Shown in pieces: positions 1 through 64,000 of a stretch of 64,000 bases of DNA (the stretch's first letter is position 1; every line of letters begins with the position of its first letter). The notes beneath the pieces were generated by a model. The model was not told the DNA's origin, did no database searches, and saw nothing but the letters and a program-made list of their open reading frames with translations. The stretch comes from an uncultured Ruminococcus sp. GTDB taxonomy: Bacteria; Bacillota; Clostridia; Oscillospirales; Acutalibacteraceae. The stretch spans positions 42,079 to 106,078 of the forward strand of contig CADBCC010000002.1 in NCBI GenBank assembly GCA_902793125.1. Reading direction: 5' to 3'. Position numbers and translations under genes: made by a program.

Positions 1-1265
1 TTATTCACGTTAACCACTCAATCCCCGATTCCTGCGCGATTGCGCTGCATACTCCCGCGGGTGTAATTGTACATTCGGGAGACTTTAAAATTGACTGTAC
101 GCCGTTTGTAGGAAATATGATTGATCTTCATTCGTTCGCGCGTTTGGGCCATAACGGTGTCTTGGCTTTCCTTTGCGAAAGCACCAATGCCGACCGCCCC
201 GGTTATACAGCTACCGAGCAGACTGTAACCTCAAGTCTTGATAGCCTGTTCAGAGACGCTATAAAGAGCAGAATAATTATCGCGACTTTCGCCTCGAATG
301 TTAACCGAGTTCAGCAGATTATCGACTGCGCCGACAAATATAAGCGCAAGGTTGCTTTCTCGGGACGTTCAATGGTTAACTATATGAAAGTTGCCGAGGA
401 CCTCGGGTATTTAAAAATCCCCGAAAATATGCTTATTGATATAGATATGCTCTCCCGCTACAATCCTGAGCAGGTTGTGCTTATTACAACAGGCAGCCAG
501 GGCGAGCCTATGTCGGCGCTTTCGAGGATGGCTTATTCCGACCACAGAAAGGTTGTTGTGGGCGAGGGTGACTTTATTATTATTTCAGCGAATCCGATTC
601 CCGGTAACGAGAAAACTGTCGGAAACGTTGTTGACGAACTTCTTAAACGCGGATGTAAGGTTGTTTATGAAGGAATGTATGATGTACACGTTTCGGGACA
701 CGCGTGCCAGGAAGAGCTGAAAATTGTACAAAAGTTAGTTAATGCTAAATATTTTATTCCCGTTCACGGCGAGCAGAAGCATTTAAGAAAGAACGCCGAA
801 CTTGCGTTATCGCTCGGAGTTAATAAAAAGAATATTTATATCGGCGATATCGGAAGCCGTATTGAAATAAACGAAAATTATATTAAGGAGCTTTCTTCCG
901 TAACCGCGGGAAAAGTTTTTGTTGACGGACTCGGAGTGGGCGATGTAGGCTCAATTGTTCTCCGCGACAGAAAGCATTTAGCCCAGGATGGACTTATTAT
1001 TATAGTTGCGTCGCTCGATGTTTACGACGGCCACGTAATAAGCGGCCCCGATATAGTATCGCGCGGATTTGTATATGTGCGTGAAAGCGAGGAGCTTCTT
1101 GATGAAATCCGCGGTAAATCACTTGCTATTCTTGAAGACTGCGCCGATAACAATATTAAGGAATGGGGCATAATCAAAAACAGAATCAAGGACGATGTCT
1201 CCAAAATGATCGGACAGAAAACAGGACGTTACCCGATGATTCTGCCGATATTGCAGGAAGTATAA
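1..1265 (+). CDS. rnj: Ribonuclease J (5'-truncated by window edge)
   Basis: RNase J is a metallo-beta-lactamase/beta-CASP endo- and 5'-exoribonuclease that matures and degrades RNA in Gram-positive bacteria. The reading frame is open from base 3, so the gene begins outside the window and about 420 residues are present; the family is usually 550-610 residues. The N-terminal HxHxDH metal motif is missing with the upstream part. Still visible are the HSGDFKID segment, the beta-CASP stretch with TTGSQGEP, and the late histidine motif PVHGEQKHL, followed by the C-terminal domain. The first internal ATG (117) is not a real start because conserved family sequence continues upstream of it. It is followed by gdpP, rplI and dnaB on the same strand. 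Several paralogues can exist per genome, so J1 versus J2 cannot be decided. Confidence 0.95.
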   Translation, partial: IHVNHSIPDSCAIALHTPAGVIVHSGDFKIDCTPFVGNMIDLHSFARLGHNGVLAFLCESTNADRPGYTATEQTVTSSLDSLFRDAIKSRIIIATFASNVNRVQQIIDCADKYKRKVAFSGRSMVNYMKVAEDLGYLKIPENMLIDIDMLSRYNPEQVVLITTGSQGEPMSALSRMAYSDHRKVVVGEGDFIIISANPIPGNEKTVGNVVDELLKRGCKVVYEGMYDVHVSGHACQEELKIVQKLVNAKYFIPVHGEQKHLRKNAELALSLGVNKKNIYIGDIGSRIEINENYIKELSSVTAGKVFVDGLGVGDVGSIVLRDRKHLAQDGLIIIVASLDVYDGHVISGPDIVSRGFVYVRESEELLDEIRGKSLAILEDCADNNIKEWGIIKNRIKDDVSKMIGQKTGRYPMILPILQEV

Positions 1266-1323
1266 TATCTTAATATTTCGCAAGCCTCAAATTTTAGCAT
1301 AAAGTAATTTAAATATTTAGAAA

Positions 1324-1342
1324 GGAACGCCCGCGCCTGACG
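1324..1342 (+). promoter_or_regulatory. Leader motif shared with dnaB
   Basis: The 19-nt stretch GGAACGCCCGCGCCTGACG ends 14 nt before the gdpP ATG. A close copy (positions 4077-4095) ends 14 nt before the dnaB TTG. Same spacing and mostly identical bases suggest a translational or regulatory leader, but its function is unknown. Confidence 0.35.
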
Positions 1343-1356
1343 TGGACAATTATAAA

Positions 1357-3294
1357 ATGAGAAGGAAAGTATGGACCACAAGTCCCTGGTTTATAGTTTT
1401 TGCCGTTCTGGTTTTAGGAATGGCGGCTGTAACCTTTCGATACAATTTAATACTGTCCTGCGTTGAATTGGCGGTCGGAGTTTTTTCGATTGTTATTGTA
1501 ATTATTTCCCGTATAAGGCTTAAAAAGTATATCGAAAAAACTGTTACAAGTACAATTTCAAATATCTCGAGCATAAACCAGACTTATCTCGAGAGATTTA
1601 AAATGCCCGTTATTGTGGTAGGAAAATTCGGCGATATTCTTTGGAGCAACCTGCGGTTTAAAAAGCAGCTTTGCCTCGGAAGAGATCCCGTTAACGATAA
1701 TATTTCCTCATATATCAATATAAAAAACTTTAAGGATTTTGAGAATACCGACGTAATTGAAACCGATTACGACGGACATCACTACTCGGTATATTGTACC
1801 TCTGCCGATGAAGGATTCATTTTCTTCTTTATCGATAATACACATTATAATACAATAGCTAAAAAATTCAGGGAAACTAAAAAGTCGGTAGCGCTTATTG
1901 TTTTTGATAACAGAGAACAGTTCTCCAACGACAGCGAGGAAGATACCGTAGCTGTTGTTACCGAACTCGAAAACAAGCTTTTGCATTTTGCAATTGACAA
2001 CAAAGCGCTCTATAAACGTCTGCCCTCGAATACTTATATGATTATTTTCGATAAGCTCCATTTAGATAAGCTTATCGCGGATAAGTTTCCGATTTTAAAG
2101 GATATAAGAACAATTAAGTATAATAACCGTGAGGCGACTATTTCTATGGGAATAGGAGCGGATTGCGATTCTATTGTCGACAGCGAACAGAAAGCGAGAA
2201 AAGCGCTTGATATGTCGCTCGGACGAGGCGGAGACCAGGTTGCGGTTATGAGGGGCGACGAGTATGAGTTCTTCGGAGGAGTTTCCGCGGGAATTGAAAG
2301 AATGAGTAAGGTAAGAACCCGTGTTGTCGCTACTTCAATCTCAAGAATTATTACCGAGTCAGACAGAGTTTTAATTATGGGACACCGCTTTTCCGACCTT
2401 GACAGCGTTGGCGCGGCTGTGGGACTCCAGCCTGTAATTGAAAAAGGTTTTAAGAAAAACTGCCGTATCGCTATCGACAAAGATACTTCTATGGCGAAAA
2501 GCCTTATTGATCATTTCGAAAAAGAGAATAAGGGTGTATTCTTAACAACTGAGGAAGCGCTCAAGTATATGACGCCTAAAACGCTTCTTATTATCGTAGA
2601 TACCCATATTCCGAATGTGGTGGAAAGTCCGCAGATTCTTGAAAAGAGTAAGCGTACGGTTGTAATTGACCACCACAGAAAAATGGTAAATTATATAGAT
2701 GACGCTATTGTATTTTACCATGAGCCGTTTTCATCATCGGCGTGTGAGATGGTAGCGGAACTGATTACATATTTAGGCGAGAATTTCTGCTCAAAAATTC
2801 AGGCTGAAGCTTTGCTTGCGGGAATTATGCTCGATACTAAAAACTTTGTAATACGTACAGGTGTACGCACATTCGAAGCCGCGGCTTTTCTTAAAAAGAA
2901 AGGTGCCGATACAGTTGAAACAAAGCAGCTGTTCGCAAGTTCTCTCGATGTGCATAAAGAGAAATATAAAATTGTCGACAGCGCTGAAATTCAGAACGGA
3001 TGCGCTATTGCTATGACAGACAGCAAAGATGATAATATTCGTCTTATATGCGCTTTAGCGGCTGATGAACTTCTCTCGGTTGAGGGAGTTGACGCGGGAT
3101 TTGTAATTTTTAAGTCGAAAGACGATACAATTAATATTTCGGCAAGAAGTTACGGAAAGCTGAATGTCCAGGTTATTATGGAAGCGCTCGGTGGAGGCGG
3201 CCACCAGAATATGGCGGCTACTCAGCTTGGGAAAATAACCTTTAAAGAAGCCAGGGATATTCTTAAAACCGCTATCGGAAATATTGTTAAATAA
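1357..3294 (+). CDS. gdpP: c-di-AMP phosphodiesterase, GdpP/DHH family membrane protein
   Basis: This enzyme hydrolyses the second messenger cyclic di-AMP, which in Firmicutes sets osmotic and cell-wall homeostasis. Two N-terminal membrane segments (about residues 5-20 and 22-44) are followed by a PAS-like region, a degenerate GGDEF domain and a DHH/DHHA1 phosphodiesterase module. DHH signatures seen are [11 protein letters not shown] near residue 342, VDTHIPN near 414, IDHHRK near 438, and the glycine-rich [11 protein letters not shown] near 612. Length (645 residues) fits the family. I prefer ATG 1357 over GTG 1342, because a leader motif 14 nt upstream is also found exactly 14 nt upstream of dnaB and the ATG gives a compact basic N-terminus before the first helix. 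The gene lies between rnj and rplI, a common clostridial order. Confidence 0.93.
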
Positions 3295-3313
3295 ACTGAA
3301 AGGACAGATACAT

Positions 3314-3760
3314 ATGAAAGTAATTCTTTTAAAAGACGTAAAACCTCTCGGGAAAAAAGGCGAGCTTGTAAACGCCTCCGACGGATACGCACGTAATTTT
3401 CTTTTTCCGAGAAAGTTAGCCCGCGAGGCTAACGCTCAGGCTATGAATGAATATAAAAACGCCGAGGACAGCAAAAACTATAAGATTGCTACCCAGAAAG
3501 CTCAGGCGAATCACTATAAAGAGCAGATTGAGGGAAAAACCCTTGAGATGAAAGCGAAAGGCAGCGGCGACAAGCTTTTCGGAAGTGTTACCGCTAAGGA
3601 TATCGCGGCTCAATTAAAGGATAAATATCAGATTACCGTTGATAAAAGAAAGATTGTACTTCCCCAGGATATTAAATCTTTCGGAAACTATACCGTTGAG
3701 ATTAAGCTTTATACGGGAATTTCCGCTAAGGTTAAGGTTAAGGTTGTTGAGGAAGAATAA
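3314..3760 (+). CDS. rplI: 50S ribosomal protein L9
   Basis: L9 binds 23S rRNA at the base of the L1 stalk and helps keep reading frame. The 148-residue product begins [17 protein letters not shown] and contains the family signature [13 protein letters not shown], a long connecting helix and a basic C-terminal domain. The start at 3314 is chosen because AAAGGA lies about 9 nt upstream and homologues begin exactly here; an in-frame ATG at 3284 lies inside the end of gdpP and would add ten unrelated residues. It sits directly after gdpP and upstream of dnaB. A 349-bp spacer full of repeats separates it from dnaB. Confidence 0.97.
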
Positions 3761-3761
3761 G

Positions 3762-3816
3762 GAATTAAGAATGAATAGTGAAGAATGAAGAGTGAATGTC
3801 GGGAAGACAGCACGGA
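3762..3816. repeat. Half of a MITE-like intergenic repeat
   Basis: The stretch right after rplI is an A/G-rich series of GAATGAA/GTGAA-like words running into TCGGGAAGACAGCACGG. The same end (GACGGGAAGACAGCGCGG, read on the minus strand) closes the repeat at 37746-37920, and a related end closes the repeat at 9270-9473. Only one end is recognisable here. Confidence 0.45.
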
Positions 3817-3848
3817 TTTAATTAATACCTCGGTACCCCGATTGTATC

Positions 3849-3997
3849 AATAATGCTATAGCATTTCATTTACGCAGCGTATTTCATTAACTTTAGTTTA
3901 TTTCATTCGCCTCGCGAATTTCATTTTTAATAAATGATGAAATTATACTACGTATAATGAAATTACTTCGTAATGAAGTACCGCAAGCGGAATGAAG
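3849..3997. repeat. Array of small palindromes separated by TTTCATT/AATGAAA
   Basis: At least seven short perfect or near-perfect palindromes are strung together: TGCTATAGCA, TACGCAGCGTA, TAACTTTAGTTTA, TTCGCCTCGCGAA, TTATACTACGTATAA, TTACTTCGTAA and CCGCAAGCGG. The left four are joined by TTTCATT and the right ones by its complement AATGAAA. The whole array is therefore itself a large inverted repeat centred near 3930. It fills much of the 349-bp gap between rplI and dnaB and contains no gene. Non-autonomous palindromic elements of this kind occur in clostridial genomes; the exact family is not identified here. Confidence 0.6.
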
Positions 3998-4076
3998 AAA
4001 CTATATGGCAGAACCTATCCTCTTTATCCAAAACTTTATAGGATATTAAAGTAAGAGGGATATGATATTTACGATA

Positions 4077-4095
4077 GGAACGTCCACGATTGACG
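4077..4095 (+). promoter_or_regulatory. Leader motif shared with gdpP
   Basis: GGAACGTCCACGATTGACG ends exactly 14 nt before the dnaB TTG start, as the related motif at 1324-1342 does before gdpP. The dnaB Shine-Dalgarno GAGGAG follows immediately. The role is unknown. Confidence 0.35.
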
Positions 4096-4109
4096 AGGAG
4101 AAATAAAAA

Positions 4110-5489
4110 TTGGCTGATACGAATGTGAAAACCGGATATGACGGACTTAATCTGCCTTACAGCTCTGAGGCTGAGCAGGCGGTTTTGGGCGCTGTTATCC
4201 TTAATAACAGCGTGCTTGACGAAGTGGTCGAAATTCTCGGTGACTCAAAGTTTTTCTATGTTGCGACTCACCGTGTAATATATTCCGCTATGCTTGACCT
4301 GTTTAATACGGGTAAAAGCGTAGATTTCGTTACGTTGCTCGAAACTTTAAAAAGAGACAGACAATTTGACGACGCTACGGGTAAAACCTACCTTATGGAT
4401 CTGGCTGAGAATTGTCCGTCTGTTTCCAATGCCGCCGAGTACGCTAAAATCGTGCGTGAAAAATACGATGTACGCCGTCTTATCAATGCTTCAAGAGATA
4501 TTATCGACGAAGCTTCCGCGGGAGAAAACGAACCCAAGGTGCTTATTGATTCCGCCGAACAGAAAATATTTGATATCAGACGTGATAATACCCAGGGCTT
4601 AGAGGCGCTCTCAAAAGTAGTATTAAGAGAGTTTGACCGGCTTGACGCGCTGAATCGAAACGCTGACGACCTTTTAAGACCGATTCCGTCGGGAATAGGA
4701 GATCTGGACAGGGTAATAACGGGACTTAACCGTTCCGACCTTATTCTGCTTGCGGCGCGCCCCGGTATGGGTAAAACAAGTTTCGCGCTGAATATAGCGC
4801 GTTACGCTTCATTAACAGCAAAAAAGACGGTCGCGTTTTTCTCGCTCGAAATGACGAAGGAACAGCTTGCCTCAAGACTTATCTCGACCGAGGCGCTCGT
4901 TCAGGGTACAAAGCTTCGAACAGGTAAGCTCAACGACGAAGAGTGGGTGAGAATTGTACAGGCGGGAGATGTGCTCTCTAAATGTGAATTCTTCCTCGAC
5001 GATACTCCGGGAATAACCGTCGCGGAGATTAAATCAAAATTAAGAAGATTAAAAAATATAGATTTGGTTGTTATAGATTACCTCCAGCTTATGACAAGCG
5101 GACGCCGTATTGATAACCGCGTCCAGGAGGTTTCCGAAATCACAAGAAATTTAAAGATACTCGCTAAGGAAATTAATGTTCCCGTTATCTGTCTTTCCCA
5201 GCTGAACCGTGCCGCCGAGTCGCGCCAGGACCACCGTCCGATGCTTTCCGACTTGCGTGAGTCGGGTTCAATTGAGCAGGACGCCGATATTATTCTTTTC
5301 CTGTACCGCGAAGGTTATTACGCTAAGTCCGGCGACAGCGCAGAAGAAGCTCCCGCCGGTCCCGCAACTGACGAAAACAGCGGCGAGTGTATTGTAGCTA
5401 AAAACCGTCACGGCGAAACTACTACGGTAAAACTCCATTGGCAGGGCGAGTTTATGCGGTTTACTTCCGTGGAGAGAAATTATGAGTAA
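4110..5489 (+). CDS. dnaB: Replicative DNA helicase DnaB
   Basis: DnaB is the hexameric 5'-3' helicase of the replication fork. The 459-residue product has the N-terminal helical domain (SEAEQAVLGAVIL), then the RecA-like motor with Walker A ARPGMGKTSFALN near residue 213, the DnaB motif FFSLEM, Walker B LVVIDYLQLM and the arginine-finger region SQLNR...LRESGSIEQDAD. No intein interrupts it. It starts with TTG at 4110, supported by GAGGAG 9 nt upstream and by alignment of the N-terminus with homologues. The last 8 bases overlap tilS, indicating translational coupling. Confidence 0.97.
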   Translation: MADTNVKTGYDGLNLPYSSEAEQAVLGAVILNNSVLDEVVEILGDSKFFYVATHRVIYSAMLDLFNTGKSVDFVTLLETLKRDRQFDDATGKTYLMDLAENCPSVSNAAEYAKIVREKYDVRRLINASRDIIDEASAGENEPKVLIDSAEQKIFDIRRDNTQGLEALSKVVLREFDRLDALNRNADDLLRPIPSGIGDLDRVITGLNRSDLILLAARPGMGKTSFALNIARYASLTAKKTVAFFSLEMTKEQLASRLISTEALVQGTKLRTGKLNDEEWVRIVQAGDVLSKCEFFLDDTPGITVAEIKSKLRRLKNIDLVVIDYLQLMTSGRRIDNRVQEVSEITRNLKILAKEINVPVICLSQLNRAAESRQDHRPMLSDLRESGSIEQDADIILFLYREGYYAKSGDSAEEAPAGPATDENSGECIVAKNRHGETTTVKLHWQGEFMRFTSVERNYE

Positions 5490-6792
5490 TTTTATCGGAG
5501 CGGTTGAAAAAACGCTTTCCGATTATAATATGCTGAGCGCGGGCGATACGGTAATTGTAGCTTTGTCCGGAGGAGCTGATTCGGTTTCGCTCCTGAACGC
5601 TCTTAATTCTTTAAAAGAAAAATACTCTCTGACTTTAAAAGCCGCCCACATCAATCATAATCTGCGGGGAGCGGAAGCTGAGCGGGATGAGAATTTTGTA
5701 AGAAAAATCTGCGCTGAAAAAGATATTGATCTTTTTGTAAAAAGCGTAGATATAAAAAAAGTTTCCGAAAATAAAAAGATTTCCGAAGAGCTTGCGGGAA
5801 GAGAGGAACGTTATAAATTTTTCTCTGAGCTGAGTGAAAAGTATAACGCTAAAATCGCAACCGCCCACACCGCCGACGATAACGCCGAAACCGTTATCTT
5901 TAATCTTATAAGAGGCGCGGGGCTTAATGGTGTATGCGGAATTAAACCCGTAAGAGATAATATAATCCGGCCGCTGATTGATCTAAGCAGAGAAGATGTT
6001 GAAATTTACTGCCGGGAGAATTCAATTGAATTTGTTACTGACAGTACAAATTTAACCGATGATTATACCCGTAATAAGATCCGCAGGAAAATAATCCCCG
6101 TAATGAAGGAGATTAACCCGGGGCTTATAAATACTATTAGTGAAGAAACTAAGACTTTCAGCGATTATAATTCTTATTTAGAATTAAAAATCGGTAAAAT
6201 AATAGATGACTGTGTTTGTGAAAACGGATACAGCTGCGAAAAGTTAAAAACCATTCCCGAAAAACTGAGAATGAGTGTGATTTACGAACTACTGAAACGC
6301 AATTCAATTCAGCCTCAGCGCAAGCATATTGAGCTTATAGTCTCAATTCTTGACTGCGGCGAGGTCGATTTGTGCGGAAACTTCCGTGCTGTTTCAAAAC
6401 AAGGCGTTTTAAGGTTTTTAAAAACCGATGTTGAGAAAAGTTATTTTTCTCCTATAGAATTAAAAACACCTTTATATTTTGAGTTCAACAAAAAAGAATA
6501 TTCTGTAAAAGAAATAAAAAATATTCCCGACGAAAATATTTTAAAGCTGTCGGTTATTGAAAGAAAACCTGTTTTCCGAACACGGCAGCCCGGCGATAAA
6601 TTCACTCTCGCTAAACGCAAAGTTACAAAAAGTCTTAAAAAGCTTTTTAATGAAATGAAAATTCCCGAAGAAAAACGAGATGAAATTCTCGTCCTCGCTG
6701 ATGAAAACGAGGTTTTGTGGATAGAGGGAATAGGAGCTTCGGAATATGCCCGTTCTTACGATAAAAACGGATTTATTATAGAAATAAAATAA
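5482..6792 (+). CDS. tilS: tRNA(Ile)-lysidine synthase
   Basis: TilS modifies C34 of the CAU-anticodon isoleucine tRNA to lysidine so that it reads AUA codons. The PP-loop ATPase signature ALSGGADSVSLL is at residues 28-39. It is followed by the HINHNLRG and TAHTADDNAETVIFNLIRG motifs typical of TilS, a middle domain, and a C-terminal TilS_C domain (about 360-436) with RQPGDKF. Length 436 fits. ATG 5482 lies inside the 3' end of dnaB, and hpt starts 6 bp after the stop. The order tilS-hpt-ftsH is the classical Firmicutes arrangement. Confidence 0.95.
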   Translation: MSNFIGAVEKTLSDYNMLSAGDTVIVALSGGADSVSLLNALNSLKEKYSLTLKAAHINHNLRGAEAERDENFVRKICAEKDIDLFVKSVDIKKVSENKKISEELAGREERYKFFSELSEKYNAKIATAHTADDNAETVIFNLIRGAGLNGVCGIKPVRDNIIRPLIDLSREDVEIYCRENSIEFVTDSTNLTDDYTRNKIRRKIIPVMKEINPGLINTISEETKTFSDYNSYLELKIGKIIDDCVCENGYSCEKLKTIPEKLRMSVIYELLKRNSIQPQRKHIELIVSILDCGEVDLCGNFRAVSKQGVLRFLKTDVEKSYFSPIELKTPLYFEFNKKEYSVKEIKNIPDENILKLSVIERKPVFRTRQPGDKFTLAKRKVTKSLKKLFNEMKIPEEKRDEILVLADENEVLWIEGIGASEYARSYDKNGFIIEIK

Positions 6793-6798
6793 AGGAGT

Positions 6799-7341
6799 AT
6801 GGATATGCATAAGGATATTGGTGAAATTTTAGTAAGCGAAGAAGAATTACAGGAAATAGTTAAAAGATTAGCTTCTGAAATCGACAGGGACTATCAGGGC
6901 AAAGACTGGCTTATGGTAGGTGTTTTAAAGGGAAGCGTTCTCTTTATGGCGGATCTTATGAAAGCTATGAAAAACGATTTTAAAATTGACTTCGTAGTTG
7001 TTTCATCCTACGCCGACGGAACGGAAAGTACAGGCCGTGTTAATGTTATTAAGGATATTTCCCAGTCAATCACAGGCAAGGATTTGCTTATTGTCGAGGA
7101 TATTATCGACTCGGGAAATACTTTAAGTTTCCTTGAAAAATACTTTATGGCTAAAGGCGCTAATTCAGTTAAGATGGTTACTCTTTTCGATAAACCCGAC
7201 CGCCGTGAAAAAGACGTTCCCGTAGAATATGTCGGAAAGGTTATTCCCGACGCGTTTATCGTGGGTTACGGACTTGACTACGCGGAAAAATACCGCACTC
7301 TGCCTTATGTCGGAATACTAAAACCCGAGGTTTATTCATAA
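6799..7341 (+). CDS. hpt: Hypoxanthine(-guanine) phosphoribosyltransferase
   Basis: This enzyme salvages hypoxanthine and guanine to IMP and GMP using PRPP. The 180-residue product carries the PRPP-binding motif IVEDIIDSGNTL near residue 97, the flexible-loop region VVSSYADGTESTGRV, and the late VGYGLDYAEKYRTLPYVG that closes the active site in this family. AAAGGAG lies upstream, with ATGs at 6799 and 6805 both possible starts. It sits between tilS and ftsH, 6 bp and 45 bp away, and is probably co-transcribed. Confidence 0.95.
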   Translation: MDMHKDIGEILVSEEELQEIVKRLASEIDRDYQGKDWLMVGVLKGSVLFMADLMKAMKNDFKIDFVVVSSYADGTESTGRVNVIKDISQSITGKDLLIVEDIIDSGNTLSFLEKYFMAKGANSVKMVTLFDKPDRREKDVPVEYVGKVIPDAFIVGYGLDYAEKYRTLPYVGILKPEVYS

Positions 7342-7386
7342 TATTTTTGTGTTAAAATAAAATACTATAATAAGGAGTGATAAGTA

Positions 7387-9267
7387 TTGGATAATAAAAA
7401 CAAAACAAGAAATCTGCTTTTGTATATAGGAATACCGATTGTTGTAATACTTATGGTAACTCTGCTTTTTAACTCACAGCAGAAAACTGAAAGTGTTAAA
7501 ACTTCTCAGATGGTAGGTTACTTTGAAAAAGGCAAGGTTAAGGATTATCAGCTCAACTACGGTACGGGCGCGATAAAAATTACATTAAACGATAAAAAGA
7601 AAACCGTTGTAAACGGAACTATTGCCGACCCCGAGGAGTTCAGAGCGGACATTAAGCCGTATGTAAGCAAGAATAAGGATATGACTTACGACCTGGTTCG
7701 TAAGACAGATAATTCTTTCCTTATGAATATACTGCCGACGATTATTCTATTTGTGCTTATAATTGTGTTCTGGTTCTTTATAATGCGCCGTATGGGTTCA
7801 GCCGGACTCGGCGGAAAGGAAATGAGCTTCGGTAAAGCTAAAATCAAAAATACCAACGATGAAAAGCGTAAAACTACGTTTGACGACGTTGCGGGAGCCG
7901 ATGAGGAAAAAGAGGAATTGGAAGAAATCGTTGAATTCCTTAAATCTCCCGAAAAATATAATACCTTGGGCGCCCGAATTCCGAAAGGTGTTTTGCTTGT
8001 CGGACCTCCGGGAACAGGTAAAACTTTGCTCGCGAGAGCTGTTGCGGGTGAAGCGGGAGTTCCTTTCTTTTCAATTTCAGGTTCCGATTTTGTAGAGATG
8101 TTTGTCGGCGTAGGCGCGTCGCGTGTGCGTGACTTATTTGACCAGGCTAAGAAAAACTCTCCCTGTATTGTATTTATAGATGAAATCGACGCTGTCGGAC
8201 GCCAGAGAGGCGCGGGACTCGGCGGCGGACACGATGAGCGTGAACAGACTTTGAACCAGCTGCTTGTTGAGATGGACGGTTTCGGAGCCAACGAGGGTGT
8301 TATTATGATAGCTGCTACAAACCGCCCCGATATTTTGGATCCCGCTCTTATGCGTCCCGGACGTTTTGACCGCCAGGTTATCGTAAGTTATCCCGATATT
8401 AACGGACGCGAGGCAATCTTAAAGGTACATGCCCGAAAGAAACCTCTCGCTCCCGATGTTAAACTCAGAACTATCGCAAAAACAACCGCCGGCTTTACGG
8501 GAGCCGACCTCGAAAACCTCTTGAACGAAGCCGCGCTTTTAGCCGCGAGAGCGGATAAAAAAGCGATAACGATGAAAGAAATCGAAGAAGCTACAATTAA
8601 GGTAGTAGCGGGAGCTGAGAAAAAGAGCAAGGTTATGTCCGATAAGGAAAAGAAGCTTACTGCTTACCACGAGGCAGGCCACGCCATACTTTTCCACGTC
8701 TGCGAATCTCAGGATCCCGTTCATGAAATTTCAATTATTCCTCGAGGAATGGCGGGCGGATATACAATGCCGCTTCCGACCGAGGATAAGTCCTATATGT
8801 CGCGTAACGAGATGTTTGAGGATATCGTTGTGGCGCTCGGCGGACGTGCGGCAGAGGCGATTATCCTTGACGATATTTCCACAGGCGCTTCCAACGATAT
8901 TGAAAAAGCGACCAAGACCGCGCGCAATATGGTTACAAAATACGGTATGACCGATGAACTCGGACCTATCGCTTACGGTCAGCAGAGCGGAGAAGTTTTC
9001 CTCGGAAAAGATATGGGACACGTTAAAGACTATTCCGACGAAACCGCCGCTAAGATTGACGAACTCGTACTGCAAATAGTTAAAAAAGCTTACGGTGAGG
9101 CTGAAAGCCAGCTTAAAGCGAATATTGATAAGCTCCACGAAATCGCTAAGTACCTTATCAAGAACGAAAAAATGCACAGCGAAGATTTTGAAAAAGTTAT
9201 GAATGGTACTTTTGAGTGGAATGAAGAAGAAAGCGAAGACGAAGAAGAAACAGCAAATAATGAATAA
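7387..9267 (+). CDS. ftsH: ATP-dependent zinc metalloprotease FtsH
   Basis: FtsH is a membrane-anchored AAA+ protease that degrades unassembled membrane proteins and regulators. The 626-residue product has a first transmembrane helix at about 10-27, a short extracytoplasmic domain, a second helix at about 112-132, and an AAA+ domain with Walker [14 protein letters not shown] near 206, Walker [13 protein letters not shown] and [22 protein letters not shown]. The M41 peptidase zinc motif HEAGH is near 429. TTG 7387 is the start, with AAGGAGTG about 8 nt upstream. The acidic tail (EEESEDEEE) is common. A repeat element occupies the gap before uvrA. Confidence 0.97.
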
Positions 9268-9269
9268 CT

Positions 9270-9473
9270 TAATTAACAATTAATTATTTACAATTAACAG
9301 TTTCGGTCGTGTAGATAGAATTGAATTATCGTTAAAGTTTATTTCCCGACCGAATTACTATGCTTCGCAAGCGAAGCTTGCATACAGATTATGTCGGGCA
9401 AATGAGGGTGTTTCAAAACCCATTCTATCTGCCCGACATTAATTGTTAATCATTAATTGATAATTGTTGATTA
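9270..9473. repeat. MITE-like element with long imperfect terminal inverted repeats
   Basis: The entire ftsH-uvrA gap is an inverted repeat. The left arm (AATTAACAATTAATT..., then CAGTTTCGGTCGTGTAGATA) is mirrored by the right arm (TATCTGCCCGACATTAATTG, then TTAATCATTAATTGATAATTG) over about 50 bp. The inside holds a second palindrome, CTTCGCAAGCGAAG, near 9362. A related element lies at 37746-37920. No coding sequence is present. Confidence 0.6.
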
Positions 9474-9490
9474 TATTTCCGGAGTTAATT

Positions 9491-12313
9491 ATGAAACAAA
9501 TAATCGTAAAAGGCGCCCGCCAGCACAATTTAAAAAATATAAATGTCGGAATTCCGAGAGACAGACTCGTTGTTATAACGGGCCTTTCCGGTTCGGGAAA
9601 GAGTTCGCTTGCTTTCGATACTATTTACGCTGAAGGTCAGCGCAGATATGTCGAGAGTTTAAGTTCCTATGCCCGTATGTTCCTCGGCCAGAGTAATAAA
9701 CCCGATGTTGACGATATACAAGGCCTTTCTCCCGCGATTTCAATCGACCAGAAAACCACATCTCATAATCCCCGCTCAACCGTCGGAACGGTGACGGAGA
9801 TATACGATTATCTGCGTCTTCTGTACGCGAGAATAGGTATACCGCATTGTCCTGTCTGCGGCCGCGAGATTTCCCAGCAAACTATCGACCAGATTGTTGA
9901 CAGCGTACTTGAACTTAGCGAGGGTACAAAAATCCAGATTATGGCTCCGATTGTAAAGGGAAGAAAAGGCACCCAGCAAAAGGAGTTTGAAAAGGCGAGA
10001 AAAGCGGGATTTGTAAGGGTAAGAGCTGACGGCGAGGTTTACGACCTTTCCGAAAAAATTGATCTTGAAAAAAATAAAAAACATAATATAGATATAATTG
10101 TTGACCGCCTTGTTGTAAAGGACGGTATCCGCTCGCGTTTAGCCGACTCGCTCGAAACGGCGTCGAAGCTTACAAACGGGCTTATTACCGTAAATGTTAT
10201 CGACGGAGAGGATCTTAATTTTTCCCAGAATTACGCCTGCCCAGAACACGGTGTCAGTGTGGACGAGCTTACGCCGAGAATGTTCTCGTTTAATAATCCT
10301 TTCGGCGCCTGTCCTAAATGTACGGGACTGGGTGTGTTTCTGAAAGTTGATCCTCAGCTTGTGATTCCCGATCCCGAACTCAGTATAGCTCAGGGAGGCT
10401 TAAAAGGAAGCGGCTGGGCTATGGAGGGTAATTCCATCGCTGAGATGTACTTTAACGCCCTTGCCGAGAAGTACAAATTCAGCGTAAATACTCCTATTAA
10501 AGATTTGCCCGAAAAAATAATAAACATCCTGCTCTACGGTACAAACGGCGAAGAAGTCCGCTTGCACAGGCGTATGCCGTTCGGCGACGAACGAATTATG
10601 AAACGGCCGTTCGAGGGGATAATAAACAACCTTGAAAGACGTTTTAAAGAGACGACAAGCGCGTGGATAAAAGACGAAATCCAGGGCTATATGGCGGAAA
10701 TTTCGTGTGACGAATGCGGAGGACAAAGACTTTCCAAGGAAAGTTTAGGCGTTACCGTCGGCGGCCTTAATATCGCCGAGTTCTGTGATATGCAGGTTGT
10801 TGAAGCGCTCGACTTTATAAATAACGCCGAACTTTCCGAGCGTGAGCGTTTTATCGGAAAAGCCGTAATAAAAGAAGCGCGCGAAAGAATCAACTTTTTA
10901 AACAGCGTCGGACTCGGCTATCTTACATTATCGCGCTCAAGCGGTACTCTCTCGGGAGGTGAAAGCCAGCGTATCCGCCTTGCAACTCAGATAGGCTCAT
11001 CTCTTATGGGTGTAATGTATGTGCTTGACGAGCCGAGTATCGGACTTCATCAGCGGGATAACGAGAAGCTCTTGGATACTTTAAAACACCTTCGCGACGT
11101 CGGTAACACCGTAATTGTTGTTGAGCATGACGAAGAAACAATGTACGCTGCCGACCATATTATTGATATCGGCCCCGGAGCGGGAATCCACGGCGGAGAA
11201 ATTGTCGCCGAGGGAACTGTTGACGAAATAAAAGCCTGCGAAAAATCAATAACCGGGCAGTACCTCAGCGGTAAACGATTTATTCCCGTACCTGAAAGCC
11301 GACGTAAAGGCAACGGAAAATACCTTGAAATAAAAGGCGCCGCTCAGAACAATCTAAAAAATATAAATATAAAATTTCCGCTCGGAAAGTTTATATGTGT
11401 AACGGGAGTTTCAGGCTCGGGAAAAAGCTCGCTTGTTAACGAAATTGTTTATAAAAAATTAGCGTCCGAACTTAACCGCGCAAAAATCCGCGCGGGCAAG
11501 CATAAAAGTATAAAAGGACTTGAAAATCTTGATAAGGTAATTAATATTAACCAAAGTCCAATAGGACGCACGCCCCGAAGCAACCCCGCGACATATACGG
11601 GCGTGTTTACCGATATACGCGCGTTGTTCGCGACAACTTCCGAAGCTAAAATGAGAGGTTATACCCAAAGCCGTTTTTCGTTCAACGTAAAAGGCGGACG
11701 ATGTGAAGCCTGTCAGGGCGACGGAATTATAAAAATCGAGATGCACTTTTTGCCCGATGTTTATGTTCCGTGCGATGTCTGTAAGGGAAGAAGATATAAC
11801 CACGAAACTCTGGAAGTTAAGTACAAGGGGAAAAGTATTCACGATGTGCTTGAGATGACGGTTGAGGAAGGACTTGAGTTCTTTAAATCTATTCCGAAAA
11901 TCAACCGTAAACTGCAAACCCTGTACGACGTTGGTCTCGGATATATAAAAATCGGACAGCCCGCTACAACTCTTTCGGGTGGCGAGGCGCAGCGTGTAAA
12001 GCTTGCTACAGAGCTTGCAAAGCGCAGCACGGGCAGGACGGTTTATATTCTTGACGAGCCGACTACGGGGCTCCATATCGCCGACGTCCATAAACTGAGT
12101 GAAGTTCTTGATAAACTCGTCGAAAGCGGAAATACTGTTATCGTAATTGAGCACAACCTCGATTTAATTAAAATTGCCGACCATATTATCGACCTCGGCC
12201 CCGAGGGCGGAAATAACGGCGGTGAAATTGTAGCTCAGGGTACTCCTGAAGAAGTCGCCGAAGTTGAAGGCTCTTTTACGGGACAGTATCTCAGGAAAGT
12301 TTTGATTAAATAG
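9491..12313 (+). CDS. uvrA: Excinuclease ABC subunit A
   Basis: UvrA is the damage-sensing ATPase of nucleotide excision repair. The 940-residue product has two ABC ATPase halves: Walker [21 protein letters not shown] near residue 31 and GVSGSGKSS near 637, two ABC signatures ([12 protein letters not shown] and [12 protein letters not shown]), and CxxC zinc-binding pairs ([21 protein letters not shown]...CDVCKGRR). ATG 9491 is chosen because GGAG lies 6 nt upstream and homologues begin [16 protein letters not shown]. An upstream in-frame start at 9464 would lie within the repeat element. No LexA box of the GAAC-N4-GTTC type is visible in the short leader. A strong terminator follows. Confidence 0.97.
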
Positions 12314-12328
12314 AATTAATAAATGACA

Positions 12329-12376
12329 ACGGTCGGAAAGCGCTCTGATTAATTGACGTTTTCCGGCCGTTTTATT
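12329..12376 (+). terminator. Rho-independent terminator after uvrA
   Basis: The stem ACGGTCGGAAAGCG (12329-12342) pairs with CGTTTTCCGGCCGT (12357-12370) and is followed by TTTATT. Confidence 0.8.
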
Positions 12377-12402
12377 AAATAAAAAAATAGGGTATACACC
12401 TG

Positions 12403-12432
12403 TTGACTACAGTACTAAAAATGTGGTATAAT
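12403..12432 (+). promoter_or_regulatory. Promoter of aspS-gatCAB
   Basis: TTGACT at 12403-12408 and TATAAT at 12427-12432 are 18 bp apart, with an extended -10 (TGGTATAAT). It lies between the uvrA terminator and aspS. Confidence 0.75.
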
Positions 12433-12494
12433 TTCTTTTGATAATGCGAAAATAGGGGCATTTTTTGTTTAATGCCGTGAAAGGACTAAAATAT

Positions 12495-14240
12495 ATGATT
12501 ATGGAGAACATTTACCGCACGGTAAACTGCGGTCAGTTAAGAGAAGAAAATATCGGTCAGGAAGTAAGAGTCGCCGGTTGGGTTGAGAATATCCGCGACC
12601 ACGGCGGAGTTATGTTTCTTGATATCCGTGACGAGTACGGCGTGCTTCAGGTTGTAGTTCATAACGACGACCTTTTAAAGGATATTAACCGCGAGTGTAC
12701 GGTTACTTTAAGCGGAAAGGTTGTAAAGCGTGACGACGATACAATAAACCCGAAAATCGCTACAGGTTATGTTGAAGTTCATACCGAGGATATTAAGGTG
12801 CTCGGAAAATGTAAAAACGAGCTTCCCTTTGAGGTTGCTACTTCCAAAAATACAAACGAGGAAGTAAGACTTAAATATCGTTTTCTCGATTTAAGAAACC
12901 CGAAAGTTCATAATAATATGCTTCTCCGTTCAAATGTAATAAGCTTTATGCGAGAGAAAATGAACTCAATGGGATTCACAGAGATAAATACTCCGATTCT
13001 TTCGGCGTCATCTCCCGAAGGAGCGAGAGATTACCTTATCCCCAGCCGTAAGCATAAGGGTAAGTTCTACGCGCTTCCGCAGGCTCCCCAGATTTTTAAA
13101 CAGCTTTTAATGGTTTCGGGGTTTGATAAATACTTCCAGCTGGCTCCCTGTTTCCGTGATGAGGACGCAAGAGCCGACAGAAGTCCCGGCGAGTTCTATC
13201 AGCTCGACTTCGAAATGGCTTTCGCAACCCAGGAAGATGTTTTCAAAGTTGCGGAGGAAGTGCTTTACGATACATTCTCGAAATTTACCGATAAAAAGGT
13301 AAGTCCCGCTCCCTTTAAGCGTATTCCTTTCGAGGAGGCTATGCTTAAATACGGTACTGATAAGCCCGATTTAAGAAACCCGCTCGAGATTAAAGAGATA
13401 AGCGATATGTTTGTTGAAACCGATTTCGCTCCGTTTAAGAAGAAATGCGTTCGTTCAATCAATGTTCCCGGCGCTGCCGCGCAAAGCAAAAAGTGGTTTA
13501 AGCGTATGGAGGAATTCGCGCTCTCTATCGGAATGAAAGGTTTGGGATATGTTAAGGTAAGAGATGACCTCACCTTTGACGGTCCTATTGATAAGTTTTT
13601 AAAACCCGGCGACAGGGAAGAGCTTATAAAGCGCAACGGCTCCAAAGCCGGAGATGTAATTTACTTTATCGCCGACAGCAACGCCCAGGCGCCTCTTTTA
13701 GCCGGACAAATCAGAAGTGAAGTCGCAAATCGTCTCGACCTTATCGACAAGAGCCGTTTCGAGCTTTGCTTTATCGTAGATTTCCCGATGTTCGAAATCG
13801 ACGAGGACGGCAAGACTATATTTACACATAATCCGTTCTCGATGCCTCAGGGCGGTATGGACGCTCTTCTTAATAAAGCTCCTACCGAGATACTTGCTTA
13901 CCAGTACGATATAGTTTGCAACGGCGTTGAGCTTTCCTCCGGAGCTGTCCGTAACCACGATTTGGATATTATGGTTAAAGCTTTTGAAATCGCGGGTTAC
14001 AGCGAGGATGAGCTTAAAGAGAAATTCAAGGCGCTTTATACGGCGTTTAAGTACGGCGCTCCGCCTCACGCGGGTATGGCTCCGGGAGTTGACCGCCTTA
14101 TAATGCTTCTTACAGACGAAGAGAATATCAGAGAAGTAATTCCGTTCCCGATGAACTCAAACGCCCAGGATGTGCTTATGGGCGCCCCGAACGAAGTAAG
14201 CGAAATGCAGCTTCGTGAGGTTCATGTAAAATTAAGATAG
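12495..14240 (+). CDS. aspS: Aspartyl-tRNA synthetase, probably non-discriminating
   Basis: This class II synthetase charges tRNA-Asp and, in organisms using GatCAB, also mischarges tRNA-Asn. The roughly 580-residue bacterial-type product has the N-terminal OB-fold anticodon domain (VAGWVENIRDHGGVMFLDIRD), class II motifs (FRDEDARADRSPGEFYQLDFEMA; GAPPHAGMAPGVDRL) and an inserted GAD domain. The histidine in RDHGG, where discriminating enzymes such as that of E. coli have leucine (RDLG), is a known mark of the non-discriminating type. ATG 12495 has AAAGGA about 10 nt upstream; ATG 12501 is also possible, and a TTG at 12465 is too far upstream. It is followed 42 bp later by gatC and so forms an operon with the amidotransferase that finishes Asn-tRNA. 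Confidence 0.95.
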   Translation: MIMENIYRTVNCGQLREENIGQEVRVAGWVENIRDHGGVMFLDIRDEYGVLQVVVHNDDLLKDINRECTVTLSGKVVKRDDDTINPKIATGYVEVHTEDIKVLGKCKNELPFEVATSKNTNEEVRLKYRFLDLRNPKVHNNMLLRSNVISFMREKMNSMGFTEINTPILSASSPEGARDYLIPSRKHKGKFYALPQAPQIFKQLLMVSGFDKYFQLAPCFRDEDARADRSPGEFYQLDFEMAFATQEDVFKVAEEVLYDTFSKFTDKKVSPAPFKRIPFEEAMLKYGTDKPDLRNPLEIKEISDMFVETDFAPFKKKCVRSINVPGAAAQSKKWFKRMEEFALSIGMKGLGYVKVRDDLTFDGPIDKFLKPGDREELIKRNGSKAGDVIYFIADSNAQAPLLAGQIRSEVANRLDLIDKSRFELCFIVDFPMFEIDEDGKTIFTHNPFSMPQGGMDALLNKAPTEILAYQYDIVCNGVELSSGAVRNHDLDIMVKAFEIAGYSEDELKEKFKALYTAFKYGAPPHAGMAPGVDRLIMLLTDEENIREVIPFPMNSNAQDVLMGAPNEVSEMQLREVHVKLR

Positions 14241-14282
14241 TTTGCGATACGCAGCTAATTTCTTCGAGAAAGAAGGATATAT

Positions 14283-14561
14283 ATGGTAACAAGAGAAGAC
14301 GTAGAAAACATAGCTATACTTTCAAAGCTTTTTGTGGCTGAGGAGGAGCTGGACGATTTAACTAAGCAGATGCAGGAAATCGTTGAGTTTGCTGACGCTA
14401 TAAATAACGCTCCCGACTCAGGCGAGGAATTCGATAATATAAATAATCTTTCAAATGTTTTCCGTGAGGACGTTGTAGTAGAGTCGCTTCCGAGCGAGGA
14501 GATTCTTAAAAACGCTCCCGAACAGGCGGAGGATCATTTCCTTGTGCGAAATCATAATTAG
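14283..14561 (+). CDS. gatC: Asp/Glu-tRNA amidotransferase subunit C
   Basis: GatC is the small scaffold that holds GatA and GatB together. The 92-residue product has the usual pattern: VTREDVENIAILSKLFVAEEELDDL at the start and FREDVV...LKNAPEQAEDHFLV near the end. AGAAGGA lies upstream of ATG 14283. gatA begins 9 bp after the stop with its own AGGAGG, which overlaps the gatC 3' end. Confidence 0.93.
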   Translation: MVTREDVENIAILSKLFVAEEELDDLTKQMQEIVEFADAINNAPDSGEEFDNINNLSNVFREDVVVESLPSEEILKNAPEQAEDHFLVRNHN

Positions 14562-14570
14562 GAGGTAAGT

Positions 14571-16028
14571 ATGTCTGAAATCAAAAAGATACACGACCTG
14601 CTTACTCAGAAGCAGATTTCGTGTAAGGAACTGACTGAAAAATATTTAAGCGCAATTGAAAGCGATAACAAAGAGCTTAACGCTTATGTTAACGTTACGG
14701 CCGACGAGGCGCTCGCTCAGGCAGAAAAGGTTGACGCTAAACTTAATAAAGGCGAAGAAATCGGACTTTTAGAGGGCGTTCCGATGACTTTAAAGGATAA
14801 CCTTTCCACAAAGGGAATCGAAACCACCTGCTGTTCAAAAATTTTAACAGGGTATAAGCCGATTTATAACGCCACAGTATGGGATAAACTCGAAAAAGAC
14901 GGAGCTGTAATGCTCGGCAAAACCAATATGGACGAGTTCGCTATGGGTTCATCCTGCGAAACCTCGTACTTCGGCGGAGCGACAAATCCGTTTAATACAA
15001 AGCATTGTTCAGGCGGTTCGTCGGGCGGAGTAGCAAGCGCTGTAGGCGCTAATATCGCTCCGTACGGTTTAGGTTCTGATACGGGCGGTTCAATCCGCCA
15101 GCCCGCTTCATTCTGCGGAATTGTAGGTCTTAAACCGACTTACGGCGCTGTATCAAGATACGGTCTTATCGCTTACGCTTCAAGTCTTGACCAGATCGGT
15201 CCTATTACAAAAACAGTTGAAGACGCGTCAATTGTATTCGACGCGATTTCCGATTATGATCCCAAAGACAGCACATGTCAGGGACGAAAGGGAAATAAAA
15301 CTTTTGATACCGTTAATAACGATATTAAGGGTATGAAAGTCGGAATTGCCCGCGAATATTTAGAGGGCATAAGAGACGACGTTAAGGAGTCTGTATTAAA
15401 CGCTGTTAAGGTTTATGAGAGTTTAGGCGCCGAGGTTGTTTATTTTGATATGCCCGCGCTTAAATTCGCGCTTCCCGTATATTATATTATCGCCTGCGCC
15501 GAGGCTTCTTCGAACCTCGGACGTTACGACGGTATCCGCTACGGCTTTAAAGCCGAGCACTATAACGGAACCCACGATATGATGTGCCGTACCCGAAGCG
15601 AGGGTTTCGGTGCCGAGGTTAAAAGAAGAATCTTACTTGGTACTTACGTGCTTTCGGCGGGATACTACGACGCTTATTACAAGAAAGCTCAGAACCTAAG
15701 AGGCACAATTGTAAAGGCGTTTGACGAAGCGTTTAAAAAATGCGACTTTATTTTAGCGCCGACTGTTCCGATGACGGCGTTTGAAATGGGACACGCTGTT
15801 TCCGATCCGATAGAAACTTATCTTACCGATATTTGCACCGTTCCCGTAAATATCGCGGGGCTTCCCGCGGTATCCGTACCCTGCGGATTTAACGATAAGG
15901 GTATGCCGATAGGAATGCAGCTTATCGGAAATAAATTCAGCGAAGCGACTATTCTTAACGCCGCGAACGCGTTTGAAAAAGCCGCTCCCGAAAACTTTAA
16001 AGAAACAAAGTGGGGTGTAAAACTGTGA
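14571..16028 (+). CDS. gatA: Asp/Glu-tRNA amidotransferase subunit A
   Basis: GatA is the glutaminase that releases ammonia for transamidation of Asp-tRNA-Asn and Glu-tRNA-Gln. The 485-residue amidase-signature protein shows the catalytic lysine in MTLKDNLSTKG near residue 75, the glycine/serine loop CSGGSSGGVASAVGA near 148 and the nucleophile region LGSDTGGSIRQPASFCG near 171, giving the expected Lys-cisSer-Ser triad. Its stop codon overlaps the gatB GTG start by 4 nt. Confidence 0.97.
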   Translation: MSEIKKIHDLLTQKQISCKELTEKYLSAIESDNKELNAYVNVTADEALAQAEKVDAKLNKGEEIGLLEGVPMTLKDNLSTKGIETTCCSKILTGYKPIYNATVWDKLEKDGAVMLGKTNMDEFAMGSSCETSYFGGATNPFNTKHCSGGSSGGVASAVGANIAPYGLGSDTGGSIRQPASFCGIVGLKPTYGAVSRYGLIAYASSLDQIGPITKTVEDASIVFDAISDYDPKDSTCQGRKGNKTFDTVNNDIKGMKVGIAREYLEGIRDDVKESVLNAVKVYESLGAEVVYFDMPALKFALPVYYIIACAEASSNLGRYDGIRYGFKAEHYNGTHDMMCRTRSEGFGAEVKRRILLGTYVLSAGYYDAYYKKAQNLRGTIVKAFDEAFKKCDFILAPTVPMTAFEMGHAVSDPIETYLTDICTVPVNIAGLPAVSVPCGFNDKGMPIGMQLIGNKFSEATILNAANAFEKAAPENFKETKWGVKL

Positions 16029-17440
16029 AATACGAATTAGTCGGCGGTTTTGAAACCCACGTTGAATTATCTACTAATACAAAAATCTTCTGTTCCTGTA
16101 CAACCGAGTTCGGCGGCGAGCCGAATACCCACTGCTGTCCTGTTTGTATCGGACTTCCGGGTACTCTGCCTAAGCTTAACCGCCAGGTTGTAAAATACGC
16201 GATTATGGCGGGACTCGCTACTAACTGCGAAATTGCCGAAGTCGCTAAAATGGACAGAAAAAATTACTGCTATCCTGATTTGCCGAAAGCTTACCAGATT
16301 TCCGAGTACGATAAGCCTCTGTGCGAACACGGTTATATCGAGCTTTCGAACGGCCGTAAAATCCGTATTCTCCGTATTCATATCGAAGAGGACGCGGGTA
16401 AGCTTGTACATGCTCACGGCGACACGTACGTTGACTATAACCGAGGCGGAGTTCCGCTTATTGAGATTGTTACGGAGCCTGATTTCCGAAGTGTTGACGA
16501 GGCGAGAGAGTATGTAGAAAAGCTCCAGCTTATTATGCGTTCAATCGGAGTTTCCGACTGCCGTATGCAGGAGGGCTCAATGCGCTGCGACGTAAATATT
16601 TCGGTTCGTCCCGAGGGAAGTGATAAACTCGGCACCCGTACCGAAATCAAAAATATGAATTCGATTAACAATATAGCTAAAGCTATGGAGTACGAGTTTG
16701 AGCGCCAGGTTGACGTAATCGAAAACGGCGGAAAAGTAATTCAGGAAACCCTGCGTTATGACGACGCCACAAATACAACTTCCTCAATGCGTGGAAAAGA
16801 GGATGCTAACGACTACCGCTATTTCCGCGACCCCGACCTTGTAACAATTCTTACAAGCAGAGAAGAGGTTGAGGAAATAAGAAAAACGCTTCCCGAGCTT
16901 CCCGAAGCTAAAAAGAAACGTTATGTTGAAGATTATGAGATTCCCGAAAAAGACGCCGCTCTTCTTACAAAATACAGAAAAGTAAGCGAGTATTTTGACG
17001 AGGCGATTGAAGGTCTTAAAAATCCGAAAACCGTTTCGAACTTTATTATTGGCTCAATCTTCAGACGAGTTGAAACCGAAAAAGATAAGGAAAGCTTCGA
17101 CGTAGCGGTATCGCCCAAGCAGTTAAATGAGCTTGTAAAGCTTATTGAGGATAAAAAGATTCAGAACAACTTAGCTAAGAAAACTCTTGAGAAAATGCTC
17201 GACACAGGTAAGTCCTGCACCGAGTTTATCGATGAAAGCGATCTCGGCGGGGTTGACGATTCCGCGCTTGAGCAGATGTGTAAAAACGCTATTGACGGTA
17301 ATCCGAACGCTGTTGCGGATTATAAAGGCGGTAAGGAAAAAGCGCTTATGTCGCTGCTCGGAAATGTTATGAAACAGAGCCGCGGTAAAGCAGACGCTCA
17401 GGCGGTAAGAGCGAAGCTTATCGAGTTAATCAGCGATTAG
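16025..17440 (+). CDS. gatB: Asp/Glu-tRNA amidotransferase subunit B
   Basis: GatB is the tRNA-binding kinase subunit that activates the acyl group and accepts ammonia from GatA. The product of about 471 residues contains YELVGGFETHVELSTNTKIFC, CPVCIGLPGTLPKLN and the metal/substrate region DRKNYCYPDLPKAYQISEYD, with a C-terminal YqeY-like helical domain. The GTG at 16025 overlaps the gatA TGA (GTGA), the usual coupled arrangement, and gives the N-terminus seen in homologues; an earlier frame-open GTG at 16010 lies inside gatA. A hairpin terminator follows. Confidence 0.95.
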   Translation: MKYELVGGFETHVELSTNTKIFCSCTTEFGGEPNTHCCPVCIGLPGTLPKLNRQVVKYAIMAGLATNCEIAEVAKMDRKNYCYPDLPKAYQISEYDKPLCEHGYIELSNGRKIRILRIHIEEDAGKLVHAHGDTYVDYNRGGVPLIEIVTEPDFRSVDEAREYVEKLQLIMRSIGVSDCRMQEGSMRCDVNISVRPEGSDKLGTRTEIKNMNSINNIAKAMEYEFERQVDVIENGGKVIQETLRYDDATNTTSSMRGKEDANDYRYFRDPDLVTILTSREEVEEIRKTLPELPEAKKKRYVEDYEIPEKDAALLTKYRKVSEYFDEAIEGLKNPKTVSNFIIGSIFRRVETEKDKESFDVAVSPKQLNELVKLIEDKKIQNNLAKKTLEKMLDTGKSCTEFIDESDLGGVDDSALEQMCKNAIDGNPNAVADYKGGKEKALMSLLGNVMKQSRGKADAQAVRAKLIELISD

Positions 17441-17464
17441 TCAGATAAAAAATTAATAAAAATA

Positions 17465-17512
17465 CGGCCGGGAAGACAGCTTGGTAAATTATCAACGTTG
17501 TTTTCCGGCCAT
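17465..17512 (+). terminator. Terminator after gatB
   Basis: GGCCGGGAAGACAG (from 17466) pairs with GTTGTTTTCCGGCC (ending 17510). A/T-rich sequence follows, and the convergent comM gene ends at 17526. The left arm carries the word CGGGAAGACAGC that also ends the MITE-like repeats. Confidence 0.7.
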
Positions 17513-17525
17513 AATTATTTGTTTT

Positions 17526-19064
17526 TTATTCTTTGATATTTCTGTTCCAGTATCTTCTGTCAAGGCTTCTGTATTGTACCGCTTCGGCGACGTGCGCGAT
17601 TTCAATTTTCTCGCTCGAGTCCAAATCGGCGATAGTACGCGCGACTTTTAAAATTCTGTTGTAGGCTCTTGCGGAAAGTCCCATTGTCTCAAATGCCGAT
17701 TTTAAAAGTTCGGCAGTTTTATCTGTTATTACGCAGTATTGTTGGAACTCGGCGTCTGTGAGGCGCGCGTTGCAGTTTGTTTTTGAGTTTTTGTATCGTT
17801 CGGTTTGAATTTTTCTCGCTTTATCCACGCGTTCTTTAATTTTTGCCGAGCTTTCCTCCTCAACTTTTCCCGTAAGTTCCTCATAATCCACGGGCGGAAC
17901 CTCAATATGTATATCAAACCTATCAATCAGCGGTCCAGAAACACGGTTTAAATATCTTTGTATTTTTTGCGGAGAACACGAGCAGTTTCTTTTCGGATGG
18001 TTAAAATATCCGCAGGGGCAGGGGTTCATCGCTGCTATAAGCATAATGTTACACGGATAGGTGTATTTTCCGCTTGCTCTCGATACAGTTACAACCCCGT
18101 CCTCAATCGGCTGGCGCAAAACTTCCATAGTCTGGCGGTTAAATTCAGGTAATTCATCAAGAAAAAGTACGCCGTTATTAGCGAGAGAAATCTCGCCGGG
18201 TTTAACAATTACACCGCCTCCGCTTAAAGCTACGGGCGACACGGTGTGGTGCGGTGAACGGAACGGACGAGTTCTTATAAGCGAAGCGCCTTTCGGTAAA
18301 GTTCCCGCGATTGAATGTACCTTTGTTGTTTCAATTGTTTCTTCGAACGTCATATCGGGAAGTATTCCCGGCATACGTTTAGCGAGCATACTTTTACCCG
18401 AGCCCGGAGGACCGATTAGTAGTACGTTGTGGCCGCCCGCTGCGGCAATTTCAAGCGCGCGCTTAACTTCGTACTGACCTTTAACCTGCGAAAAATCGGG
18501 AACTTCCGCTTCTTCGTAAGCAGATTCCGGCAGAGGCAGAGCGGGATAAATTTCTTTTATTCCCCTGAAATATTGTATTACATCGTAAACGTTGTCAACA
18601 GGATAAACGTCAATCCCTTCAACCACAGCGCCTTCCGCTGCGTTGTCGGCGGGTACGAATATCTTTTTTAATCCGCATTCTTTCGCTTTAATCGTCATCG
18701 GAAGAACGCCGTTTATGCTTCTGAGTTCGCCCGAAAGGCTTAATTCTCCCAAAAACGCGCATTCGGAAAAGTCGACTGAAAGATTTCCTGTGGCTTTTAA
18801 AAGCGCCATATAAATCGGAAAATCGTAAATAGGGCCTTCTTTTTTATAATCCGCGGGCGCTAAATTAACTGTAATTCTTGTAACAGGGAACTGAAATCCT
18901 GTGTTTTTAAAGGCGTTTCTTACCCTGTCTTTACTTTCTTTAACGGCGGTATCGGGAAGTCCGACCATATCGAAAACAGACTTTCCGTTTGAAATAGAAG
19001 CTTCAACCTCAACCTTGTAGCTGTCCATTCCGAATAATCCGAAGCTGTTGCATTTTACTACCAT
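17526..19064 (-). CDS. comM: YifB/ComM-family Mg-chelatase-like AAA+ ATPase
   Basis: The family includes ComM, a branch-migration helicase used in natural transformation. The 512-residue product has an N-terminal Lon-like/ChlI domain (about 1-170; LAPADYKKEGPIYDFPIYMALL), the AAA+ core with Walker A GPPGSGKSMLAKRMPG, Walker B VLFLDELPEF, and a C-terminal Mg-chelatase domain (NRILKVARTIADL). GGTGAG precedes the ATG at 19064. It is transcribed away from the sigma-factor gene. In the shared region its likely promoter is TTGATA-18-TATAAT. Confidence 0.93.
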   Translation of the reverse strand: MVVKCNSFGLFGMDSYKVEVEASISNGKSVFDMVGLPDTAVKESKDRVRNAFKNTGFQFPVTRITVNLAPADYKKEGPIYDFPIYMALLKATGNLSVDFSECAFLGELSLSGELRSINGVLPMTIKAKECGLKKIFVPADNAAEGAVVEGIDVYPVDNVYDVIQYFRGIKEIYPALPLPESAYEEAEVPDFSQVKGQYEVKRALEIAAAGGHNVLLIGPPGSGKSMLAKRMPGILPDMTFEETIETTKVHSIAGTLPKGASLIRTRPFRSPHHTVSPVALSGGGVIVKPGEISLANNGVLFLDELPEFNRQTMEVLRQPIEDGVVTVSRASGKYTYPCNIMLIAAMNPCPCGYFNHPKRNCSCSPQKIQRYLNRVSGPLIDRFDIHIEVPPVDYEELTGKVEEESSAKIKERVDKARKIQTERYKNSKTNCNARLTDAEFQQYCVITDKTAELLKSAFETMGLSARAYNRILKVARTIADLDSSEKIEIAHVAEAVQYRSLDRRYWNRNIKE

Positions 19065-19138
19065 AATCTCACCCGCTTTTTTTGATGTGAAAATATTATA
19101 TCATATGAACGAATGTTTTATCAAGAGTTTTTTAAAAT

Positions 19139-19167
19139 TTGACATAAAAATTTTTTTGCGGTATGAT
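19139..19167 (+). promoter_or_regulatory. Promoter of the SigH-like sigma gene
   Basis: TTGACA (19139-19144), a 17-bp spacer, then TATGAT (19162-19167). Confidence 0.65.
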
Positions 19168-19187
19168 AATTATTAACCTGAATAAAG

Positions 19188-19769
19188 GTGGTGCTCATTC
19201 TGTCTAAAACCAACTACGGCGCGCTCAACGACAATACCCTTGCCGCGCTGTCAAAAAAAGGCGATGAAAAAGCTTTTGAGGAAATTACAATCCGCTATAT
19301 TAAACTACTATACTCTATCGCGGATAAATATAATATTGACGGTTACGAAACTCAGGATATTGTCCAGGAAGGGCTCCTTGCATTTTTAATAGCGACTAAA
19401 ACTTTTGATGAAAACTCGGGAGCGTCTTTTAAAAACTACGCTTCAAAATGCGCGAAAAACCGTTTTGTTGACCTCGCGAAGAGCGACGCTAAAAAAAGCA
19501 CCGTCCCTAAATCCCGTATTGTACCTATTGATACGGTAGAGGATAGAAAAGACGACGCTCAGAATATTGAGGATTATGTGCTCGAGAGGGAGTATCTTAA
19601 AACATTAATTCAGCATATGGATTCAATGCTGAGTTCTGATGAAAAGAAAGTTTTTAATATGTACGCCCAGGGCTATTCTTATAAAGAAATAGGGGATGAG
19701 ATAAAAACCTCGCCCAAAAAGGTTGATAATATTCTGCAAAAAATAAAAAGAAAATTCAGAAATAAATAA
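19188..19769 (+). CDS. RNA polymerase sigma factor, SigH-like
   Basis: A sigma-70 family factor of about 190 residues with region 2 (FEEITIRYIKLLYSIADKY, then GYETQDIVQEGLLAFLIA) and region 4 (MYAQGYSYKEIGDEIKTSPKKVDNILQKIKRK), but without regions 1 and 3. The QDIVQEG wording is that of the SigH/Spo0H group, which controls early sporulation and competence in Bacilli; the lineage role here is inference. AAAGGTGG lies at 19184-19191. The annotated GTG 19188 would overlap it, so a non-standard start near 19197-19200 is possible. It is divergent from comM, has its own promoter and ends in a tight terminator. Confidence 0.85.
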   Translation: MVLILSKTNYGALNDNTLAALSKKGDEKAFEEITIRYIKLLYSIADKYNIDGYETQDIVQEGLLAFLIATKTFDENSGASFKNYASKCAKNRFVDLAKSDAKKSTVPKSRIVPIDTVEDRKDDAQNIEDYVLEREYLKTLIQHMDSMLSSDEKKVFNMYAQGYSYKEIGDEIKTSPKKVDNILQKIKRKFRNK

Positions 19770-19798
19770 CTGCCGAAAAGCTTCGGCAGTTATTCTTT
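19768..19798 (+). terminator. Terminator after the sigma gene
   Basis: The stem AACTGCCGAA / TTCGGCAGTT with loop AAGC overlaps the stop codon and is followed by ATTCTTTATT. Confidence 0.8.
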
Positions 19799-19880
19799 AT
19801 TCCCCGTTAAAACGGGTTTATATATATAATAAACCTCCCGCGCGGTTTGTTTTTAAATGAAGGAAAGTGTGTAAGGAAAA

Positions 19881-19912
19881 GTTGAAAAAGTTATGTGTTG
19901 AAAAAGTTATGT
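19881..19912. repeat. Two tandem 16-bp repeats in a 300-bp gene-free stretch
   Basis: The unit GTTGAAAAAGTTATGT occurs twice head to tail, followed by related GTGTATAAAAG/AATTATGTGTT words. The rest of 19800-20100 is A/T-rich with no gene; a small hairpin CACC...GGTG lies near 19950. Confidence 0.5.
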
Positions 19913-20102
19913 GTATAAAAGTGTATTAAATTATGTGTTTAAAGAATTTCACCCGTCGGGAGGTGTATTAATTTTTCTTTCTGTTATGGTGTAATAGTAA
20001 TAATATATTCTGAAAATAAAAGATAAAGCAGCTGAAGTTTGTGTGAAGTGTTTTTGAAATAATATGAAATTAAATTGAATGATTATGAAGTTTTTATTCT
20101 TA

Positions 20103-20133
20103 TTTAGAAAAAAGAGCCGTCTTCCGACGACTC
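20103..20133 (-). terminator. Terminator of ttcA
   Basis: On the minus strand GAGTCGTC-GGAA-GACGGCTC is followed by TTTTTTCT, just past the ttcA stop. Confidence 0.8.
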
Positions 20134-20146
20134 ATAGGTAAGTATA

Positions 20147-21001
20147 TTAGTATTCATCCATAAAGTTGTGTGATTCTCCGTCTTTTTTATAGGCGATAAC
20201 CGCGTCTATGCAGACGTTCTTCATACTGTTAAAAATATTCGCTTCAATATTAGGGTTGGACTTTTTAAGCTCCTTAATAATTTTTTTGGTTTCAAGGCGT
20301 TTTGATTCCGAGCTTTCGCTGTTTTCGGATTCGGTTTTTTCCGTAAAACGGCAGGCGCATTGTAAAAAAGTAAGATTGTTATAATCTCTCCACGCCTTAA
20401 TATCATCCTCGCGTACATAATAAAGCGGGCGGATAAGCTCCATACCTTCGTAGTTTTTGCTTTTTAATTTCGGCATCATCGTCTGAACCTGACCGCCCCA
20501 GAGCATACTCATAAGTGTGGTTTCGATAACATCGTCAAAATGATGTCCCAAAGCGATTTTATTACATCCGAGCTCCTTTGCCTTTTTGTAGAGATAACCT
20601 CTCCTCATACGGGCGCAGAGATAGCATGGGTTCTTTTCAACATTGTAAACCGAGTTGAATATTTCGGTGTTGAAAACTGTAATTGGAACTCCCGTAGTTT
20701 CAGCGTTTTCCTCAATTTTTTTTCGGTTGGCTTCGTTGTAGCCCGGGTCCATTACAAGAAAAACAAGCTCAAAAGGGAATTTATCGTGGCGTTTAAGTTC
20801 CTGGAAAAGTTTCGCCATTAGCATACTGTCTTTACCGCCCGAAATGCAAACCGCGATTTTATCGTTCGGTTTAATCATTTCAAATTCGACAATAGCTTTT
20901 GTAAAACGGCTGAATATCTTTTCTTTGAACCTGCGTTTTTTGGTGATTGAAATTTCTATATCACGTATTCTGTTTTCTTTAAAATATTTATTTTTGTTCA
21001 T
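20147..21001 (-). CDS. ttcA: TtcA-family tRNA 2-thiocytidine biosynthesis protein
   Basis: A PP-loop ATPase that thiolates tRNA, probably C32. The 284-residue product carries the P-loop CISGGKDSMLMAKL near residue 53, the family CxxC motif in NPCYLCARMRRGYLY, and the GHHFDDVIETTLMSML motif; together these match TtcA rather than TilS. A further CAC pair occurs in FLQCACRF. AAAGGTGAC precedes ATG 21001. The gene stands alone between a terminator and the divergent relQ-type gene. Substrate specificity of Firmicutes members is less certain than in E. coli. Confidence 0.85.
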   Translation of the reverse strand: MNKNKYFKENRIRDIEISITKKRRFKEKIFSRFTKAIVEFEMIKPNDKIAVCISGGKDSMLMAKLFQELKRHDKFPFELVFLVMDPGYNEANRKKIEENAETTGVPITVFNTEIFNSVYNVEKNPCYLCARMRRGYLYKKAKELGCNKIALGHHFDDVIETTLMSMLWGGQVQTMMPKLKSKNYEGMELIRPLYYVREDDIKAWRDYNNLTFLQCACRFTEKTESENSESSESKRLETKKIIKELKKSNPNIEANIFNSMKNVCIDAVIAYKKDGESHNFMDEY

Positions 21002-21124
21002 ACAGCTGTCACCTTTATGTATTATAACATATACAAAGCTGATTTTACAATTTTATTAAAATATTTATAGAATAAATTTATAAAATGTATTATAATAGAA
21101 ATACCAAGACCAAGGAGTTTAATT

Positions 21125-21940
21125 ATGAGTAAAAATCAGAACGAGATTTTAAATCCTAAAGCAACATCAAATGAAGAAATTTATACTAACGCAACCGCGC
21201 TTTCAAAGGATTTGGGCTCAATTTCGGAAGAAATGGCAACTGCTATGTTTAATCAGACTAAAGAGCTTATGGGAACGGTTGTAGGATATAAAGAACTTAT
21301 GATGATGTATACCTGCGCGATAAAAGAAGTCCGTACAAAATTCGATGTGCTTAATACCGAGTTTAACGTGCGTTACCAGCGCAACCCTATAAGTTATATG
21401 ACAACCCGCTTAAAACGTACTTCGAGTATTGTTGAAAAGCTTGCCAAAAAAGATAAAAGCTTTACGATAGAAAACATCGAGGAGAATCTTAATGACGTTG
21501 CGGGAATCAGGGTAGTGTGTACATATATTGACGATATATATACAATTGCCGACGCTCTCACAAAGCAGGACGATATCACCTTGGTTAAAAGCAAGGATTA
21601 TATCGCGAATCCGAAACCTAACGGATACCGAAGTCTGCACCTTATTGTAGAGGTTCCCGTATTCTTCGCCGAGATGACCAAGCCGATGAGAGTAGAGGTT
21701 CAGATCAGAACTATGGCTATGGACTTCTGGGCAAGCCTTGAGCACCAGCTTAAATACAAGCATGAAATACCCGAACAGGAATTTATAGTAAGCGAGCTGT
21801 CCGAATGCGCTGAGGCAATTTCGGCTACCGACTCTAAAATGCTTGCTATTAGACGTCGTATTGAAAATATGAGCGATGCTCCGACAGAAGACGATATATT
21901 GATTGAAAAAATAAGCAGGCTTGATTTTAATATTGATTAA
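21125..21940 (+). CDS. relQ: Small alarmone synthetase (RelQ-type GTP pyrophosphokinase)
   Basis: Makes (p)ppGpp from ATP and GTP/GDP as a stand-alone synthetase. The 271-residue product has the RelA/SpoT synthetase domain only: RLKRTSSIVEKLAKK (G-loop area), DVAGIRVVCTYIDDIY, NPKPNGYRSLHLIVEVP and VEVQIRTMAMDFWASLEHQLKYK. There is no HD hydrolase and no TGS/ACT region, so it is a SAS of the RelQ/YjbM class. A 50-residue N-terminal extension precedes the core. CAAGGAG lies before ATG 21125. The inverted repeat at 21955-21998 after the stop may end its transcript as well as regulating bioY. Confidence 0.9.
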   Translation: MSKNQNEILNPKATSNEEIYTNATALSKDLGSISEEMATAMFNQTKELMGTVVGYKELMMMYTCAIKEVRTKFDVLNTEFNVRYQRNPISYMTTRLKRTSSIVEKLAKKDKSFTIENIEENLNDVAGIRVVCTYIDDIYTIADALTKQDDITLVKSKDYIANPKPNGYRSLHLIVEVPVFFAEMTKPMRVEVQIRTMAMDFWASLEHQLKYKHEIPEQEFIVSELSECAEAISATDSKMLAIRRRIENMSDAPTEDDILIEKISRLDFNID

Positions 21941-21954
21941 TATAGAATTAACAC

Positions 21955-21998
21955 AGCCTATTGTCAACTTTTGATTTGATATAAGTTGACAATAGGCT
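21955..21998 (+). promoter_or_regulatory. Probable BirA operator over the bioY promoter
   Basis: A perfect 14-bp inverted repeat, AGCCTATTGTCAAC, then 16 bp, then GTTGACAATAGGCT. Its core TTGTCAAC-N16-GTTGACAA has the form of the Gram-positive BirA site (TTGTTAAC...GTTAACAA). The right half contains the -35 hexamer, so binding would block RNA polymerase. Followed by CTTTTT, it could also terminate the upstream gene. Confidence 0.65.
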
Positions 21999-22014
21999 CT
22001 TTTTATATTATAAT
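21986..22014 (+). promoter_or_regulatory. bioY promoter
   Basis: A consensus TTGACA (21986-21991), exactly 17 bp, and TATAAT (22009-22014). Start point predicted near 22021, 17 nt before the bioY ATG. Confidence 0.85.
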
Positions 22015-22037
22015 GGTGCATTGGGAGGAGTGCAGTT

Positions 22038-22580
22038 ATGAACTTAAAAAACAGCAGATTATTAAATTTAATATATATAGCTATGTTTTCGGCGATAATT
22101 ACAATCTGCGCGCAGATTCAGATTCCCGCTACTGTACCGTTTACTCTGCAAACCTTCGGTGTTTTTGTTGCGGCGGGACTTTTGGGCTTTAAGCGCGGAA
22201 CTTTAAGCGTAATCATCTACTTGCTTTTAGGGCTTATCGGCGTACCTGTATTCTCAGGATTTAAAGGGGGAGCGGGTGTGCTTTTCGGAACAACGGGCGG
22301 ATATATTATCGGGTTTGTTCTTATAGCCGTTATAGTTGGTTTATTTAAAGATAAATTCGGTGTAAATTTATGGGCGCTTACTATTTCAATGACGCTCGGG
22401 CTTTTGGTTTGTTATATTTTCGGTACAGTCTGGTTTTATATAATTAGTAACAGCAATATGCAAATGAGCTTATTTACAATTTTAAGCCTGTGTGTATTTC
22501 CTTTTATTCCGTTTGATGTGCTTAAAATAATTGCAGCGGTTGTTTTTGTGAATCGGATTGAGAAAATAGCTAAATTATAA
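22038..22580 (+). CDS. bioY: Biotin ECF transporter S-component BioY
   Basis: BioY is the membrane protein that captures biotin for the energy-coupling-factor transporter. The 180-residue product has about six hydrophobic segments and the family pattern IQIPATVPFTLQTFGVFVAAGLLG near residue 25, followed by YLLLGLIGVPVFSGFKGG and LFGTTGGYIIGF. GGAGGAG precedes ATG 22038. It is a single-gene unit with its own promoter, operator and terminator. No EcfA/T genes or biotin synthesis genes are nearby, so the cell probably takes up biotin and shares ECF modules. Confidence 0.95.
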   Translation: MNLKNSRLLNLIYIAMFSAIITICAQIQIPATVPFTLQTFGVFVAAGLLGFKRGTLSVIIYLLLGLIGVPVFSGFKGGAGVLFGTTGGYIIGFVLIAVIVGLFKDKFGVNLWALTISMTLGLLVCYIFGTVWFYIISNSNMQMSLFTILSLCVFPFIPFDVLKIIAAVVFVNRIEKIAKL

Positions 22581-22667
22581 CCTGATTATAAAAAATAAAT
22601 ATTTATAACATTGTTAATATTAAAAAAATTTAGTTTTTTTACTCCTTTGTAACAATGAATAAAATGT

Positions 22668-22718
22668 GTAGTGGTTTCATATTACTTTATATGTAAAACC
22701 ACTACTTTATTATTTTTT
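22668..22718 (+). terminator. Terminator after bioY
   Basis: GTAGTGGTTT (22668-22677) pairs with AAACCACTAC (22696-22705), followed by TTTATTATTTTTT. Confidence 0.85.
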
Positions 22719-22730
22719 AAGAAAAAACAG

Positions 22731-22759
22731 TTGCAATTTGTAACAATATTTGCTATAAT
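22731..22759 (+). promoter_or_regulatory. Promoter of the NlpC/P60 gene
   Basis: TTGCAA (22731-22736), 17 bp, TATAAT (22754-22759), with extended -10 TGC. Confidence 0.75.
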
Positions 22760-22760
22760 T

Positions 22761-22777
22761 ATTACAGTTTTGTTACA
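22761..22777 (-). promoter_or_regulatory. Candidate WalR (YycF) box
   Basis: On the minus strand the sequence is TGTAAC-AAAAC-TGTAAT, an exact match to the WalR consensus TGTWAH-N5-TGTWAH. It spans the predicted transcription start of a peptidoglycan hydrolase, the typical WalRK target class. Its position just downstream of the -10 would suit repression. Confidence 0.55.
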
Positions 22778-22826
22778 AAAGGTAATTTCAAGCCCGTCTT
22801 GAGGGCATGGAGGTATATCAGAAGTT

Positions 22827-24284
22827 ATGTATTTTTTAAAGAGGCACACAAAAAAGATAATTCCTGTTTTTATGGCGCTTGTTCTTATTTGCTCAATTTG
22901 TGTTGTGGGTACCTTAAGTCCCAGCGCTACAGGTACAGGCTCCGGACTTGCCGAGTGGGCGCTTAACGCCTATAAAAGTCATTGGAAATATGTTTACGGA
23001 GGAGCTGCTCCGGGAGCGGTTGACTGCTCCGGTCTTATCTATTCGTATTGCGGAGGAGCAAGATCCGGTTCCGAACAGTTAAGTTCCGCTAAATCAAGCG
23101 GAAGCGTCAGCTCGGGTATTCCGAGAGTACACGGACTCGGTTTATATCAGCCCGGACATGTCGGTGTATATGTAGGCAACGGTATGGCTGTTGACGCGCG
23201 CGACGAAGAAAGCGGAATCTGTTACCAGTCTGTCGCTACAAAATCATGGACAAAGTGGTTTAAAATCGCGGCTGTAACTTACCCTGAAACAGGCTGGATA
23301 AAATATAATGATAAATATTACTACTACGAAAACGGACAGTATATTGTAAATACAAACCGTACAATCGACGGAAAAACTTTTAAATTCTCTGCTTCGGGCG
23401 AGTCCGATAAAACTCCCGATAATATAGAAGCAAAAGCCGAAGATACAGTTCTTTCACTCGGCTCTAAAGGCGATGAAGTTGAAAAATTACAGAAAAGACT
23501 TACCGATCTCGGATATTATAAGGAAGATATAACAGGCTATTTCGGTGAAGCTACCGAAACCGCCTATAAGGCTTTCCAGAAAAACGCGGGATTAAAAGTT
23601 AACGGAACAGCGGATGAGGATGGACTCGGAGTATTATATTCCGATGAAGCGCCTAAAGCAGGTTCAAAAAAGTCAGGAGAATATTCAGCGAAAATCGGAG
23701 ACGAAAGTGATAAAGTAACCGAAATTCAGGAACAGCTGACTAAGCTTAAATACTTTGATGATGACTGCACAGGCTACTACGGCGAGCGAACAGCTGCGGC
23801 AGTTAAAAAATTTCAGAAAGAAAACGAGCTTAGAGCGACGGGTAAAGTTGACGAAGCTACCGACGAAAAGCTGTTTAACGAAGATGCTTCCCAAAATTCT
23901 ACTTATAAATCCAAGGGAGCCGTAGAGGTTAAACCCGTAGTCAAAAAGTCTGAAAAAGCAAAGCCTAAAACCTTAACAACCGTTTCGGGCACTCTTACAA
24001 AAAGCGCGAAATCAAATGCCGAAACAGCCCAGAAAGTTGTAAGTATAACCAATAAGGTTTCAAGAAAAGCGCTTTCGGGCGAAAGCTCAAATAAAAAGGT
24101 TACCGCGATTTCCGTTACGGAAGAAAAGAACACAAACTTTGTTTATATAATGCTTTTAGTGTTCGGTATTATAGTTTTCGTAAGCCTTTTGATGTTTGTT
24201 GTAAATACACGCAGAAAAGCGCTCTACAGCGGAGCTCATACTAAATCCCGTAAAAAAGAAAATATGACAGTAAGATACTGGTAA
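22827..24284 (+). CDS. Secreted NlpC/P60 peptidoglycan hydrolase with two PG-binding domains and a C-terminal membrane anchor
   Basis: Predicted cell-wall endopeptidase. In the 485 residues: an N-terminal signal/anchor helix (about 10-30), an NlpC/P60 domain with the nucleophile in GAVDCSGLIYSYCGG near residue 71 and the histidine in QPGHVGVYVGNG near 112, then one choline-binding-like Trp/Tyr repeat (GWIKYNDKYYYYENGQY). Two PG_binding_1 domains follow (LGSKGDEVEKLQKRLTDLGYY near 211; IGDESDKVTEIQEQLTKLKYF near 290), then a Ser/Lys/Thr-rich linker (about 350-440), a transmembrane helix (about 440-462) and a basic tail. This predicts an enzyme tethered at both ends or re-anchored after signal cleavage. 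It has its own promoter, a possible WalR box and a terminator. Confidence 0.9.
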   Translation: MYFLKRHTKKIIPVFMALVLICSICVVGTLSPSATGTGSGLAEWALNAYKSHWKYVYGGAAPGAVDCSGLIYSYCGGARSGSEQLSSAKSSGSVSSGIPRVHGLGLYQPGHVGVYVGNGMAVDARDEESGICYQSVATKSWTKWFKIAAVTYPETGWIKYNDKYYYYENGQYIVNTNRTIDGKTFKFSASGESDKTPDNIEAKAEDTVLSLGSKGDEVEKLQKRLTDLGYYKEDITGYFGEATETAYKAFQKNAGLKVNGTADEDGLGVLYSDEAPKAGSKKSGEYSAKIGDESDKVTEIQEQLTKLKYFDDDCTGYYGERTAAAVKKFQKENELRATGKVDEATDEKLFNEDASQNSTYKSKGAVEVKPVVKKSEKAKPKTLTTVSGTLTKSAKSNAETAQKVVSITNKVSRKALSGESSNKKVTAISVTEEKNTNFVYIMLLVFGIIVFVSLLMFVVNTRRKALYSGAHTKSRKKENMTVRYW

Positions 24285-24289
24285 ATTTA

Positions 24290-24315
24290 AAAGACCGCTT
24301 CGGCGGTCTTTTTTA
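24290..24315 (+). terminator. Terminator after the NlpC/P60 gene
   Basis: AAGACCGC-TTC-GGCGGTCTT followed by TTTTTAT. Confidence 0.85.
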
Positions 24316-24372
24316 TACCCCTTATCGGTGTATTTTACATTTTCCAAATAAGTAAATATATTACACGGGCTA

Positions 24373-24413
24373 TATGCACAATTTCAGGGATTGAAATTTG
24401 TGCATAATTTTTT
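24373..24413 (+). terminator. Isolated hairpin followed by a T-run
   Basis: TATGCACAATTTC pairs with GAAATTTGTGCATA (one bulge) and is followed by ATTTTTTT. It sits between the previous terminator and the next promoter, so it could be a second terminator or an operator-like palindrome. Confidence 0.5.
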
Positions 24414-24423
24414 TAAATTATTA

Positions 24424-24452
24424 CTGACAAAGCCCTACAATTGTGCTATAAT
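24424..24452 (+). promoter_or_regulatory. Promoter of the secreted Ig-like protein gene
   Basis: CTGACA (24424-24429), 17 bp, TATAAT (24447-24452), extended -10 TGC. Confidence 0.75.
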
Positions 24453-24476
24453 CTACCTAATGAAGGGGGGATTTTT

Positions 24477-25577
24477 ATGAAAATTGCTAAAATCTTTAAA
24501 CAAGCACATATTAAAAAATGTATCTCGGTTCTTTGCATTATGCTGACGCTGGTTACGCTGTTTACTTTTATGGCTCCTGATGCCGCTGTTATAAAAGCTG
24601 ACGCGGCGTCCAAGAGCAGATATGTTTTTGACGGGGAGTACGGTTCGCTTTACAACGGTGAATATAAAGGATATAATTTCACATTGTCCGCGCGTTCTTA
24701 TGTCAACCTTTGGTTTACTTCTTATACCGACGGAGATTATTTGGTTGAAATTTATAAAAACGGAAAGTGCGTAAAATCTTACAGTGATTATTATTCAAGT
24801 GACAATTATTTCTATCTTGACGCTGGTTCTTATCAGTTGTATATTACCGAGAATAGCAGCTATTCCGAGGAATACTTATACTATTGTTTCTATATGACAG
24901 CTGAATGGAATGAGTTTATAAAAACTAAAAGTGTAAGCATAAGCCCGAAAAAGCTTAATATGATTAGATATTTGTATTATTCTGTTAAGGGCAGCTACAG
25001 TCCATGGAACTCTGACCAGAGTTGCAGTTGGTCTTCTTCCAACAAAAAGGTTGCTACTGTAAGCGGCGGTACGGTTTATGCGCGCAACTTCGGTAAAACG
25101 ACAATAACCTATAAACACGGAAGCAAAAAAGCTAAGTGCAAAGCAACCGTTAATGAAGAATGGTTGGAAATGGGTAAAGGCAAGAGCAAGTCCGTTAGAA
25201 AATGGATGAAATACGTTAAGGGTTATAAGAAAGCTAAATGGTCATCAAATAAAAAGAGCAAAGTTACCGTAAGTAAAAAGGGAAAAATTAAGGCTAAAAA
25301 GGGCGGAAATGCCACGGTAACAGCCAAGATTAAAGGAACTAAATATAAGATTAAAGTATTTTCCTATGATAAAAATACTTTGAAAAAGAAAACAAAGGCT
25401 GCTTTAAAAGAATGTTTATATGTTCCGAGTTCCCTTAAAATCCAGACTGTAAAATATCCTGATTTCAAGCATTGTAAGATTTACTATTCCGCAAAAACAA
25501 GATTAGGAAATCGTGTTTACGGCGCGTGGATGGGATATTACAGCTACGGAAACTTCTACGATTATAAAGTATTCTAA
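24477..25577 (+). CDS. Secreted protein with bacterial Ig-like (Big_2-type) domains
   Basis: A 366-residue exported protein of unknown function. The signal peptide ends near ADAASKS (about residue 45). An aromatic beta-rich N-terminal module (RYVFDGEYGSLYNGEYKGYNF) precedes one Big_2-like domain (SVSISPKKLNMI...CSWSSSNKKVATVSGGTVYARNFGKTTITY), then a shorter second repeat (AKWSSNKKSKVTVSKKGKIKAKKGG) and a small tyrosine-rich C-terminal domain. The protein is very lysine-rich, with no sortase motif, dockerin or SLH domain. ATG 24477 has GAAGGGGGG upstream; an in-frame ATG at 24441 lies in the promoter and is rejected. It is a single gene with its own promoter and terminator. Confidence 0.75.
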   Translation: MKIAKIFKQAHIKKCISVLCIMLTLVTLFTFMAPDAAVIKADAASKSRYVFDGEYGSLYNGEYKGYNFTLSARSYVNLWFTSYTDGDYLVEIYKNGKCVKSYSDYYSSDNYFYLDAGSYQLYITENSSYSEEYLYYCFYMTAEWNEFIKTKSVSISPKKLNMIRYLYYSVKGSYSPWNSDQSCSWSSSNKKVATVSGGTVYARNFGKTTITYKHGSKKAKCKATVNEEWLEMGKGKSKSVRKWMKYVKGYKKAKWSSNKKSKVTVSKKGKIKAKKGGNATVTAKIKGTKYKIKVFSYDKNTLKKKTKAALKECLYVPSSLKIQTVKYPDFKHCKIYYSAKTRLGNRVYGAWMGYYSYGNFYDYKVF

Positions 25578-25591
25578 ATAATTAAACTCCG

Positions 25592-25620
25592 AGGCTGCCG
25601 CTTTGCGGCAGTCTTTTTTT
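25592..25620 (+). terminator. Terminator after the Ig-like protein gene
   Basis: CTGCCGC-TTT-GCGGCAG, extended by GAG/TTC-type pairs, followed by TCTTTTTTT. Confidence 0.85.
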
Positions 25621-25635
25621 GATTTTAAAAAAATA

Positions 25636-25664
25636 TTGTACCTTTTTGTGTTTTGTGTTATAAT
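25636..25664 (+). promoter_or_regulatory. Promoter of the O-acetylhomoserine sulfhydrylase gene
   Basis: TTGTAC (25636-25641), 17 bp, TATAAT (25659-25664). The leader is only about 25 nt, so there is no room for an S-box riboswitch. Confidence 0.75.
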
Positions 25665-25694
25665 GAAAAACATACTAAATACGGAGGAATTGAA

Positions 25695-26978
25695 ATGAAT
25701 AATTTTAAAGAAGGAACAAAGTGTGTACAGGGAGGATATACTCCGAAAACCGGCGAGCCGAGGGTTCTGCCGATAATCCAGAGTACAACTTTTAAATATG
25801 ATACAAGCGAAGCTATGGGTAAGCTTTTCGATTTACAGGAGAGCGGTTACTTTTATACCCGTCTTGCTAATCCGACCTGCGACTGCGTAGCTAAAAAGCT
25901 TTGCGATCTTGAGGGAGGTTCAGCGGGTATGCTGCTTTCTTCGGGACAGGCGGCTAACTTTTTTTCGGTATTCAATATAGCGTCCGCGGGCGACCATATT
26001 GTTTCAAGCGCCGCGATTTACGGCGGTACATTTAATCTTTTTTCCGTTACAATGAAAAGAATGGGCATTGATTTTACTTTTGTTGAGCCCGACTGTACCG
26101 AGGATGAACTCAGAGCCGCTTTTAAACCGAATACAAAGGCACTTTTCGGTGAAACAATCGCTAATCCCGCGCTTTGCGTACTTGATATTGAAATGTACGC
26201 GAAAGTAGCTCACGAAAACGGAGTTCCGCTTATTATAGATAATACTTTCGCGACTCCCGTAAACTGCCGTCCGATTGAGTGGGGAGCCGATATTGTAACT
26301 CATTCAACTACAAAATACCTCGACGGCCACGCTACTTCCGTGGGCGGAGCAATAGTTGACAGCGGTAAATTCAACTGGATGGATTATGCCGATAAATTCC
26401 CTGGACTTACAACTCCCGACGACAGCTACCACGGAATTGTTTATTGCAAGCAGTTCGGACTTGAGGGCGCGTATATTACAAAATGCGTTGCTCAGCTTAT
26501 GAGAGATTTCGGAAGTGCTCCTTCAGCGTTTAACGCATTTTTGCTTAACCTCGGAATTGAAACTCTGCACGTTCGTATGCCTAAACATTGCGCTAACGCG
26601 CAGAAAGTCGCCGAGTTCTTAAATGACCACGAAAAAGTAGCCTGGGTTCAGTACTGTGGACTTAAAGGCGATAAATACTATGAACTCGGTAAAAAGTATC
26701 TGCCCAACGGCTCCTGCGGAGTCCTTTCGTTCGGAGTGAAGGGCGGCAGAAAAGCTGCCGAGGAGTTTATGAAAAACCTTAAACTCTGCGCTATCGTAAC
26801 TCACGTTGCCGATGCCCGTACAAGTATCCTGCATCCCGCAAGCTCAACCCACCGCCAGATGACCGACGATGAACTCAGAGCGGGCGGAGTAGCGCCTGAT
26901 ATGATGCGATTAAGCGTAGGTATTGAGGACGTTGAAGATATTATTAATGACCTTGAAAACGCTTTAAAATCAATCTAA
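25695..26978 (+). CDS. O-acetylhomoserine aminocarboxypropyltransferase (sulfhydrylase)
   Basis: A PLP enzyme of the Cys/Met metabolism family that makes homocysteine from O-acetylhomoserine and sulfide. The 427-residue product shows YFYTRLANPTCDCVAKKLCDLEGG, the substrate-side LSSGQAANFFSVF, the cofactor aspartate in IIDNTFATP, and the Schiff-base lysine in VTHSTTKYLDGHATSVGG. The long C-terminal half with VADARTSILHPASSTHRQM is typical of MetY-type sulfhydrylases rather than cystathionine gamma-synthase. ATG 25695 has GGAGG 8 nt upstream; an in-frame ATG at 25653 is inside the promoter. It is monocistronic. Confidence 0.9.
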   Translation: MNNFKEGTKCVQGGYTPKTGEPRVLPIIQSTTFKYDTSEAMGKLFDLQESGYFYTRLANPTCDCVAKKLCDLEGGSAGMLLSSGQAANFFSVFNIASAGDHIVSSAAIYGGTFNLFSVTMKRMGIDFTFVEPDCTEDELRAAFKPNTKALFGETIANPALCVLDIEMYAKVAHENGVPLIIDNTFATPVNCRPIEWGADIVTHSTTKYLDGHATSVGGAIVDSGKFNWMDYADKFPGLTTPDDSYHGIVYCKQFGLEGAYITKCVAQLMRDFGSAPSAFNAFLLNLGIETLHVRMPKHCANAQKVAEFLNDHEKVAWVQYCGLKGDKYYELGKKYLPNGSCGVLSFGVKGGRKAAEEFMKNLKLCAIVTHVADARTSILHPASSTHRQMTDDELRAGGVAPDMMRLSVGIEDVEDIINDLENALKSI

Positions 26979-26998
26979 TATATTGGAGAAAAGAAAAA

Positions 26999-27037
26999 TA
27001 CGGGAGTGCCTGTAAAAAGGCGCTCTCGTCTTTTTTA
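26999..27037 (+). terminator. Terminator after the sulfhydrylase gene
   Basis: CGGGAGTGCC pairs with GGCGCTCTCG (G-U pairs allowed), followed by TCTTTTTTAAG. Confidence 0.8.
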
Positions 27038-27070
27038 AGTTTTTATTGTTTTATCTTGATGTGTTGGTAG

Positions 27071-27216
27071 GGCGGAGGACAAGAAACTTCATCAATGCGA
27101 GAATATTTATCTCGAACCTTACGTCCACGTTTTTTGGAAAGGTTTCATCAACGCACCTCGGTAAAAATGCTCCCCCGGAGCATTTTCTTAACCCTCGGCT
27201 TCGAATCTCTTGTCCT
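27071..27216. repeat. Segment bracketed by inverted fragments of the tRNA-Ser 3' end
   Basis: GGCGGAGGACAAGA at 27071-27084 repeats the 3' end of the neighbouring tRNA-Ser(GCU) in the same orientation. TCGAATCTCTTGTCCT at 27201-27216 repeats its T-arm/acceptor part in the opposite orientation (16 of 16 bases). The 115 bp between them has a small hairpin, TGCTCCCCCGGAGCA, and no gene. It is likely debris of rearrangement or integration at the tRNA gene. Confidence 0.5.
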
Positions 27217-27231
27217 ATTTTCCGCAAAGCA

Positions 27232-27262
27232 AAAAGGCAACTCATATGAGTTGCCTTTTGCT
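27232..27262 (-). terminator. Terminator of the tRNA-Ser operon
   Basis: AAAAGGCAACTCATATGAGTTGCCTTTT is a near-perfect palindrome immediately beyond the tRNA 3' end, followed on the minus strand by TTTGC. Confidence 0.8.
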
Positions 27263-27352
27263 TGGCGGAGGACAAGAGATTCGAACTCTCGCGCCGGTCA
27301 CCCGACCTACTCCCTTAGCAGGGGAGCCTCTTCACCACTTGAGTAATCCTCC
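27263..27352 (-). tRNA. tRNA-Ser (anticodon GCU)
   Basis: The minus strand starts GGAGGATTACTCAAGTGGTG and ends with encoded CCA. The anticodon stem-loop CTCCC-CT-GCT-AA-GGGAG gives anticodon GCU (reads AGC/AGU). A long variable arm is present, as in all serine tRNAs. It is the second gene of a two-tRNA unit. Confidence 0.95.
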
Positions 27353-27367
27353 GTATAGTGAACTTAT

Positions 27368-27456
27368 TGGCGGAGAGGAAGGGATTCGAACCCTTGGTCC
27401 CTTGCGGGATCACTAGTTTTCAAGACTAGCTCCTTAAACCACTCGGACACCTCTCC
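27368..27456 (-). tRNA. tRNA-Ser (anticodon UGA)
   Basis: The minus strand starts GGAGAGGTGTCCGAGTGGTT and ends with CCA. The anticodon stem-loop CTAGT-CT-TGA-AA-ACTAG gives UGA (reads UCA/UCN). The long variable arm is GATCCCGCAAGGGACC. It precedes tRNA-Ser(GCU) by 15 bp. Confidence 0.95.
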
Positions 27457-27477
27457 GTGCTTATTTCAGCATTTGTT

Positions 27478-27506
27478 ATGATACCATATATGGCTGATTT
27501 TGTCAA
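27478..27506 (-). promoter_or_regulatory. Promoter of the tRNA-Ser pair
   Basis: On the minus strand TTGACA (27506-27501), 17 bp, TATCAT (27483-27478). Confidence 0.75.
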
Positions 27507-27524
27507 TACGAGAGTAATGATTTC

Positions 27525-27553
27525 TTGACAAATTATATATCATATTATAAAAT
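27525..27553 (+). promoter_or_regulatory. Promoter of tRNA-Arg
   Basis: TTGACA (27525-27530) with TAAAAT (27548-27553) 17 bp downstream, 16 bp before the mature tRNA 5' end. Confidence 0.6.
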
Positions 27554-27569
27554 AAATAAGGTAATATTT

Positions 27570-27646
27570 GCGCCAGTAGCTCAGTTGGATAGAGCGTTCG
27601 CCTCCTAAGCGAAAGGCCGGGGATTCGAATTCCTTCTGGCGCGCCA
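27570..27646 (+). tRNA. tRNA-Arg (anticodon CCU)
   Basis: A 77-nt cloverleaf from GCGCCAG to CTGGCGC-G-CCA. The anticodon stem-loop TTCGC-CT-CCT-AA-GCGAA gives CCU (reads AGG). The D-arm is AGCTCAGTTGGATAGAGC and the T-loop GGATTCGAATTCC. CCA is encoded. Confidence 0.95.
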
Positions 27647-27685
27647 AAATATAAAGGAGCCGTTATGGCTCCTTTATATTTTACC
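27647..27685 (+). terminator. Terminator after tRNA-Arg
   Basis: AAATATAAAGGAGCC pairs with GGCTCCTTTATATTT around GTTAT. The symmetrical A/T flanks could also stop the convergent anti-sigma transcript. Confidence 0.8.
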
Positions 27686-27723
27686 AAAAGGGATACGAAA
27701 CCTATGGATAAAAACCGTAAGGT

Positions 27724-28440
27724 TTACGGCGCCTCCATAACATTGACAGCCGTCCATTCGTCGCCGTATTTCACAAGGGTAATGCGTGATTGTATATCAG
27801 CGCTCCCAAATGATAAGTCGCCGTTTTTTTCATAACCATATTGGCTGTATTTTATCCAGAGATATCCTGTATCGTGATATAGTTTCGCTGTTAAAAAACT
27901 TAATTCTGTTTCTACTACTTCAACTTCATCCATTTCTGAATGAATAGCGGGTGTATAACAAGCTAATTCCCCAAATTTCTTTTCTGCGCTTTTTTCATTT
28001 CCTGTGAAATTTAGAGCTTCTTTAATTTTTTTTATCAATGGTTGGAGCTCCTGTTTATCTTTGTTTGAATAGCCTTCTTTTAATTCGGAAAAGATCTCTT
28101 TTCCGTAGTATTCTTCAAGATAGTCAGGAAGAGGGTTGGAGAAAGCTATATTACACGCAAATCCGAAAACGAATGTAAAAATAATTAGCAAAGATATTAT
28201 TGTTGTACGTTTTATAATTTTATGTTTTCTTTGTCTGTTAAGGCTTTCGGTTATTCTTTTTGCGGTTTCTTCATTTTGCAAATTTGTTTTTATTTCTTTT
28301 TTCGCCGAGTTAAGATAGTTTTGACACTCGGAACATTCCAGGCAGTGTTTTTCAATTAATTCAGAGCTTTCTTCACTTGAAAGATTGTCTAAGTAAAGAG
28401 GGATTAAGTCGCGTACTATTTTACATTTTTCATTTGTCAT
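27724..28440 (-). CDS. Anti-sigma factor with zinc-finger-like N-terminus and one membrane helix
   Basis: Probable membrane-bound regulator of the ECF sigma factor encoded just upstream. The 238-residue product has an N-terminal cytoplasmic zf-HC2-like segment (CKIVRDLIPLYLDN...EKHCLECSECQNYL, with the HxxxCxxC pattern), a transmembrane helix at about 79-97, and an extracytoplasmic domain of about 140 residues without recognised family. Its start overlaps the end of the sigma gene by 11 bp, a coupled arrangement typical of sigma/anti-sigma pairs. The signal sensed is unknown. Confidence 0.82.
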   Translation of the reverse strand: MTNEKCKIVRDLIPLYLDNLSSEESSELIEKHCLECSECQNYLNSAKKEIKTNLQNEETAKRITESLNRQRKHKIIKRTTIISLLIIFTFVFGFACNIAFSNPLPDYLEEYYGKEIFSELKEGYSNKDKQELQPLIKKIKEALNFTGNEKSAEKKFGELACYTPAIHSEMDEVEVVETELSFLTAKLYHDTGYLWIKYSQYGYEKNGDLSFGSADIQSRITLVKYGDEWTAVNVMEAP

Positions 28441-28915
28441 ACTCGTTCATCCTTTCTTTCAATTTTATTTTGGCGCGGTAATAGGTGACTCGTGCCCATG
28501 TTTCATTTTTTTCAAAAATCTGTGCAATTTCTTTAAACGACAATTCTGCAAATGTTTTTAAAACAAATACTTCTTTATATGGCTCATTTAGCGAATGCAA
28601 ATGTTTATGTATTTGTATGGCGAGATCTTTGTCAACAATTATTTCCTCAATATCTGCGCTGTTATATATATTTTCAAGCTTTGTTTCACTTTCGATTCGC
28701 TTGTGCTTATTACAAAATTTATAGTATTCGTTCCGAGCGATTCTGCATAGCCAAGCGGACGGTTTATCTTCGTCTTTATATAATTTGTAATTTTCAAGCG
28801 CGTTTAAAAACGTTTGCGCTGTTAGTTCCTCTGCAATACTTACGTTTTTGCTTAGATTGATAAGATATCCGTAAACAATTCTGTAGTTTGTTTTATACAT
28901 TTCCTCGAAGGACAC
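28430..28915 (-). CDS. ECF-type RNA polymerase sigma factor
   Basis: A 161-residue two-domain sigma factor. Region 2 is YKTNYRIVYGYLINLSKN, then AEELTAQTFLNAL and PSAWLCRIARNEY; region 4 is LNEPYKEVFVLKTFAELSFKEIAQIFEKNETWARVTYYRAKIKLKE. The start is GTG 28915, with AGGAGGTG on the minus strand a few bases upstream; an ATG overlapping it is out of frame. It directs an unknown regulon and is presumably held inactive by the overlapping anti-sigma factor. A TGTAACA word lies upstream in the minus-strand leader (28950s) and could be the -35 of an autoregulated promoter, which is speculative. Confidence 0.9.
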   Translation of the reverse strand: MSFEEMYKTNYRIVYGYLINLSKNVSIAEELTAQTFLNALENYKLYKDEDKPSAWLCRIARNEYYKFCNKHKRIESETKLENIYNSADIEEIIVDKDLAIQIHKHLHSLNEPYKEVFVLKTFAELSFKEIAQIFEKNETWARVTYYRAKIKLKERMNEYDK

Positions 28916-29105
28916 ATAATCACCTCCTCATATAAATAATCATAAAAATGCTTTTTTGTTACAAACTATTTTATCACTTATAAATTTTTATTTCAATATA
29001 AGGCGGATAAAAGAAAAGTCAAATATATTTATATGTGCTATTGACACACATACTTTTTTAATGATAAAATTATTATATAAAATTTATACTCAGGAGGGAA
29101 TAATT

Positions 29106-29729
29106 ATGAGTATTTCAAAAAGATTTGTATCAGTATTTTTAAGCATCCTTATGCTTCTCAGCGCCGCGGTTGTTTTCTCAGCGCCGAAAGCTGACGCAGC
29201 AAGCAAGAAGGCAAAAGCTATTGCCGCTTATAAAAGTCTTTTAGCGTCAAACTCGCTGCTTAAAAAATTCAGAACCGATTCATTAAGCGAATTAAAATTC
29301 GCGACTTTTTATCTTGATAATAATAAAGTTCCCGAGCTTGTTGTATGGCAGGGTTCCGACGCTTATCTTTATACCTATAAAAGTAAGGTAAAGAAAGTTG
29401 CTTATCTTAAATTCGGTTCGCTCAGCGAAAAATTTCAGTATTATAAAAAGACAGGTATGTTTATCGACTGCGGACTCCACTCAGGCGTAATCCACGAGGG
29501 ATATAATAAATTCAAAGGAACTAAAGCGACTTTGAAACTGTTCCGTACAAGCAGGTTGTCTATGACTGCTACCTCTTACACAAATTTTAAAGTTAAGAAA
29601 AGTAAAAATGTAAAAATTTCCGCTAAAAAGTTTAAGAAGGAACTTAAAAAGCTCACTAAGAAAAAGAAGAAAAAGAGCGCGAAATTCTACTTTAATACAG
29701 AAGACAATGTTAAAAAGTATTTAAAATAA
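29106..29729 (+). CDS. Small secreted lysine-rich protein
   Basis: A 207-residue exported protein of unknown function. The signal peptide MSISKRFVSVFLSILMLLSA... ends near KADAASKK (about residue 33). The mature part has a YKSLLASNSLLKKF helix, a beta-rich segment containing FYLDNNKVPELVVWQGS (a pattern also seen in secreted clostridial proteins of unknown function), and a strongly basic tail (KKFKKELKKLTKKKKKK). ATG 29106 has AGGAGGG upstream; the frame stays open to 28956 but that part lacks a ribosome site. TTGACA near 29043 probably drives it. The terminator lies in a duplicated segment. Confidence 0.75.
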   Translation: MSISKRFVSVFLSILMLLSAAVVFSAPKADAASKKAKAIAAYKSLLASNSLLKKFRTDSLSELKFATFYLDNNKVPELVVWQGSDAYLYTYKSKVKKVAYLKFGSLSEKFQYYKKTGMFIDCGLHSGVIHEGYNKFKGTKATLKLFRTSRLSMTATSYTNFKVKKSKNVKISAKKFKKELKKLTKKKKKKSAKFYFNTEDNVKKYLK

Positions 29730-29740
29730 TAATGTAAAAA

Positions 29741-29767
29741 ACGGCTGATTATTCAGCCGTTTTTTTG
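29741..29767 (+). terminator. Terminator after the lysine-rich secreted protein gene
   Basis: CGGCTGA-TTAT-TCAGCCG followed by TTTTTTT. Confidence 0.85.
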
Positions 29768-30006
29768 AACTCTATAATTTCATTAAGTTGTTTCAGCGCG
29801 GTTTTTCTTCCGATTTCGTAAGTCTTTCTTAACACATCCGCGTTGTGTTCAATTCTTCCTACAGGCAGTTTTTTATCGGGACATATTATAAAAGCGTTTC
29901 CTTTCTTTTCCTGCTCAAAAACAAAATCCCTCTGTTTATTATACATTATGTGACGTTAGGAAATGCATTTTATCATATTGGGGTATTTCCTAAGAGATAT
30001 TTTCAT
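29749..30006 (-). pseudogene. Truncated patatin-like phospholipase remnant (C-terminal end only)
   Basis: The minus-strand frame encodes the last 65 residues of the patatin-like protein at 31636-32490. I count 58 of 65 identical over MYNKQRDFVFEQEK...EFKKTAE. Upstream of that the similarity continues for about 20 codons (MKISLRKYPNMIKCIS), but the codon for Asp in CISDRH is TAA here. The catalytic N-terminal two thirds are absent. It is a pseudogene fragment created by duplication, not a functional short gene, although an ATG at 29946 leaves a small open frame. Confidence 0.85.
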
Positions 30007-30106
30007 CAATATTTTTATTATTTGCTTACTTTATCTTACAAAGATTATAGACATTTTATTGAATGTTTGATATTATTATATGTGTCTGTAAAATGGAGAT
30101 GTGATA

Positions 30107-31024
30107 ATGAATAAATTACAAGCTAACCTTTGTCTTATATGTGTTACGTTGTGCTGGTCAACTGAGGTAATTATTTTTGCCTGCATTCCTGACGATGTTT
30201 TGTCGTTTGCGACAACTGCCATTACCAATGCTATTGCCGCAGTTATTCTTGCGGGATGTTTTATAAAACGAATAAAATCCGAATTGAAACGCTCGTCAAA
30301 AAAGCTGTTGCTGCGTTGTATATTGCTCGGTATACTTAACTGTGCCTACAACGTTCTGTATTTACAGGGGCTTAACCAACTTGACGTTTCTACAGGTGCT
30401 TTTACGTTTTCAATGACAATAGTTGTTTTGCCTGTTGTCCTTCTTACAATGAGAAAATCTGTGGATAAAAAAACGTGGGTTTCGGTTGTACTTGCTTTAA
30501 GCGGAATTATTGTCGCCTTGGGCTCGGATTTAACCGGGATGAAGATGTCAGGCGTTCTGATTATGTTTTTAGGCTGTATTATCCGCGCTGTATTTATTGT
30601 TAAGCTTAACGATTACGCAAAGGAGCACGACGCGGTTACGCTTTCGGTATTTATCTCTGCTTTTGTATCGGTTATAAGCTTTGCTATTTGGTTATTTCTG
30701 CAACCCGAGACTTTCGCCGCGATACCGTGGTCGGGAACAATTATCGCAAGCCTGTTTATTTACGCTTACTTTATTCTCGCCTTTGCGCAGACGCTTAATA
30801 TCTTCGCGCAAAAGCGTGCGACGGCAGCGGGCTCGACTATAATCTATTCGCTCGAAATTGCGTTTTCGCTTATATGGGGCGTAGTATTGCCGGAAAATAT
30901 AGTTGACCGTGTTATACCGTCTCCGTTACAGATTTTAGGAGCGCTTTTAATAGTTGCCGGAAGTCTTATCGAAATCATTGATTTTAACGGCAAAAGGAGG
31001 AAGAATTTAAATGTTTCGCAATAG
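30107..31024 (+). CDS. EamA/DMT-family transporter
   Basis: A polytopic membrane protein of 305 residues with about ten hydrophobic segments in two EamA repeats (residues 5-135 and 145-295), as in drug/metabolite exporters. Recognisable features are NAIAAVILAG, GILNCAYNVLYLQGLNQLDVSTGAFTFSM (end of the first repeat region) and RATAAGSTIIYSLEIAFSLIWG in the second repeat. ATG 30107 has GGAGA 7 nt upstream; a GTG at 30101 is also in frame. It overlaps the next gene by 14 bp, so the two form one unit. The substrate is unknown. The pair is bracketed by direct repeats. Confidence 0.85.
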   Translation: MNKLQANLCLICVTLCWSTEVIIFACIPDDVLSFATTAITNAIAAVILAGCFIKRIKSELKRSSKKLLLRCILLGILNCAYNVLYLQGLNQLDVSTGAFTFSMTIVVLPVVLLTMRKSVDKKTWVSVVLALSGIIVALGSDLTGMKMSGVLIMFLGCIIRAVFIVKLNDYAKEHDAVTLSVFISAFVSVISFAIWLFLQPETFAAIPWSGTIIASLFIYAYFILAFAQTLNIFAQKRATAAGSTIIYSLEIAFSLIWGVVLPENIVDRVIPSPLQILGALLIVAGSLIEIIDFNGKRRKNLNVSQ

Positions 31025-31592
31025 TTCTCTTCATCCTGCTGTAAAAAACATTTTATTAATTTTGATTTTGCTCATTGTATTTATGGTTGTCGCGATTCCT
31101 TTTAAGGTGATGAGTATTATTCCGGGCTTTACCGATATAAGACCTGTTATGTTGTTTCAGCCTGTTTACGGAATTTTCTTTGGTATTCCGGGATGTATCG
31201 CTTTCGCAATCGGCAATCTGATAGGAGATATTATCAGCGATAGTTTAAGATGGTCGTCAATCGCGGGATTCGCCGCAAATTTTGCGGGACCGTTTTTGTT
31301 TTATATATTCTGGAGCAAAATATCAAAAACTCCGTTTTTACTGCGTACGGGCAAAAGCTTTTTAAAGCAGACTGCGGTAACCGTTATTTCGGCTGTAACT
31401 CAGGCGGTGCTTATTACTCCTGCTGTAGTGCTTATTTATCCCGATGTTTCAGGACAGGTGTTTGCTGTTACCGTGCTTCTCAACTGTTCGGTGTTTCCGA
31501 TTATGTTAGGAATACCTCTTATGATTCTTATGCACGAGGAGTTAGGATTTAAGCCTTCGAAACGCCTGAAAAAATCGGATAAATTACGCTGA
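31011..31592 (+). CDS. ECF transporter S-component, QueT-like
   Basis: A 193-residue membrane protein with about six helices. The segment FTDIRPVMLFQPVYGIFFGIPGCIAFAIGNLIGDIISDS carries the pattern of a conserved proline-rich turn, FGIPG, and the GN(L/I)IxD signature seen in QueT-type vitamin/precursor S-components. AAGGAGG lies in the end of the EamA gene, and the starts overlap (14 bp). No ECF module genes are adjacent, as in group II systems. The ligand (queuosine precursor or another small molecule) cannot be told from sequence; no preQ1 riboswitch was seen upstream. Confidence 0.65.
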   Translation: MFRNSSLHPAVKNILLILILLIVFMVVAIPFKVMSIIPGFTDIRPVMLFQPVYGIFFGIPGCIAFAIGNLIGDIISDSLRWSSIAGFAANFAGPFLFYIFWSKISKTPFLLRTGKSFLKQTAVTVISAVTQAVLITPAVVLIYPDVSGQVFAVTVLLNCSVFPIMLGIPLMILMHEELGFKPSKRLKKSDKLR

Positions 31593-31623
31593 ATAAATAG
31601 TAACTTAAAGTGATTTATAAATT

Positions 31624-31896
31624 TAAAACGGCTGATTAAGATTCAGCCGTTTTTTTGAACTCTATAATTTCATTAAGTTGTTTCAGCGCGGTTTTTCTTC
31701 CGATTTCGTAAGTCTTTCTTAACACATCCGCGTCGTGTTCGATTCTTTTTATCGGAAGTTTTTCGTCGGGGCATATTACAAAAGCGCTGCCGTTCTTTTC
31801 CTGCTCAAAAACAAAATCCCTCTGTTTATTATACATTATGTGGCGGTCGGAAATGCATTTTATCATATTGGGGTATTTCCTAAGAGATATTTTCAT
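31624..31896. repeat. Direct repeat B (inside the intact patatin gene)
   Basis: Partner of 29737-30006; it comprises the shared terminator hairpin and the last roughly 85 codons of the intact patatin gene. Confidence 0.85.
31627..31656 (+). terminator. Terminator after the ECF S-component gene
   Basis: AACGGCTGA and TCAGCCGTT form the stem, followed by TTTTTT. It overlaps the end of the convergent patatin gene. Confidence 0.8.
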
Positions 31897-32490
31897 AATT
31901 CCCATCGACGCTTTTTCTTTTACATAATCTCTCGGCTGAGTCAGTATAACCAGGTTTTTATCGTAGCCTTTGTTCATCATAAATTCCAAAGGAATTGAAT
32001 CAGCCATTCCGCCGTCGAGCATCGTCCTGCCTCCGGCTTTTACGGGCTTTGATACAAGCGGCATCGAAGCCGACGCTCTGAACCATTCGTAAATTTTATC
32101 GTCGCGTTTATCGCAAAGATGGTATACTGGTTTTCCTGTATATACGTCTGTGCATACAGCGTAAAATTCCATATCAGAATTATAAAATGCTTCTATATCA
32201 AATTTATCAAGCTTTTCCGGAATAGTATGATAACAAAATTCCGCACCGAATAAATCACCTGTTTTAATCAGCGAACGCATACTGCAATATCTCCAATCGT
32301 TACAAAAACGGGTGTTATACCTTATAGCTCTGCCGATTTGATGAGATTTGTAGTTACAGCCGAACGCGGCTCCTGCCGATACGCCGACGCATCCGTCAAA
32401 TTCAATATTGTTTTCCATAAGAACGTCGCAAACGCCGGCGGAAAATAATCCGCGCATAGCTCCGCCTTCTAATACCAATCCAGTTTTCAT
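31636..32490 (-). CDS. Patatin-like phospholipase family protein
   Basis: A predicted serine acyl hydrolase (RssA/YchK-like) of 284 residues. Motifs in order: the oxyanion-hole loop GLVLEGGAMRGLFSAGV at residues 4-20, the nucleophile elbow GVSAGAAFG near 38 (GxSxG) and the catalytic aspartate in MLDGGMADSIP near 157, giving the Ser-Asp dyad. There is no signal peptide, so it is cytoplasmic; the lipid substrate is unknown. GAGGT precedes the ATG. Its 3' end was duplicated to 29.7-30.0 kb. Confidence 0.9.
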   Translation of the reverse strand: MKTGLVLEGGAMRGLFSAGVCDVLMENNIEFDGCVGVSAGAAFGCNYKSHQIGRAIRYNTRFCNDWRYCSMRSLIKTGDLFGAEFCYHTIPEKLDKFDIEAFYNSDMEFYAVCTDVYTGKPVYHLCDKRDDKIYEWFRASASMPLVSKPVKAGGRTMLDGGMADSIPLEFMMNKGYDKNLVILTQPRDYVKEKASMGIMKISLRKYPNMIKCISDRHIMYNKQRDFVFEQEKNGSAFVICPDEKLPIKRIEHDADVLRKTYEIGRKTALKQLNEIIEFKKTAES

Positions 32491-32545
32491 ATATTACCTC
32501 TTAATTTAGTATAGTATATTATATTGTATCATATATTATAAAAAA

Positions 32546-32740
32546 TTAAAAGGAAAAATCATTAAGATAGTTTTCGAGAATATCGGGGAAGATATCTAAA
32601 TCAACATCACATCTGTTACAGGTATCTACAAGGTTTTTGACCGCGTTATAGTTCTTGGAAATATCCTTAATTATTTTGGTCGCTTTTACTCCGTAACCTT
32701 CGGTTTTATGCTTAGGTATAATCATTTCATAATGAGTCAT
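32546..32740 (-). CDS. Small protein resembling DUF6514
   Basis: A 64-residue soluble protein. The order of a YGV...ATKIIKDISKNYNAVKNLVDTCNR block followed by an acidic ILENYLNDF end resembles the clostridial DUF6514 family (VEDIS...V..LV..CN...VVEDFL), whose function is unknown. AAAGGA lies upstream on the minus strand. The leader can form a hairpin from CGCCCGC/GCGGGCG around 32759-32800. Confidence 0.55.
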   Translation of the reverse strand: MTHYEMIIPKHKTEGYGVKATKIIKDISKNYNAVKNLVDTCNRCDVDLDIFPDILENYLNDFSF

Positions 32741-33062
32741 AAGTCAACGCATCCTTTCCGCCCGCAAACAATATGAATTTCATAAAACCTTACCGCGGGC
32801 GTATAAGTAGAAATTCAATCTTTACTCTTTATCCCGAGGGAATAAACTCAGAGATAATTATTTTATAATTGATTAATTATATTATAGTCAATAATATTCA
32901 CATATCAAGCGTTTTAACATAGTTGTAAATTTGAATTAACCAATTGTTTATATAAAGGCGAAAATGTGACAAATATTTACAAAAATTGAATTATTTAATA
33001 ACCAAATGTAATACTCCCCGCGTTTAAGAATTCAAAACGCGGGGAGCATACTTTTATAAATA
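32741..33062. other. 322-bp gene-free spacer with two hairpins
   Basis: It contains a GC-rich stem in the leader of the DUF6514-like gene (CGCCCGC near 32759 with GCGGGCG near 32794), an A/T-rich centre, and the terminator-like stem at 33014-33046. No coding sequence is evident. Confidence 0.5.
33014..33046 (-). terminator. Hairpin after the metallophosphoesterase gene
   Basis: CTCCCCGCGTTT pairs with AAACGCGGGGAG, a 12-bp stem just past the stop at 33063. The T-run is weak (TATTACATTT). Confidence 0.65.
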
Positions 33063-33650
33063 TTAAATTTCAATAATACAATAATTAAATGCGTTAATAA
33101 CAGTTGTACTTCCGAACTGAGTTTTCTGCGGGATAAAAGCGCCGTAGTTTCTGTGGATATGACCGTGCAGAAAGTATTTTGGACGATAACGTTTTATAAG
33201 GCGGTTAAAGCATTCAAATCCTCGGTGTGAAAGCGTATCGTTGTCGTTAACGTGCCGGGCGGGAGCATGGGTAACAAGAATATCGAACCCTTTGTGTTTT
33301 ATTATTTTCGGAAATATTCTCATTATCTTACGTCTCATCTGTTTTTCGGTGTACATATATTTTCCTTTTTTATAGCGATGAGAACCCGAAAACCCGATAA
33401 TTCTTATACCGTTATATTCAAAATATGATTCGTCTATACAAATGCATCCTTCGGGGGCTCTTTTAAATTTATCGTCGTGATTTCCGTGGACATACAAAAG
33501 CGGACACCCTGCCATAGTTACCAAAAACTCAAGGTAACTTACACTTAAATCACCGCAGGCAATAATAAGATCGAACCCGTCAAGCTTCCCCGGCGAGTAG
33601 AAATCGTAAAAATACTCGGATTCCACGTCCGAAACCGCTAAAATCCTCAT
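33063..33650 (-). CDS. Metallophosphoesterase (calcineurin-like), partner of the ParB-like/BMP protein
   Basis: A 195-residue dinuclear-metal phosphoesterase. Motifs: the first aspartate in MRILAVSDVESE (the usual DxH histidine is replaced, D-V-E), GDLSVSYLEF (GDxx), YVHGNHDDKF (GNHD/E), THAPARH and LHGHIHRNYG (GHxH). Replacement of the histidine in the first motif may alter metal binding or specificity. The ATG overlaps the stop of the preceding gene by 4 nt (ATGA), so translation is coupled. The substrate is unknown; nucleotide or nucleic acid phosphoesters are possible. Confidence 0.85.
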   Translation of the reverse strand: MRILAVSDVESEYFYDFYSPGKLDGFDLIIACGDLSVSYLEFLVTMAGCPLLYVHGNHDDKFKRAPEGCICIDESYFEYNGIRIIGFSGSHRYKKGKYMYTEKQMRRKIMRIFPKIIKHKGFDILVTHAPARHVNDNDTLSHRGFECFNRLIKRYRPKYFLHGHIHRNYGAFIPQKTQFGSTTVINAFNYCIIEI

Positions 33651-35614
33651 ACGCTTTCACCTCCCTCGGAATCGGAGGCTGTTGAAGTTTTCTGGAACTT
33701 TTCAATCCCCGCCATATCAACCGTAGTTTTTCCTATTTCGCTGAGTTCCTCGTAGCGGGGGATAGAGCCTACAACATTTTCAACAAGGTAATCCATATTA
33801 ATAATCTGGTCAAGGCTCAGCGACTTCTGAGTTTCTCCGATTTCTTTACCGCTCTGCGTAATAAGCGGAGTTAAAAACGGAATACAAACGTCATTCTTAA
33901 TGCTTTCTTTAAGCAGGTCGCAAAGTCTTTTTGACGCCATCGCAAGAGACTGTGAGTACACAACGTCAACAACGCCCGCGGACAATCCCAAAAAGTAGTT
34001 AAGCGCTTTATTGCTGCTTTCGTATTCGGATTTAAGAGTTTTACTGAAAACGCGCTTGAGAATTTCCTCGTAATATACGCCCCATCTCCAGACGGGATAG
34101 GCGATAGACTCTGTCTTTCCGCCGCTTATATGAGAAAGCCCGTAGCTGTTTCTGTCGTCATTCAAAAATCGCGCCGTATCCTGGGAAGATATATACTTAG
34201 CGCCTAATTCTCTAAGTGCCAAATCTGCTTCCTTAGCGCCTTTAACCGAAGACCATTCAAGGTAAACCTTTGAGCGCGGATTAGTCATCTGCGCGCCGAG
34301 AGCGAAAGCGTTGATTTGTGCAATCTGACCGTAAATAGGGTAGTCGCATACATATCCTAATTTTCCGCTTTCGGTGAGCGAACCCGCAAGCGCGCCTAAT
34401 ATAAACTTCGCTTCATACATTCTTGTGTAGTAGGTTCTGATGTAGCGGTGGGATTTGTTAAGCGAGCAGTTCATAATTATTTTATCGGGATGCTCAACAG
34501 CGGCTCTTAAACTTTCGGGCAATAGCCTCGGAGTGGTCGTAAAGATAATATCGCTTTTATCTTTAACAGCGTCCTCAATAGCCTGCATACGGTCGCCGTC
34601 TTTAGCTATAATATACGCTTTGGTTTTAATTTTATCCTCAAAAACCTGCTGTACGTATTTACGGCCTTTTTCGTGTTCGTGAATCCATCCCGAGCTTTCG
34701 GGCGTGCCGTCGTATACAAACGCGACTTTAAGTACGGGAGAGCTTATTACAGGCATTACGGGAAGCACCTTTGAAAGCACGCTCTGCTTTTTTTCTTCGG
34801 TAGGGTCAAGCTTAATTTCAATCGGTTCCTCGTCCTGCTGCAAAGCGACATCCTCCCACATTTTAGCGAGATTCTTTTTAATTTCCGAGTCGTCTTCTTT
34901 TTTCAGCTTATCGTAGCCGTAAACTTTAATATATCTTAGTAAAGCGTCGCCGATTGTCGAATTCAGCTTATCTCCGCCTTTGGATTTATACGCCTTTCTG
35001 AAGTGATAATAAACGGAAGAAAATTCTTTCTGTTCATCCTCACTCCAGCTTTCGTCGGCGTCTTTACCGAGAGCTTTTTGCAGTTCGGCGTAGCTTTTCT
35101 TTTCGCTGAACTCGAGGAAATTAATCTTGCTGAGTTTATTAAAATTCAGATATTCGTAGTAAATCTCAACTTCTTCTTCGCCTGTTCTTTCAGGCAAAAT
35201 CCTCGTAACATTTGCTGTAATACTATCCGCTTTAAAGAACTTCAGCACGCTTACGCGTTTATTGCCTTCCTCGACATAAAAGCGGTTCATATATTCGTAA
35301 ACCTTAATCGGGTCGTGGATTCCCTCGTTTAAATGAGCGTCGCAAAGGCGCGACCATTTTACGGCGAATTCTGTGTCTTCCTCAAGAATCGGCATAAAGT
35401 TTGCCGCGAAAGCGTTTGACCTGCCTTTGGTTTTTGTGCCCACAATATGGTCGAGCGGAATCTGAACCAAACCGAGTTCAATACCCGTGGACGTGGTTTT
35501 CTTCGAAAGGAACTCGTCCAAAACCGGCAAAAACGGCGATTCGCCTTTAGCGATACACGAGCGGTATTCTTTCTGAGCTGCTTTTAACGCCTCTTTGTAA
35601 TATGATTCCGGCAT
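33647..35614 (-). CDS. ParB-like/BMP (PnrA/Med-type) fusion protein without signal peptide
   Basis: A 655-residue cytoplasmic protein. Residues about 40-150 resemble a ParB/sulfiredoxin-like fold: LVQIPLDHIVGTKTKGRSN, then MNRFYVEEGNKRVSVLKFF, where GNKR is the position of the ParB GxRR-type motif. A helical linker leads to about residue 290. From about 297 (LKVAFVYDGTPESSGWIHEHEKGRKYV) to the end there is a BMP-family periplasmic-binding-like domain, with IIFTTTPRLLPESLRAAVEHP, YYTRMYEAKFILGALAGSL and a NxxALG-like QINAFALGAQ. BMP proteins are normally exported nucleoside-binding lipoproteins; here there is no signal, lipobox or transporter genes. AAGGAGGG precedes the ATG. It is coupled to the metallophosphoesterase. 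The function is unknown; an intracellular nucleoside sensor is one guess. Confidence 0.75.
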   Translation of the reverse strand: MPESYYKEALKAAQKEYRSCIAKGESPFLPVLDEFLSKKTTSTGIELGLVQIPLDHIVGTKTKGRSNAFAANFMPILEEDTEFAVKWSRLCDAHLNEGIHDPIKVYEYMNRFYVEEGNKRVSVLKFFKADSITANVTRILPERTGEEEVEIYYEYLNFNKLSKINFLEFSEKKSYAELQKALGKDADESWSEDEQKEFSSVYYHFRKAYKSKGGDKLNSTIGDALLRYIKVYGYDKLKKEDDSEIKKNLAKMWEDVALQQDEEPIEIKLDPTEEKKQSVLSKVLPVMPVISSPVLKVAFVYDGTPESSGWIHEHEKGRKYVQQVFEDKIKTKAYIIAKDGDRMQAIEDAVKDKSDIIFTTTPRLLPESLRAAVEHPDKIIMNCSLNKSHRYIRTYYTRMYEAKFILGALAGSLTESGKLGYVCDYPIYGQIAQINAFALGAQMTNPRSKVYLEWSSVKGAKEADLALRELGAKYISSQDTARFLNDDRNSYGLSHISGGKTESIAYPVWRWGVYYEEILKRVFSKTLKSEYESSNKALNYFLGLSAGVVDVVYSQSLAMASKRLCDLLKESIKNDVCIPFLTPLITQSGKEIGETQKSLSLDQIINMDYLVENVVGSIPRYEELSEIGKTTVDMAGIEKFQKTSTASDSEGGESV

Positions 35615-35644
35615 AATCGTCCCTCCTTAAATCACTATATAAAC

Positions 35645-35673
35645 AGTATAATACAAAAGCGTTTTAATGTCTA
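35645..35673 (-). promoter_or_regulatory. Promoter of the BMP-fusion/metallophosphoesterase operon
   Basis: On the minus strand TAGACA (35673-35668), 17 bp, TATACT (35650-35645). Confidence 0.65.
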
Positions 35674-35703
35674 TATTTTGTAGGAAATTCTAAAGTATGT
35701 TTA

Positions 35704-35732
35704 TTGACTTTAAAAAAATAATATATTATAAT
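35704..35732 (+). promoter_or_regulatory. Promoter of the lysine-rich Big_2 protein gene
   Basis: TTGACT (35704-35709), 17 bp, TATAAT (35727-35732). Confidence 0.75.
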
Positions 35733-35762
35733 GTTATGGCTAAAAAGGAATGAGGTAATTTA

Positions 35763-36824
35763 ATGAAAAAATTCAGGAAATCATTATGTGTAATTCTAAC
35801 GTGTCTTATGCTTTTGAGCGTTGCGGCGGTTGCACCCGCAAGCGTGTCCGCGGCAAAAACCAAGACGGCAAAAAAGACTTCTTCCGCCCAGAAAAAGTCC
35901 AAAAAGTCTAAAAAGGTAAAATATAAGCTCAATAAGAAAAAGATTTCAATTGTAAGAGGAAATACCTATAAGCTTAAGCTGAAGAAAGCCAAGGCTAAAA
36001 AGGTTAAATGGAAAACTTCCAAAAAGTCCGTAGCTACGGTAAAAAACGGTAAAGTTACCGCGTTAAAGGCGGGGAAGACGACCGTTACCGCTAAATACAA
36101 GGGTAAGAAATATAAATGCAAAGTAACCGTTAACCCCAAAGTCACTTCGTTAAATAAATCTTTTAACTGTTATGTTAAAGATACAAAACGGCTTGTTTTA
36201 AAAAGCAAAGGAGTAGCGTCCAACGCTAAGTCCTGGGCGTCCTCAAATTCAAAAGTCGCATCAATCAGCGCAAAAGGTGTTATAACCGGAAAAACTCCCG
36301 GAAGCGCTACAATTACAGCTACGAAGAACAACGGCGATAAGTTGAGAGTAAAGGTTATTGTTCTTAATCCGTATTCTGCTCTTAAGAATTATATAAACAC
36401 CAAGGGCAAAACCGGCGCCGACGGAAACCGCTTTATATCCTATACTTTGGCAACTTCGACATTCACAATTATCCACAACAAAGGCAAAAATACTTTCGAG
36501 TTTATTTCCGAGAATAAGAGCGCTTCCGAAACCGAAAGAATAACTATGACTTTTAACGCCGATAATACGGGCACGCCCTCTGTAACGTCAAAATGCACAA
36601 GCAACGCTTATGAAACAACAATCTTCAGCGCTCGGGCGAGCATAGCTCCCGCGGTGTATTCAGCAAGCTCAAATTTAAGCTTTAATGTTGAAACGGGAAA
36701 CGCCGATAACGTAATAAAACACAGCAACTCAATGCTTCATAAAGCGTTTGAAAACTGGAGCAAAATGCTGAATGATGATCTCGATATGAATATGTGCGCT
36801 CTCGGATTCGCGAATTATAAATAA
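35763..36824 (+). CDS. Secreted protein with two Big_2 domains
   Basis: A 353-residue exported protein. The signal peptide MKKFRKSLCVILTCLMLLSV... ends near SVSAAKT (about residue 31) and is followed by a very basic Lys/Ser/Thr linker (KKTSSAQKKSKKSKKVKYK). Two Ig-like group 2 domains follow: about 55-122 (KISIVRGNTYKLKLKKAK...VTALKAGKTTVTAKYKGKKYKCKVTV) and about 125-200 (WASSNSKVASISAKGVITGKTPGSATITAT). The C-terminal 150 residues (TLATSTFTIIHNKGKNTFEF) belong to no family I know. There is no sortase or dockerin signal. AATGAGG precedes the ATG. It is one of several similar single-gene units here. Confidence 0.82.
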   Translation: MKKFRKSLCVILTCLMLLSVAAVAPASVSAAKTKTAKKTSSAQKKSKKSKKVKYKLNKKKISIVRGNTYKLKLKKAKAKKVKWKTSKKSVATVKNGKVTALKAGKTTVTAKYKGKKYKCKVTVNPKVTSLNKSFNCYVKDTKRLVLKSKGVASNAKSWASSNSKVASISAKGVITGKTPGSATITATKNNGDKLRVKVIVLNPYSALKNYINTKGKTGADGNRFISYTLATSTFTIIHNKGKNTFEFISENKSASETERITMTFNADNTGTPSVTSKCTSNAYETTIFSARASIAPAVYSASSNLSFNVETGNADNVIKHSNSMLHKAFENWSKMLNDDLDMNMCALGFANYK

Positions 36825-36833
36825 AAGCAGTAG

Positions 36834-36858
36834 AAACCGCCGTTAAGGCGGTTTTTTT
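36834..36858 (+). terminator. Terminator after the Big_2 protein gene
   Basis: AAACCGCC-GTTAA-GGCGGTTT followed by TTTT. Confidence 0.85.
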
Positions 36859-37091
36859 ACTTAAATCTAAACTATATTATACATATTAATACTATATTCA
36901 ATTGTGCAAATCGCACAATATGATAGTGTTTACTTTGTTCACCATGCTGAATTTTTAAAATATATTCCAAAATTCTTTAAACGACTTGAAAAAAAACGGT
37001 ACTTTGTGTTATTATATTACAGTAAATAATTATGGGTAAAAGTATAGTTATATTCTTTTATAGATTACCCGAAAGAAGATTTTTAAACATT

Positions 37092-37589
37092 ATGAAAAGA
37101 ATAATTACAGTAACGGTTTTAGTATTATTTATTATCTCGCTTTTAGCGGGGTGCTCCTGCGCGTCAGGCGACAGCGCCTCCAAAAAGCAAAAAGCGGCGT
37201 CCTCGTCCAAAGCCGAAGAAACCCTCGAACTTATCGAAACCACCCCCGAAGGCGGTACGGTTGAAAAAGACTCCGAAGGCAATACGGTAACTAAGGATAA
37301 GGACGGAAATATTAAATCCGTAAAAGATAAAAACGGCAGAGCCTTAAACGTAGGGGAGTATATTAAATCCCATCCTTCCGTAAAAAGCGGAAACTCAAAA
37401 TCTTCTCCCAAAAAGTCATCCGAAAGCAAATCGAATAATAAAAGCAAAAAAACTTCTTCAAAAACCAAATCAGGTAAAACCACAAGCTCAAAAAAGGGCA
37501 AAAAAAGCGATGAGGTAGAAGAAGAAAAAATCCCTCAGGTCACCTTAGCCGGTCCCGAAGACCACTACGACGAGGAAGTGGATTTTTAA
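37092..37589 (+). CDS. Small lipoprotein with Lys/Ser-rich low-complexity region
   Basis: A 165-residue predicted lipoprotein. The signal MKRIITVTVLVLFIISLLAGC has the lipobox LLAGC with the modified cysteine at 21. Then comes an acidic stretch (EETLELIETTPEGGTVEKD) with EGNTVTKDKDGNIKSVKDKNG, and a long Ser/Lys/Thr-rich segment (about 95-140) like a wall-spanning linker, ending in an acidic tail. ATG 37092 is preferred over 37032, since only this gives the signal peptide at the N-terminus. The ribosome site is weak (GAAAGAAG). It precedes the giant surface-protein gene but is separated from it by two repeat-like elements. Function unknown. Confidence 0.75.
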   Translation: MKRIITVTVLVLFIISLLAGCSCASGDSASKKQKAASSSKAEETLELIETTPEGGTVEKDSEGNTVTKDKDGNIKSVKDKNGRALNVGEYIKSHPSVKSGNSKSSPKKSSESKSNNKSKKTSSKTKSGKTTSSKKGKKSDEVEEEKIPQVTLAGPEDHYDEEVDF

Positions 37590-37600
37590 ATCAGGAAATT

Positions 37601-37740
37601 ATGTAAGTAAATTTTTGCCGAGGTGAAAACCAATCTCCGCAGACGAAGCGGAAAAGCTGCTTCGTGCGTAAATGCGCTGTATCGGTTTTATCACGTAGGT
37701 CAGACGCGAAAGCTGAAGCGAAAACCCTTACTTGCAACTT
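37601..37740. repeat. Nested palindromic element, possibly a structured RNA
   Basis: Three nested pairings are visible. AAGTAA (37605) pairs with TTACTT (37728), GTGAAAACCAAT (37623) with ATCGGTTTTATCAC (37681), and an internal hairpin forms from CGCAGACGAAGC (37638) and GCTGCTTCGTGCG (37656). There is no open frame. It lies directly before a MITE-like repeat in the 367-bp gap upstream of the giant gene. A mobile-element relic and a noncoding RNA are both possible. Confidence 0.4.
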
Positions 37741-37745
37741 CAATA

Positions 37746-37920
37746 TAATTAACAATTAACGATGAAAAATTAACAGTTTAGGTCGTGAAGAAAATTCTTC
37801 TAAAAAAAGGCGATTATCGCCCGACCGGAAACTTATTATGTCGGGATACCGCGAAAAATAATAATCCGCGCTGTCTTCCCGTCATTAACTGTTAATCGCT
37901 AATTGCTAATCGTTAATTGA
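37746..37920. repeat. MITE-like element, second copy
   Basis: The left end AATTAACAATTAACG... then AACAGTTTAGGTCGTGAAGA is mirrored by the right end CTGTCTTCCCGTCATTAACT then GTTAATCGCTAATTG. It is related to the element at 9270-9473, and its right end is like the half copy at 3762-3816. It lies just upstream of the ribosome site of the giant gene, together with a short hairpin GCGGGC-AA-AGCCCGC (37923-37937). Confidence 0.6.
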
Positions 37921-37956
37921 ATGCGGGCAAAGCCCGCGGAATGGAGGTTATAATTT

Positions 37957-40900
37957 ATGAAAACGAAACTAAAACGATTTTCTAAGCGTTCATTAGCTAT
38001 GCTTTTATCATTATTAATGATGTTATCGGTACTTAGCGTTGGTTCGATTATTACTACAGCTGCCGCCGATACAATCACACTGTATTATCAAAAAGATATG
38101 CCTAGTGGTAACTACAGTGCATCAAGTTCAATAGCAATGACTCAGTCAGCAAAGAATACATCTAAGTATTATGCATCTGTTTCCCTTCAGAATGGATCCT
38201 ATGGTTTTTATGTTAAATGGGGCAATAATTACTATAAAGTTAATGCTACTGCGACAACTGATCAAGACGTTCTTTTATATAATTACGGCTCAACTAATTA
38301 TGGTAACTCAAATCATCGTGTGACTTACTCTACAGGAGCGGCAACAAATTTTACTTTTACGTTTGATACGAGCAATAATAAAATTGCTGTGCGTCCTAGG
38401 GATACAACTACGGTCAAGATGGCTTGGAGTACAGCGAGCGGTCATGATGGTGACTGGAATTTAGGTACATACGATACAATGACACACACCAGTAATGGCT
38501 TATATACTAAAGACCTTTCTTTGACTGCCGTTAAGCATTATATGTTTATCCAGACTAATAACACGAATTACTATAAGTCTTCTAATACTTTAACTCAAAA
38601 TAGTACTGATTCTGGTAAAGTAGCAAAAATGTATTATTATGGTACTAATAATTATGGTGGTTCGGGGGATAAAGTTAATTTTACTCCGAATCCTGCTGGT
38701 AAGTATCGTTTTACATATGATATTAAAGACCAAACCGTTACAATGTATAGGTTATATGATGTAACGTATAACAAAGGTACTGCACCTTCGGGTGGCGGTA
38801 CTATCAGCGGAACTGTGCCGTCAGCACAGTTAAAAGTACACGGTACAAATTTAACACTGCAGACTAACGCCTTTACATCTTCAGGATACACACAGAGTGG
38901 TTGGGCGACTTCTGACGGTGGTTCACGGGCATATACTTCTGGTGCGACTTATTCAACAAACAGCGGTTTAACTCTTTATCCTTACTGGTCTGAAAACACT
39001 TATTCTGTTACCTTTACTAAAAAGTTAGGTTCGGCTGCGGCGACAAATATTACAACTAAGAGCGCCGGTGTAACTACAAAAGCAAGTTATACAGCTCCCG
39101 CAGAAACCGGTTATAACTTTACGGGTTGGACAATTACATCCGGCTCAGCTAACGCTTCTAACGTAACAGGTACAGAGTCCGCTTCGGATACTACGGTTTC
39201 GTTAAACGCGAGCGGCGCGGTTACAGTACAGGCTAACTACGAAGAAGCCGGTACCTGTGCAATTACAGCAAAGAAAACTAATTCTTCGGGCGCGGTATTA
39301 AGCGGCAACACAGAGTCTATGACTATCGGCTCCAACATGACAGTTTATGCCGAGGGTAACTCTTATCATTCCAGCGGCAATTTTAGTGTTTCGAGTAGCA
39401 ATTCGTCAGTTGCTTCCGTAAGCTCTGCTACAGTAGCTAAAAACGGTACATTTACTGTAAGTGCTAAAAGCGCTGGATCGGCTACAATTACAATTTCCTG
39501 TCCCGCTGACAGCAAGAGTACTACATTTGATGTAACTGTAAGCAAATCTGACCTCGCCGCTACATTCTCATCGGCTGACCATGTGTATGTCCTTAAAGGT
39601 GATAACACACAGTCTATGGGTTATACAGCAACACCTTCGGTTTCCAGCGTATCGTATTCGTCGGGCAACACAAGCATAGCTACGGTTAATTCGACTACAG
39701 GCGCGGTTACACCCGTTGCGGCAGGTACCGTGACTATGACTGTTACCGCCACATTCACTAACGGTGGTACAGATACGGCGACAAAGGATATAAAGGTTCA
39801 GGCTCCGACTCTTACGGTTAGTTCGAATACTCTCGCGCTTGATTATACTTCTAATTCAACAAACGCGGGAAGTGATTATAAAGGTACAAATACATTTACG
39901 GTTACAACGAACGGTAATAACCCGGCGTATAATCCTGTTACCAGTATTACTGTTGTATCAAATGACACAAATATCGTTACCGTCAATAAAGCAACTATTA
40001 CATCCACAAGCGCGGAAACCGTAACAGCAACAGCTAAGGCTGTCGGTTCAACTAATATCGTTGTTAAGTATTTTATTAACGGTACAGAAGTAACTTCATT
40101 AAGAAAAACAATTGCGGTTACCGTATCTGCTTACGACGTAAATATGACTATTTACGCAAGTCCGCAAACTAATATTGGTACAGGTTCAGGTCAATGGAAC
40201 GGAGTATATTTCATACCTACAGGCGGCAGCGGCGGAACCGCTATGACTAAGATTGGTACAGATAACAGCGGTAGCAAACCTGTTTACGCATTAAATATTA
40301 CAAAGAAACAGTTTACTGACGGTTTCTATTTTGGTCAGGCAGCTGCTATAAATACAGATAGTAAGCGTAATACACCTAAACAGACAGGTTCGGATACTAC
40401 TAAAAACTATTATAAAATAACAGATGCCGGTAGTGGCGGCGCATGGCACGCCGGCGGTTCGGTAGCTAAATCAGCTATTACAATTACAAAGCCTTCAATT
40501 TCTGCTAAATCAAATGAAACACTGAACGCGGGCGCGACTAAAACAGCTACAGCTCCTACAGTTTCAGGAAGCGTATCAAGCTATCTTTGGACTTCGGGTA
40601 CTGCATCTGTTGCGACAATTTCAGGAACAGGCGCGACACCTACAATTACAGGTGTATCAAACGGTTCCTCGGCGTCAACAGTACGCGCGTTCATCCCGCT
40701 TGCAAATACAGGTATTACATTCAGCTCGCTTGAAACATCCAGCTCAGCTGCTTATGATTATATCGCGTCTAACGCCCAGAGCTTTAATATCACGGTTCAG
40801 GATGTAAAACATACTGTTACAGTTGTAGCTGTTTCGAGAGATACCTCAAACGGTACATACACTACAGACGCTTCGGCTATGGCGAGTTCAACAGTAACCC

Positions 40901-43900
40901 CTTCAGGCGGCGTTTCTCATAATGCTACAGCTACAGTAAGCGCTACAGCGGCAAGCGGATATCAACTTATTGGTTACTATTCTGCTGCAACCGGCGGCAC
41001 ACAGTATACCAACGGCAATTTAGGCGCTGTAACAAGCGATATGACTGTATATGCTCGTTTTGAGAAAAAATATACTTTAACAATAAACAAAGGCTCCAAT
41101 AACGGAACTGTAAGTCCGGCGTCTATGGTAGTTTACGCTGCAGTTAAACCCGGAAATATTTCCGTTACTGTAAATAGCGGTTATCGCATTGACTGGGCTA
41201 ATTCAACTAATCTTTCAAAATATTACAATCAGCCTGCTTCTTTAGTAGGTAATGTAACATTAACAGCAAAAGAAGTTGCTAATATCAACTCAGCTGATAT
41301 GGTCAATAAGACTATAACTATTGCATTTGAGGAAGTTACACCTGTTGTAAACTTTACCTCTTATAAGACTGACGACAACTCAACCTATGTTGCCGGCGGC
41401 GGAGAGCTTACAGCTACATATTCTACCGGAAGCGGCGGCGGAGTATCGCCGACTCCCGATCCCCAGGCTCCCGCAAGATATCTCTGGCGAAACACTACAA
41501 ACAGTGAAAACCCCACAAATTTCGGAAACTGTATTACAATGTCAGCAGATACAAGCGGAAACTATTACGCAAGCTTTAATCCCGGCAGCAGCAATTTCTA
41601 TTTCAATATCAACGACAGCTCCTCAAGCGCTACAAGCGGTTCACAGAAGCTTAACAGCTCAACTTCCTGTGATAAAGGTTCCGGTATTGCTGACTGGTCG
41701 ACTGTTGGTAACTATTATGCCGACGGTACAACATACTATATCGGTAAAGGTTACTTAGACAGCGGCTCAACTTTATATGTGAAGTTTGATCCTTCAGCAA
41801 ATAAAATTACTTTACAGAACTCGGCGTTCTCATATACAGCATCAGGAAGCGGCTCAAGCCAGAGTTCGGGTTCAGGTACATCCGGCGCGGTTGTTTCCGG
41901 CGGAACAGTACCTTACGGTGCTGACGTAACCTTTACTGCTGAAAAGGTTGCTGTAATAAGCGGAAATACTTACGAATTCATTGGCTGGTATTCTACAGCT
42001 CAGCCTGCCGCAAATGAAACAGCGCTTTCTACAAGTCTTACTTATACAAAATCAAGCGTAAATGATGACGTAACTGTTTACGCTCGTTATAAAAAATCAC
42101 TTTACCTTACTTTCTATAACTCTTATGTTCAGGAAGCTAACGGTAAATTCACATTCGTAGCGGCTCCTCCGAGAACAGTTACCGTAGGTTCCGGAAGCTC
42201 TGTAAGAGCTACTTATTCCTACAAGGCAGGTAACGCGGAGCAGCGCGGCGAGGACCATACAAAGAACTCAACATCCGATTACTATGAAGGTAACCGACTC
42301 CTCGTACTCGTGGGTGAAACAGTTACTTTGAAATTCTCAACCCTCGCTTCTTCCGATGCGATTACAGGTATCTTCTTTAACAACGGTATCAGATATACCA
42401 CCGAAACCGAACCCGATAACCTCTATATGAACAGAGTTAATCAGGGTATCGCGGCTCACGGCGGTAACGGTACAGGTACTCTGAAAGATCCGAGCCATCC
42501 TGATCAGGGTTATACCAATGGTGACGATGAGTGGGATTACACCTACTTGCCCGATACCACAATCTATGCCGACGAAGATTATTACGAAGGCGCTACTAAG
42601 ACAACTATCCAAAACAATGCATCAAGTTATATCGGACAATCCGGTATGGACCAGGCTGCTCACACAGTTTCATGGGTAGCAACTCAAAGCTATATGAACA
42701 TTGATATTGAGCTCGGAAGAAAATACCAGCTCCATATCAACGACGATAAGCCCGACGGTATCAGTATTGCTAATATGAACGATGAGGGATACTACTATGG
42801 CGGCGAGATTATTGAGTCTACAACTCCCAACCATACAAACGGACTTAAGATTACATTAGATAATACTACAGATACTACAGGTACATACAGCTTCACAAGC
42901 GCAACTCCTGTATGGAAAGATAAGGACGGAAATACAGTATCCGCTCCCTCGGGAGTTTACGCTAAAGCCTATACTTCCGGTAACGCCGAGACTAACACCC
43001 CCTCAAGTATCCACCACTGGTTAATCTACGGCACAATGCCTCATTCGGATTTATATCTTACTATCCCTGTTGCGAAGAAGTATAATATGAAGCTTTCGAA
43101 TATCGTAGTTTCAGATAACGGCTCAAGCAAGAGAACAATGATTACCGAATGCAGCACTAACAGTACTTCGGCTACAGACTGTATCGGTACTATCTCAGGT
43201 AAGGTTGACGGTACAACTCAGGCTTCACTTACCGATGATGGAACGTACTACACATATCCTAATAATAATTACGCCGGTCACGTAGAGGCTTATACAAGCA
43301 ATACTAACAATAAGTACCTCAACGGCGGTGTTAACAGAAACGGATATAATGTTACAGCAGGTCAGACAGTAACCTATACGTTTAGTTTCAGCAGCGGTAA
43401 AGACGCTGAGTATACGTTCGTAGGTTGGTTTGAGGGTACTTACAATAATGTTTCCAACACTGATTTCTCTTATGACGTAAATTATAATAAGAAGCTTTCC
43501 GGTAAGGAATCCTTCACATTTACTCCTTCTAAGAATACGGTAGTTATCGCTGTTGCTACACGCGATATGTATATCGGCGGTAACTTTACTAAGGACGGCG
43601 CTTATACATCCACAGCTTCCTCGCAGACCTGGTCTAAAAACCGTCCGTTAATGGATTTCGACCCGACTTATGTTAACCCCGAAGATCCTTCTAAGAAGGG
43701 TAGATATACATACACATTTGATACCGTAACAGCTAATACAGAGTATAAGTTCAGATGCTACGATACAGTTGGTACAGGAGCATCGGGACAAGATACAACA
43801 AATCTTAGCGTTTGGAGCCAGTGGAGCGGTTCCGATTACGCTAATGACCCTGATGATATTTTCTACGGTCGTCATAAATATGACGCTGAGTATGGATATT

Positions 43901-46887
43901 CCCACGGTCAGTTTGTTTATAAAACCAATACCAACAACTGGTCATTAGTTGATAATACAGCGTCAGACCATGATTCCAATAAGAACCACCAGGCTAACGG
44001 CTATGCCGCTCCCGTAACGGTTTACTTCTACGCTTATGACGGCGGTATGAGCGTAAGCTCAACCTACCAGTGGTCAAGAGCTTACGTATCCGAAGGACGT
44101 GGTATTGACGTTAAGTCAGTAACTACCTCCGGTAATACTACAACAACTACCTACAACTCTCCCACAGCTTCCGTCGCGAATAAGACAGTTAATAATAAGG
44201 ATGTAACTGTTACTACAAATACAACTTCTTACGGTCACGACGGTATGACCGAAAAGATTTACGAATGTATCGTAAAGGAAAAAGACGGTCAGATTGTTGT
44301 AACAGCTTCCCCGAAGGACCAAAACTTAGAGCTTCAGGCTTTCCTTGTCTATAATATAGAGACTAAGGCGAGTGAAGCGGTTAAGGGACCGTTTACAACA
44401 TCAGGTTCAGGTGACGCGAAGACTTATACAGGTAATATCAAAATTCCGAACAACAGTAAGATTTATGTATGTCCGATTTATAAATTTACCGACGCGTATA
44501 TCAGCGCTCAGAACCTTGAATCCCATAACGTATTCGTTCGTGCCGATGATATCGATAAGGACGACTGGGGCGGACTCGTTTCTATGTACTCATGGGGTAC
44601 TACCTCTGGTTACGACAGCGGCGGATGGCCCGGACAGCTTATGGTTCCTTCCGACGACGGTACTTCGTTCTACGCTCCCTTAGTATTCCAGAAGGGCGGA
44701 CTCGCGGGTGTAACCTTCAACAACTATACTTCAGTTTACGGCGGCGATTTTATCAACTTCCTCGGTAAATATCAGGATGCGGGCGTAAGCGATGTAGCTT
44801 ATTCCAACTATACAAAGCCGACCGCGGATAATAACTATATTTATCAGGTATTTGACTATCGTGAGCCTATCTCGATTATAGAGAATATTAACGAAGGCGA
44901 TATTTACGACAGCGAGGATATGACTCTTACCTTCGCGCTTAAGCCGGGTAATAAAACATCAGGAACAGTCGGTAACGGCGCTTATAACGATTCGTTTAAT
45001 TACGAATACCTGACCGACAGTTCGGGTAAGTACAGAGTTGACCTTAACGGAAATAAACTTTCAACATATCCGACAGCTTCCTACTACGTAGTTTGTAACT
45101 ATACCGAGGCATACGCGCCCGGCGGTGCTAAGACCTATGACTTTGCTCCTACAACACATAACAGATATTCAATAGATTGGAACGTTTACGATCAGAACCA
45201 CGTACTTGTTGCTAACGGTACACAGCTCTCAGCTGCATTTACAGATGTTGAAAAGAGTGAGATGCTTACCTATATTGCTAAACAGCTTATCGATGACGGC
45301 CAGCCTGTTTCAGGTAAAGCTGTTAAGATTGCTTACGAAAACCCGAAGGTAAGTTCATCCGATAACACTGAGGCGGTTCGTTACTCAGGTCAGTGGTACG
45401 CGGACGGACTTAATACAATCATTAAAGGTAATGTAAGAGTTGGTATCTATTCCGACGGCGTTTATACACCTTCTGATTCAAACAGCGCGGGTTACGGTAC
45501 TGCTACAGTTGGATTTACACCCGATACAACTATCGGCGAAGGTTACGAAACCGAGACAGGATGTTCAGGTCATTCTCTCGCTAATGTAACTAAGACTCAT
45601 GCTTCAAACGGCGATGTTCAATACAGAGTAAGCACTACCGATAACTTCCTCGGATGGTATCGTAAGACTAAAGACGGTGATTTTGAGCCCGTTGGTACTA
45701 ACTATAAGAGCGTAGCAATTAATCCTTCGTTCAACGAAGATATTACACTCTACGCGTTCTACTCGGCTTCGGCTTCCTATCGTTTCGCTTATACAAGCCG
45801 TACGGGATCTACGAAGTATTATACAGCTAAGGGTACTGACTTGACTGATGCCGAGCTTGCGAACAGCGGTACATTGAATCCTACAACAAGATCCGCTGAT
45901 ATTACCGCAAAACTTGCAGGTGTTACCGATATTAAAGTATTTAACCATGATTTAACTTATGCTTTGACTTCACCTGATACAAGCAGCCCGTATACTATTA
46001 CCTATACCGCGGGTGATTCACCGTCCACTTACACTCTGACGGTTTATGCGTATAATTCATCCGGTACGCTTGCGCAAGTTGGTTCAAAAACAGGAACATG
46101 GAATACTTCACTTGATGTTAATAATGACCTGACTACTTACGCTTCAGGCTTTACAAAAGGAAGTAAGCTTGTTAATAATAAACCTTCTGACCATGGTAAT
46201 TATATCTTCCTCGGCTGGAGAAAGTATAACGGTTCAGCATTTGAAGGACCTATAATTTCCACTAAGGAGAACTTCGGTTACAGTATTACAAGCGATACTA
46301 CAATTGCTCCGTACTTTGTTGACCCAACCGATAATACAACAATAAATAATTACATCAGCGAAGCTTGGAAACCCGGAGTAGATAACTCGGTTGTAACCCA
46401 GGAACTCACAAAAGAGGGCGAAGGTGTAATCTTTAACGATAACCTTATCAGCTTCCGCTACGGTTCGGATACAAATAAGCGTATAGACGGCTCGTCTATT
46501 TACAGCGGCGATCCCAATACCGTTCCTGAGGGTAAACAGTGCGGCGTAGTAGTTCTTGCTCAGGCTAATGACGCGGCTGCCGATAAGAAGACAGCTTTCA
46601 ATACTCATTACAATACCGACACTAATATACAGTCGTATGTTAACTACTTCGTAACAGGAGCCGAAAGTGAAAAATCAAGCGTTAAGATGTCCTCAAGCAA
46701 GTATGGCGATGCTTATGCGTTCCACGTTAAGGCGCCGACTCTGTCAAACCTTAACCGCGCGAATATTGTTCAGGCGCTTGATTACGCTAAGTTCAGCGGC
46801 GGAAACTACAAGGTAATGTCTTACTACTATGACGGTTCGTCTTACGTTTACAGTGATGTTACCTCCGGCACGTTAACTTGTTCGTAA
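37957..46887 (+). CDS. Giant secreted multi-repeat surface protein with InlB-type, Big_2 and starch-binding-like modules
   Basis: A 2976-residue exported protein. The signal peptide (about 1-36) ends in TTAAAD. Approximate layout: two beta-rich modules at 38-265 (ITLYYQKDMPSGNY; LYTKDLSLTAVKHYMFIQTNN) resembling starch-binding modules; InlB/Listeria-Bacteroides repeats near 270-430, 950-1100, 2560-2610 and 2745-2790 (ETGYNFTGWTI, FLGWYRKTKDG, YIFLGWRKYNG); Big_2 domains at about 455-725; a carbohydrate-module-like region at 1170-1290; and near 2195-2260 a CBM26-like stretch with SMYSWG...GGWPGQLM and VTFNNY. The C-terminus has no LPXTG, dockerin, SLH or membrane anchor. GGAGG lies 9 nt before the ATG. 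The protein is Ser/Thr/Asn/Gly/Tyr-rich and lysine-poor compared with its secreted neighbours. A 48-residue peptide gene follows after 19 bp. Confidence 0.85.
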   Translation: MKTKLKRFSKRSLAMLLSLLMMLSVLSVGSIITTAAADTITLYYQKDMPSGNYSASSSIAMTQSAKNTSKYYASVSLQNGSYGFYVKWGNNYYKVNATATTDQDVLLYNYGSTNYGNSNHRVTYSTGAATNFTFTFDTSNNKIAVRPRDTTTVKMAWSTASGHDGDWNLGTYDTMTHTSNGLYTKDLSLTAVKHYMFIQTNNTNYYKSSNTLTQNSTDSGKVAKMYYYGTNNYGGSGDKVNFTPNPAGKYRFTYDIKDQTVTMYRLYDVTYNKGTAPSGGGTISGTVPSAQLKVHGTNLTLQTNAFTSSGYTQSGWATSDGGSRAYTSGATYSTNSGLTLYPYWSENTYSVTFTKKLGSAAATNITTKSAGVTTKASYTAPAETGYNFTGWTITSGSANASNVTGTESASDTTVSLNASGAVTVQANYEEAGTCAITAKKTNSSGAVLSGNTESMTIGSNMTVYAEGNSYHSSGNFSVSSSNSSVASVSSATVAKNGTFTVSAKSAGSATITISCPADSKSTTFDVTVSKSDLAATFSSADHVYVLKGDNTQSMGYTATPSVSSVSYSSGNTSIATVNSTTGAVTPVAAGTVTMTVTATFTNGGTDTATKDIKVQAPTLTVSSNTLALDYTSNSTNAGSDYKGTNTFTVTTNGNNPAYNPVTSITVVSNDTNIVTVNKATITSTSAETVTATAKAVGSTNIVVKYFINGTEVTSLRKTIAVTVSAYDVNMTIYASPQTNIGTGSGQWNGVYFIPTGGSGGTAMTKIGTDNSGSKPVYALNITKKQFTDGFYFGQAAAINTDSKRNTPKQTGSDTTKNYYKITDAGSGGAWHAGGSVAKSAITITKPSISAKSNETLNAGATKTATAPTVSGSVSSYLWTSGTASVATISGTGATPTITGVSNGSSASTVRAFIPLANTGITFSSLETSSSAAYDYIASNAQSFNITVQDVKHTVTVVAVSRDTSNGTYTTDASAMASSTVTPSGGVSHNATATVSATAASGYQLIGYYSAATGGTQYTNGNLGAVTSDMTVYARFEKKYTLTINKGSNNGTVSPASMVVYAAVKPGNISVTVNSGYRIDWANSTNLSKYYNQPASLVGNVTLTAKEVANINSADMVNKTITIAFEEVTPVVNFTSYKTDDNSTYVAGGGELTATYSTGSGGGVSPTPDPQAPARYLWRNTTNSENPTNFGNCITMSADTSGNYYASFNPGSSNFYFNINDSSSSATSGSQKLNSSTSCDKGSGIADWSTVGNYYADGTTYYIGKGYLDSGSTLYVKFDPSANKITLQNSAFSYTASGSGSSQSSGSGTSGAVVSGGTVPYGADVTFTAEKVAVISGNTYEFIGWYSTAQPAANETALSTSLTYTKSSVNDDVTVYARYKKSLYLTFYNSYVQEANGKFTFVAAPPRTVTVGSGSSVRATYSYKAGNAEQRGEDHTKNSTSDYYEGNRLLVLVGETVTLKFSTLASSDAITGIFFNNGIRYTTETEPDNLYMNRVNQGIAAHGGNGTGTLKDPSHPDQGYTNGDDEWDYTYLPDTTIYADEDYYEGATKTTIQNNASSYIGQSGMDQAAHTVSWVATQSYMNIDIELGRKYQLHINDDKPDGISIANMNDEGYYYGGEIIESTTPNHTNGLKITLDNTTDTTGTYSFTSATPVWKDKDGNTVSAPSGVYAKAYTSGNAETNTPSSIHHWLIYGTMPHSDLYLTIPVAKKYNMKLSNIVVSDNGSSKRTMITECSTNSTSATDCIGTISGKVDGTTQASLTDDGTYYTYPNNNYAGHVEAYTSNTNNKYLNGGVNRNGYNVTAGQTVTYTFSFSSGKDAEYTFVGWFEGTYNNVSNTDFSYDVNYNKKLSGKESFTFTPSKNTVVIAVATRDMYIGGNFTKDGAYTSTASSQTWSKNRPLMDFDPTYVNPEDPSKKGRYTYTFDTVTANTEYKFRCYDTVGTGASGQDTTNLSVWSQWSGSDYANDPDDIFYGRHKYDAEYGYSHGQFVYKTNTNNWSLVDNTASDHDSNKNHQANGYAAPVTVYFYAYDGGMSVSSTYQWSRAYVSEGRGIDVKSVTTSGNTTTTTYNSPTASVANKTVNNKDVTVTTNTTSYGHDGMTEKIYECIVKEKDGQIVVTASPKDQNLELQAFLVYNIETKASEAVKGPFTTSGSGDAKTYTGNIKIPNNSKIYVCPIYKFTDAYISAQNLESHNVFVRADDIDKDDWGGLVSMYSWGTTSGYDSGGWPGQLMVPSDDGTSFYAPLVFQKGGLAGVTFNNYTSVYGGDFINFLGKYQDAGVSDVAYSNYTKPTADNNYIYQVFDYREPISIIENINEGDIYDSEDMTLTFALKPGNKTSGTVGNGAYNDSFNYEYLTDSSGKYRVDLNGNKLSTYPTASYYVVCNYTEAYAPGGAKTYDFAPTTHNRYSIDWNVYDQNHVLVANGTQLSAAFTDVEKSEMLTYIAKQLIDDGQPVSGKAVKIAYENPKVSSSDNTEAVRYSGQWYADGLNTIIKGNVRVGIYSDGVYTPSDSNSAGYGTATVGFTPDTTIGEGYETETGCSGHSLANVTKTHASNGDVQYRVSTTDNFLGWYRKTKDGDFEPVGTNYKSVAINPSFNEDITLYAFYSASASYRFAYTSRTGSTKYYTAKGTDLTDAELANSGTLNPTTRSADITAKLAGVTDIKVFNHDLTYALTSPDTSSPYTITYTAGDSPSTYTLTVYAYNSSGTLAQVGSKTGTWNTSLDVNNDLTTYASGFTKGSKLVNNKPSDHGNYIFLGWRKYNGSAFEGPIISTKENFGYSITSDTTIAPYFVDPTDNTTINNYISEAWKPGVDNSVVTQELTKEGEGVIFNDNLISFRYGSDTNKRIDGSSIYSGDPNTVPEGKQCGVVVLAQANDAAADKKTAFNTHYNTDTNIQSYVNYFVTGAESEKSSVKMSSSKYGDAYAFHVKAPTLSNLNRANIVQALDYAKFSGGNYKVMSYYYDGSSYVYSDVTSGTLTCS

Positions 46888-46906
46888 TAATAAGGAGGGT
46901 ATGAAT

Positions 46907-47053
46907 ATGAAAAAATTATATATTGCTCCTGAATTTGATGTATACAAAGTTACACTTCAGGATGTTCTGCTCGCAAGCCCTACCGAGGGAACTATTCCCC
47001 AGGGCGGAGATTTAGATCCTACGCTTCCTGATGAAGAAGGTCCTGATTTCTAA
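46907..47053 (+). CDS. 48-residue conserved-type small peptide
   Basis: The peptide MKKLYIAPEFDVYKVTLQDV continues LLASPTEGTIPQGGDLDP and ends TLPDEEGPDF. AAGGAGGG lies 8 nt before ATG 46907 (another in-frame ATG at 46901 is too close), 19 bp after the stop of the giant gene and before a strong terminator, so it is the last gene of that unit. The basic, aromatic N-half with (K)xYxxPE, then a DVLLAS core, then an acidic Pro/Gly/Asp tail is a layout I associate with short uncharacterised peptides in gut Clostridia and Bacteroidetes. There is no signal peptide or cysteine. The function is unknown; a precursor-peptide or partner role is speculation. Confidence 0.75.
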   Translation: MKKLYIAPEFDVYKVTLQDVLLASPTEGTIPQGGDLDPTLPDEEGPDF

Positions 47054-47073
47054 TCAAAGATTTATATCTTAGT

Positions 47074-47107
47074 AAAACGCCGCGGTTATTCCGCCGCGGC
47101 GTTTTAA
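47074..47107 (+). terminator. Terminator after the giant gene/small-peptide operon
   Basis: AAAACGCCGCGG (47074-47085) pairs with CCGCGGCGTTTT (47094-47105), ending in T's. Confidence 0.85.
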
Positions 47108-47136
47108 AATAAACTTTGATTTGAGGATGTGTTATT

Positions 47137-48021
47137 ATGAAACGGTTTATTATATTTTGTATATCCGTTTTGCTCTTAATATCTTTTATTACGAGCGTGT
47201 ACGCCGCCGATACCGGTGCTATAAAATCCGGTGACAAGGTGGTTATCAAAGATGAAAACTGGGCATATGAAAAAATAAATAATACATACGGTTATGAGAT
47301 TGACGAGTATATCGGAAGCGGTGTAGATGTAAGCTTACCTTACTCGTTCGCTAAACAATATGTAACGTCAATCGGAAGCTATGCTTTTAACCGGAAAAAT
47401 GTAAAAACTGTAGAAACAACCTATAAGATTGAACGCATAGGCGAATATGCTTTTAACGGCTGTGTTGAGCTTGAGAGCGTAAATCTTTATGATTCAATTA
47501 CATCATTAGGCGTCGGATGTTTTTACGGAGATACCGCTTTAAAGAATGTGAATTTACAAGCGACTTCCGTAAATTTTGTACCCGCATACTGTTTCGCTGA
47601 TTGCGGAATTGAAAAAATCAGATTACCGAAAACTTGTACGTCGATTAAAAATTACGCGTTTTATAATTGCGGAAGTCTTAAGTATGTTACAATTCCCGAA
47701 AGCGTAACGGAAATTGCCGATAACGCGTTTTACGGTTGCGGTAATAATCTTGTTATTGTTTGCAATAAAGATTCATACGCTGTTCAATATGCGCAGAGTA
47801 AAGGTATTAATTATATTTTGCTCGGTGACTCGAACGATGACGGAAAGTTTAATATCCGCGACGCTACGGCTATTCAGTATTACAAAATCGGTCAGATGGA
47901 ATTAACTGACTACGGTAAGATATGCGCCGATGTTGACCATAACGGAAAAATTAATGTAAGGGACGTAACATATATCCAGATGAAAATCGCTAAAATGGAA
48001 CTTCCCGAGGATTGTTTCTAA
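47137..48021 (+). CDS. BspA-like leucine-rich repeat protein with type I dockerin
   Basis: A 294-residue secreted protein. The signal peptide (about 1-23) ends SVYAAD. LRR_5 (BspA-type) repeats cover about 70-210: IGSYAFNRKNVKTVETTYKIERIGEYAFNGC, LGVGCFYGDTALKNV, IKNYAFYNCGSLKYVTIPESVTEIADNAFYGCG. A type I dockerin fills about 230-290 with two EF-like calcium loops, DSNDDGKFNIRDATAIQYY and DVDHNGKINVRDVTYIQMK. The dockerin predicts binding to a cohesin on a scaffoldin or the cell surface; no enzyme domain is present, so the LRR part may be an adhesion or recognition module. GAGGATG precedes the ATG. It is paired with a similar gene downstream. Confidence 0.9.
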   Translation: MKRFIIFCISVLLLISFITSVYAADTGAIKSGDKVVIKDENWAYEKINNTYGYEIDEYIGSGVDVSLPYSFAKQYVTSIGSYAFNRKNVKTVETTYKIERIGEYAFNGCVELESVNLYDSITSLGVGCFYGDTALKNVNLQATSVNFVPAYCFADCGIEKIRLPKTCTSIKNYAFYNCGSLKYVTIPESVTEIADNAFYGCGNNLVIVCNKDSYAVQYAQSKGINYILLGDSNDDGKFNIRDATAIQYYKIGQMELTDYGKICADVDHNGKINVRDVTYIQMKIAKMELPEDCF

Positions 48022-48063
48022 AATTGAATTCTACTTAATTTGTTTTCATAAATTTCTCAACAA

Positions 48064-48095
48064 GAGAGACTGCGAGCGCAGTCTCTTTTGTTTTT
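48064..48095 (+). terminator. Terminator after the first LRR-dockerin gene
   Basis: AGAGACTGCG-AG-CGCAGTCTCT followed by TTTGTTTTT. Confidence 0.85.
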
Positions 48096-48163
48096 ATAAA
48101 AAGCTTGACTAATTTTTTTATAAAATATATAATGTAATTAATCTTAAAATTAGAAGTGATATT

Positions 48164-49330
48164 ATGAAAACAAATAAACGAATTTTATCGGTTTTTCTTT
48201 CGATTATTATGGCTTTCGGTCTTCTACCGTTTTCTGTAGTAAGCGGCTTTGCGATAACTAAAATCAAGAACGGAGATTTTTATTTTGTTAAAAATTCCGA
48301 CGGAACTTATTCTGTGTATGAATATATCGGCGAGAATTCCGACGTAGCTTTACCCGATACCGTGTTTGAAAAAAGTGTAACAGCTGTTTACAGCCACGCG
48401 TTTGAGGATTCGAATATTACTTCCGTTTCTATTCCCGAAGGTTATACTACTATCGGTTCATCCGCTTTTTACGGCTGTTCTAATCTTTCGGAAATAACTT
48501 TACCGTCTACTATAACCGATGTTGAGTCTATGGCTTTTAACAGCTGTACTTCTCTTGAGACAATCGACCTTTCCGCGGCAACTTCGCTTAAAACTGTTTC
48601 TTACGCTGCCTTCCAGGGAGACGAGGCTCTTACGTCTGTGGTTATTCCCGAAAGTGTTGAGACGCTGGGCTCAAGCGTTTTTAACGGCTGTACTTCTTTA
48701 CGCGAGACGGTTTTGCCCGATGGTATTACTTCGTTGGGGGATAACCTTTTTAATGGCTGTTCTTCTCTTGAAACGGTAAATATTCCTTCCGCTGTTACAA
48801 AAATCGGTGATAATACGTTTAACGGATGCGCTGTTTTGGAAGATATTTATTTACCGGAAAATCTTTCGTTAATCGGCGAAAATGCGTTTAAGGGTTGTAC
48901 TTCAATTTCAGGTTTTGAAATACCGAATAAGCTTACCTCAATTGGCGCGAGCGCGTTTGAGGATTGCTCCTCTTTGAGCGAATTATTTATTCCCGATACA
49001 GTTGTATCAATCGGCGCCAACGCTTTCTTCCCGATGTCTGTTCAAAATAAAATAAATATTACCTGTTACGAAAATTCTGAGGTTGAGACCTATTGTGACG
49101 AAAACTTCGTACAGTGTACAGCTGTTGAAAAGTTGATGGGTGACGTAAATCTTGATAATAGCGTCAATATAAAGGATGTTACCGCAATTCAGTATTATCG
49201 TATCGGTATGGATACAATTACTTCATACAGGCAAATGGCTCTTGCCGAAGTCAGCCATGACGGAACGGTCACTATCCGTGACGCTACACTTATTCAAATG
49301 AAGATAGCAAAAATAGAAGTTGATTTTTAG
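48164..49330 (+). CDS. BspA-like leucine-rich repeat protein with type I dockerin, second copy
   Basis: A 388-residue secreted paralogue of the preceding protein. The signal peptide (about 1-30) ends SGFAITK. About nine LRR_5 repeats follow (IPEGYTTIGSSAFYGCSNLSEITLPSTITDVESMAFNSCTSL and successors), more than in its neighbour. The C-terminal dockerin has loops DVNLDNSVNIKDVTAIQYY and a second in which the first calcium ligand is Glu (EVSHDGTVTIRDATLIQMK), a deviation from the Asp of the canonical loop. The two IQ(Y/M) positions usually important for cohesin recognition match those of the first dockerin, suggesting a shared partner. GAAGTG precedes the ATG. Own terminator. Confidence 0.9.
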   Translation: MKTNKRILSVFLSIIMAFGLLPFSVVSGFAITKIKNGDFYFVKNSDGTYSVYEYIGENSDVALPDTVFEKSVTAVYSHAFEDSNITSVSIPEGYTTIGSSAFYGCSNLSEITLPSTITDVESMAFNSCTSLETIDLSAATSLKTVSYAAFQGDEALTSVVIPESVETLGSSVFNGCTSLRETVLPDGITSLGDNLFNGCSSLETVNIPSAVTKIGDNTFNGCAVLEDIYLPENLSLIGENAFKGCTSISGFEIPNKLTSIGASAFEDCSSLSELFIPDTVVSIGANAFFPMSVQNKINITCYENSEVETYCDENFVQCTAVEKLMGDVNLDNSVNIKDVTAIQYYRIGMDTITSYRQMALAEVSHDGTVTIRDATLIQMKIAKIEVDF

Positions 49331-49340
49331 TTTAAAAATT

Positions 49341-49372
49341 TAACGCGCGCTTATAATTTAGCGCGCGTTATT
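49341..49372. terminator. Bidirectional terminator between LRR-dockerin 2 and the DUF5677 gene
   Basis: TAACGCGCGC (49341-49350) pairs with GCGCGCGTTA (49361-49370), with A/T-rich flanks on both sides of this convergent junction. Confidence 0.8.
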
Positions 49373-50220
49373 TATTTATTATCGTCGGGAAAAAGTTTGT
49401 CGTGTGTAATACAGTAAAGTTCATTAAGCTCATTAAGCCATTTTGTAGCAAGCGACATATAATTAACCGTATCTTCGTCGGGAAGTATTGAAAAAAGCAT
49501 TGTTGAAATAAGCGCGAGGGTATTAGCGCTTTGAATTGCCGGCGCTGCTATTCCGTAGGTGCTTCGCTGAGAAGTTGAGCTTTCGCCGTCGGGTGTACCG
49601 AGCCGTCCGAATGTGCCCTGTGGTGAAGCGTGAACCGTTTGGTTTGCGGCGGTATAGTCATCTTTCCACGCCTCGAAATCAATATCACAAAGCTTTAGAA
49701 TATCTCCGAATGTAACGTGCCTTTTGTTTTCGGGGAAAGCGTTGCTTGCCATAGCCCAGTCGTAACGATCCTGGGAAACCGAAGCCTCAATAAATTGTTC
49801 GGCGACATCCTCTCCGTATTTCATTATAAAAGAACCTATTACGGAAAGCTCGTACATAGAGCGCCACCTTGCGAAAGCGCCGTCGGGGAATCCGTTTTTA
49901 ATAAGAGTAAGTATCTCGAGATATTGCTGTGCCGCTCTGTTTTGAATCTGGCTAAGCGCAGTCAACGTATTTGCTTTTTCTTTTTTTGTGTTTTCCGAAA
50001 CTGAATCCGCGTATTTTAAAAACGTAGATGTTATTCTGAATATGATTACGTAAAAACATTCTGACGCTAAAAATGCCGAACCCCAGTTTTTTTCAAAATA
50101 ATTATTATATTTGTTTTCTTCGGCTCTTGATTTAGCGATTTCCGCGAAAACAGAGTTTATTTTAGAATCTGAAAACCCGCATTTATAAAAGATTTCGGAA
50201 ATGTTTTTGTTTGTGTCCAT
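49372..50220 (-). CDS. DUF5677-like protein
   Basis: A 282-residue mostly helical soluble protein. The segment ILTLIKNGFPDGAFARWRSMYELSVIGSFIMKYG is the signature region of DUF5677 (a repeated pattern of Gly-Ala-Arg-x-Arg-x-x-Tyr-Glu), followed by VHASPQGTFGRLG. Members are found in many bacteria, sometimes in defence-like or phage contexts, but have no established function. AAGGAGC precedes ATG 50220, 10 bp after the end of the symporter gene, so they form a two-gene unit. No nuclease or other effector domain is visible. Confidence 0.7.
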   Translation of the reverse strand: MDTNKNISEIFYKCGFSDSKINSVFAEIAKSRAEENKYNNYFEKNWGSAFLASECFYVIIFRITSTFLKYADSVSENTKKEKANTLTALSQIQNRAAQQYLEILTLIKNGFPDGAFARWRSMYELSVIGSFIMKYGEDVAEQFIEASVSQDRYDWAMASNAFPENKRHVTFGDILKLCDIDFEAWKDDYTAANQTVHASPQGTFGRLGTPDGESSTSQRSTYGIAAPAIQSANTLALISTMLFSILPDEDTVNYMSLATKWLNELNELYCITHDKLFPDDNK

Positions 50221-50230
50221 AATCTGCTCC

Positions 50231-51172
50231 TTATTTTTCGTTTTTCCATCTTCTGTAAATTCCAGCTAAAATCGCGCCGGAAATATTGTGCCATACCGAA
50301 AACAGCGCGCCGGGTACCGTAGCCATAGCAAGCTGCGGAAAAGCTGTTCCCGCAAGGCTTGTAGCGAGCCCTGAATTCTGCATACCTATTTCTATAGAGA
50401 GAGCTTTAACTTTCGGTGGATTGAGTCTGAGGGCTTTTCCGAGTCCGAATCCGCATAGGTATCCGAGTAGGTTGTGAAGAATAATAACCGCAAGAATCAA
50501 AGCTCCGCAGGTAACTATTTTTTTCGCGTTGTGAGATACAACTGTAGCGACTATAAGACAAATCGCGATTGTTGAAATGATGGGTAAAATCGCAACAAGT
50601 TTCTCGGTGATTTTTTCGAAGAAATGATTAATAACAAATCCAAGCGCGATGGGTAGTAGAATTACCTGGATAATACTGAAAAACATAGAAACGACGTCAA
50701 CCCTAACTGTGGTTTGTAAAAGAAGATATGTTATAGCAGGAGTAAGAATAGGAGCAAGAAGTGTATTAACGCTTGTCATTCCGACGGACAAAGCAACATC
50801 GCCTTTTGAGAAATAGGTGATTACATTGCTTGATGTGCCTCCCGGACATGTTCCAACCAATATAACTCCCGCGGTTAAAGCAGTGTCGAGATTAAAAAGC
50901 CGGCTTAAGCCTAAAGCCAACAGCGGCATAATAATAAACTGAGCCGCGCATCCTAAAATAATATCTTTAGGTCTTTTAAAAATTAACGCAAAATCTTTCG
51001 GTTTCATAGTAAGCCCCATTCCGAACATTACCACCATCAAAAGATAATTAACCCATGAGGTATCAATCCAAAGCGAGGATTTAGGCGCAAACAGCGCGAT
51101 CGCCGCGACAGCGAGTACAATTAAAGCCATATACTTCCCGAAACCTTCGCTTATTTTTGATAAAATTTTCAT
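50231..51172 (-). CDS. Bile acid:sodium symporter family transporter
   Basis: A 313-residue membrane protein of the BASS/SBF family (ten predicted helices). Family features: MVVMFGMGLTMKPKDF near residue 53, VGTCPGGTSSNVITYFSKGDVALSV near 110 (the unwound helix/sodium-site region with GGTxSN) and IEIGMQNSGLATSLA near 255 (the second sodium-site helix). ATG 51172 is chosen because AGAGGTG lies upstream; a GTG at 51181 would overlap it. The substrate may be a bile acid, pantoate or other organic anion; pantoate or keto-acid transport is common in bacteria. It is the first gene of a unit with the DUF5677-like gene. Confidence 0.9.
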   Translation of the reverse strand: MKILSKISEGFGKYMALIVLAVAAIALFAPKSSLWIDTSWVNYLLMVVMFGMGLTMKPKDFALIFKRPKDIILGCAAQFIIMPLLALGLSRLFNLDTALTAGVILVGTCPGGTSSNVITYFSKGDVALSVGMTSVNTLLAPILTPAITYLLLQTTVRVDVVSMFFSIIQVILLPIALGFVINHFFEKITEKLVAILPIISTIAICLIVATVVSHNAKKIVTCGALILAVIILHNLLGYLCGFGLGKALRLNPPKVKALSIEIGMQNSGLATSLAGTAFPQLAMATVPGALFSVWHNISGAILAGIYRRWKNEK

Positions 51173-51350
51173 TGTTTTCACCTCTGTATAATGATAACAG
51201 ATTAATAAAAAAATGTCTATATAATTACTCGAAATCCTGATTCTGTATGGTTATTGTTTATTTGTACAATTACAGCTTAATTATTCTTATATTTTTTTGA
51301 TATAAGAGAGATTTTATTGTTTAGAGTAATTTTTTCGTGCTTTTATCGAA

Positions 51351-51365
51351 TGTTTGTGATATAAT
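51351..51365 (+). promoter_or_regulatory. Extended -10 promoter of the HAD lipoprotein gene
   Basis: TGTGATATAAT with no clear -35. The leader is about 80 nt. Confidence 0.5.
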
Positions 51366-51448
51366 TAATTTTGAAATTAATATACGGGATTTAAAGTAAT
51401 ATCTATTTTCCGTAAGTTAGTTTAATAAAATTGAAATGAGGTAATGAA

Positions 51449-52546
51449 ATGAAAAAAACAGGAACAAGAATTTTAGCTTTACTTTTTGCGGGTATTATGA
51501 TGTTCTCGGCCGCCGGATGTTCTCAGGATAACTCCGCTGATAAAGCCAATACTTCATCAGCTGTATCTGAACAGAAAAAAGAAGCCGACGCTCTTTCTTT
51601 ATGGAAAAAGGACGCTCCGCTTAAGAAAAAACTTACAAAGTATATTAAAACAGTAACAGATAAAAACAGCAAGGATTTTATCCCTGTAGCTGACAGAATC
51701 GCCGTATTTGATATGGACGGTACACTCTGCTGCGAGACAGACCCCGGTTACTTTGACCACAAGATTCTTTATTACAGAGTAATGGAAGATCCCAACTATA
51801 AGGATAAAGCGAGTGACGAGGAGAAGGCAGTCGCGAAAGAAATAAAGAAATACTTTGAAACAGGCGAGTATCCCGAAGACCTCAGCGTTAAGCACGGCAA
51901 GGCTGTTGCTTCCGCTTTTAAAGGTATGACCCTGGATGAATTTGACGCATATGTTAAAAAGTTCGGAAAAACACCGATGGAAAGCTACACAAATCTTACT
52001 AATGGTAAGGCGTTTTATAAACCTATGGTTCAGGTTGTCGATTACTTAAATGAAAAAGATTTTACAGTATATGTTGTAAGCGGAACAGATCGATTTATTA
52101 CACGCGCGCTTTGCGACGGCAATATAGATATTCCTTATTCTCAGATGATCGGCTCCGACGAAAACCTCGTAGCGAGTAATCAGGGCAGTGAAGACGGTTT
52201 AGATTATACATTTGATAAAAAGGATAAGCTTATTACAGGCGGAAAATTTATAATTAAGAACCTTAAGATGAATAAGGTAAGCGTTATCGCTAAGGAAATC
52301 GGTAAGCAGCCTGTACTTTCTTTCGGCAACAGCTCGGGCGATTTTGCTATGGATAACTATACAATCAACAACAATAAGTATAAAGCAGGCGCGTATATGC
52401 TTTGTTGTGACGATACAACGCGTGAGAACGGTAATAAGGAAAAAGCCGATAAAATGTATGACAGCTGTAAGGAAAACGGTTATACAGCCGTTTCAATGAA
52501 AAACGACTGGACAACAATCTACGGTAAAGACGTTAAAAAGAAGTAA
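51449..52546 (+). CDS. HAD-family phosphatase lipoprotein
   Basis: A 365-residue predicted extracytoplasmic lipoprotein phosphatase. The lipobox SAAGC puts the modified cysteine near 25, followed by a Ser/Lys-rich linker. HAD motif I FDMDGTLCCETD is near 88, motif II VYVVSGTD near 208, and motif III/IV region is KQPVLSFGNSSGDFAMD near 287 (GNxxxDxxM). The C2-like cap lies between. Bacterial secreted HAD enzymes of this type (class related to acid phosphatases and phosphoserine phosphatase-like proteins) release phosphate from organic esters. GAGGTAATG precedes the ATG. Single gene with its own terminator. Confidence 0.85.
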   Translation: MKKTGTRILALLFAGIMMFSAAGCSQDNSADKANTSSAVSEQKKEADALSLWKKDAPLKKKLTKYIKTVTDKNSKDFIPVADRIAVFDMDGTLCCETDPGYFDHKILYYRVMEDPNYKDKASDEEKAVAKEIKKYFETGEYPEDLSVKHGKAVASAFKGMTLDEFDAYVKKFGKTPMESYTNLTNGKAFYKPMVQVVDYLNEKDFTVYVVSGTDRFITRALCDGNIDIPYSQMIGSDENLVASNQGSEDGLDYTFDKKDKLITGGKFIIKNLKMNKVSVIAKEIGKQPVLSFGNSSGDFAMDNYTINNNKYKAGAYMLCCDDTTRENGNKEKADKMYDSCKENGYTAVSMKNDWTTIYGKDVKKK

Positions 52547-52568
52547 GATATAATTAATTAAAAACATT

Positions 52569-52610
52569 TTCCCGAAGACGATTTAAGTTAAACGTCTTCG
52601 GGAGTTTTTA
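52569..52610 (+). terminator. Terminator after the HAD lipoprotein gene
   Basis: CCCGAAGACG (52571-52580) pairs with CGTCTTCGGG (52593-52602), followed by AGTTTTTA. Confidence 0.85.
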
Positions 52611-52681
52611 TGTTGAATTTAAGTTGAATTTATGATAAAATTTTATCGATGATTAATTCTTTTTAAAGATGGAGAATGAAA

Positions 52682-53239
52682 ATGATTTTATTCATTAACG
52701 CTTGTGTCCGCAAAGATTCAAGAACTAAAAAGTTAGCTGATTATTTGCTGTCGAAAACAGAAGAAAAAATCGAGGAAGTAAAACTTTGGAAGATTGATTT
52801 TCCTGTTGTTGACGAAAGTTTTATTTCACATCGCGACAGTCTTATTTTAAATAAACAGTTTAATGATCCTATGTTCAGTTTTGCCCGTCAGTTTTCGAAA
52901 GCTGATAAAATTGTAATAGCCGCTCCTTTTTGGGATTTATCGTTTCCCGCAATATTAAAGCAGTATTTTGAGCAAATAAATGTTTTGGGAATAACTTTTA
53001 CTTACTCGGAAAAAGGAATTCCCATAGGTATGTGTAAGGCGTCCAAGCTTTATTATGTTACTACGGCAGGGGGATTTTATTTCCCCGAAGAATACGGGTT
53101 TGGATATGTAAATGATTTGGCAAAAAGTTTTTACGGGATTTTCGATACAGAGTTAATAAAAGCTGTAGGACTTGATGTTGAGACAGCTGACGAAGAAAAA
53201 ATTATGAGTGATTGTATGAAAGGGATAAAATGTCTGTAA
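52682..53239 (+). CDS. NAD(P)H-dependent oxidoreductase, flavodoxin-like fold
   Basis: A 185-residue flavoenzyme of the Flavodoxin_2/AzoR group. The start MILFINACVRKDSRTKKLADYLL is the FMN phosphate-binding loop, KIVIAAPFWDLSFPAILKQYFEQINVLGITFTY is the central sheet and quinone/azo-reductase signature, and TTAGGFYFP lines the flavin. ATG 52682 is preferred over 52676 because GGAG lies 7 nt upstream of it. The gene overlaps the hydrolase gene by 10 bp. It likely reduces quinones, azo or nitro compounds with NAD(P)H; the natural substrate is unknown. Confidence 0.85.
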   Translation: MILFINACVRKDSRTKKLADYLLSKTEEKIEEVKLWKIDFPVVDESFISHRDSLILNKQFNDPMFSFARQFSKADKIVIAAPFWDLSFPAILKQYFEQINVLGITFTYSEKGIPIGMCKASKLYYVTTAGGFYFPEEYGFGYVNDLAKSFYGIFDTELIKAVGLDVETADEEKIMSDCMKGIKCL

Positions 53240-54021
53240 AAGTTGAAAAAGTAATAACTGATAAATTTGAAATGAATTATTTTAAATTTGGCGAGGGAGA
53301 GAAAAAAGCAGTTATATTATCAGGATTAAGCGTAAAGAGTATTATGGGTTCTGCTGAAAGAGTTGCCTCCGCTTACAAAGGTTTGAAGAATGATTATACT
53401 GTATATGTTTTTGACAGGCGCCGTAACTGTCCCGATAACTATACTATATATGATATGGCGGATGATACTGCCGAGGCGTTTGAAAATCTCGGAATTAAAA
53501 ACGCTTACATTTTTGGAGTTTCGCAGGGCGGAATGATAGCTCAAAGTATCGCTTTAAAACGTCCGGAGCTTGTTTGCAAGTTGGCTCTGTGTTCGACGGT
53601 TTCCAAAATTACGGAAGAAAACTCAAGAGTAATTAATAACTGGATAGAGATTGCCGGGAGAAGAGATGAAACCGAGTTAAATAAGAGTATTTGCGAGTCG
53701 ATTTTTTCCGAAAGATTCTATTTAAAATACGAAGAGTTTTTACTGAATATGATGAGCGGCGTAACCGAATATGATTATAACAGGTTTATTATTCTCGCTA
53801 AAGGCTGTGCAGGATTTGATGTTTATAATGAATTAGAAAACATAAAGTGTCCTGTTTATGTTTTCGGTTCTAAAGCCGATAAAGTGTTTGATGCAAATGA
53901 AAATGTTCTTATTGCAGAAAAAACGAAAGCTCAGTTATATATTTATGACGATTACGGTCACGCTGTATATGACGAAGCGCCTGATTTTTTGGAAAGGTTA
54001 ACGGTATTTTTTGAGACATAA
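53230..54021 (+). CDS. Alpha/beta hydrolase
   Basis: A 263-residue alpha/beta-hydrolase fold protein. The nucleophile elbow GVSQGGMIAQSIALKRPE is near residue 98, an acid is probable in VFGSKADKVFD near 219, and the catalytic histidine is in DDYGHAVYDEAPDFLERL near 243. ATG 53230 has AAAGGGA upstream and overlaps the oxidoreductase stop region by 10 bp, so the two are co-translated. The substrate is unknown; an ester or lactone linked to the adjacent flavoenzyme pathway is possible. Confidence 0.85.
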   Translation: MSVKVEKVITDKFEMNYFKFGEGEKKAVILSGLSVKSIMGSAERVASAYKGLKNDYTVYVFDRRRNCPDNYTIYDMADDTAEAFENLGIKNAYIFGVSQGGMIAQSIALKRPELVCKLALCSTVSKITEENSRVINNWIEIAGRRDETELNKSICESIFSERFYLKYEEFLLNMMSGVTEYDYNRFIILAKGCAGFDVYNELENIKCPVYVFGSKADKVFDANENVLIAEKTKAQLYIYDDYGHAVYDEAPDFLERLTVFFET

Positions 54022-54041
54022 ATTAAATAGATAAAACAAAG

Positions 54042-54078
54042 CGAAGGCGTTCACACCATTTACGGTGCGGACGCCTTC
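54042..54078 (-). terminator. Hairpin between the hydrolase and amt genes
   Basis: GAAGGCGT and ACGCCTTC enclose CACC/GGTG. The T-rich side is on the minus strand (GCTTTGTTTTA), so it best fits the end of amt; it may serve both convergent genes. Confidence 0.65.
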
Positions 54079-54139
54079 TATAAAGAATGGATGAAAAAGA
54101 TAAATTATATTTACCGAGCTTTTACGCTTCTTGTAAAAG

Positions 54140-55900
54140 TTAGTTATCGTAGTTTTCCATTGCTTCTAATCCTGTTTGTCCTGTTCTTACTTTTACTACT
54201 TCCTCAACGTCATATACGAAGATTTTACCGTCGCCGATATGACCTGTGTAAAGTGTTTTCTTAGCGGCTTCAATTACCTTGCCGACAGGAACGGTGCATA
54301 CAACGATATCCATCTGAACTTTCGGCAGAAGATTGGTTTCAACCTGTACTCCGCGGTAATATTCGGGTTTGCCTTTCTGAACTCCGCATCCTAAAACGTG
54401 AGTTACCGTCATACCCGTGATGCCGATTTTCATCAACGCTTTCTTCAGAGGTTCAAGCTTTGATTCACGGCAGATAATCTGAATCTTGCTGATTTTAGGT
54501 GTTCCGTCATCAAATACAGGCATCTTCTTAACAGGAATTGCTTCCGCAACAGGAGTTTCTCCGCTGACAACCAAAGGAGGCGCAGAGCCTTCTTCAAGAT
54601 ATTCGGGAACCATACTGAATCCCGCGTAAGCCGAAGGCATATTGTGCTCTGTTTCGTCGAGTCCTGTAATTTCTTCTTCTCTTGATACTCTGAGTCCGAG
54701 AACCTTTTTGATTACAAGGAACGCTATTGTGATTGTAACTACTGTCCACGCGGCTACCGATACAAAGCCTAAAAGCTGTAAACCTAAAAGTTCAAATCCA
54801 CCGCCGTAGAACAGTCCGATTAGCTTTTTGCCCGAAGCGTTTGCGATTGAGTAGCCGGGAGCTGAATCGGTGGCGAAAAGTCCTACCGCGAGCGTACCCC
54901 AGATACCGTTAATCATATGTACAGCTACCGCTCCGACAGGGTCGTCGATATGGAGCTTGTAGTCGAGAAGCCATACTCCGAATACAACCAATAATCCCGC
55001 TACGATACCGATAACTACAGCGCCGAGCGCGTCTGTTACATCACACGGAGCTGTAATCGCTACCAGTCCCGCAAGTGAAGCGTTTAGACACATACTTACG
55101 TCGGGGTGACCGTACTTTATCCATGTGAAAATCATACAGGTTACCGTAGCTAAAGCGGGCGCGATTGTTGTAGTTAAGAAGATTGAGCCGAGCTGTTCGA
55201 CAGATGTAGCCGCAGCGCCGTTAAAGCCGTACCAGCCGAGCCACAGGATGAATACACCCAGCGCTCCGAGCGCGATATTGTGTCCGGGGAAAGCGCCGAC
55301 CTTTACGTTTCCGTCCTCGTCTTTTTTGAACTTACCGATACGAGCGCCTAAAATTTTAGCGCCGATTAAAGCGGAAATACCGCCTACCATATGGATTGCG
55401 CAGGAACCCGCGAAATCGTGGAATCCAATCTGACTGAGCCAGCCGCCACCCCAGATCCAGTGCGCTTCAATAGGATAGATAACCGCTGAAATTACTCCCG
55501 AGTAAACGCAGTAGGAAAGGAATTTAGTTCTCTCAGCCATAGCGCCCGATACAATTGTCGCGGTAGTTGCGCAGAATACGAGGTTAAATACAAAGTTTGA
55601 AAAGTCGAAATTCTTGTACGCGGTAAAAATATCAAACCCCGGCTGTCCGATCAATCCGAATAAATCTTCACCCATAAGAAGTCCGAAACCGATAAGGATA
55701 AATGTAACCGTACCGATACAGAAATCCATAAGGTTTTTCATTATAATATTACCTGTGTTTTTAGCTCTGGTGAAGCCTGCTTCTACCATAGCGAAGCCTG
55801 CCTGCATCCAAAATACCAGCGCGGCTCCGATTAAAAACCAAACCGCGAAAAGCTGTTCGGAGGTTGCCTGCTGGACAAGTTCTTTTACTGCTTCATTCAT
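54140..55900 (-). CDS. amt: Ammonium transporter with C-terminal PII domain
   Basis: A 586-residue fusion. Residues about 10-420 are an Amt/Rh channel with eleven helices: WFLIGAALVFWMQAGFAMVEAGFTRAKN at the N-terminus, DFAGSCAIHMVGG near 170 and the channel histidine region GAVAVHMINGIWGTLAVGLFA near 325. After a linker, residues about 468-575 form a PII (GlnB-like) domain (SKIQIICRESKLEPLKKALMKIGITGMTV; TVPVGKVIEAAKKTLYTGHIGDGKIFVY). Its T-loop reads YYRGVQVETNLLPKV, lacking the uridylylated tyrosine of YRGxEY. Fusion suggests built-in closing of the channel by nucleotides and 2-oxoglutarate without a separate GlnK. It is transcribed with glnN, 40 bp upstream. Confidence 0.95.
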   Translation of the reverse strand: MNEAVKELVQQATSEQLFAVWFLIGAALVFWMQAGFAMVEAGFTRAKNTGNIIMKNLMDFCIGTVTFILIGFGLLMGEDLFGLIGQPGFDIFTAYKNFDFSNFVFNLVFCATTATIVSGAMAERTKFLSYCVYSGVISAVIYPIEAHWIWGGGWLSQIGFHDFAGSCAIHMVGGISALIGAKILGARIGKFKKDEDGNVKVGAFPGHNIALGALGVFILWLGWYGFNGAAATSVEQLGSIFLTTTIAPALATVTCMIFTWIKYGHPDVSMCLNASLAGLVAITAPCDVTDALGAVVIGIVAGLLVVFGVWLLDYKLHIDDPVGAVAVHMINGIWGTLAVGLFATDSAPGYSIANASGKKLIGLFYGGGFELLGLQLLGFVSVAAWTVVTITIAFLVIKKVLGLRVSREEEITGLDETEHNMPSAYAGFSMVPEYLEEGSAPPLVVSGETPVAEAIPVKKMPVFDDGTPKISKIQIICRESKLEPLKKALMKIGITGMTVTHVLGCGVQKGKPEYYRGVQVETNLLPKVQMDIVVCTVPVGKVIEAAKKTLYTGHIGDGKIFVYDVEEVVKVRTGQTGLEAMENYDN

Positions 55901-55939
55901 TTTTAATCACTCCATAAAACTTTTGAAAATCAAATTTAT

Positions 55940-58027
55940 TTATACTCCGAAGAGAATCTTACCGTATGAGGGATAAGGCCAGTATTCGGAAGAAGTTTCT
56001 TTTTCCATACTGTCGCCGATTTCTCTGAGTTCGCCCATAATCGAGAAAACCGTGTTGCGGTAGTATTTCGCGAGCGAAAGGTTATCGGTGTATTTATCCG
56101 TTTCGGCAAGCGCTTCTTCGAGTTCGTTTGTTTTCTTCGAGAAGTTTTCAAGCTTTTTGCTGAGGCTTTCCAATGTTTTTTCTTCAGCGTAAGTCGAAAG
56201 CTTGTAAGAAATCTTCTTCTTAACTGCAACTCCCTCCGAAAGCTCTTTTACAAATGAGATTACCGCGGGCGCGATATCCTTCTTAGCCATATCGAGCATT
56301 GAAAGGGCCTCGATATTAAGAAGCTTTGAATACTGTTCGAGTTCGATTTCGTAACGAGCGTGCATTTCCTCTTCTGTTACGATGCCGTTTGACGCGAATA
56401 AATCAACATTCTTCTTATCAATATAATGTTCCATAGCGTCGGGAAGGCTCTTGTAATTGCAAAGGCCGCGTTTTTCAGCTTCCTGAACCCATTCTTCAGA
56501 ATAGTTATCGCCGTTGAATATGATTCTGTTGTGCTCTGTAAGAGCTTTTTTAATAAGTCCCTTAACAGCGCTTTCAACGTCGCTTGCGTCCTTAAGTTCA
56601 TCGTAAAACTGTTTGAGCTGTTCTGCTACCATTGTGTTGAGCATATAGTTCGGACAAGCGATATTTAAAGATGAACCCAAAGCTCTGAATTCGAACTTGT
56701 TGCCTGTAAACGCAAAAGGCGAGGTTCTGTTTCTGTCTGAGTTATCCTTCTTGAAATCAGGTAAAGCTTCAACGCCTGTTTCCATACGGGCCGCTTTATG
56801 GCTCTTGTAATCCTTGCCTTCGATAATGCTTTCAACCAATGCTCCGAGGTCGTCGCCTAAATACATTGAGATTATAGCGGGGGGAGCTTCGTTGGCGCCT
56901 AATCTATGGTCGTTGCCGGCTGAAGCGACTGTAATTCTCAGCAAGTCCTGATATTCGTCAACCGCTTTAACAACAGCTGAGAGGAAAAGCTGGAATTGTA
57001 AGTTATCCTCGGGATGTTTTGTAGGATTGAGAAGGTTCTCGCCTGTGTCGGTTGAAATCGACCAGTTGTTGTGTTTACCCGAACCGTTAACACCCGCGAA
57101 AGGTTTTTCGTGAAGGAGACATACGAGTCCGTGTTTTTCGGCTGTCTTTTTCATAACCTCCATACAAAGTTCGTTATGGTCTGTCGCGATATTTGAAGTG
57201 GTAAATACAGGCGCTAACTCGTGCTGTGAAGGAGCAACCTCGTTATGTTTTGTTTTTGCGAAAACGCCTAATTTCCAAAGTTCTTCATCAAGGTCGTGCA
57301 TATATGCCGATACTCTTGATTTAATTGAACCGAAGTAATGGTCATCCAGTTCCTGACCTTTGGGAGCCATAGCTCCGAATAATGTTCTGCCCGTATAAAT
57401 CAAGTCGGGGCGTTTGTCGTACATTTCCTTATCAATAAGGAAGTATTCCTGCTCGGGGCCGACTGTAGTTGTAACACGTTTAACATCTGTTTTACCTAAA
57501 AGATGTAAAACTTTTACCGCTTCGGTGCTGAGTCTTTCCATCGAACGCAGCAGCGGAGTTTTCTTGTCGAGCACTTCGCCTGTATATGAACAGAATGCTG
57601 TCGGAATATACAAAGTTTTATCTCTGACAAATGCGGGAGAAGTAGGATCCCAGGTTGTATAACCGCGAGCCTCAAATGTCGCTCTGATTCCGCCGGAAGG
57701 GAAGGATGAAGCGTCGGGTTCGCCTTTAATCAGTTCTTTGCCTGAAAATTCCATAATGACTTTGTCGCCCTTGGGAGAAATAAAACTGTCGTGTTTTTCG
57801 GCGGTAACGCCTGTCATCGGCTGGAACCAATGAGTATAATGCGTACAACCCATCTCGATAGCCCAATCTTTCATAGCGTGTGCTACAACATTCGCAATTG
57901 TAATATCAAGCGCGTCGCCGTTTTCGATAGTCTTTCTTAATGCTTTGTAGATGGGCTTAGGAAGCCTTTCCTGCATTTTCGCGTCGTTAAACACGTTCAT
58001 TCCAAAGTAGTCTGTTACGTTTTTCAT
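55940..58027 (-). CDS. glnN: Glutamine synthetase type III
   Basis: GSIII makes glutamine from glutamate, ammonia and ATP; it is the large (about 700-residue) dodecameric form found in Bacteroidetes, Ruminococcus and cyanobacteria. The 695-residue product has the GSIII signature blocks [43 protein letters not shown] and [24 protein letters not shown], and a long helical C-terminal region. I prefer ATG 58027 because GGAG lies 9 nt upstream; ATGs at 58036 and 58042 are also in frame. The leader has a TTGACA/TATACT promoter and a small stem CAAAGGA/TCCTTTG. It forms an operon with the Amt-PII gene. Confidence 0.97.
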
Positions 58028-58103
58028 GATTTTCATCTCCATACTTTATTCTGGCAAGACAAAGGAAAGGTTTTTAATTTATTCCTTTGCCGCCGATGTT
58101 GTA

Positions 58104-58132
58104 AGTATAGACTAACTTGTTGCGTTTGTCAA
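58104..58132 (-). promoter_or_regulatory. Promoter of glnN-amt
   Basis: On the minus strand TTGACA (58132-58127), 17 bp, TATACT (58109-58104), giving a leader of about 70 nt. No glutamine riboswitch structure was recognised. Confidence 0.8.
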
Positions 58133-58269
58133 GTGGTTTTTGCAATATTTTTTTATTTTCTTGCAAAATTATAAAAATTTCCACATTAAATTATTCAAAA
58201 TAAGCAAAAAATGAAAGTTTTGTAATAAATTAATGCAATAATTAAAAATTACGGTTGCATTTTTATATA

Positions 58270-58297
58270 CAAAAAGCCGCCTCGTTATGAGACGGCT
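58270..58297 (-). terminator. Terminator after glmS
   Basis: On the minus strand AGCCGTCTC-ATAAC-GAGGCGGCT followed by TTTTTG. Confidence 0.85.
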
Positions 58298-58335
58298 CTT
58301 TGTAAATTATGAGAGTTGTTAAAGGTGAAATAATA

Positions 58336-60165
58336 TTATTCCACCGTAACCGATTTAGCAAGGTTACGCGGTTTATCCACGTCGTTACCTTTGTTTACCG
58401 ATGTGTAGTATGCGAGTAACTGCATCGGAACAGTCGCAACCATAGGCATAAGAGTTTCGTTTATCTTGGGAATCCGGATTATGTAATCCGCGGCTTCTTT
58501 ATCTATATCAGCCTGAATGTCACAGATTACAATTGTCATAGCGCCTCTGGCTTTTACTTCTTTAATATTTGAAATTGTTTTTTCTAAAATAGAATTTTGA
58601 GTGGCTACGGCAATAACAGGCATTCCATCTGTGATAAGTGAAATTGTACCGTGTTTTAATTCACCCGCTGCGTAGCTTTCGGAGTGAATATAAGAGATTT
58701 CCTTGAGTTTAAGCGAACCCTCCATCGAAAGGGCATAGTCGAGTCCGCGTCCTATATACAGCAGACTGTCGGCTGTAATCAGCTTTGTGGAAACATAACG
58801 GCATACATTTTCAATTCTGTTGATTGTTTGCTCGATAACTTCGGGAGTACGCACAAGCTCCAATGTAAGTCTCTGACATTCTTCCTCGTCTATTCTGCCT
58901 TTAGCGAACGCCATCTGGAACGCAAGAAGGTACATAACAGATAACTGTACCATATACGCCTTAGTCGAAGCTACGGCAATTTCGGGGCCTGCGTGGGTGT
59001 AAATTACCATATCCGCTTCACGCGCAATAGAGCTTCCCTTGACGTTAACTATAGCGAGAGTTTTTGCGCCTGTGCCTTTAACGAGATTTAAAACAGCCTT
59101 TGAGTCAGCGGTTTCGCCCGACTGGCTGATTATAATTACAAGGTCGTTTTCTCCGATAAGCGGGTCGCGGTAGCGGAATTCGGACGCGATATCAACCGTA
59201 ACGGAAACGCGCGCTAATTTTTCTATAACATATTTACCGACCATTCCCGCGTGCATAGCTGTTCCGCAGGCGACGATGAATATGTTGTTGAATTTTTTAA
59301 GTTCTTCGGGAGTTATTCCGCATTCGCTTAAATTAGGCATTCCGCATTCAATACGGGGAGTTATAGTGGTTTTAACAGCGGTCGGCTGCTCGTGGATTTC
59401 CTTTATCATAAAGTGGGGATAGCCGCCCTTTTCGGCGCTGTCCTCGTCAAAGTCCGCGGTCTTGAGTTCTTTTTCAATCATTCTTCCGTGAAGGTCGCAG
59501 AAGCTCGCGAGACCGTTTTTAAGCACGGCAATCTCGCCGTACTCTAAAAGGAAATAATCCTTTGTATATTTAATGATAGCGGGAACATCGGAAGCTATAA
59601 AAGCTTCACCCTTGCCCTGACCGACAATAAGCGGACTTTCGCATCTTACGGCGTAAACTGTTTCGGGACGGTCTGCGAATAGTATTCCGAGCGCGAAAGA
59701 GCCTCTTATTTCGTGAAGCACTTTTCTTATACATTTAATAGGATTTCCGTCGTAGTAATAGTCAAGAAGATGAGCTACAACCTCTGTATCTGTATCGCTT
59801 AGGAATTCGCCGTGTTCATTTTCAATTAAAAACTTTTTAATATCTTTATAGTTTTCGATAATTCCGTTGTGTACGATGGAAACTCGTCTGCCCGAAGAGT
59901 GAGGATGGGAATTTATATCGGACGGCTCGCCGTGAGTAGCCCAGCGTGTATGGCCGATTCCGGCATGACCCTGAGGTTTGCCCTGGGTTTCCATTTTATT
60001 AACCAGATCTGTCAGTCTGCCTTTGGATTTAGCGACTTCAATTTTTCCATTCTCAAAAACAGCGATTCCCGCTGAGTCGTATCCTCTGTACTCTAACTTT
60101 GTTAGAGCCGATACGAGTACATCCGAACAGTCGCGCGGACCAACATATCCTACTATTCCACACAT
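58336..60165 (-). CDS. glmS: Glutamine-fructose-6-phosphate aminotransferase (isomerizing)
   Basis: GlmS makes glucosamine-6-phosphate, the first step to UDP-GlcNAc and peptidoglycan. The 609-residue product begins MCGIVGYVGPRDC with the catalytic Cys2 of the N-terminal glutaminase domain; HTRWATHG and HSSGRRVSIVHNGIIENY follow. Two SIS isomerase domains (about 290-430 and 460-600) contain SQSGETADSKAVL and ESYAAGELKHGTISLI, and the C-terminus DVDKPRNLAKSVTVE is the usual GlmS end. GGAGGG precedes the ATG. The leader is only about 25 nt, so there is no glmS ribozyme. Divergent from gltB. Confidence 0.97.
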   Translation of the reverse strand: MCGIVGYVGPRDCSDVLVSALTKLEYRGYDSAGIAVFENGKIEVAKSKGRLTDLVNKMETQGKPQGHAGIGHTRWATHGEPSDINSHPHSSGRRVSIVHNGIIENYKDIKKFLIENEHGEFLSDTDTEVVAHLLDYYYDGNPIKCIRKVLHEIRGSFALGILFADRPETVYAVRCESPLIVGQGKGEAFIASDVPAIIKYTKDYFLLEYGEIAVLKNGLASFCDLHGRMIEKELKTADFDEDSAEKGGYPHFMIKEIHEQPTAVKTTITPRIECGMPNLSECGITPEELKKFNNIFIVACGTAMHAGMVGKYVIEKLARVSVTVDIASEFRYRDPLIGENDLVIIISQSGETADSKAVLNLVKGTGAKTLAIVNVKGSSIAREADMVIYTHAGPEIAVASTKAYMVQLSVMYLLAFQMAFAKGRIDEEECQRLTLELVRTPEVIEQTINRIENVCRYVSTKLITADSLLYIGRGLDYALSMEGSLKLKEISYIHSESYAAGELKHGTISLITDGMPVIAVATQNSILEKTISNIKEVKARGAMTIVICDIQADIDKEAADYIIRIPKINETLMPMVATVPMQLLAYYTSVNKGNDVDKPRNLAKSVTVE

Positions 60166-60195
60166 ATTTTTCCCTCCAAAAAAATTTATATATAA

Positions 60196-60224
60196 AGTAT
60201 AATAAAATGATGTGTTTTTGTCAA
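60196..60224 (-). promoter_or_regulatory. glmS promoter
   Basis: On the minus strand TTGACA (60224-60219), 17 bp, TATACT (60201-60196). Confidence 0.85.
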
Positions 60225-60339
60225 TACTAAAATGAAATATTTTAGAAAACTTCTTGCAAAAACATCCTTTGCGACATCAAATATATCAATATTGTAACAC
60301 ATTATTGAAATACCTTAATATCAAAATTGCAATATTCTG

Positions 60340-60368
60340 TTGACAATCTTTCATCTCGGTTGTATAAT
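60340..60368 (+). promoter_or_regulatory. gltB promoter
   Basis: TTGACA (60340-60345), exactly 17 bp, TATAAT (60363-60368). The 115 bp between the two divergent promoters is A/T-rich and could hold operators, but no clear palindrome was assigned. Confidence 0.85.
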
Positions 60369-60410
60369 AACGACATTGAAAACTATACAAAGTACGAGAG
60401 GAAGTTTGTT

Positions 60411-63400
60411 ATGAAAAGTAAAAATCTTTACTCGCCTCGCTTTGAGCATGACAACTGCGGAATCGGAGCGGTTGTAAATATAAAAGGCGTAAAATCGCAC
60501 GCGACAGTCGAAAACGCTCTTACTATAGTTGAGACTCTCGAGCACCGCGCGGGAAAAGACGCTGAAGGCAAAACCGGCGATGGTGTAGGAATACTTCTGC
60601 AAATCTCGCATAAGTTCTTCAAAAAAGCCGCGTCTGAGATTAATATATCCCTTAACTGTGAGAGGGATTATGCTGTCGGAATGTTCTTCTTCCCGCAGTT
60701 TGAGCTGTTCAGAAACCAGGCTAAAAAAATGTTTGAAATAATTGCCGAAAAAGAAGGACTGCGTGTTCTCGGATGGAGACAGGTTCCGTATAATGAGGAC
60801 GCGATAGGCAGCCGTGCGCTTGAGTGTATGCCGAATATCCAGCAGTGCTTTATCGAGCGTCCCGACGGAGTAAAGCGCGGACTTGAATTTGACCGAAGAC
60901 TTTATGTTGCCCGAAAAATATTTGAACAGAGTAACGAGGATACTTACGTTGTTTCCTTATCCTCAAGAACTATAGTTTATAAGGGTATGTTCTTAGTCGG
61001 CGATTTACGCAATTTCTTTACCGATTTACAGGATGAAGATTTTGAGAGCGCTATTGCTCTTGTACATTCCCGTTTTTCCACTAATACAAATCCGAGCTGG
61101 GAACGCGCTCATCCGAACAGGATGATTGTTCACAACGGTGAGATTAATACAATAAGAGGCAACGCCGATAAGATGTTGGCGCGCGAGGAGAATATGCGCT
61201 CGGAGCATCTTAAAGGTGATTTAGATAAGGTTATCCCCGTAGTAAACGCTGAGGGATCCGATTCTTCCATGCTTGATAACACGCTTGAGTTTCTCGTTAT
61301 GAGCGGTATGGATTTACCCTTGGCGGTTATGATAACCATCCCCGAACCATGGGATAGAAACGAAACAATGAGCCTGAATAAAAAGGATTTTTACCAGTAT
61401 TACGCTACTATGATGGAACCCTGGGACGGTCCTGCTTCCATACTTTTCTCCGACGGCGATATTATGGGCGCAGTGCTTGACCGAAACGGACTCAGACCTT
61501 CAAGATATTATATTACAGACGACGGCAGTTTAATTCTTTCCTCAGAAGTCGGCGCGTTGCCTGTCGCGCCTGAAAAGGTTGTTAAAAAAGACAGGCTTCG
61601 TCCCGGCAAAATGCTTTTAGTTGATACGGTTAAAGGAGAGCTTGTAGATGATGACGAGCTTAAAACCCGCTACGCTTCAAGACAGCCTTACGGAGAGTGG
61701 CTTGACTCTAATCTTGTTAAGCTTAAAGACTTAAAAATCCCCAACGCGAAGGTTGAGGAACACCACAGAGCCGAGCGCAGAAAGCTCCAGAAAGCTTTCG
61801 GTTATACATATGAGGATGTTATGACCTCAATTCTTCCGATGGCTAAGAACGGCTCAGAGAAGATTGCCTCAATGGGTACGGACAGCCCGATTCCTCCGCT
61901 TTCAAGCGAGGTTCAGCCGCTGTTTAATTACTTTAAGCAGCTGTTTGCTCAGGTAACAAATCCGCCTATTGACGCTATCCGTGAGGAAATAGTAACTTCA
62001 ACAACAGTTTATCTCGGTGAGTCGGGCAATATTTTAGAGGAAAAGCCCGAGAACTGTAAGGTTGTAAAAATTCATAATCCTATTTTATCTTCAACGGATA
62101 TTTTAAAACTGAAAAATATGAGGGAAAACGGCTTTAAAGTAGCTACAATCCCAATGCTTTATTATAAGAATACCTCGCTTAAAAAGGCTATTCACCGCCT
62201 TTATATCGAGGCTGACAAGGCGTATAAGGACGGAGCTAATATACTGATTCTCTCGGACAGAGGAGTAGATGAAAACCATATCGCTATTCCGTCGCTTCTT
62301 GCTGTTTCCGCGCTTCATCAGCATCTTGTTTTATCAAAGTGCAGAACTTCTCTTTCCATTGTATTGGAAAGCGCCGAGCCCCGTGAGGTTCACCATTTCG
62401 CGACGCTCTTAGGTTACGGCGCTACGGCTGTTAACCCCTATCTTGTACAGGAAACCATCCACGAGCTCATTCACGATGACCTGCTTGATAAGGATTATTA
62501 CGCAGCGGTAAGCGACTATAACGACGCTGTGCTTCACGGCATTGTAAAAATAGCGTCAAAAATGGGTATTTCCACAATTCAGTCCTACCTCGGCTCGCAG
62601 ATTTTCGAGGCTATCGGAATAAGCGACGAGGTAATTAACGAATACTTTACAGATACAGTAAGCCGTGTCGGCGGTATCACATTAAAGGATATAGAGAAAA
62701 ACGTTGACAAGCTCCATACAGAGGCGTTTGATCCTCTCGGACTTGAAACCGGCGATGAGCTTATCTCCCGCGGAAGTCATAAGTTCAGAAGCGGCAGGGA
62801 GGAACACCTCTATAATCCGCAGACGATACATACTTTACAGACAGCAACGCGTACAGCCGACTACAGCTTATTTAAAAAGTATACAAATATGATTACCGAG
62901 GAAATGAGCCCTGTAAGTCTGCGCGGACTTTTAGATTTTAACTACGCGGAGACTCCTGTTCCGATCGACGAAGTTGAAAGCGTTGAAGAGATTGTAAAGC
63001 GTTTTAAGACAGGCGCTATGTCCTACGGTTCAATTTCGCAGGAAGCCCACGAAGCATTGGCTTTAGCTATGAATATGCTCCACGGTAAATCCAACTCGGG
63101 CGAGGGCGGAGAAAGCCCCGAACGACTTGCGACCAAAGGAACTAAAAATAACCGCTGTTCGGCAATTAAGCAGGTAGCCTCGGGACGTTTCGGCGTTACA
63201 AGCGAGTATCTCAATTCTGCCGATGAAATCCAGATAAAGATGGCTCAGGGAGCTAAGCCCGGCGAGGGCGGACATCTTCCCGGTAATAAAGTTTATCCGT
63301 GGATTGCGAAAACACGCCACTCAACCCCGGGTGTTTCGCTGATTTCACCGCCGCCTCATCACGATATTTATTCAATTGAGGATTTGGCGCAGTTAATATA

Positions 63401-64000
63401 CGATTTAAAGAACGCCAACAAAAAAGCGCGTATATCTGTAAAACTCGTATCCGAGTGTGGAGTCGGCACAGTTGCCGCGGGCGTAGCGAAAGCCGGAGCG
63501 GGAGTAATCCTTATCTCAGGTCACGACGGCGGAACAGGAGCGGCTCCGAGAAGTTCAATTTATAACGCGGGACTTCCGTGGGAACTCGGACTTGCCGAAG
63601 CACACCAAACTCTGATAATGAACAACCTGAGAAATAAGGTTATAATCGAAACCGACGGTAAGCTTATGACAGGCCGTGACGTCGCGATTGCCGCAATACT
63701 CGGCGCGGAGGAATTCGGCTTCGCAACAGCGCCGCTTGTAACTTTAGGCTGCGCTATGATGCGTGTATGCAACCTCGATACATGTCCTTTCGGTGTAGCT
63801 ACCCAGAACCCCGAGCTTAGAAAACGGTTTATGGGTAAACCTGAATATGTTGCGAACTTTATGCGCTTTATCGCTCAGGAACTCAGGGAGTATATGGCAA
63901 AATTAGGCGTGCGTACTCTCGATGAGCTTGTTGGAAGAACCGACCTGCTTAAAACAAAAGAAAATCTCAGCGAAAACCATAAAAAAATTGATTTATCTTC
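60411..64000 (+). CDS. gltB: Glutamate synthase large subunit (3'-truncated by window edge)
   Basis: GOGAT converts glutamine and 2-oxoglutarate to two glutamates. The frame is open from ATG 60411 to the end of the window (1196 codons; complete proteins are about 1500). A 15-residue propeptide precedes the catalytic cysteine in [13 protein letters not shown]. The class II glutaminase domain extends to about residue 400 ([30 protein letters not shown]). A central domain and an FMN-binding synthase domain follow ([29 protein letters not shown]), with the 3Fe-4S cysteines in [19 protein letters not shown] near 1113. GAGAGGAAG precedes the ATG. It is divergent from glmS and next to glnN-amt. Confidence 0.97.

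Follow-up and report, generated by a model that had tools for sequence, protein, structure and literature searches.

The closest described counterparts of the locus discussed here are the linear polyphosphorylated peptide (LPP) systems, prototyped by the lpp cluster of Paenibacillus alginolyticus, a gene set published in May 2026 with the role of its peptides stated as unknown (PMC13381572). In the lpp cluster, the kinase phosphorylates Ser3 of the core, and a SipW-like peptidase cuts the leader with the assistance of the RRE; in the crystal structure of LppB, N33 holds the leader Pro and D70 the leader Tyr. The precursors follow the consensus YxxPxVLxHQxIxFETxxS and occur as one to three per cluster, often by capsule loci (PMC13381572). 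Related chemistry is found in lasso peptides: BsfA of Bradymonas sediminis is phosphorylated on Ser3 and has Tyr at position -17, Pro at -14, a hydrophobic residue at -12, and Ile/Val at -2 (PMC10368454), and in paeninodin and pseudomycoidin an HPr-kinase homologue and a nucleotidyltransferase modify a Ser (PMC8498205). The main text of PMC13381572 makes no mention of Clostridi, Ruminococc, secreted, adhesin, or lipoprotein, and in the open-access literature we found the cassette described solely in that article and no link to secreted-protein genes.

We analyzed a 64,000-nucleotide stretch of DNA from an uncultured Ruminococcus sp. (hereafter the window) and consider it likely that a 48-codon gene in it specifies a precursor from which an LPP-like RiPP pathway, acting in trans, makes a small phosphopeptide.

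A 48-codon gene and its family

The gene, MKKLYIAPEFDVYKVTLQDVLLASPTEGTIPQGGDLDPTLPDEEGPDF, occupies positions 46907 to 47053 of the forward strand (48 codons, with a TAA stop codon at 47051 to 47053), as supported by ORF reading, the family to which it belongs, and an orthologue. What reads as a ribosome-binding site, AAGGAGGG (46892 to 46899, same strand), lies 7 nt 5' of the ATG at 46907, and an alternative in-frame ATG at 46901 is 1 nt from it. Upstream, across an intergenic gap of 19 bp, is the forward-strand gene for a giant secreted protein of 2976 aa (37957 to 46887; ORF call and Pfam), which has a signal-peptide-like N terminus and weak InlB/Listeria-Bacteroides repeats (Pfam Flg_new at 26.8 bits versus a cutoff of 27). 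The first-pass annotation had placed a 48-codon peptide gene with a ribosome site 19 bp behind the giant gene, as our rereading of the coordinates bore out. The strong terminator that it had proposed was upheld in part: a very stable hairpin with a 14-bp stem (47073 to 47106, forward strand; z = -6.4) is present and probably marks the end of the operon, but its U run lies within the stem with no consensus U tract after it, and a scan for consensus terminators returned none. Beyond the hairpin is a gene for a secreted BspA-type LRR protein with a dockerin (294 aa; 47137 to 48021, forward strand; Pfam). The first-pass annotation took the gene to be too short for the usual callers, but common gene callers accept ORFs from 90 nt. 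The peptide had no family match in Pfam, NCBIfam, or PHROGs.

An orthologous locus in another genome (G345, locus L323) has the gene order giant protein, peptide (MEKIYISPEFEVFKVDLIEDALVGDGSLEHLSSQTDEPELPTGESTMEDF), 300-aa dockerin protein, PqqD, peptidase, and ABC exporter, with a dockerin-type gene in the same place as in the window and a giant protein 49% identical to that of the window over 1673 aa. With its start at 46907, its ribosome site, and an orthologue with conserved neighbors, the 48-codon gene is real. Gene order places the peptide and the giant protein in one operon, from which we infer that they are cotranscribed. Between the two peptides, pS is 0.77 and pN 0.40 in what is a single pair with pS near saturation; pN is 0.26 in the leader and 0.54 in the tail.

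A search with the single sequence in 100 genomes of the taxonomic family of the host (the genome that carries the window) gave 19 with E values of at most 1, many of them inside long unrelated frames and dropped on reading; a profile search was therefore needed. In the host genome (2.0 Mb in 51 contigs, 97.6% complete), paralogues were collected by profile search and reading of the matches, and the improved profile gives 16 matches at an E value of ≤0.01; one further own-genome match, C19:4476, was dropped because it lies within a ribosomal-protein gene, and its region, L051, was excluded from the counts. The profile matches peptides in 37 of 150 genomes of the taxonomic family (E ≤ 0.05) and 31 of 196 genomes of the class (E ≤ 0.01). 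The peptide thus belongs to a Clostridia-wide family, the members of which share an N-terminal half of the form K-x-Y-x-x-P-E...D-V-[IL]-x-x-S within the first 25 residues, followed by variable, acidic tails (86 of 96 carry a net negative charge; Cys occurs in 7 of 96). A sequence resembling a ribosome-binding site precedes 84 of the 96 members, whereas of the other ATGs of these regions 1198 of 18,687 (6.4%) have one. The gene withstood the refutation that had been proposed for it, a lack of homologues or of synonymous-site bias: homologues exist, and 16 close pairs, which share sequences and so are not independent, give a pooled pS of 0.48, pN of 0.22, and pN/pS of 0.46.

Within the host genome (G000; loci L041 to L050, L178 to L181, and the window), we observed two classes of peptides. 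One combines PEF with acidic tails (window, C10, C13, C39, and C3:119189), and the other has PEI.VEEL-like leaders followed by tails that terminate in LL, FL, or IL (C1, C4, C17, and C37).

Probable maturation enzymes and predicted processing

In an alignment of 48 rows, the Tyr of the leader motif is invariant and the Pro is conserved in at least 90%; the window peptide reads YIAPEF, an instance of the lasso-type [Y/W]xxPx[L/V/I/F/A] leader motif. On account of this likeness to the lasso YxxPxL motif, we sought PqqD-type proteins and found two in the host genome, at 59 and 58.5 bits over a cutoff of 23.4. In the taxonomic family, such proteins occur in 36 of 37 genomes with the peptide versus 51 of 113 without a detected peptide (p = 1.5e-9), the lone PqqD-less peptide genome (G086) having a weak peptide match with an internal stop. 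In the class set, an HprK-like kinase is found in all 31 peptide genomes versus 27 of the 165 in which no peptide was detected (p = 2e-20). Peptide and PqqD genes lie within 5 kb of each other on 18 contigs from 15 of 36 genomes, on one strand in 16 of the 18.

For a comparison of cassettes, we used 22 regions, namely, 20 (18 of which were picked for closeness of peptide and PqqD) and the two host PqqD loci. The recurrent families are PqqD (17 regions), a SipW-like peptidase (16), an HprK-like kinase (16), an ABC exporter (14), and NTP_transf_5 (8), and some cassettes outside the host genome carry one to three precursors. The kinases have invariant Walker A GxGKST-H and NDDKP motifs, one relative matching PF07475 at 0.0035, below its cutoff. 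The SMxP, HR, and GD motifs are conserved in the peptidases (A4), and the host peptidases match TIGR02228 at 1.6e-11 and 9.6e-6, also below its cutoff. In the host genome, contig C21 encodes an HprK-like kinase, a PqqD, and a peptidase; contig C35 encodes a PqqD, a peptidase, and an ABC exporter (ABC_membrane, cut by the contig end), with the kinase being on another contig than this PqqD; and contig C5 encodes a nucleotidyltransferase (PF14907, 1.1e-42). The earlier remark that no modifying enzyme is adjacent holds within the window, but the enzymes are present on other host contigs, and PqqD, peptidase, and exporter genes adjoin the orthologue. The PqqD of the orthologous locus is 71% identical to that of C35 and 34% to that of C21, and the corresponding values for its peptidase are 53% and 31%; because both are closer to C35, the C35 set is the one that, judging from sequence, most likely serves the window peptide. 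The two peptide classes stand alongside two PqqD proteins, and possibly there is one recognition protein per class.

Several genomes combine many peptide matches with a single kinase match, namely, 15 in G165, 11 in G253, and 10 in G200, and G166 has 17 with two kinase matches. Seen from the kinase, no peptide is nearby in 7 of 13 kinase regions, the other 6 having been picked for a nearby peptide. In a kinase-chosen sample of 80 named loci, taken mostly from metagenome assemblies of Ruminococcus and other Clostridia, a PqqD lies within 6 kb in 51 and a peptidase in 41, and a peptide lies within 3 kb upstream in just 13 (9 of the 59 with room). Many contigs of this sample are short, and remote precursors or divergent peptides would escape detection, but the peptide count is low and speaks against the phosphopeptide reading, as do the genomes that have the kinase or PqqD and no detected peptide, the host members that do not follow a secreted-looking gene, and the position of the kinase off the contig of the C35 PqqD. 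We suggest that the genome supplies, at other loci, the enzymes that probably phosphorylate, trim, and export the peptides of the family, which supports the modified peptide among the three guesses of the first-pass annotation.

In 4 of the 22 regions, we observed a radical SAM version of the cassette with longer, Cys-bearing precursors of 79 to 102 aa (L120, 10090 to 10356; L123, 8033 to 8272; L126, 11202 to 11453; L128, 9390 to 9698). These mostly have several Cys and an MKKxYxKPEIxFESF-type leader and are encoded beside PqqD and radical SAM genes, with an HprK-like gene in three of the four loci; in two loci, the gene preceding the precursor codes for a secreted protein of large size, 1388 aa in L123 and 2320 aa in L126.

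A Ser is found 19 residues after the Tyr in 78 of 94 and 22 of 23 peptides, against a base rate of 4 to 7%. As the Tyr-to-Ser spacing is the same as in BsfA, we predict a leader of residues 1 to 21 (46907 to 46969, forward strand) with YxxPxF (Y5, P8) for the PqqD-type protein, as also indicated by alignments; an exported core of residues 22 to 48, acidic and proline-rich (46970 to 47050); and phosphorylation of Ser24, i.e., core Ser3 (codon 46976 to 46978). A pathway can be conceived in which the peptide is produced from the operon that it shares with the giant secreted protein and docks through its N-terminal YxxPxF strand onto a PqqD-type recognition protein, most likely that of C35, as sequence and linkage suggest. 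The HprK-like kinase of contig C21 would then phosphorylate Ser24, in keeping with the register of BsfA and LPP, and the SipW-like Ser-His peptidase would take off residues 1 to 21. The MsbA-like ABC exporter would carry out the acidic core, the phosphate of which the nucleotidyltransferase may extend. In the last and weakest step, the external core might cooperate with the surface protein encoded in the same operon, serving it as a binding partner, say, or as a ligand in assembly. The phosphorylation, the export, and the joint action with the giant protein are all inferred.

Secreted neighbors and shared tails

The main set for the analysis of gene position comprised 91 regions with 96 peptides that scored above 12 bits; the regions had been chosen from a longer match list, mostly for matches at an E value of ≤0.005; after removal of 3 without an upstream ORF and 9 cut by an edge, 84 remained. 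In 69 of these, the upstream ORF shares the strand of the peptide gene and lies no more than 250 bp away. It also has a hydrophobic N terminus in 58 of 84, compared with 203 of 626 for the background ORFs of these regions, a pass rate that marks the test as crude, and it is in addition at least 500 aa long in 44 of 84 versus 50 of 626. The 58 secreted-looking ORFs have a median length of 945 aa and a median gap of 18.5 bp. A held-out set of 20 regions from other taxonomic families was fetched after the idea had been formed, without two top matches located at contig edges; it contains 23 peptides, 1 of which is cut. Among the remaining 22, the upstream ORF satisfies the same strand and distance limits in 21, has a hydrophobic N terminus in 16 (background, 23 of 74), and is also at least 500 aa long in 11 (background, 6 of 74). 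The proposal that such peptides form a conserved family accompanying large secreted proteins is supported by both the family-wide gene positions and the held-out set. In the host genome itself, 10 of 16 members follow an uncut secreted-looking ORF of 477 to 2976 aa, 2 are interrupted by contig ends, and the other 4 are not behind a secreted-looking gene.

The C39 peptide is among the few members that have no secreted protein in front, and 5' of it are two adjacent ORFs (L047, 10719 to 11859) that resemble pieces of a MutS-type gene. Conversely, there are secreted proteins without a peptide (L045, 1708 to 3207; L043, 10587 to 14849) that bear the C-terminal pattern V.YAPY.N..G..Y.SC.VNW.AL, which is common to several peptide-linked giants too.

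In five loci (L124, L134, L159, L284, and L121), the secreted neighbor ends in a near copy of the peptide tail, as in L124, where the tail DKGWSDWWTPEF very closely matches the C terminus DEGWSDWWTPEY of the upstream secreted protein (9186 to 9302 and 9341 to 10402). Near-identical tails at a score of at least 32 occur in 5 of 118 peptides versus 0.35 expected with shuffled partners. As a general rule, identity of the tail with the upstream C terminus was rejected (4 of 106 pairs score at least 30 versus 1.1% of shuffled pairs), and the tail of the window peptide has no resemblance to the C terminus of the giant protein. Tails and upstream C termini are matched within genomes according to Mantel tests, with r values of 0.72 in the host genome (p = 0.0005, n = 12) and 0.90 (p = 0.014, n = 6), 0.98 (p = 0.037, n = 5), and 0.53 (p = 0.11, n = 5) in others, which duplication of whole operons can explain. 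Six patterns were tried for tail motifs, so that their p values are exploratory.

Upstream of the C21 kinase, with a small dockerin gene in between, and of its relatives lies the gene for a lipoprotein whose tail is conserved and whose linker is rich in Ser/Thr; the recurring tails of cassette lipoproteins include DNVEVDFNDL and IELPMIPL, and a scan found lipoproteins at 19 of 110 kinase loci, at least two rows of which look spurious. In L046 (6664 to 7170), L228 (6005 to 6493), L230 (5862 to 6473), and L234 (5990 to 6508), we noted a lipoprotein with a Ser/Lys/Thr-rich linker ending in DN[VA]E[VI]DF[NS]DL and then, immediately 5' of the HprK-like kinase, a small secreted protein that has [IF][RQ]P at its end.

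The sharing of tails with secreted neighbors and lipoproteins suggests, as a lead, that the tails act outside the cell. A doubtful but more specific idea is that the tails form a surface code, in which the exported phosphopeptide would be a free copy of a C-terminal tail also displayed by secreted proteins or lipoproteins. Peptide and surface protein would compete for, or be joined by, one extracellular receptor, and each large surface protein would have its own phosphopeptide partner, with one maturation set for all.

The cassette lipoproteins could also be immunity or receptor proteins of a mature peptide that serves in signaling or antagonism and merely shares a promoter with surface proteins. 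A conserved leader, a variable core, and several precursors per genome are typical of such peptides; however, the preference for secreted-protein genes recurs across taxonomic families, and tails are kept between orthologues, both in the window pair and in a second one (C3:95391 and L324; pS 0.89, pN 0.25), making this reading improbable. The tight coupling to large secreted-protein genes and the codivergence of tail and upstream C terminus in the host genome would also fit a small protein that stays in the cytosol and serves the giant protein as a chaperone or secretion pilot, with an indirect link to the PqqD cassette. We consider this reading improbable: the conserved half is a leader-like motif rather than a fold, the signal peptide of the giant protein is ordinary, the presence of the peptide tracks PqqD and HprK across widely differing genomes, and operon duplication could itself give the codivergence. 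The chaperone suggested by the first-pass annotation found no positive support.

Comparison with lasso peptides and LPPs

That the gene encodes a true lasso precursor with a macrolactam ring in its core is very improbable and was rejected: the YxxPxL leader, PqqD, HprK-like kinase, nucleotidyltransferase, and ABC exporter are common to paeninodin- and Bsf-type clusters, and both host PqqD proteins have lasso PqqD models as their best NCBIfam matches (below cutoff), but the lasso leader peptidase B2 (PF13471) is present in 0 of 37 peptide genomes versus 5 of 113 others (rare anyway at 5 of 150; p = 0.33, not significant alone), none of the genes that recur across the 22 cassette regions is cyclase-like, the one examined of four host PF00733 matches, near a paralogue, fits an asparagine synthase/amidotransferase (119.5 versus a lasso cyclase cutoff of 525), and the predicted core begins with Leu instead of Gly. 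The register of the window peptide is identical to that of BsfA (Y-17, P-14, V-2, S3), the Bsf system differing in its lasso B2 and cyclase and, in the available part of PMC10368454, in having no surface-protein association. Paeninodin and pseudomycoidin share the HPr-kinase homologue and the nucleotidyltransferase and differ in the modification of a C-terminal Ser and in their lasso fold (PMC8498205).

The system described here and LPP both have a discrete RRE, an HprK-like kinase, a SipW-like peptidase, an NTP transferase, and an MsbA-like exporter, together with a YxxP leader, a variable C terminus, and a Ser near the end of the leader, without the lasso B2. The profile of the PqqD-type RRE matches LppB (9x8z) at an E value of 3.8e-8, and N35 and D72, the two residues that do not vary among 13 PqqD-type proteins, align with N33 and D70 of LppB (the numbering match is ours). 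In the alignment, TbiB1 and TfuB1 share D72, a position at which the paeninodin-type PbaB1 has Gln, and TfuB1 also shares N35. The peptide is an LPP-like precursor that very probably works like an LPP. Because the published leader consensus is only partly matched (YxxP, the hydrophobic residue two positions after it, and the final Ser agree, and the middle and FET differ), we call it an LPP-like variant and not a member of the LPP group.

If so, there is an LPP-like pathway in Clostridia, relatives of Ruminococcus included, whose precursor genes are individually coupled to those of large secreted proteins. The LPP role, stated as unknown in PMC13381572, becomes testable peptide by peptide against the surface protein of each, and precursors remote from their enzymes can be found via the surface-protein gene in front. 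The specific predictions, a modified Ser24 and a cut before residue 22, are both checkable by mass spectrometry.

Prochlorosins are lanthipeptides in which one modifying set serves many scattered precursors. The family described here resembles them in its single enzyme set and many dispersed precursors, and we know of no surface-protein link for prochlorosins. From the LPPs as published, it differs in a leader that lacks the VLxHQxIxFET part, in a Tyr-to-Ser spacing of 19 rather than 18, and in the placement of its precursors: instead of one to three within a cluster, there are up to 17 scattered matches per genome for one or two maturation sets (16 in the host, mostly remote), lying behind secreted-protein genes. 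What is new relative to LPP is the large number of dispersed precursors that are served in trans, the association of these with large secreted proteins, and, in a few loci, the sharing of tails.
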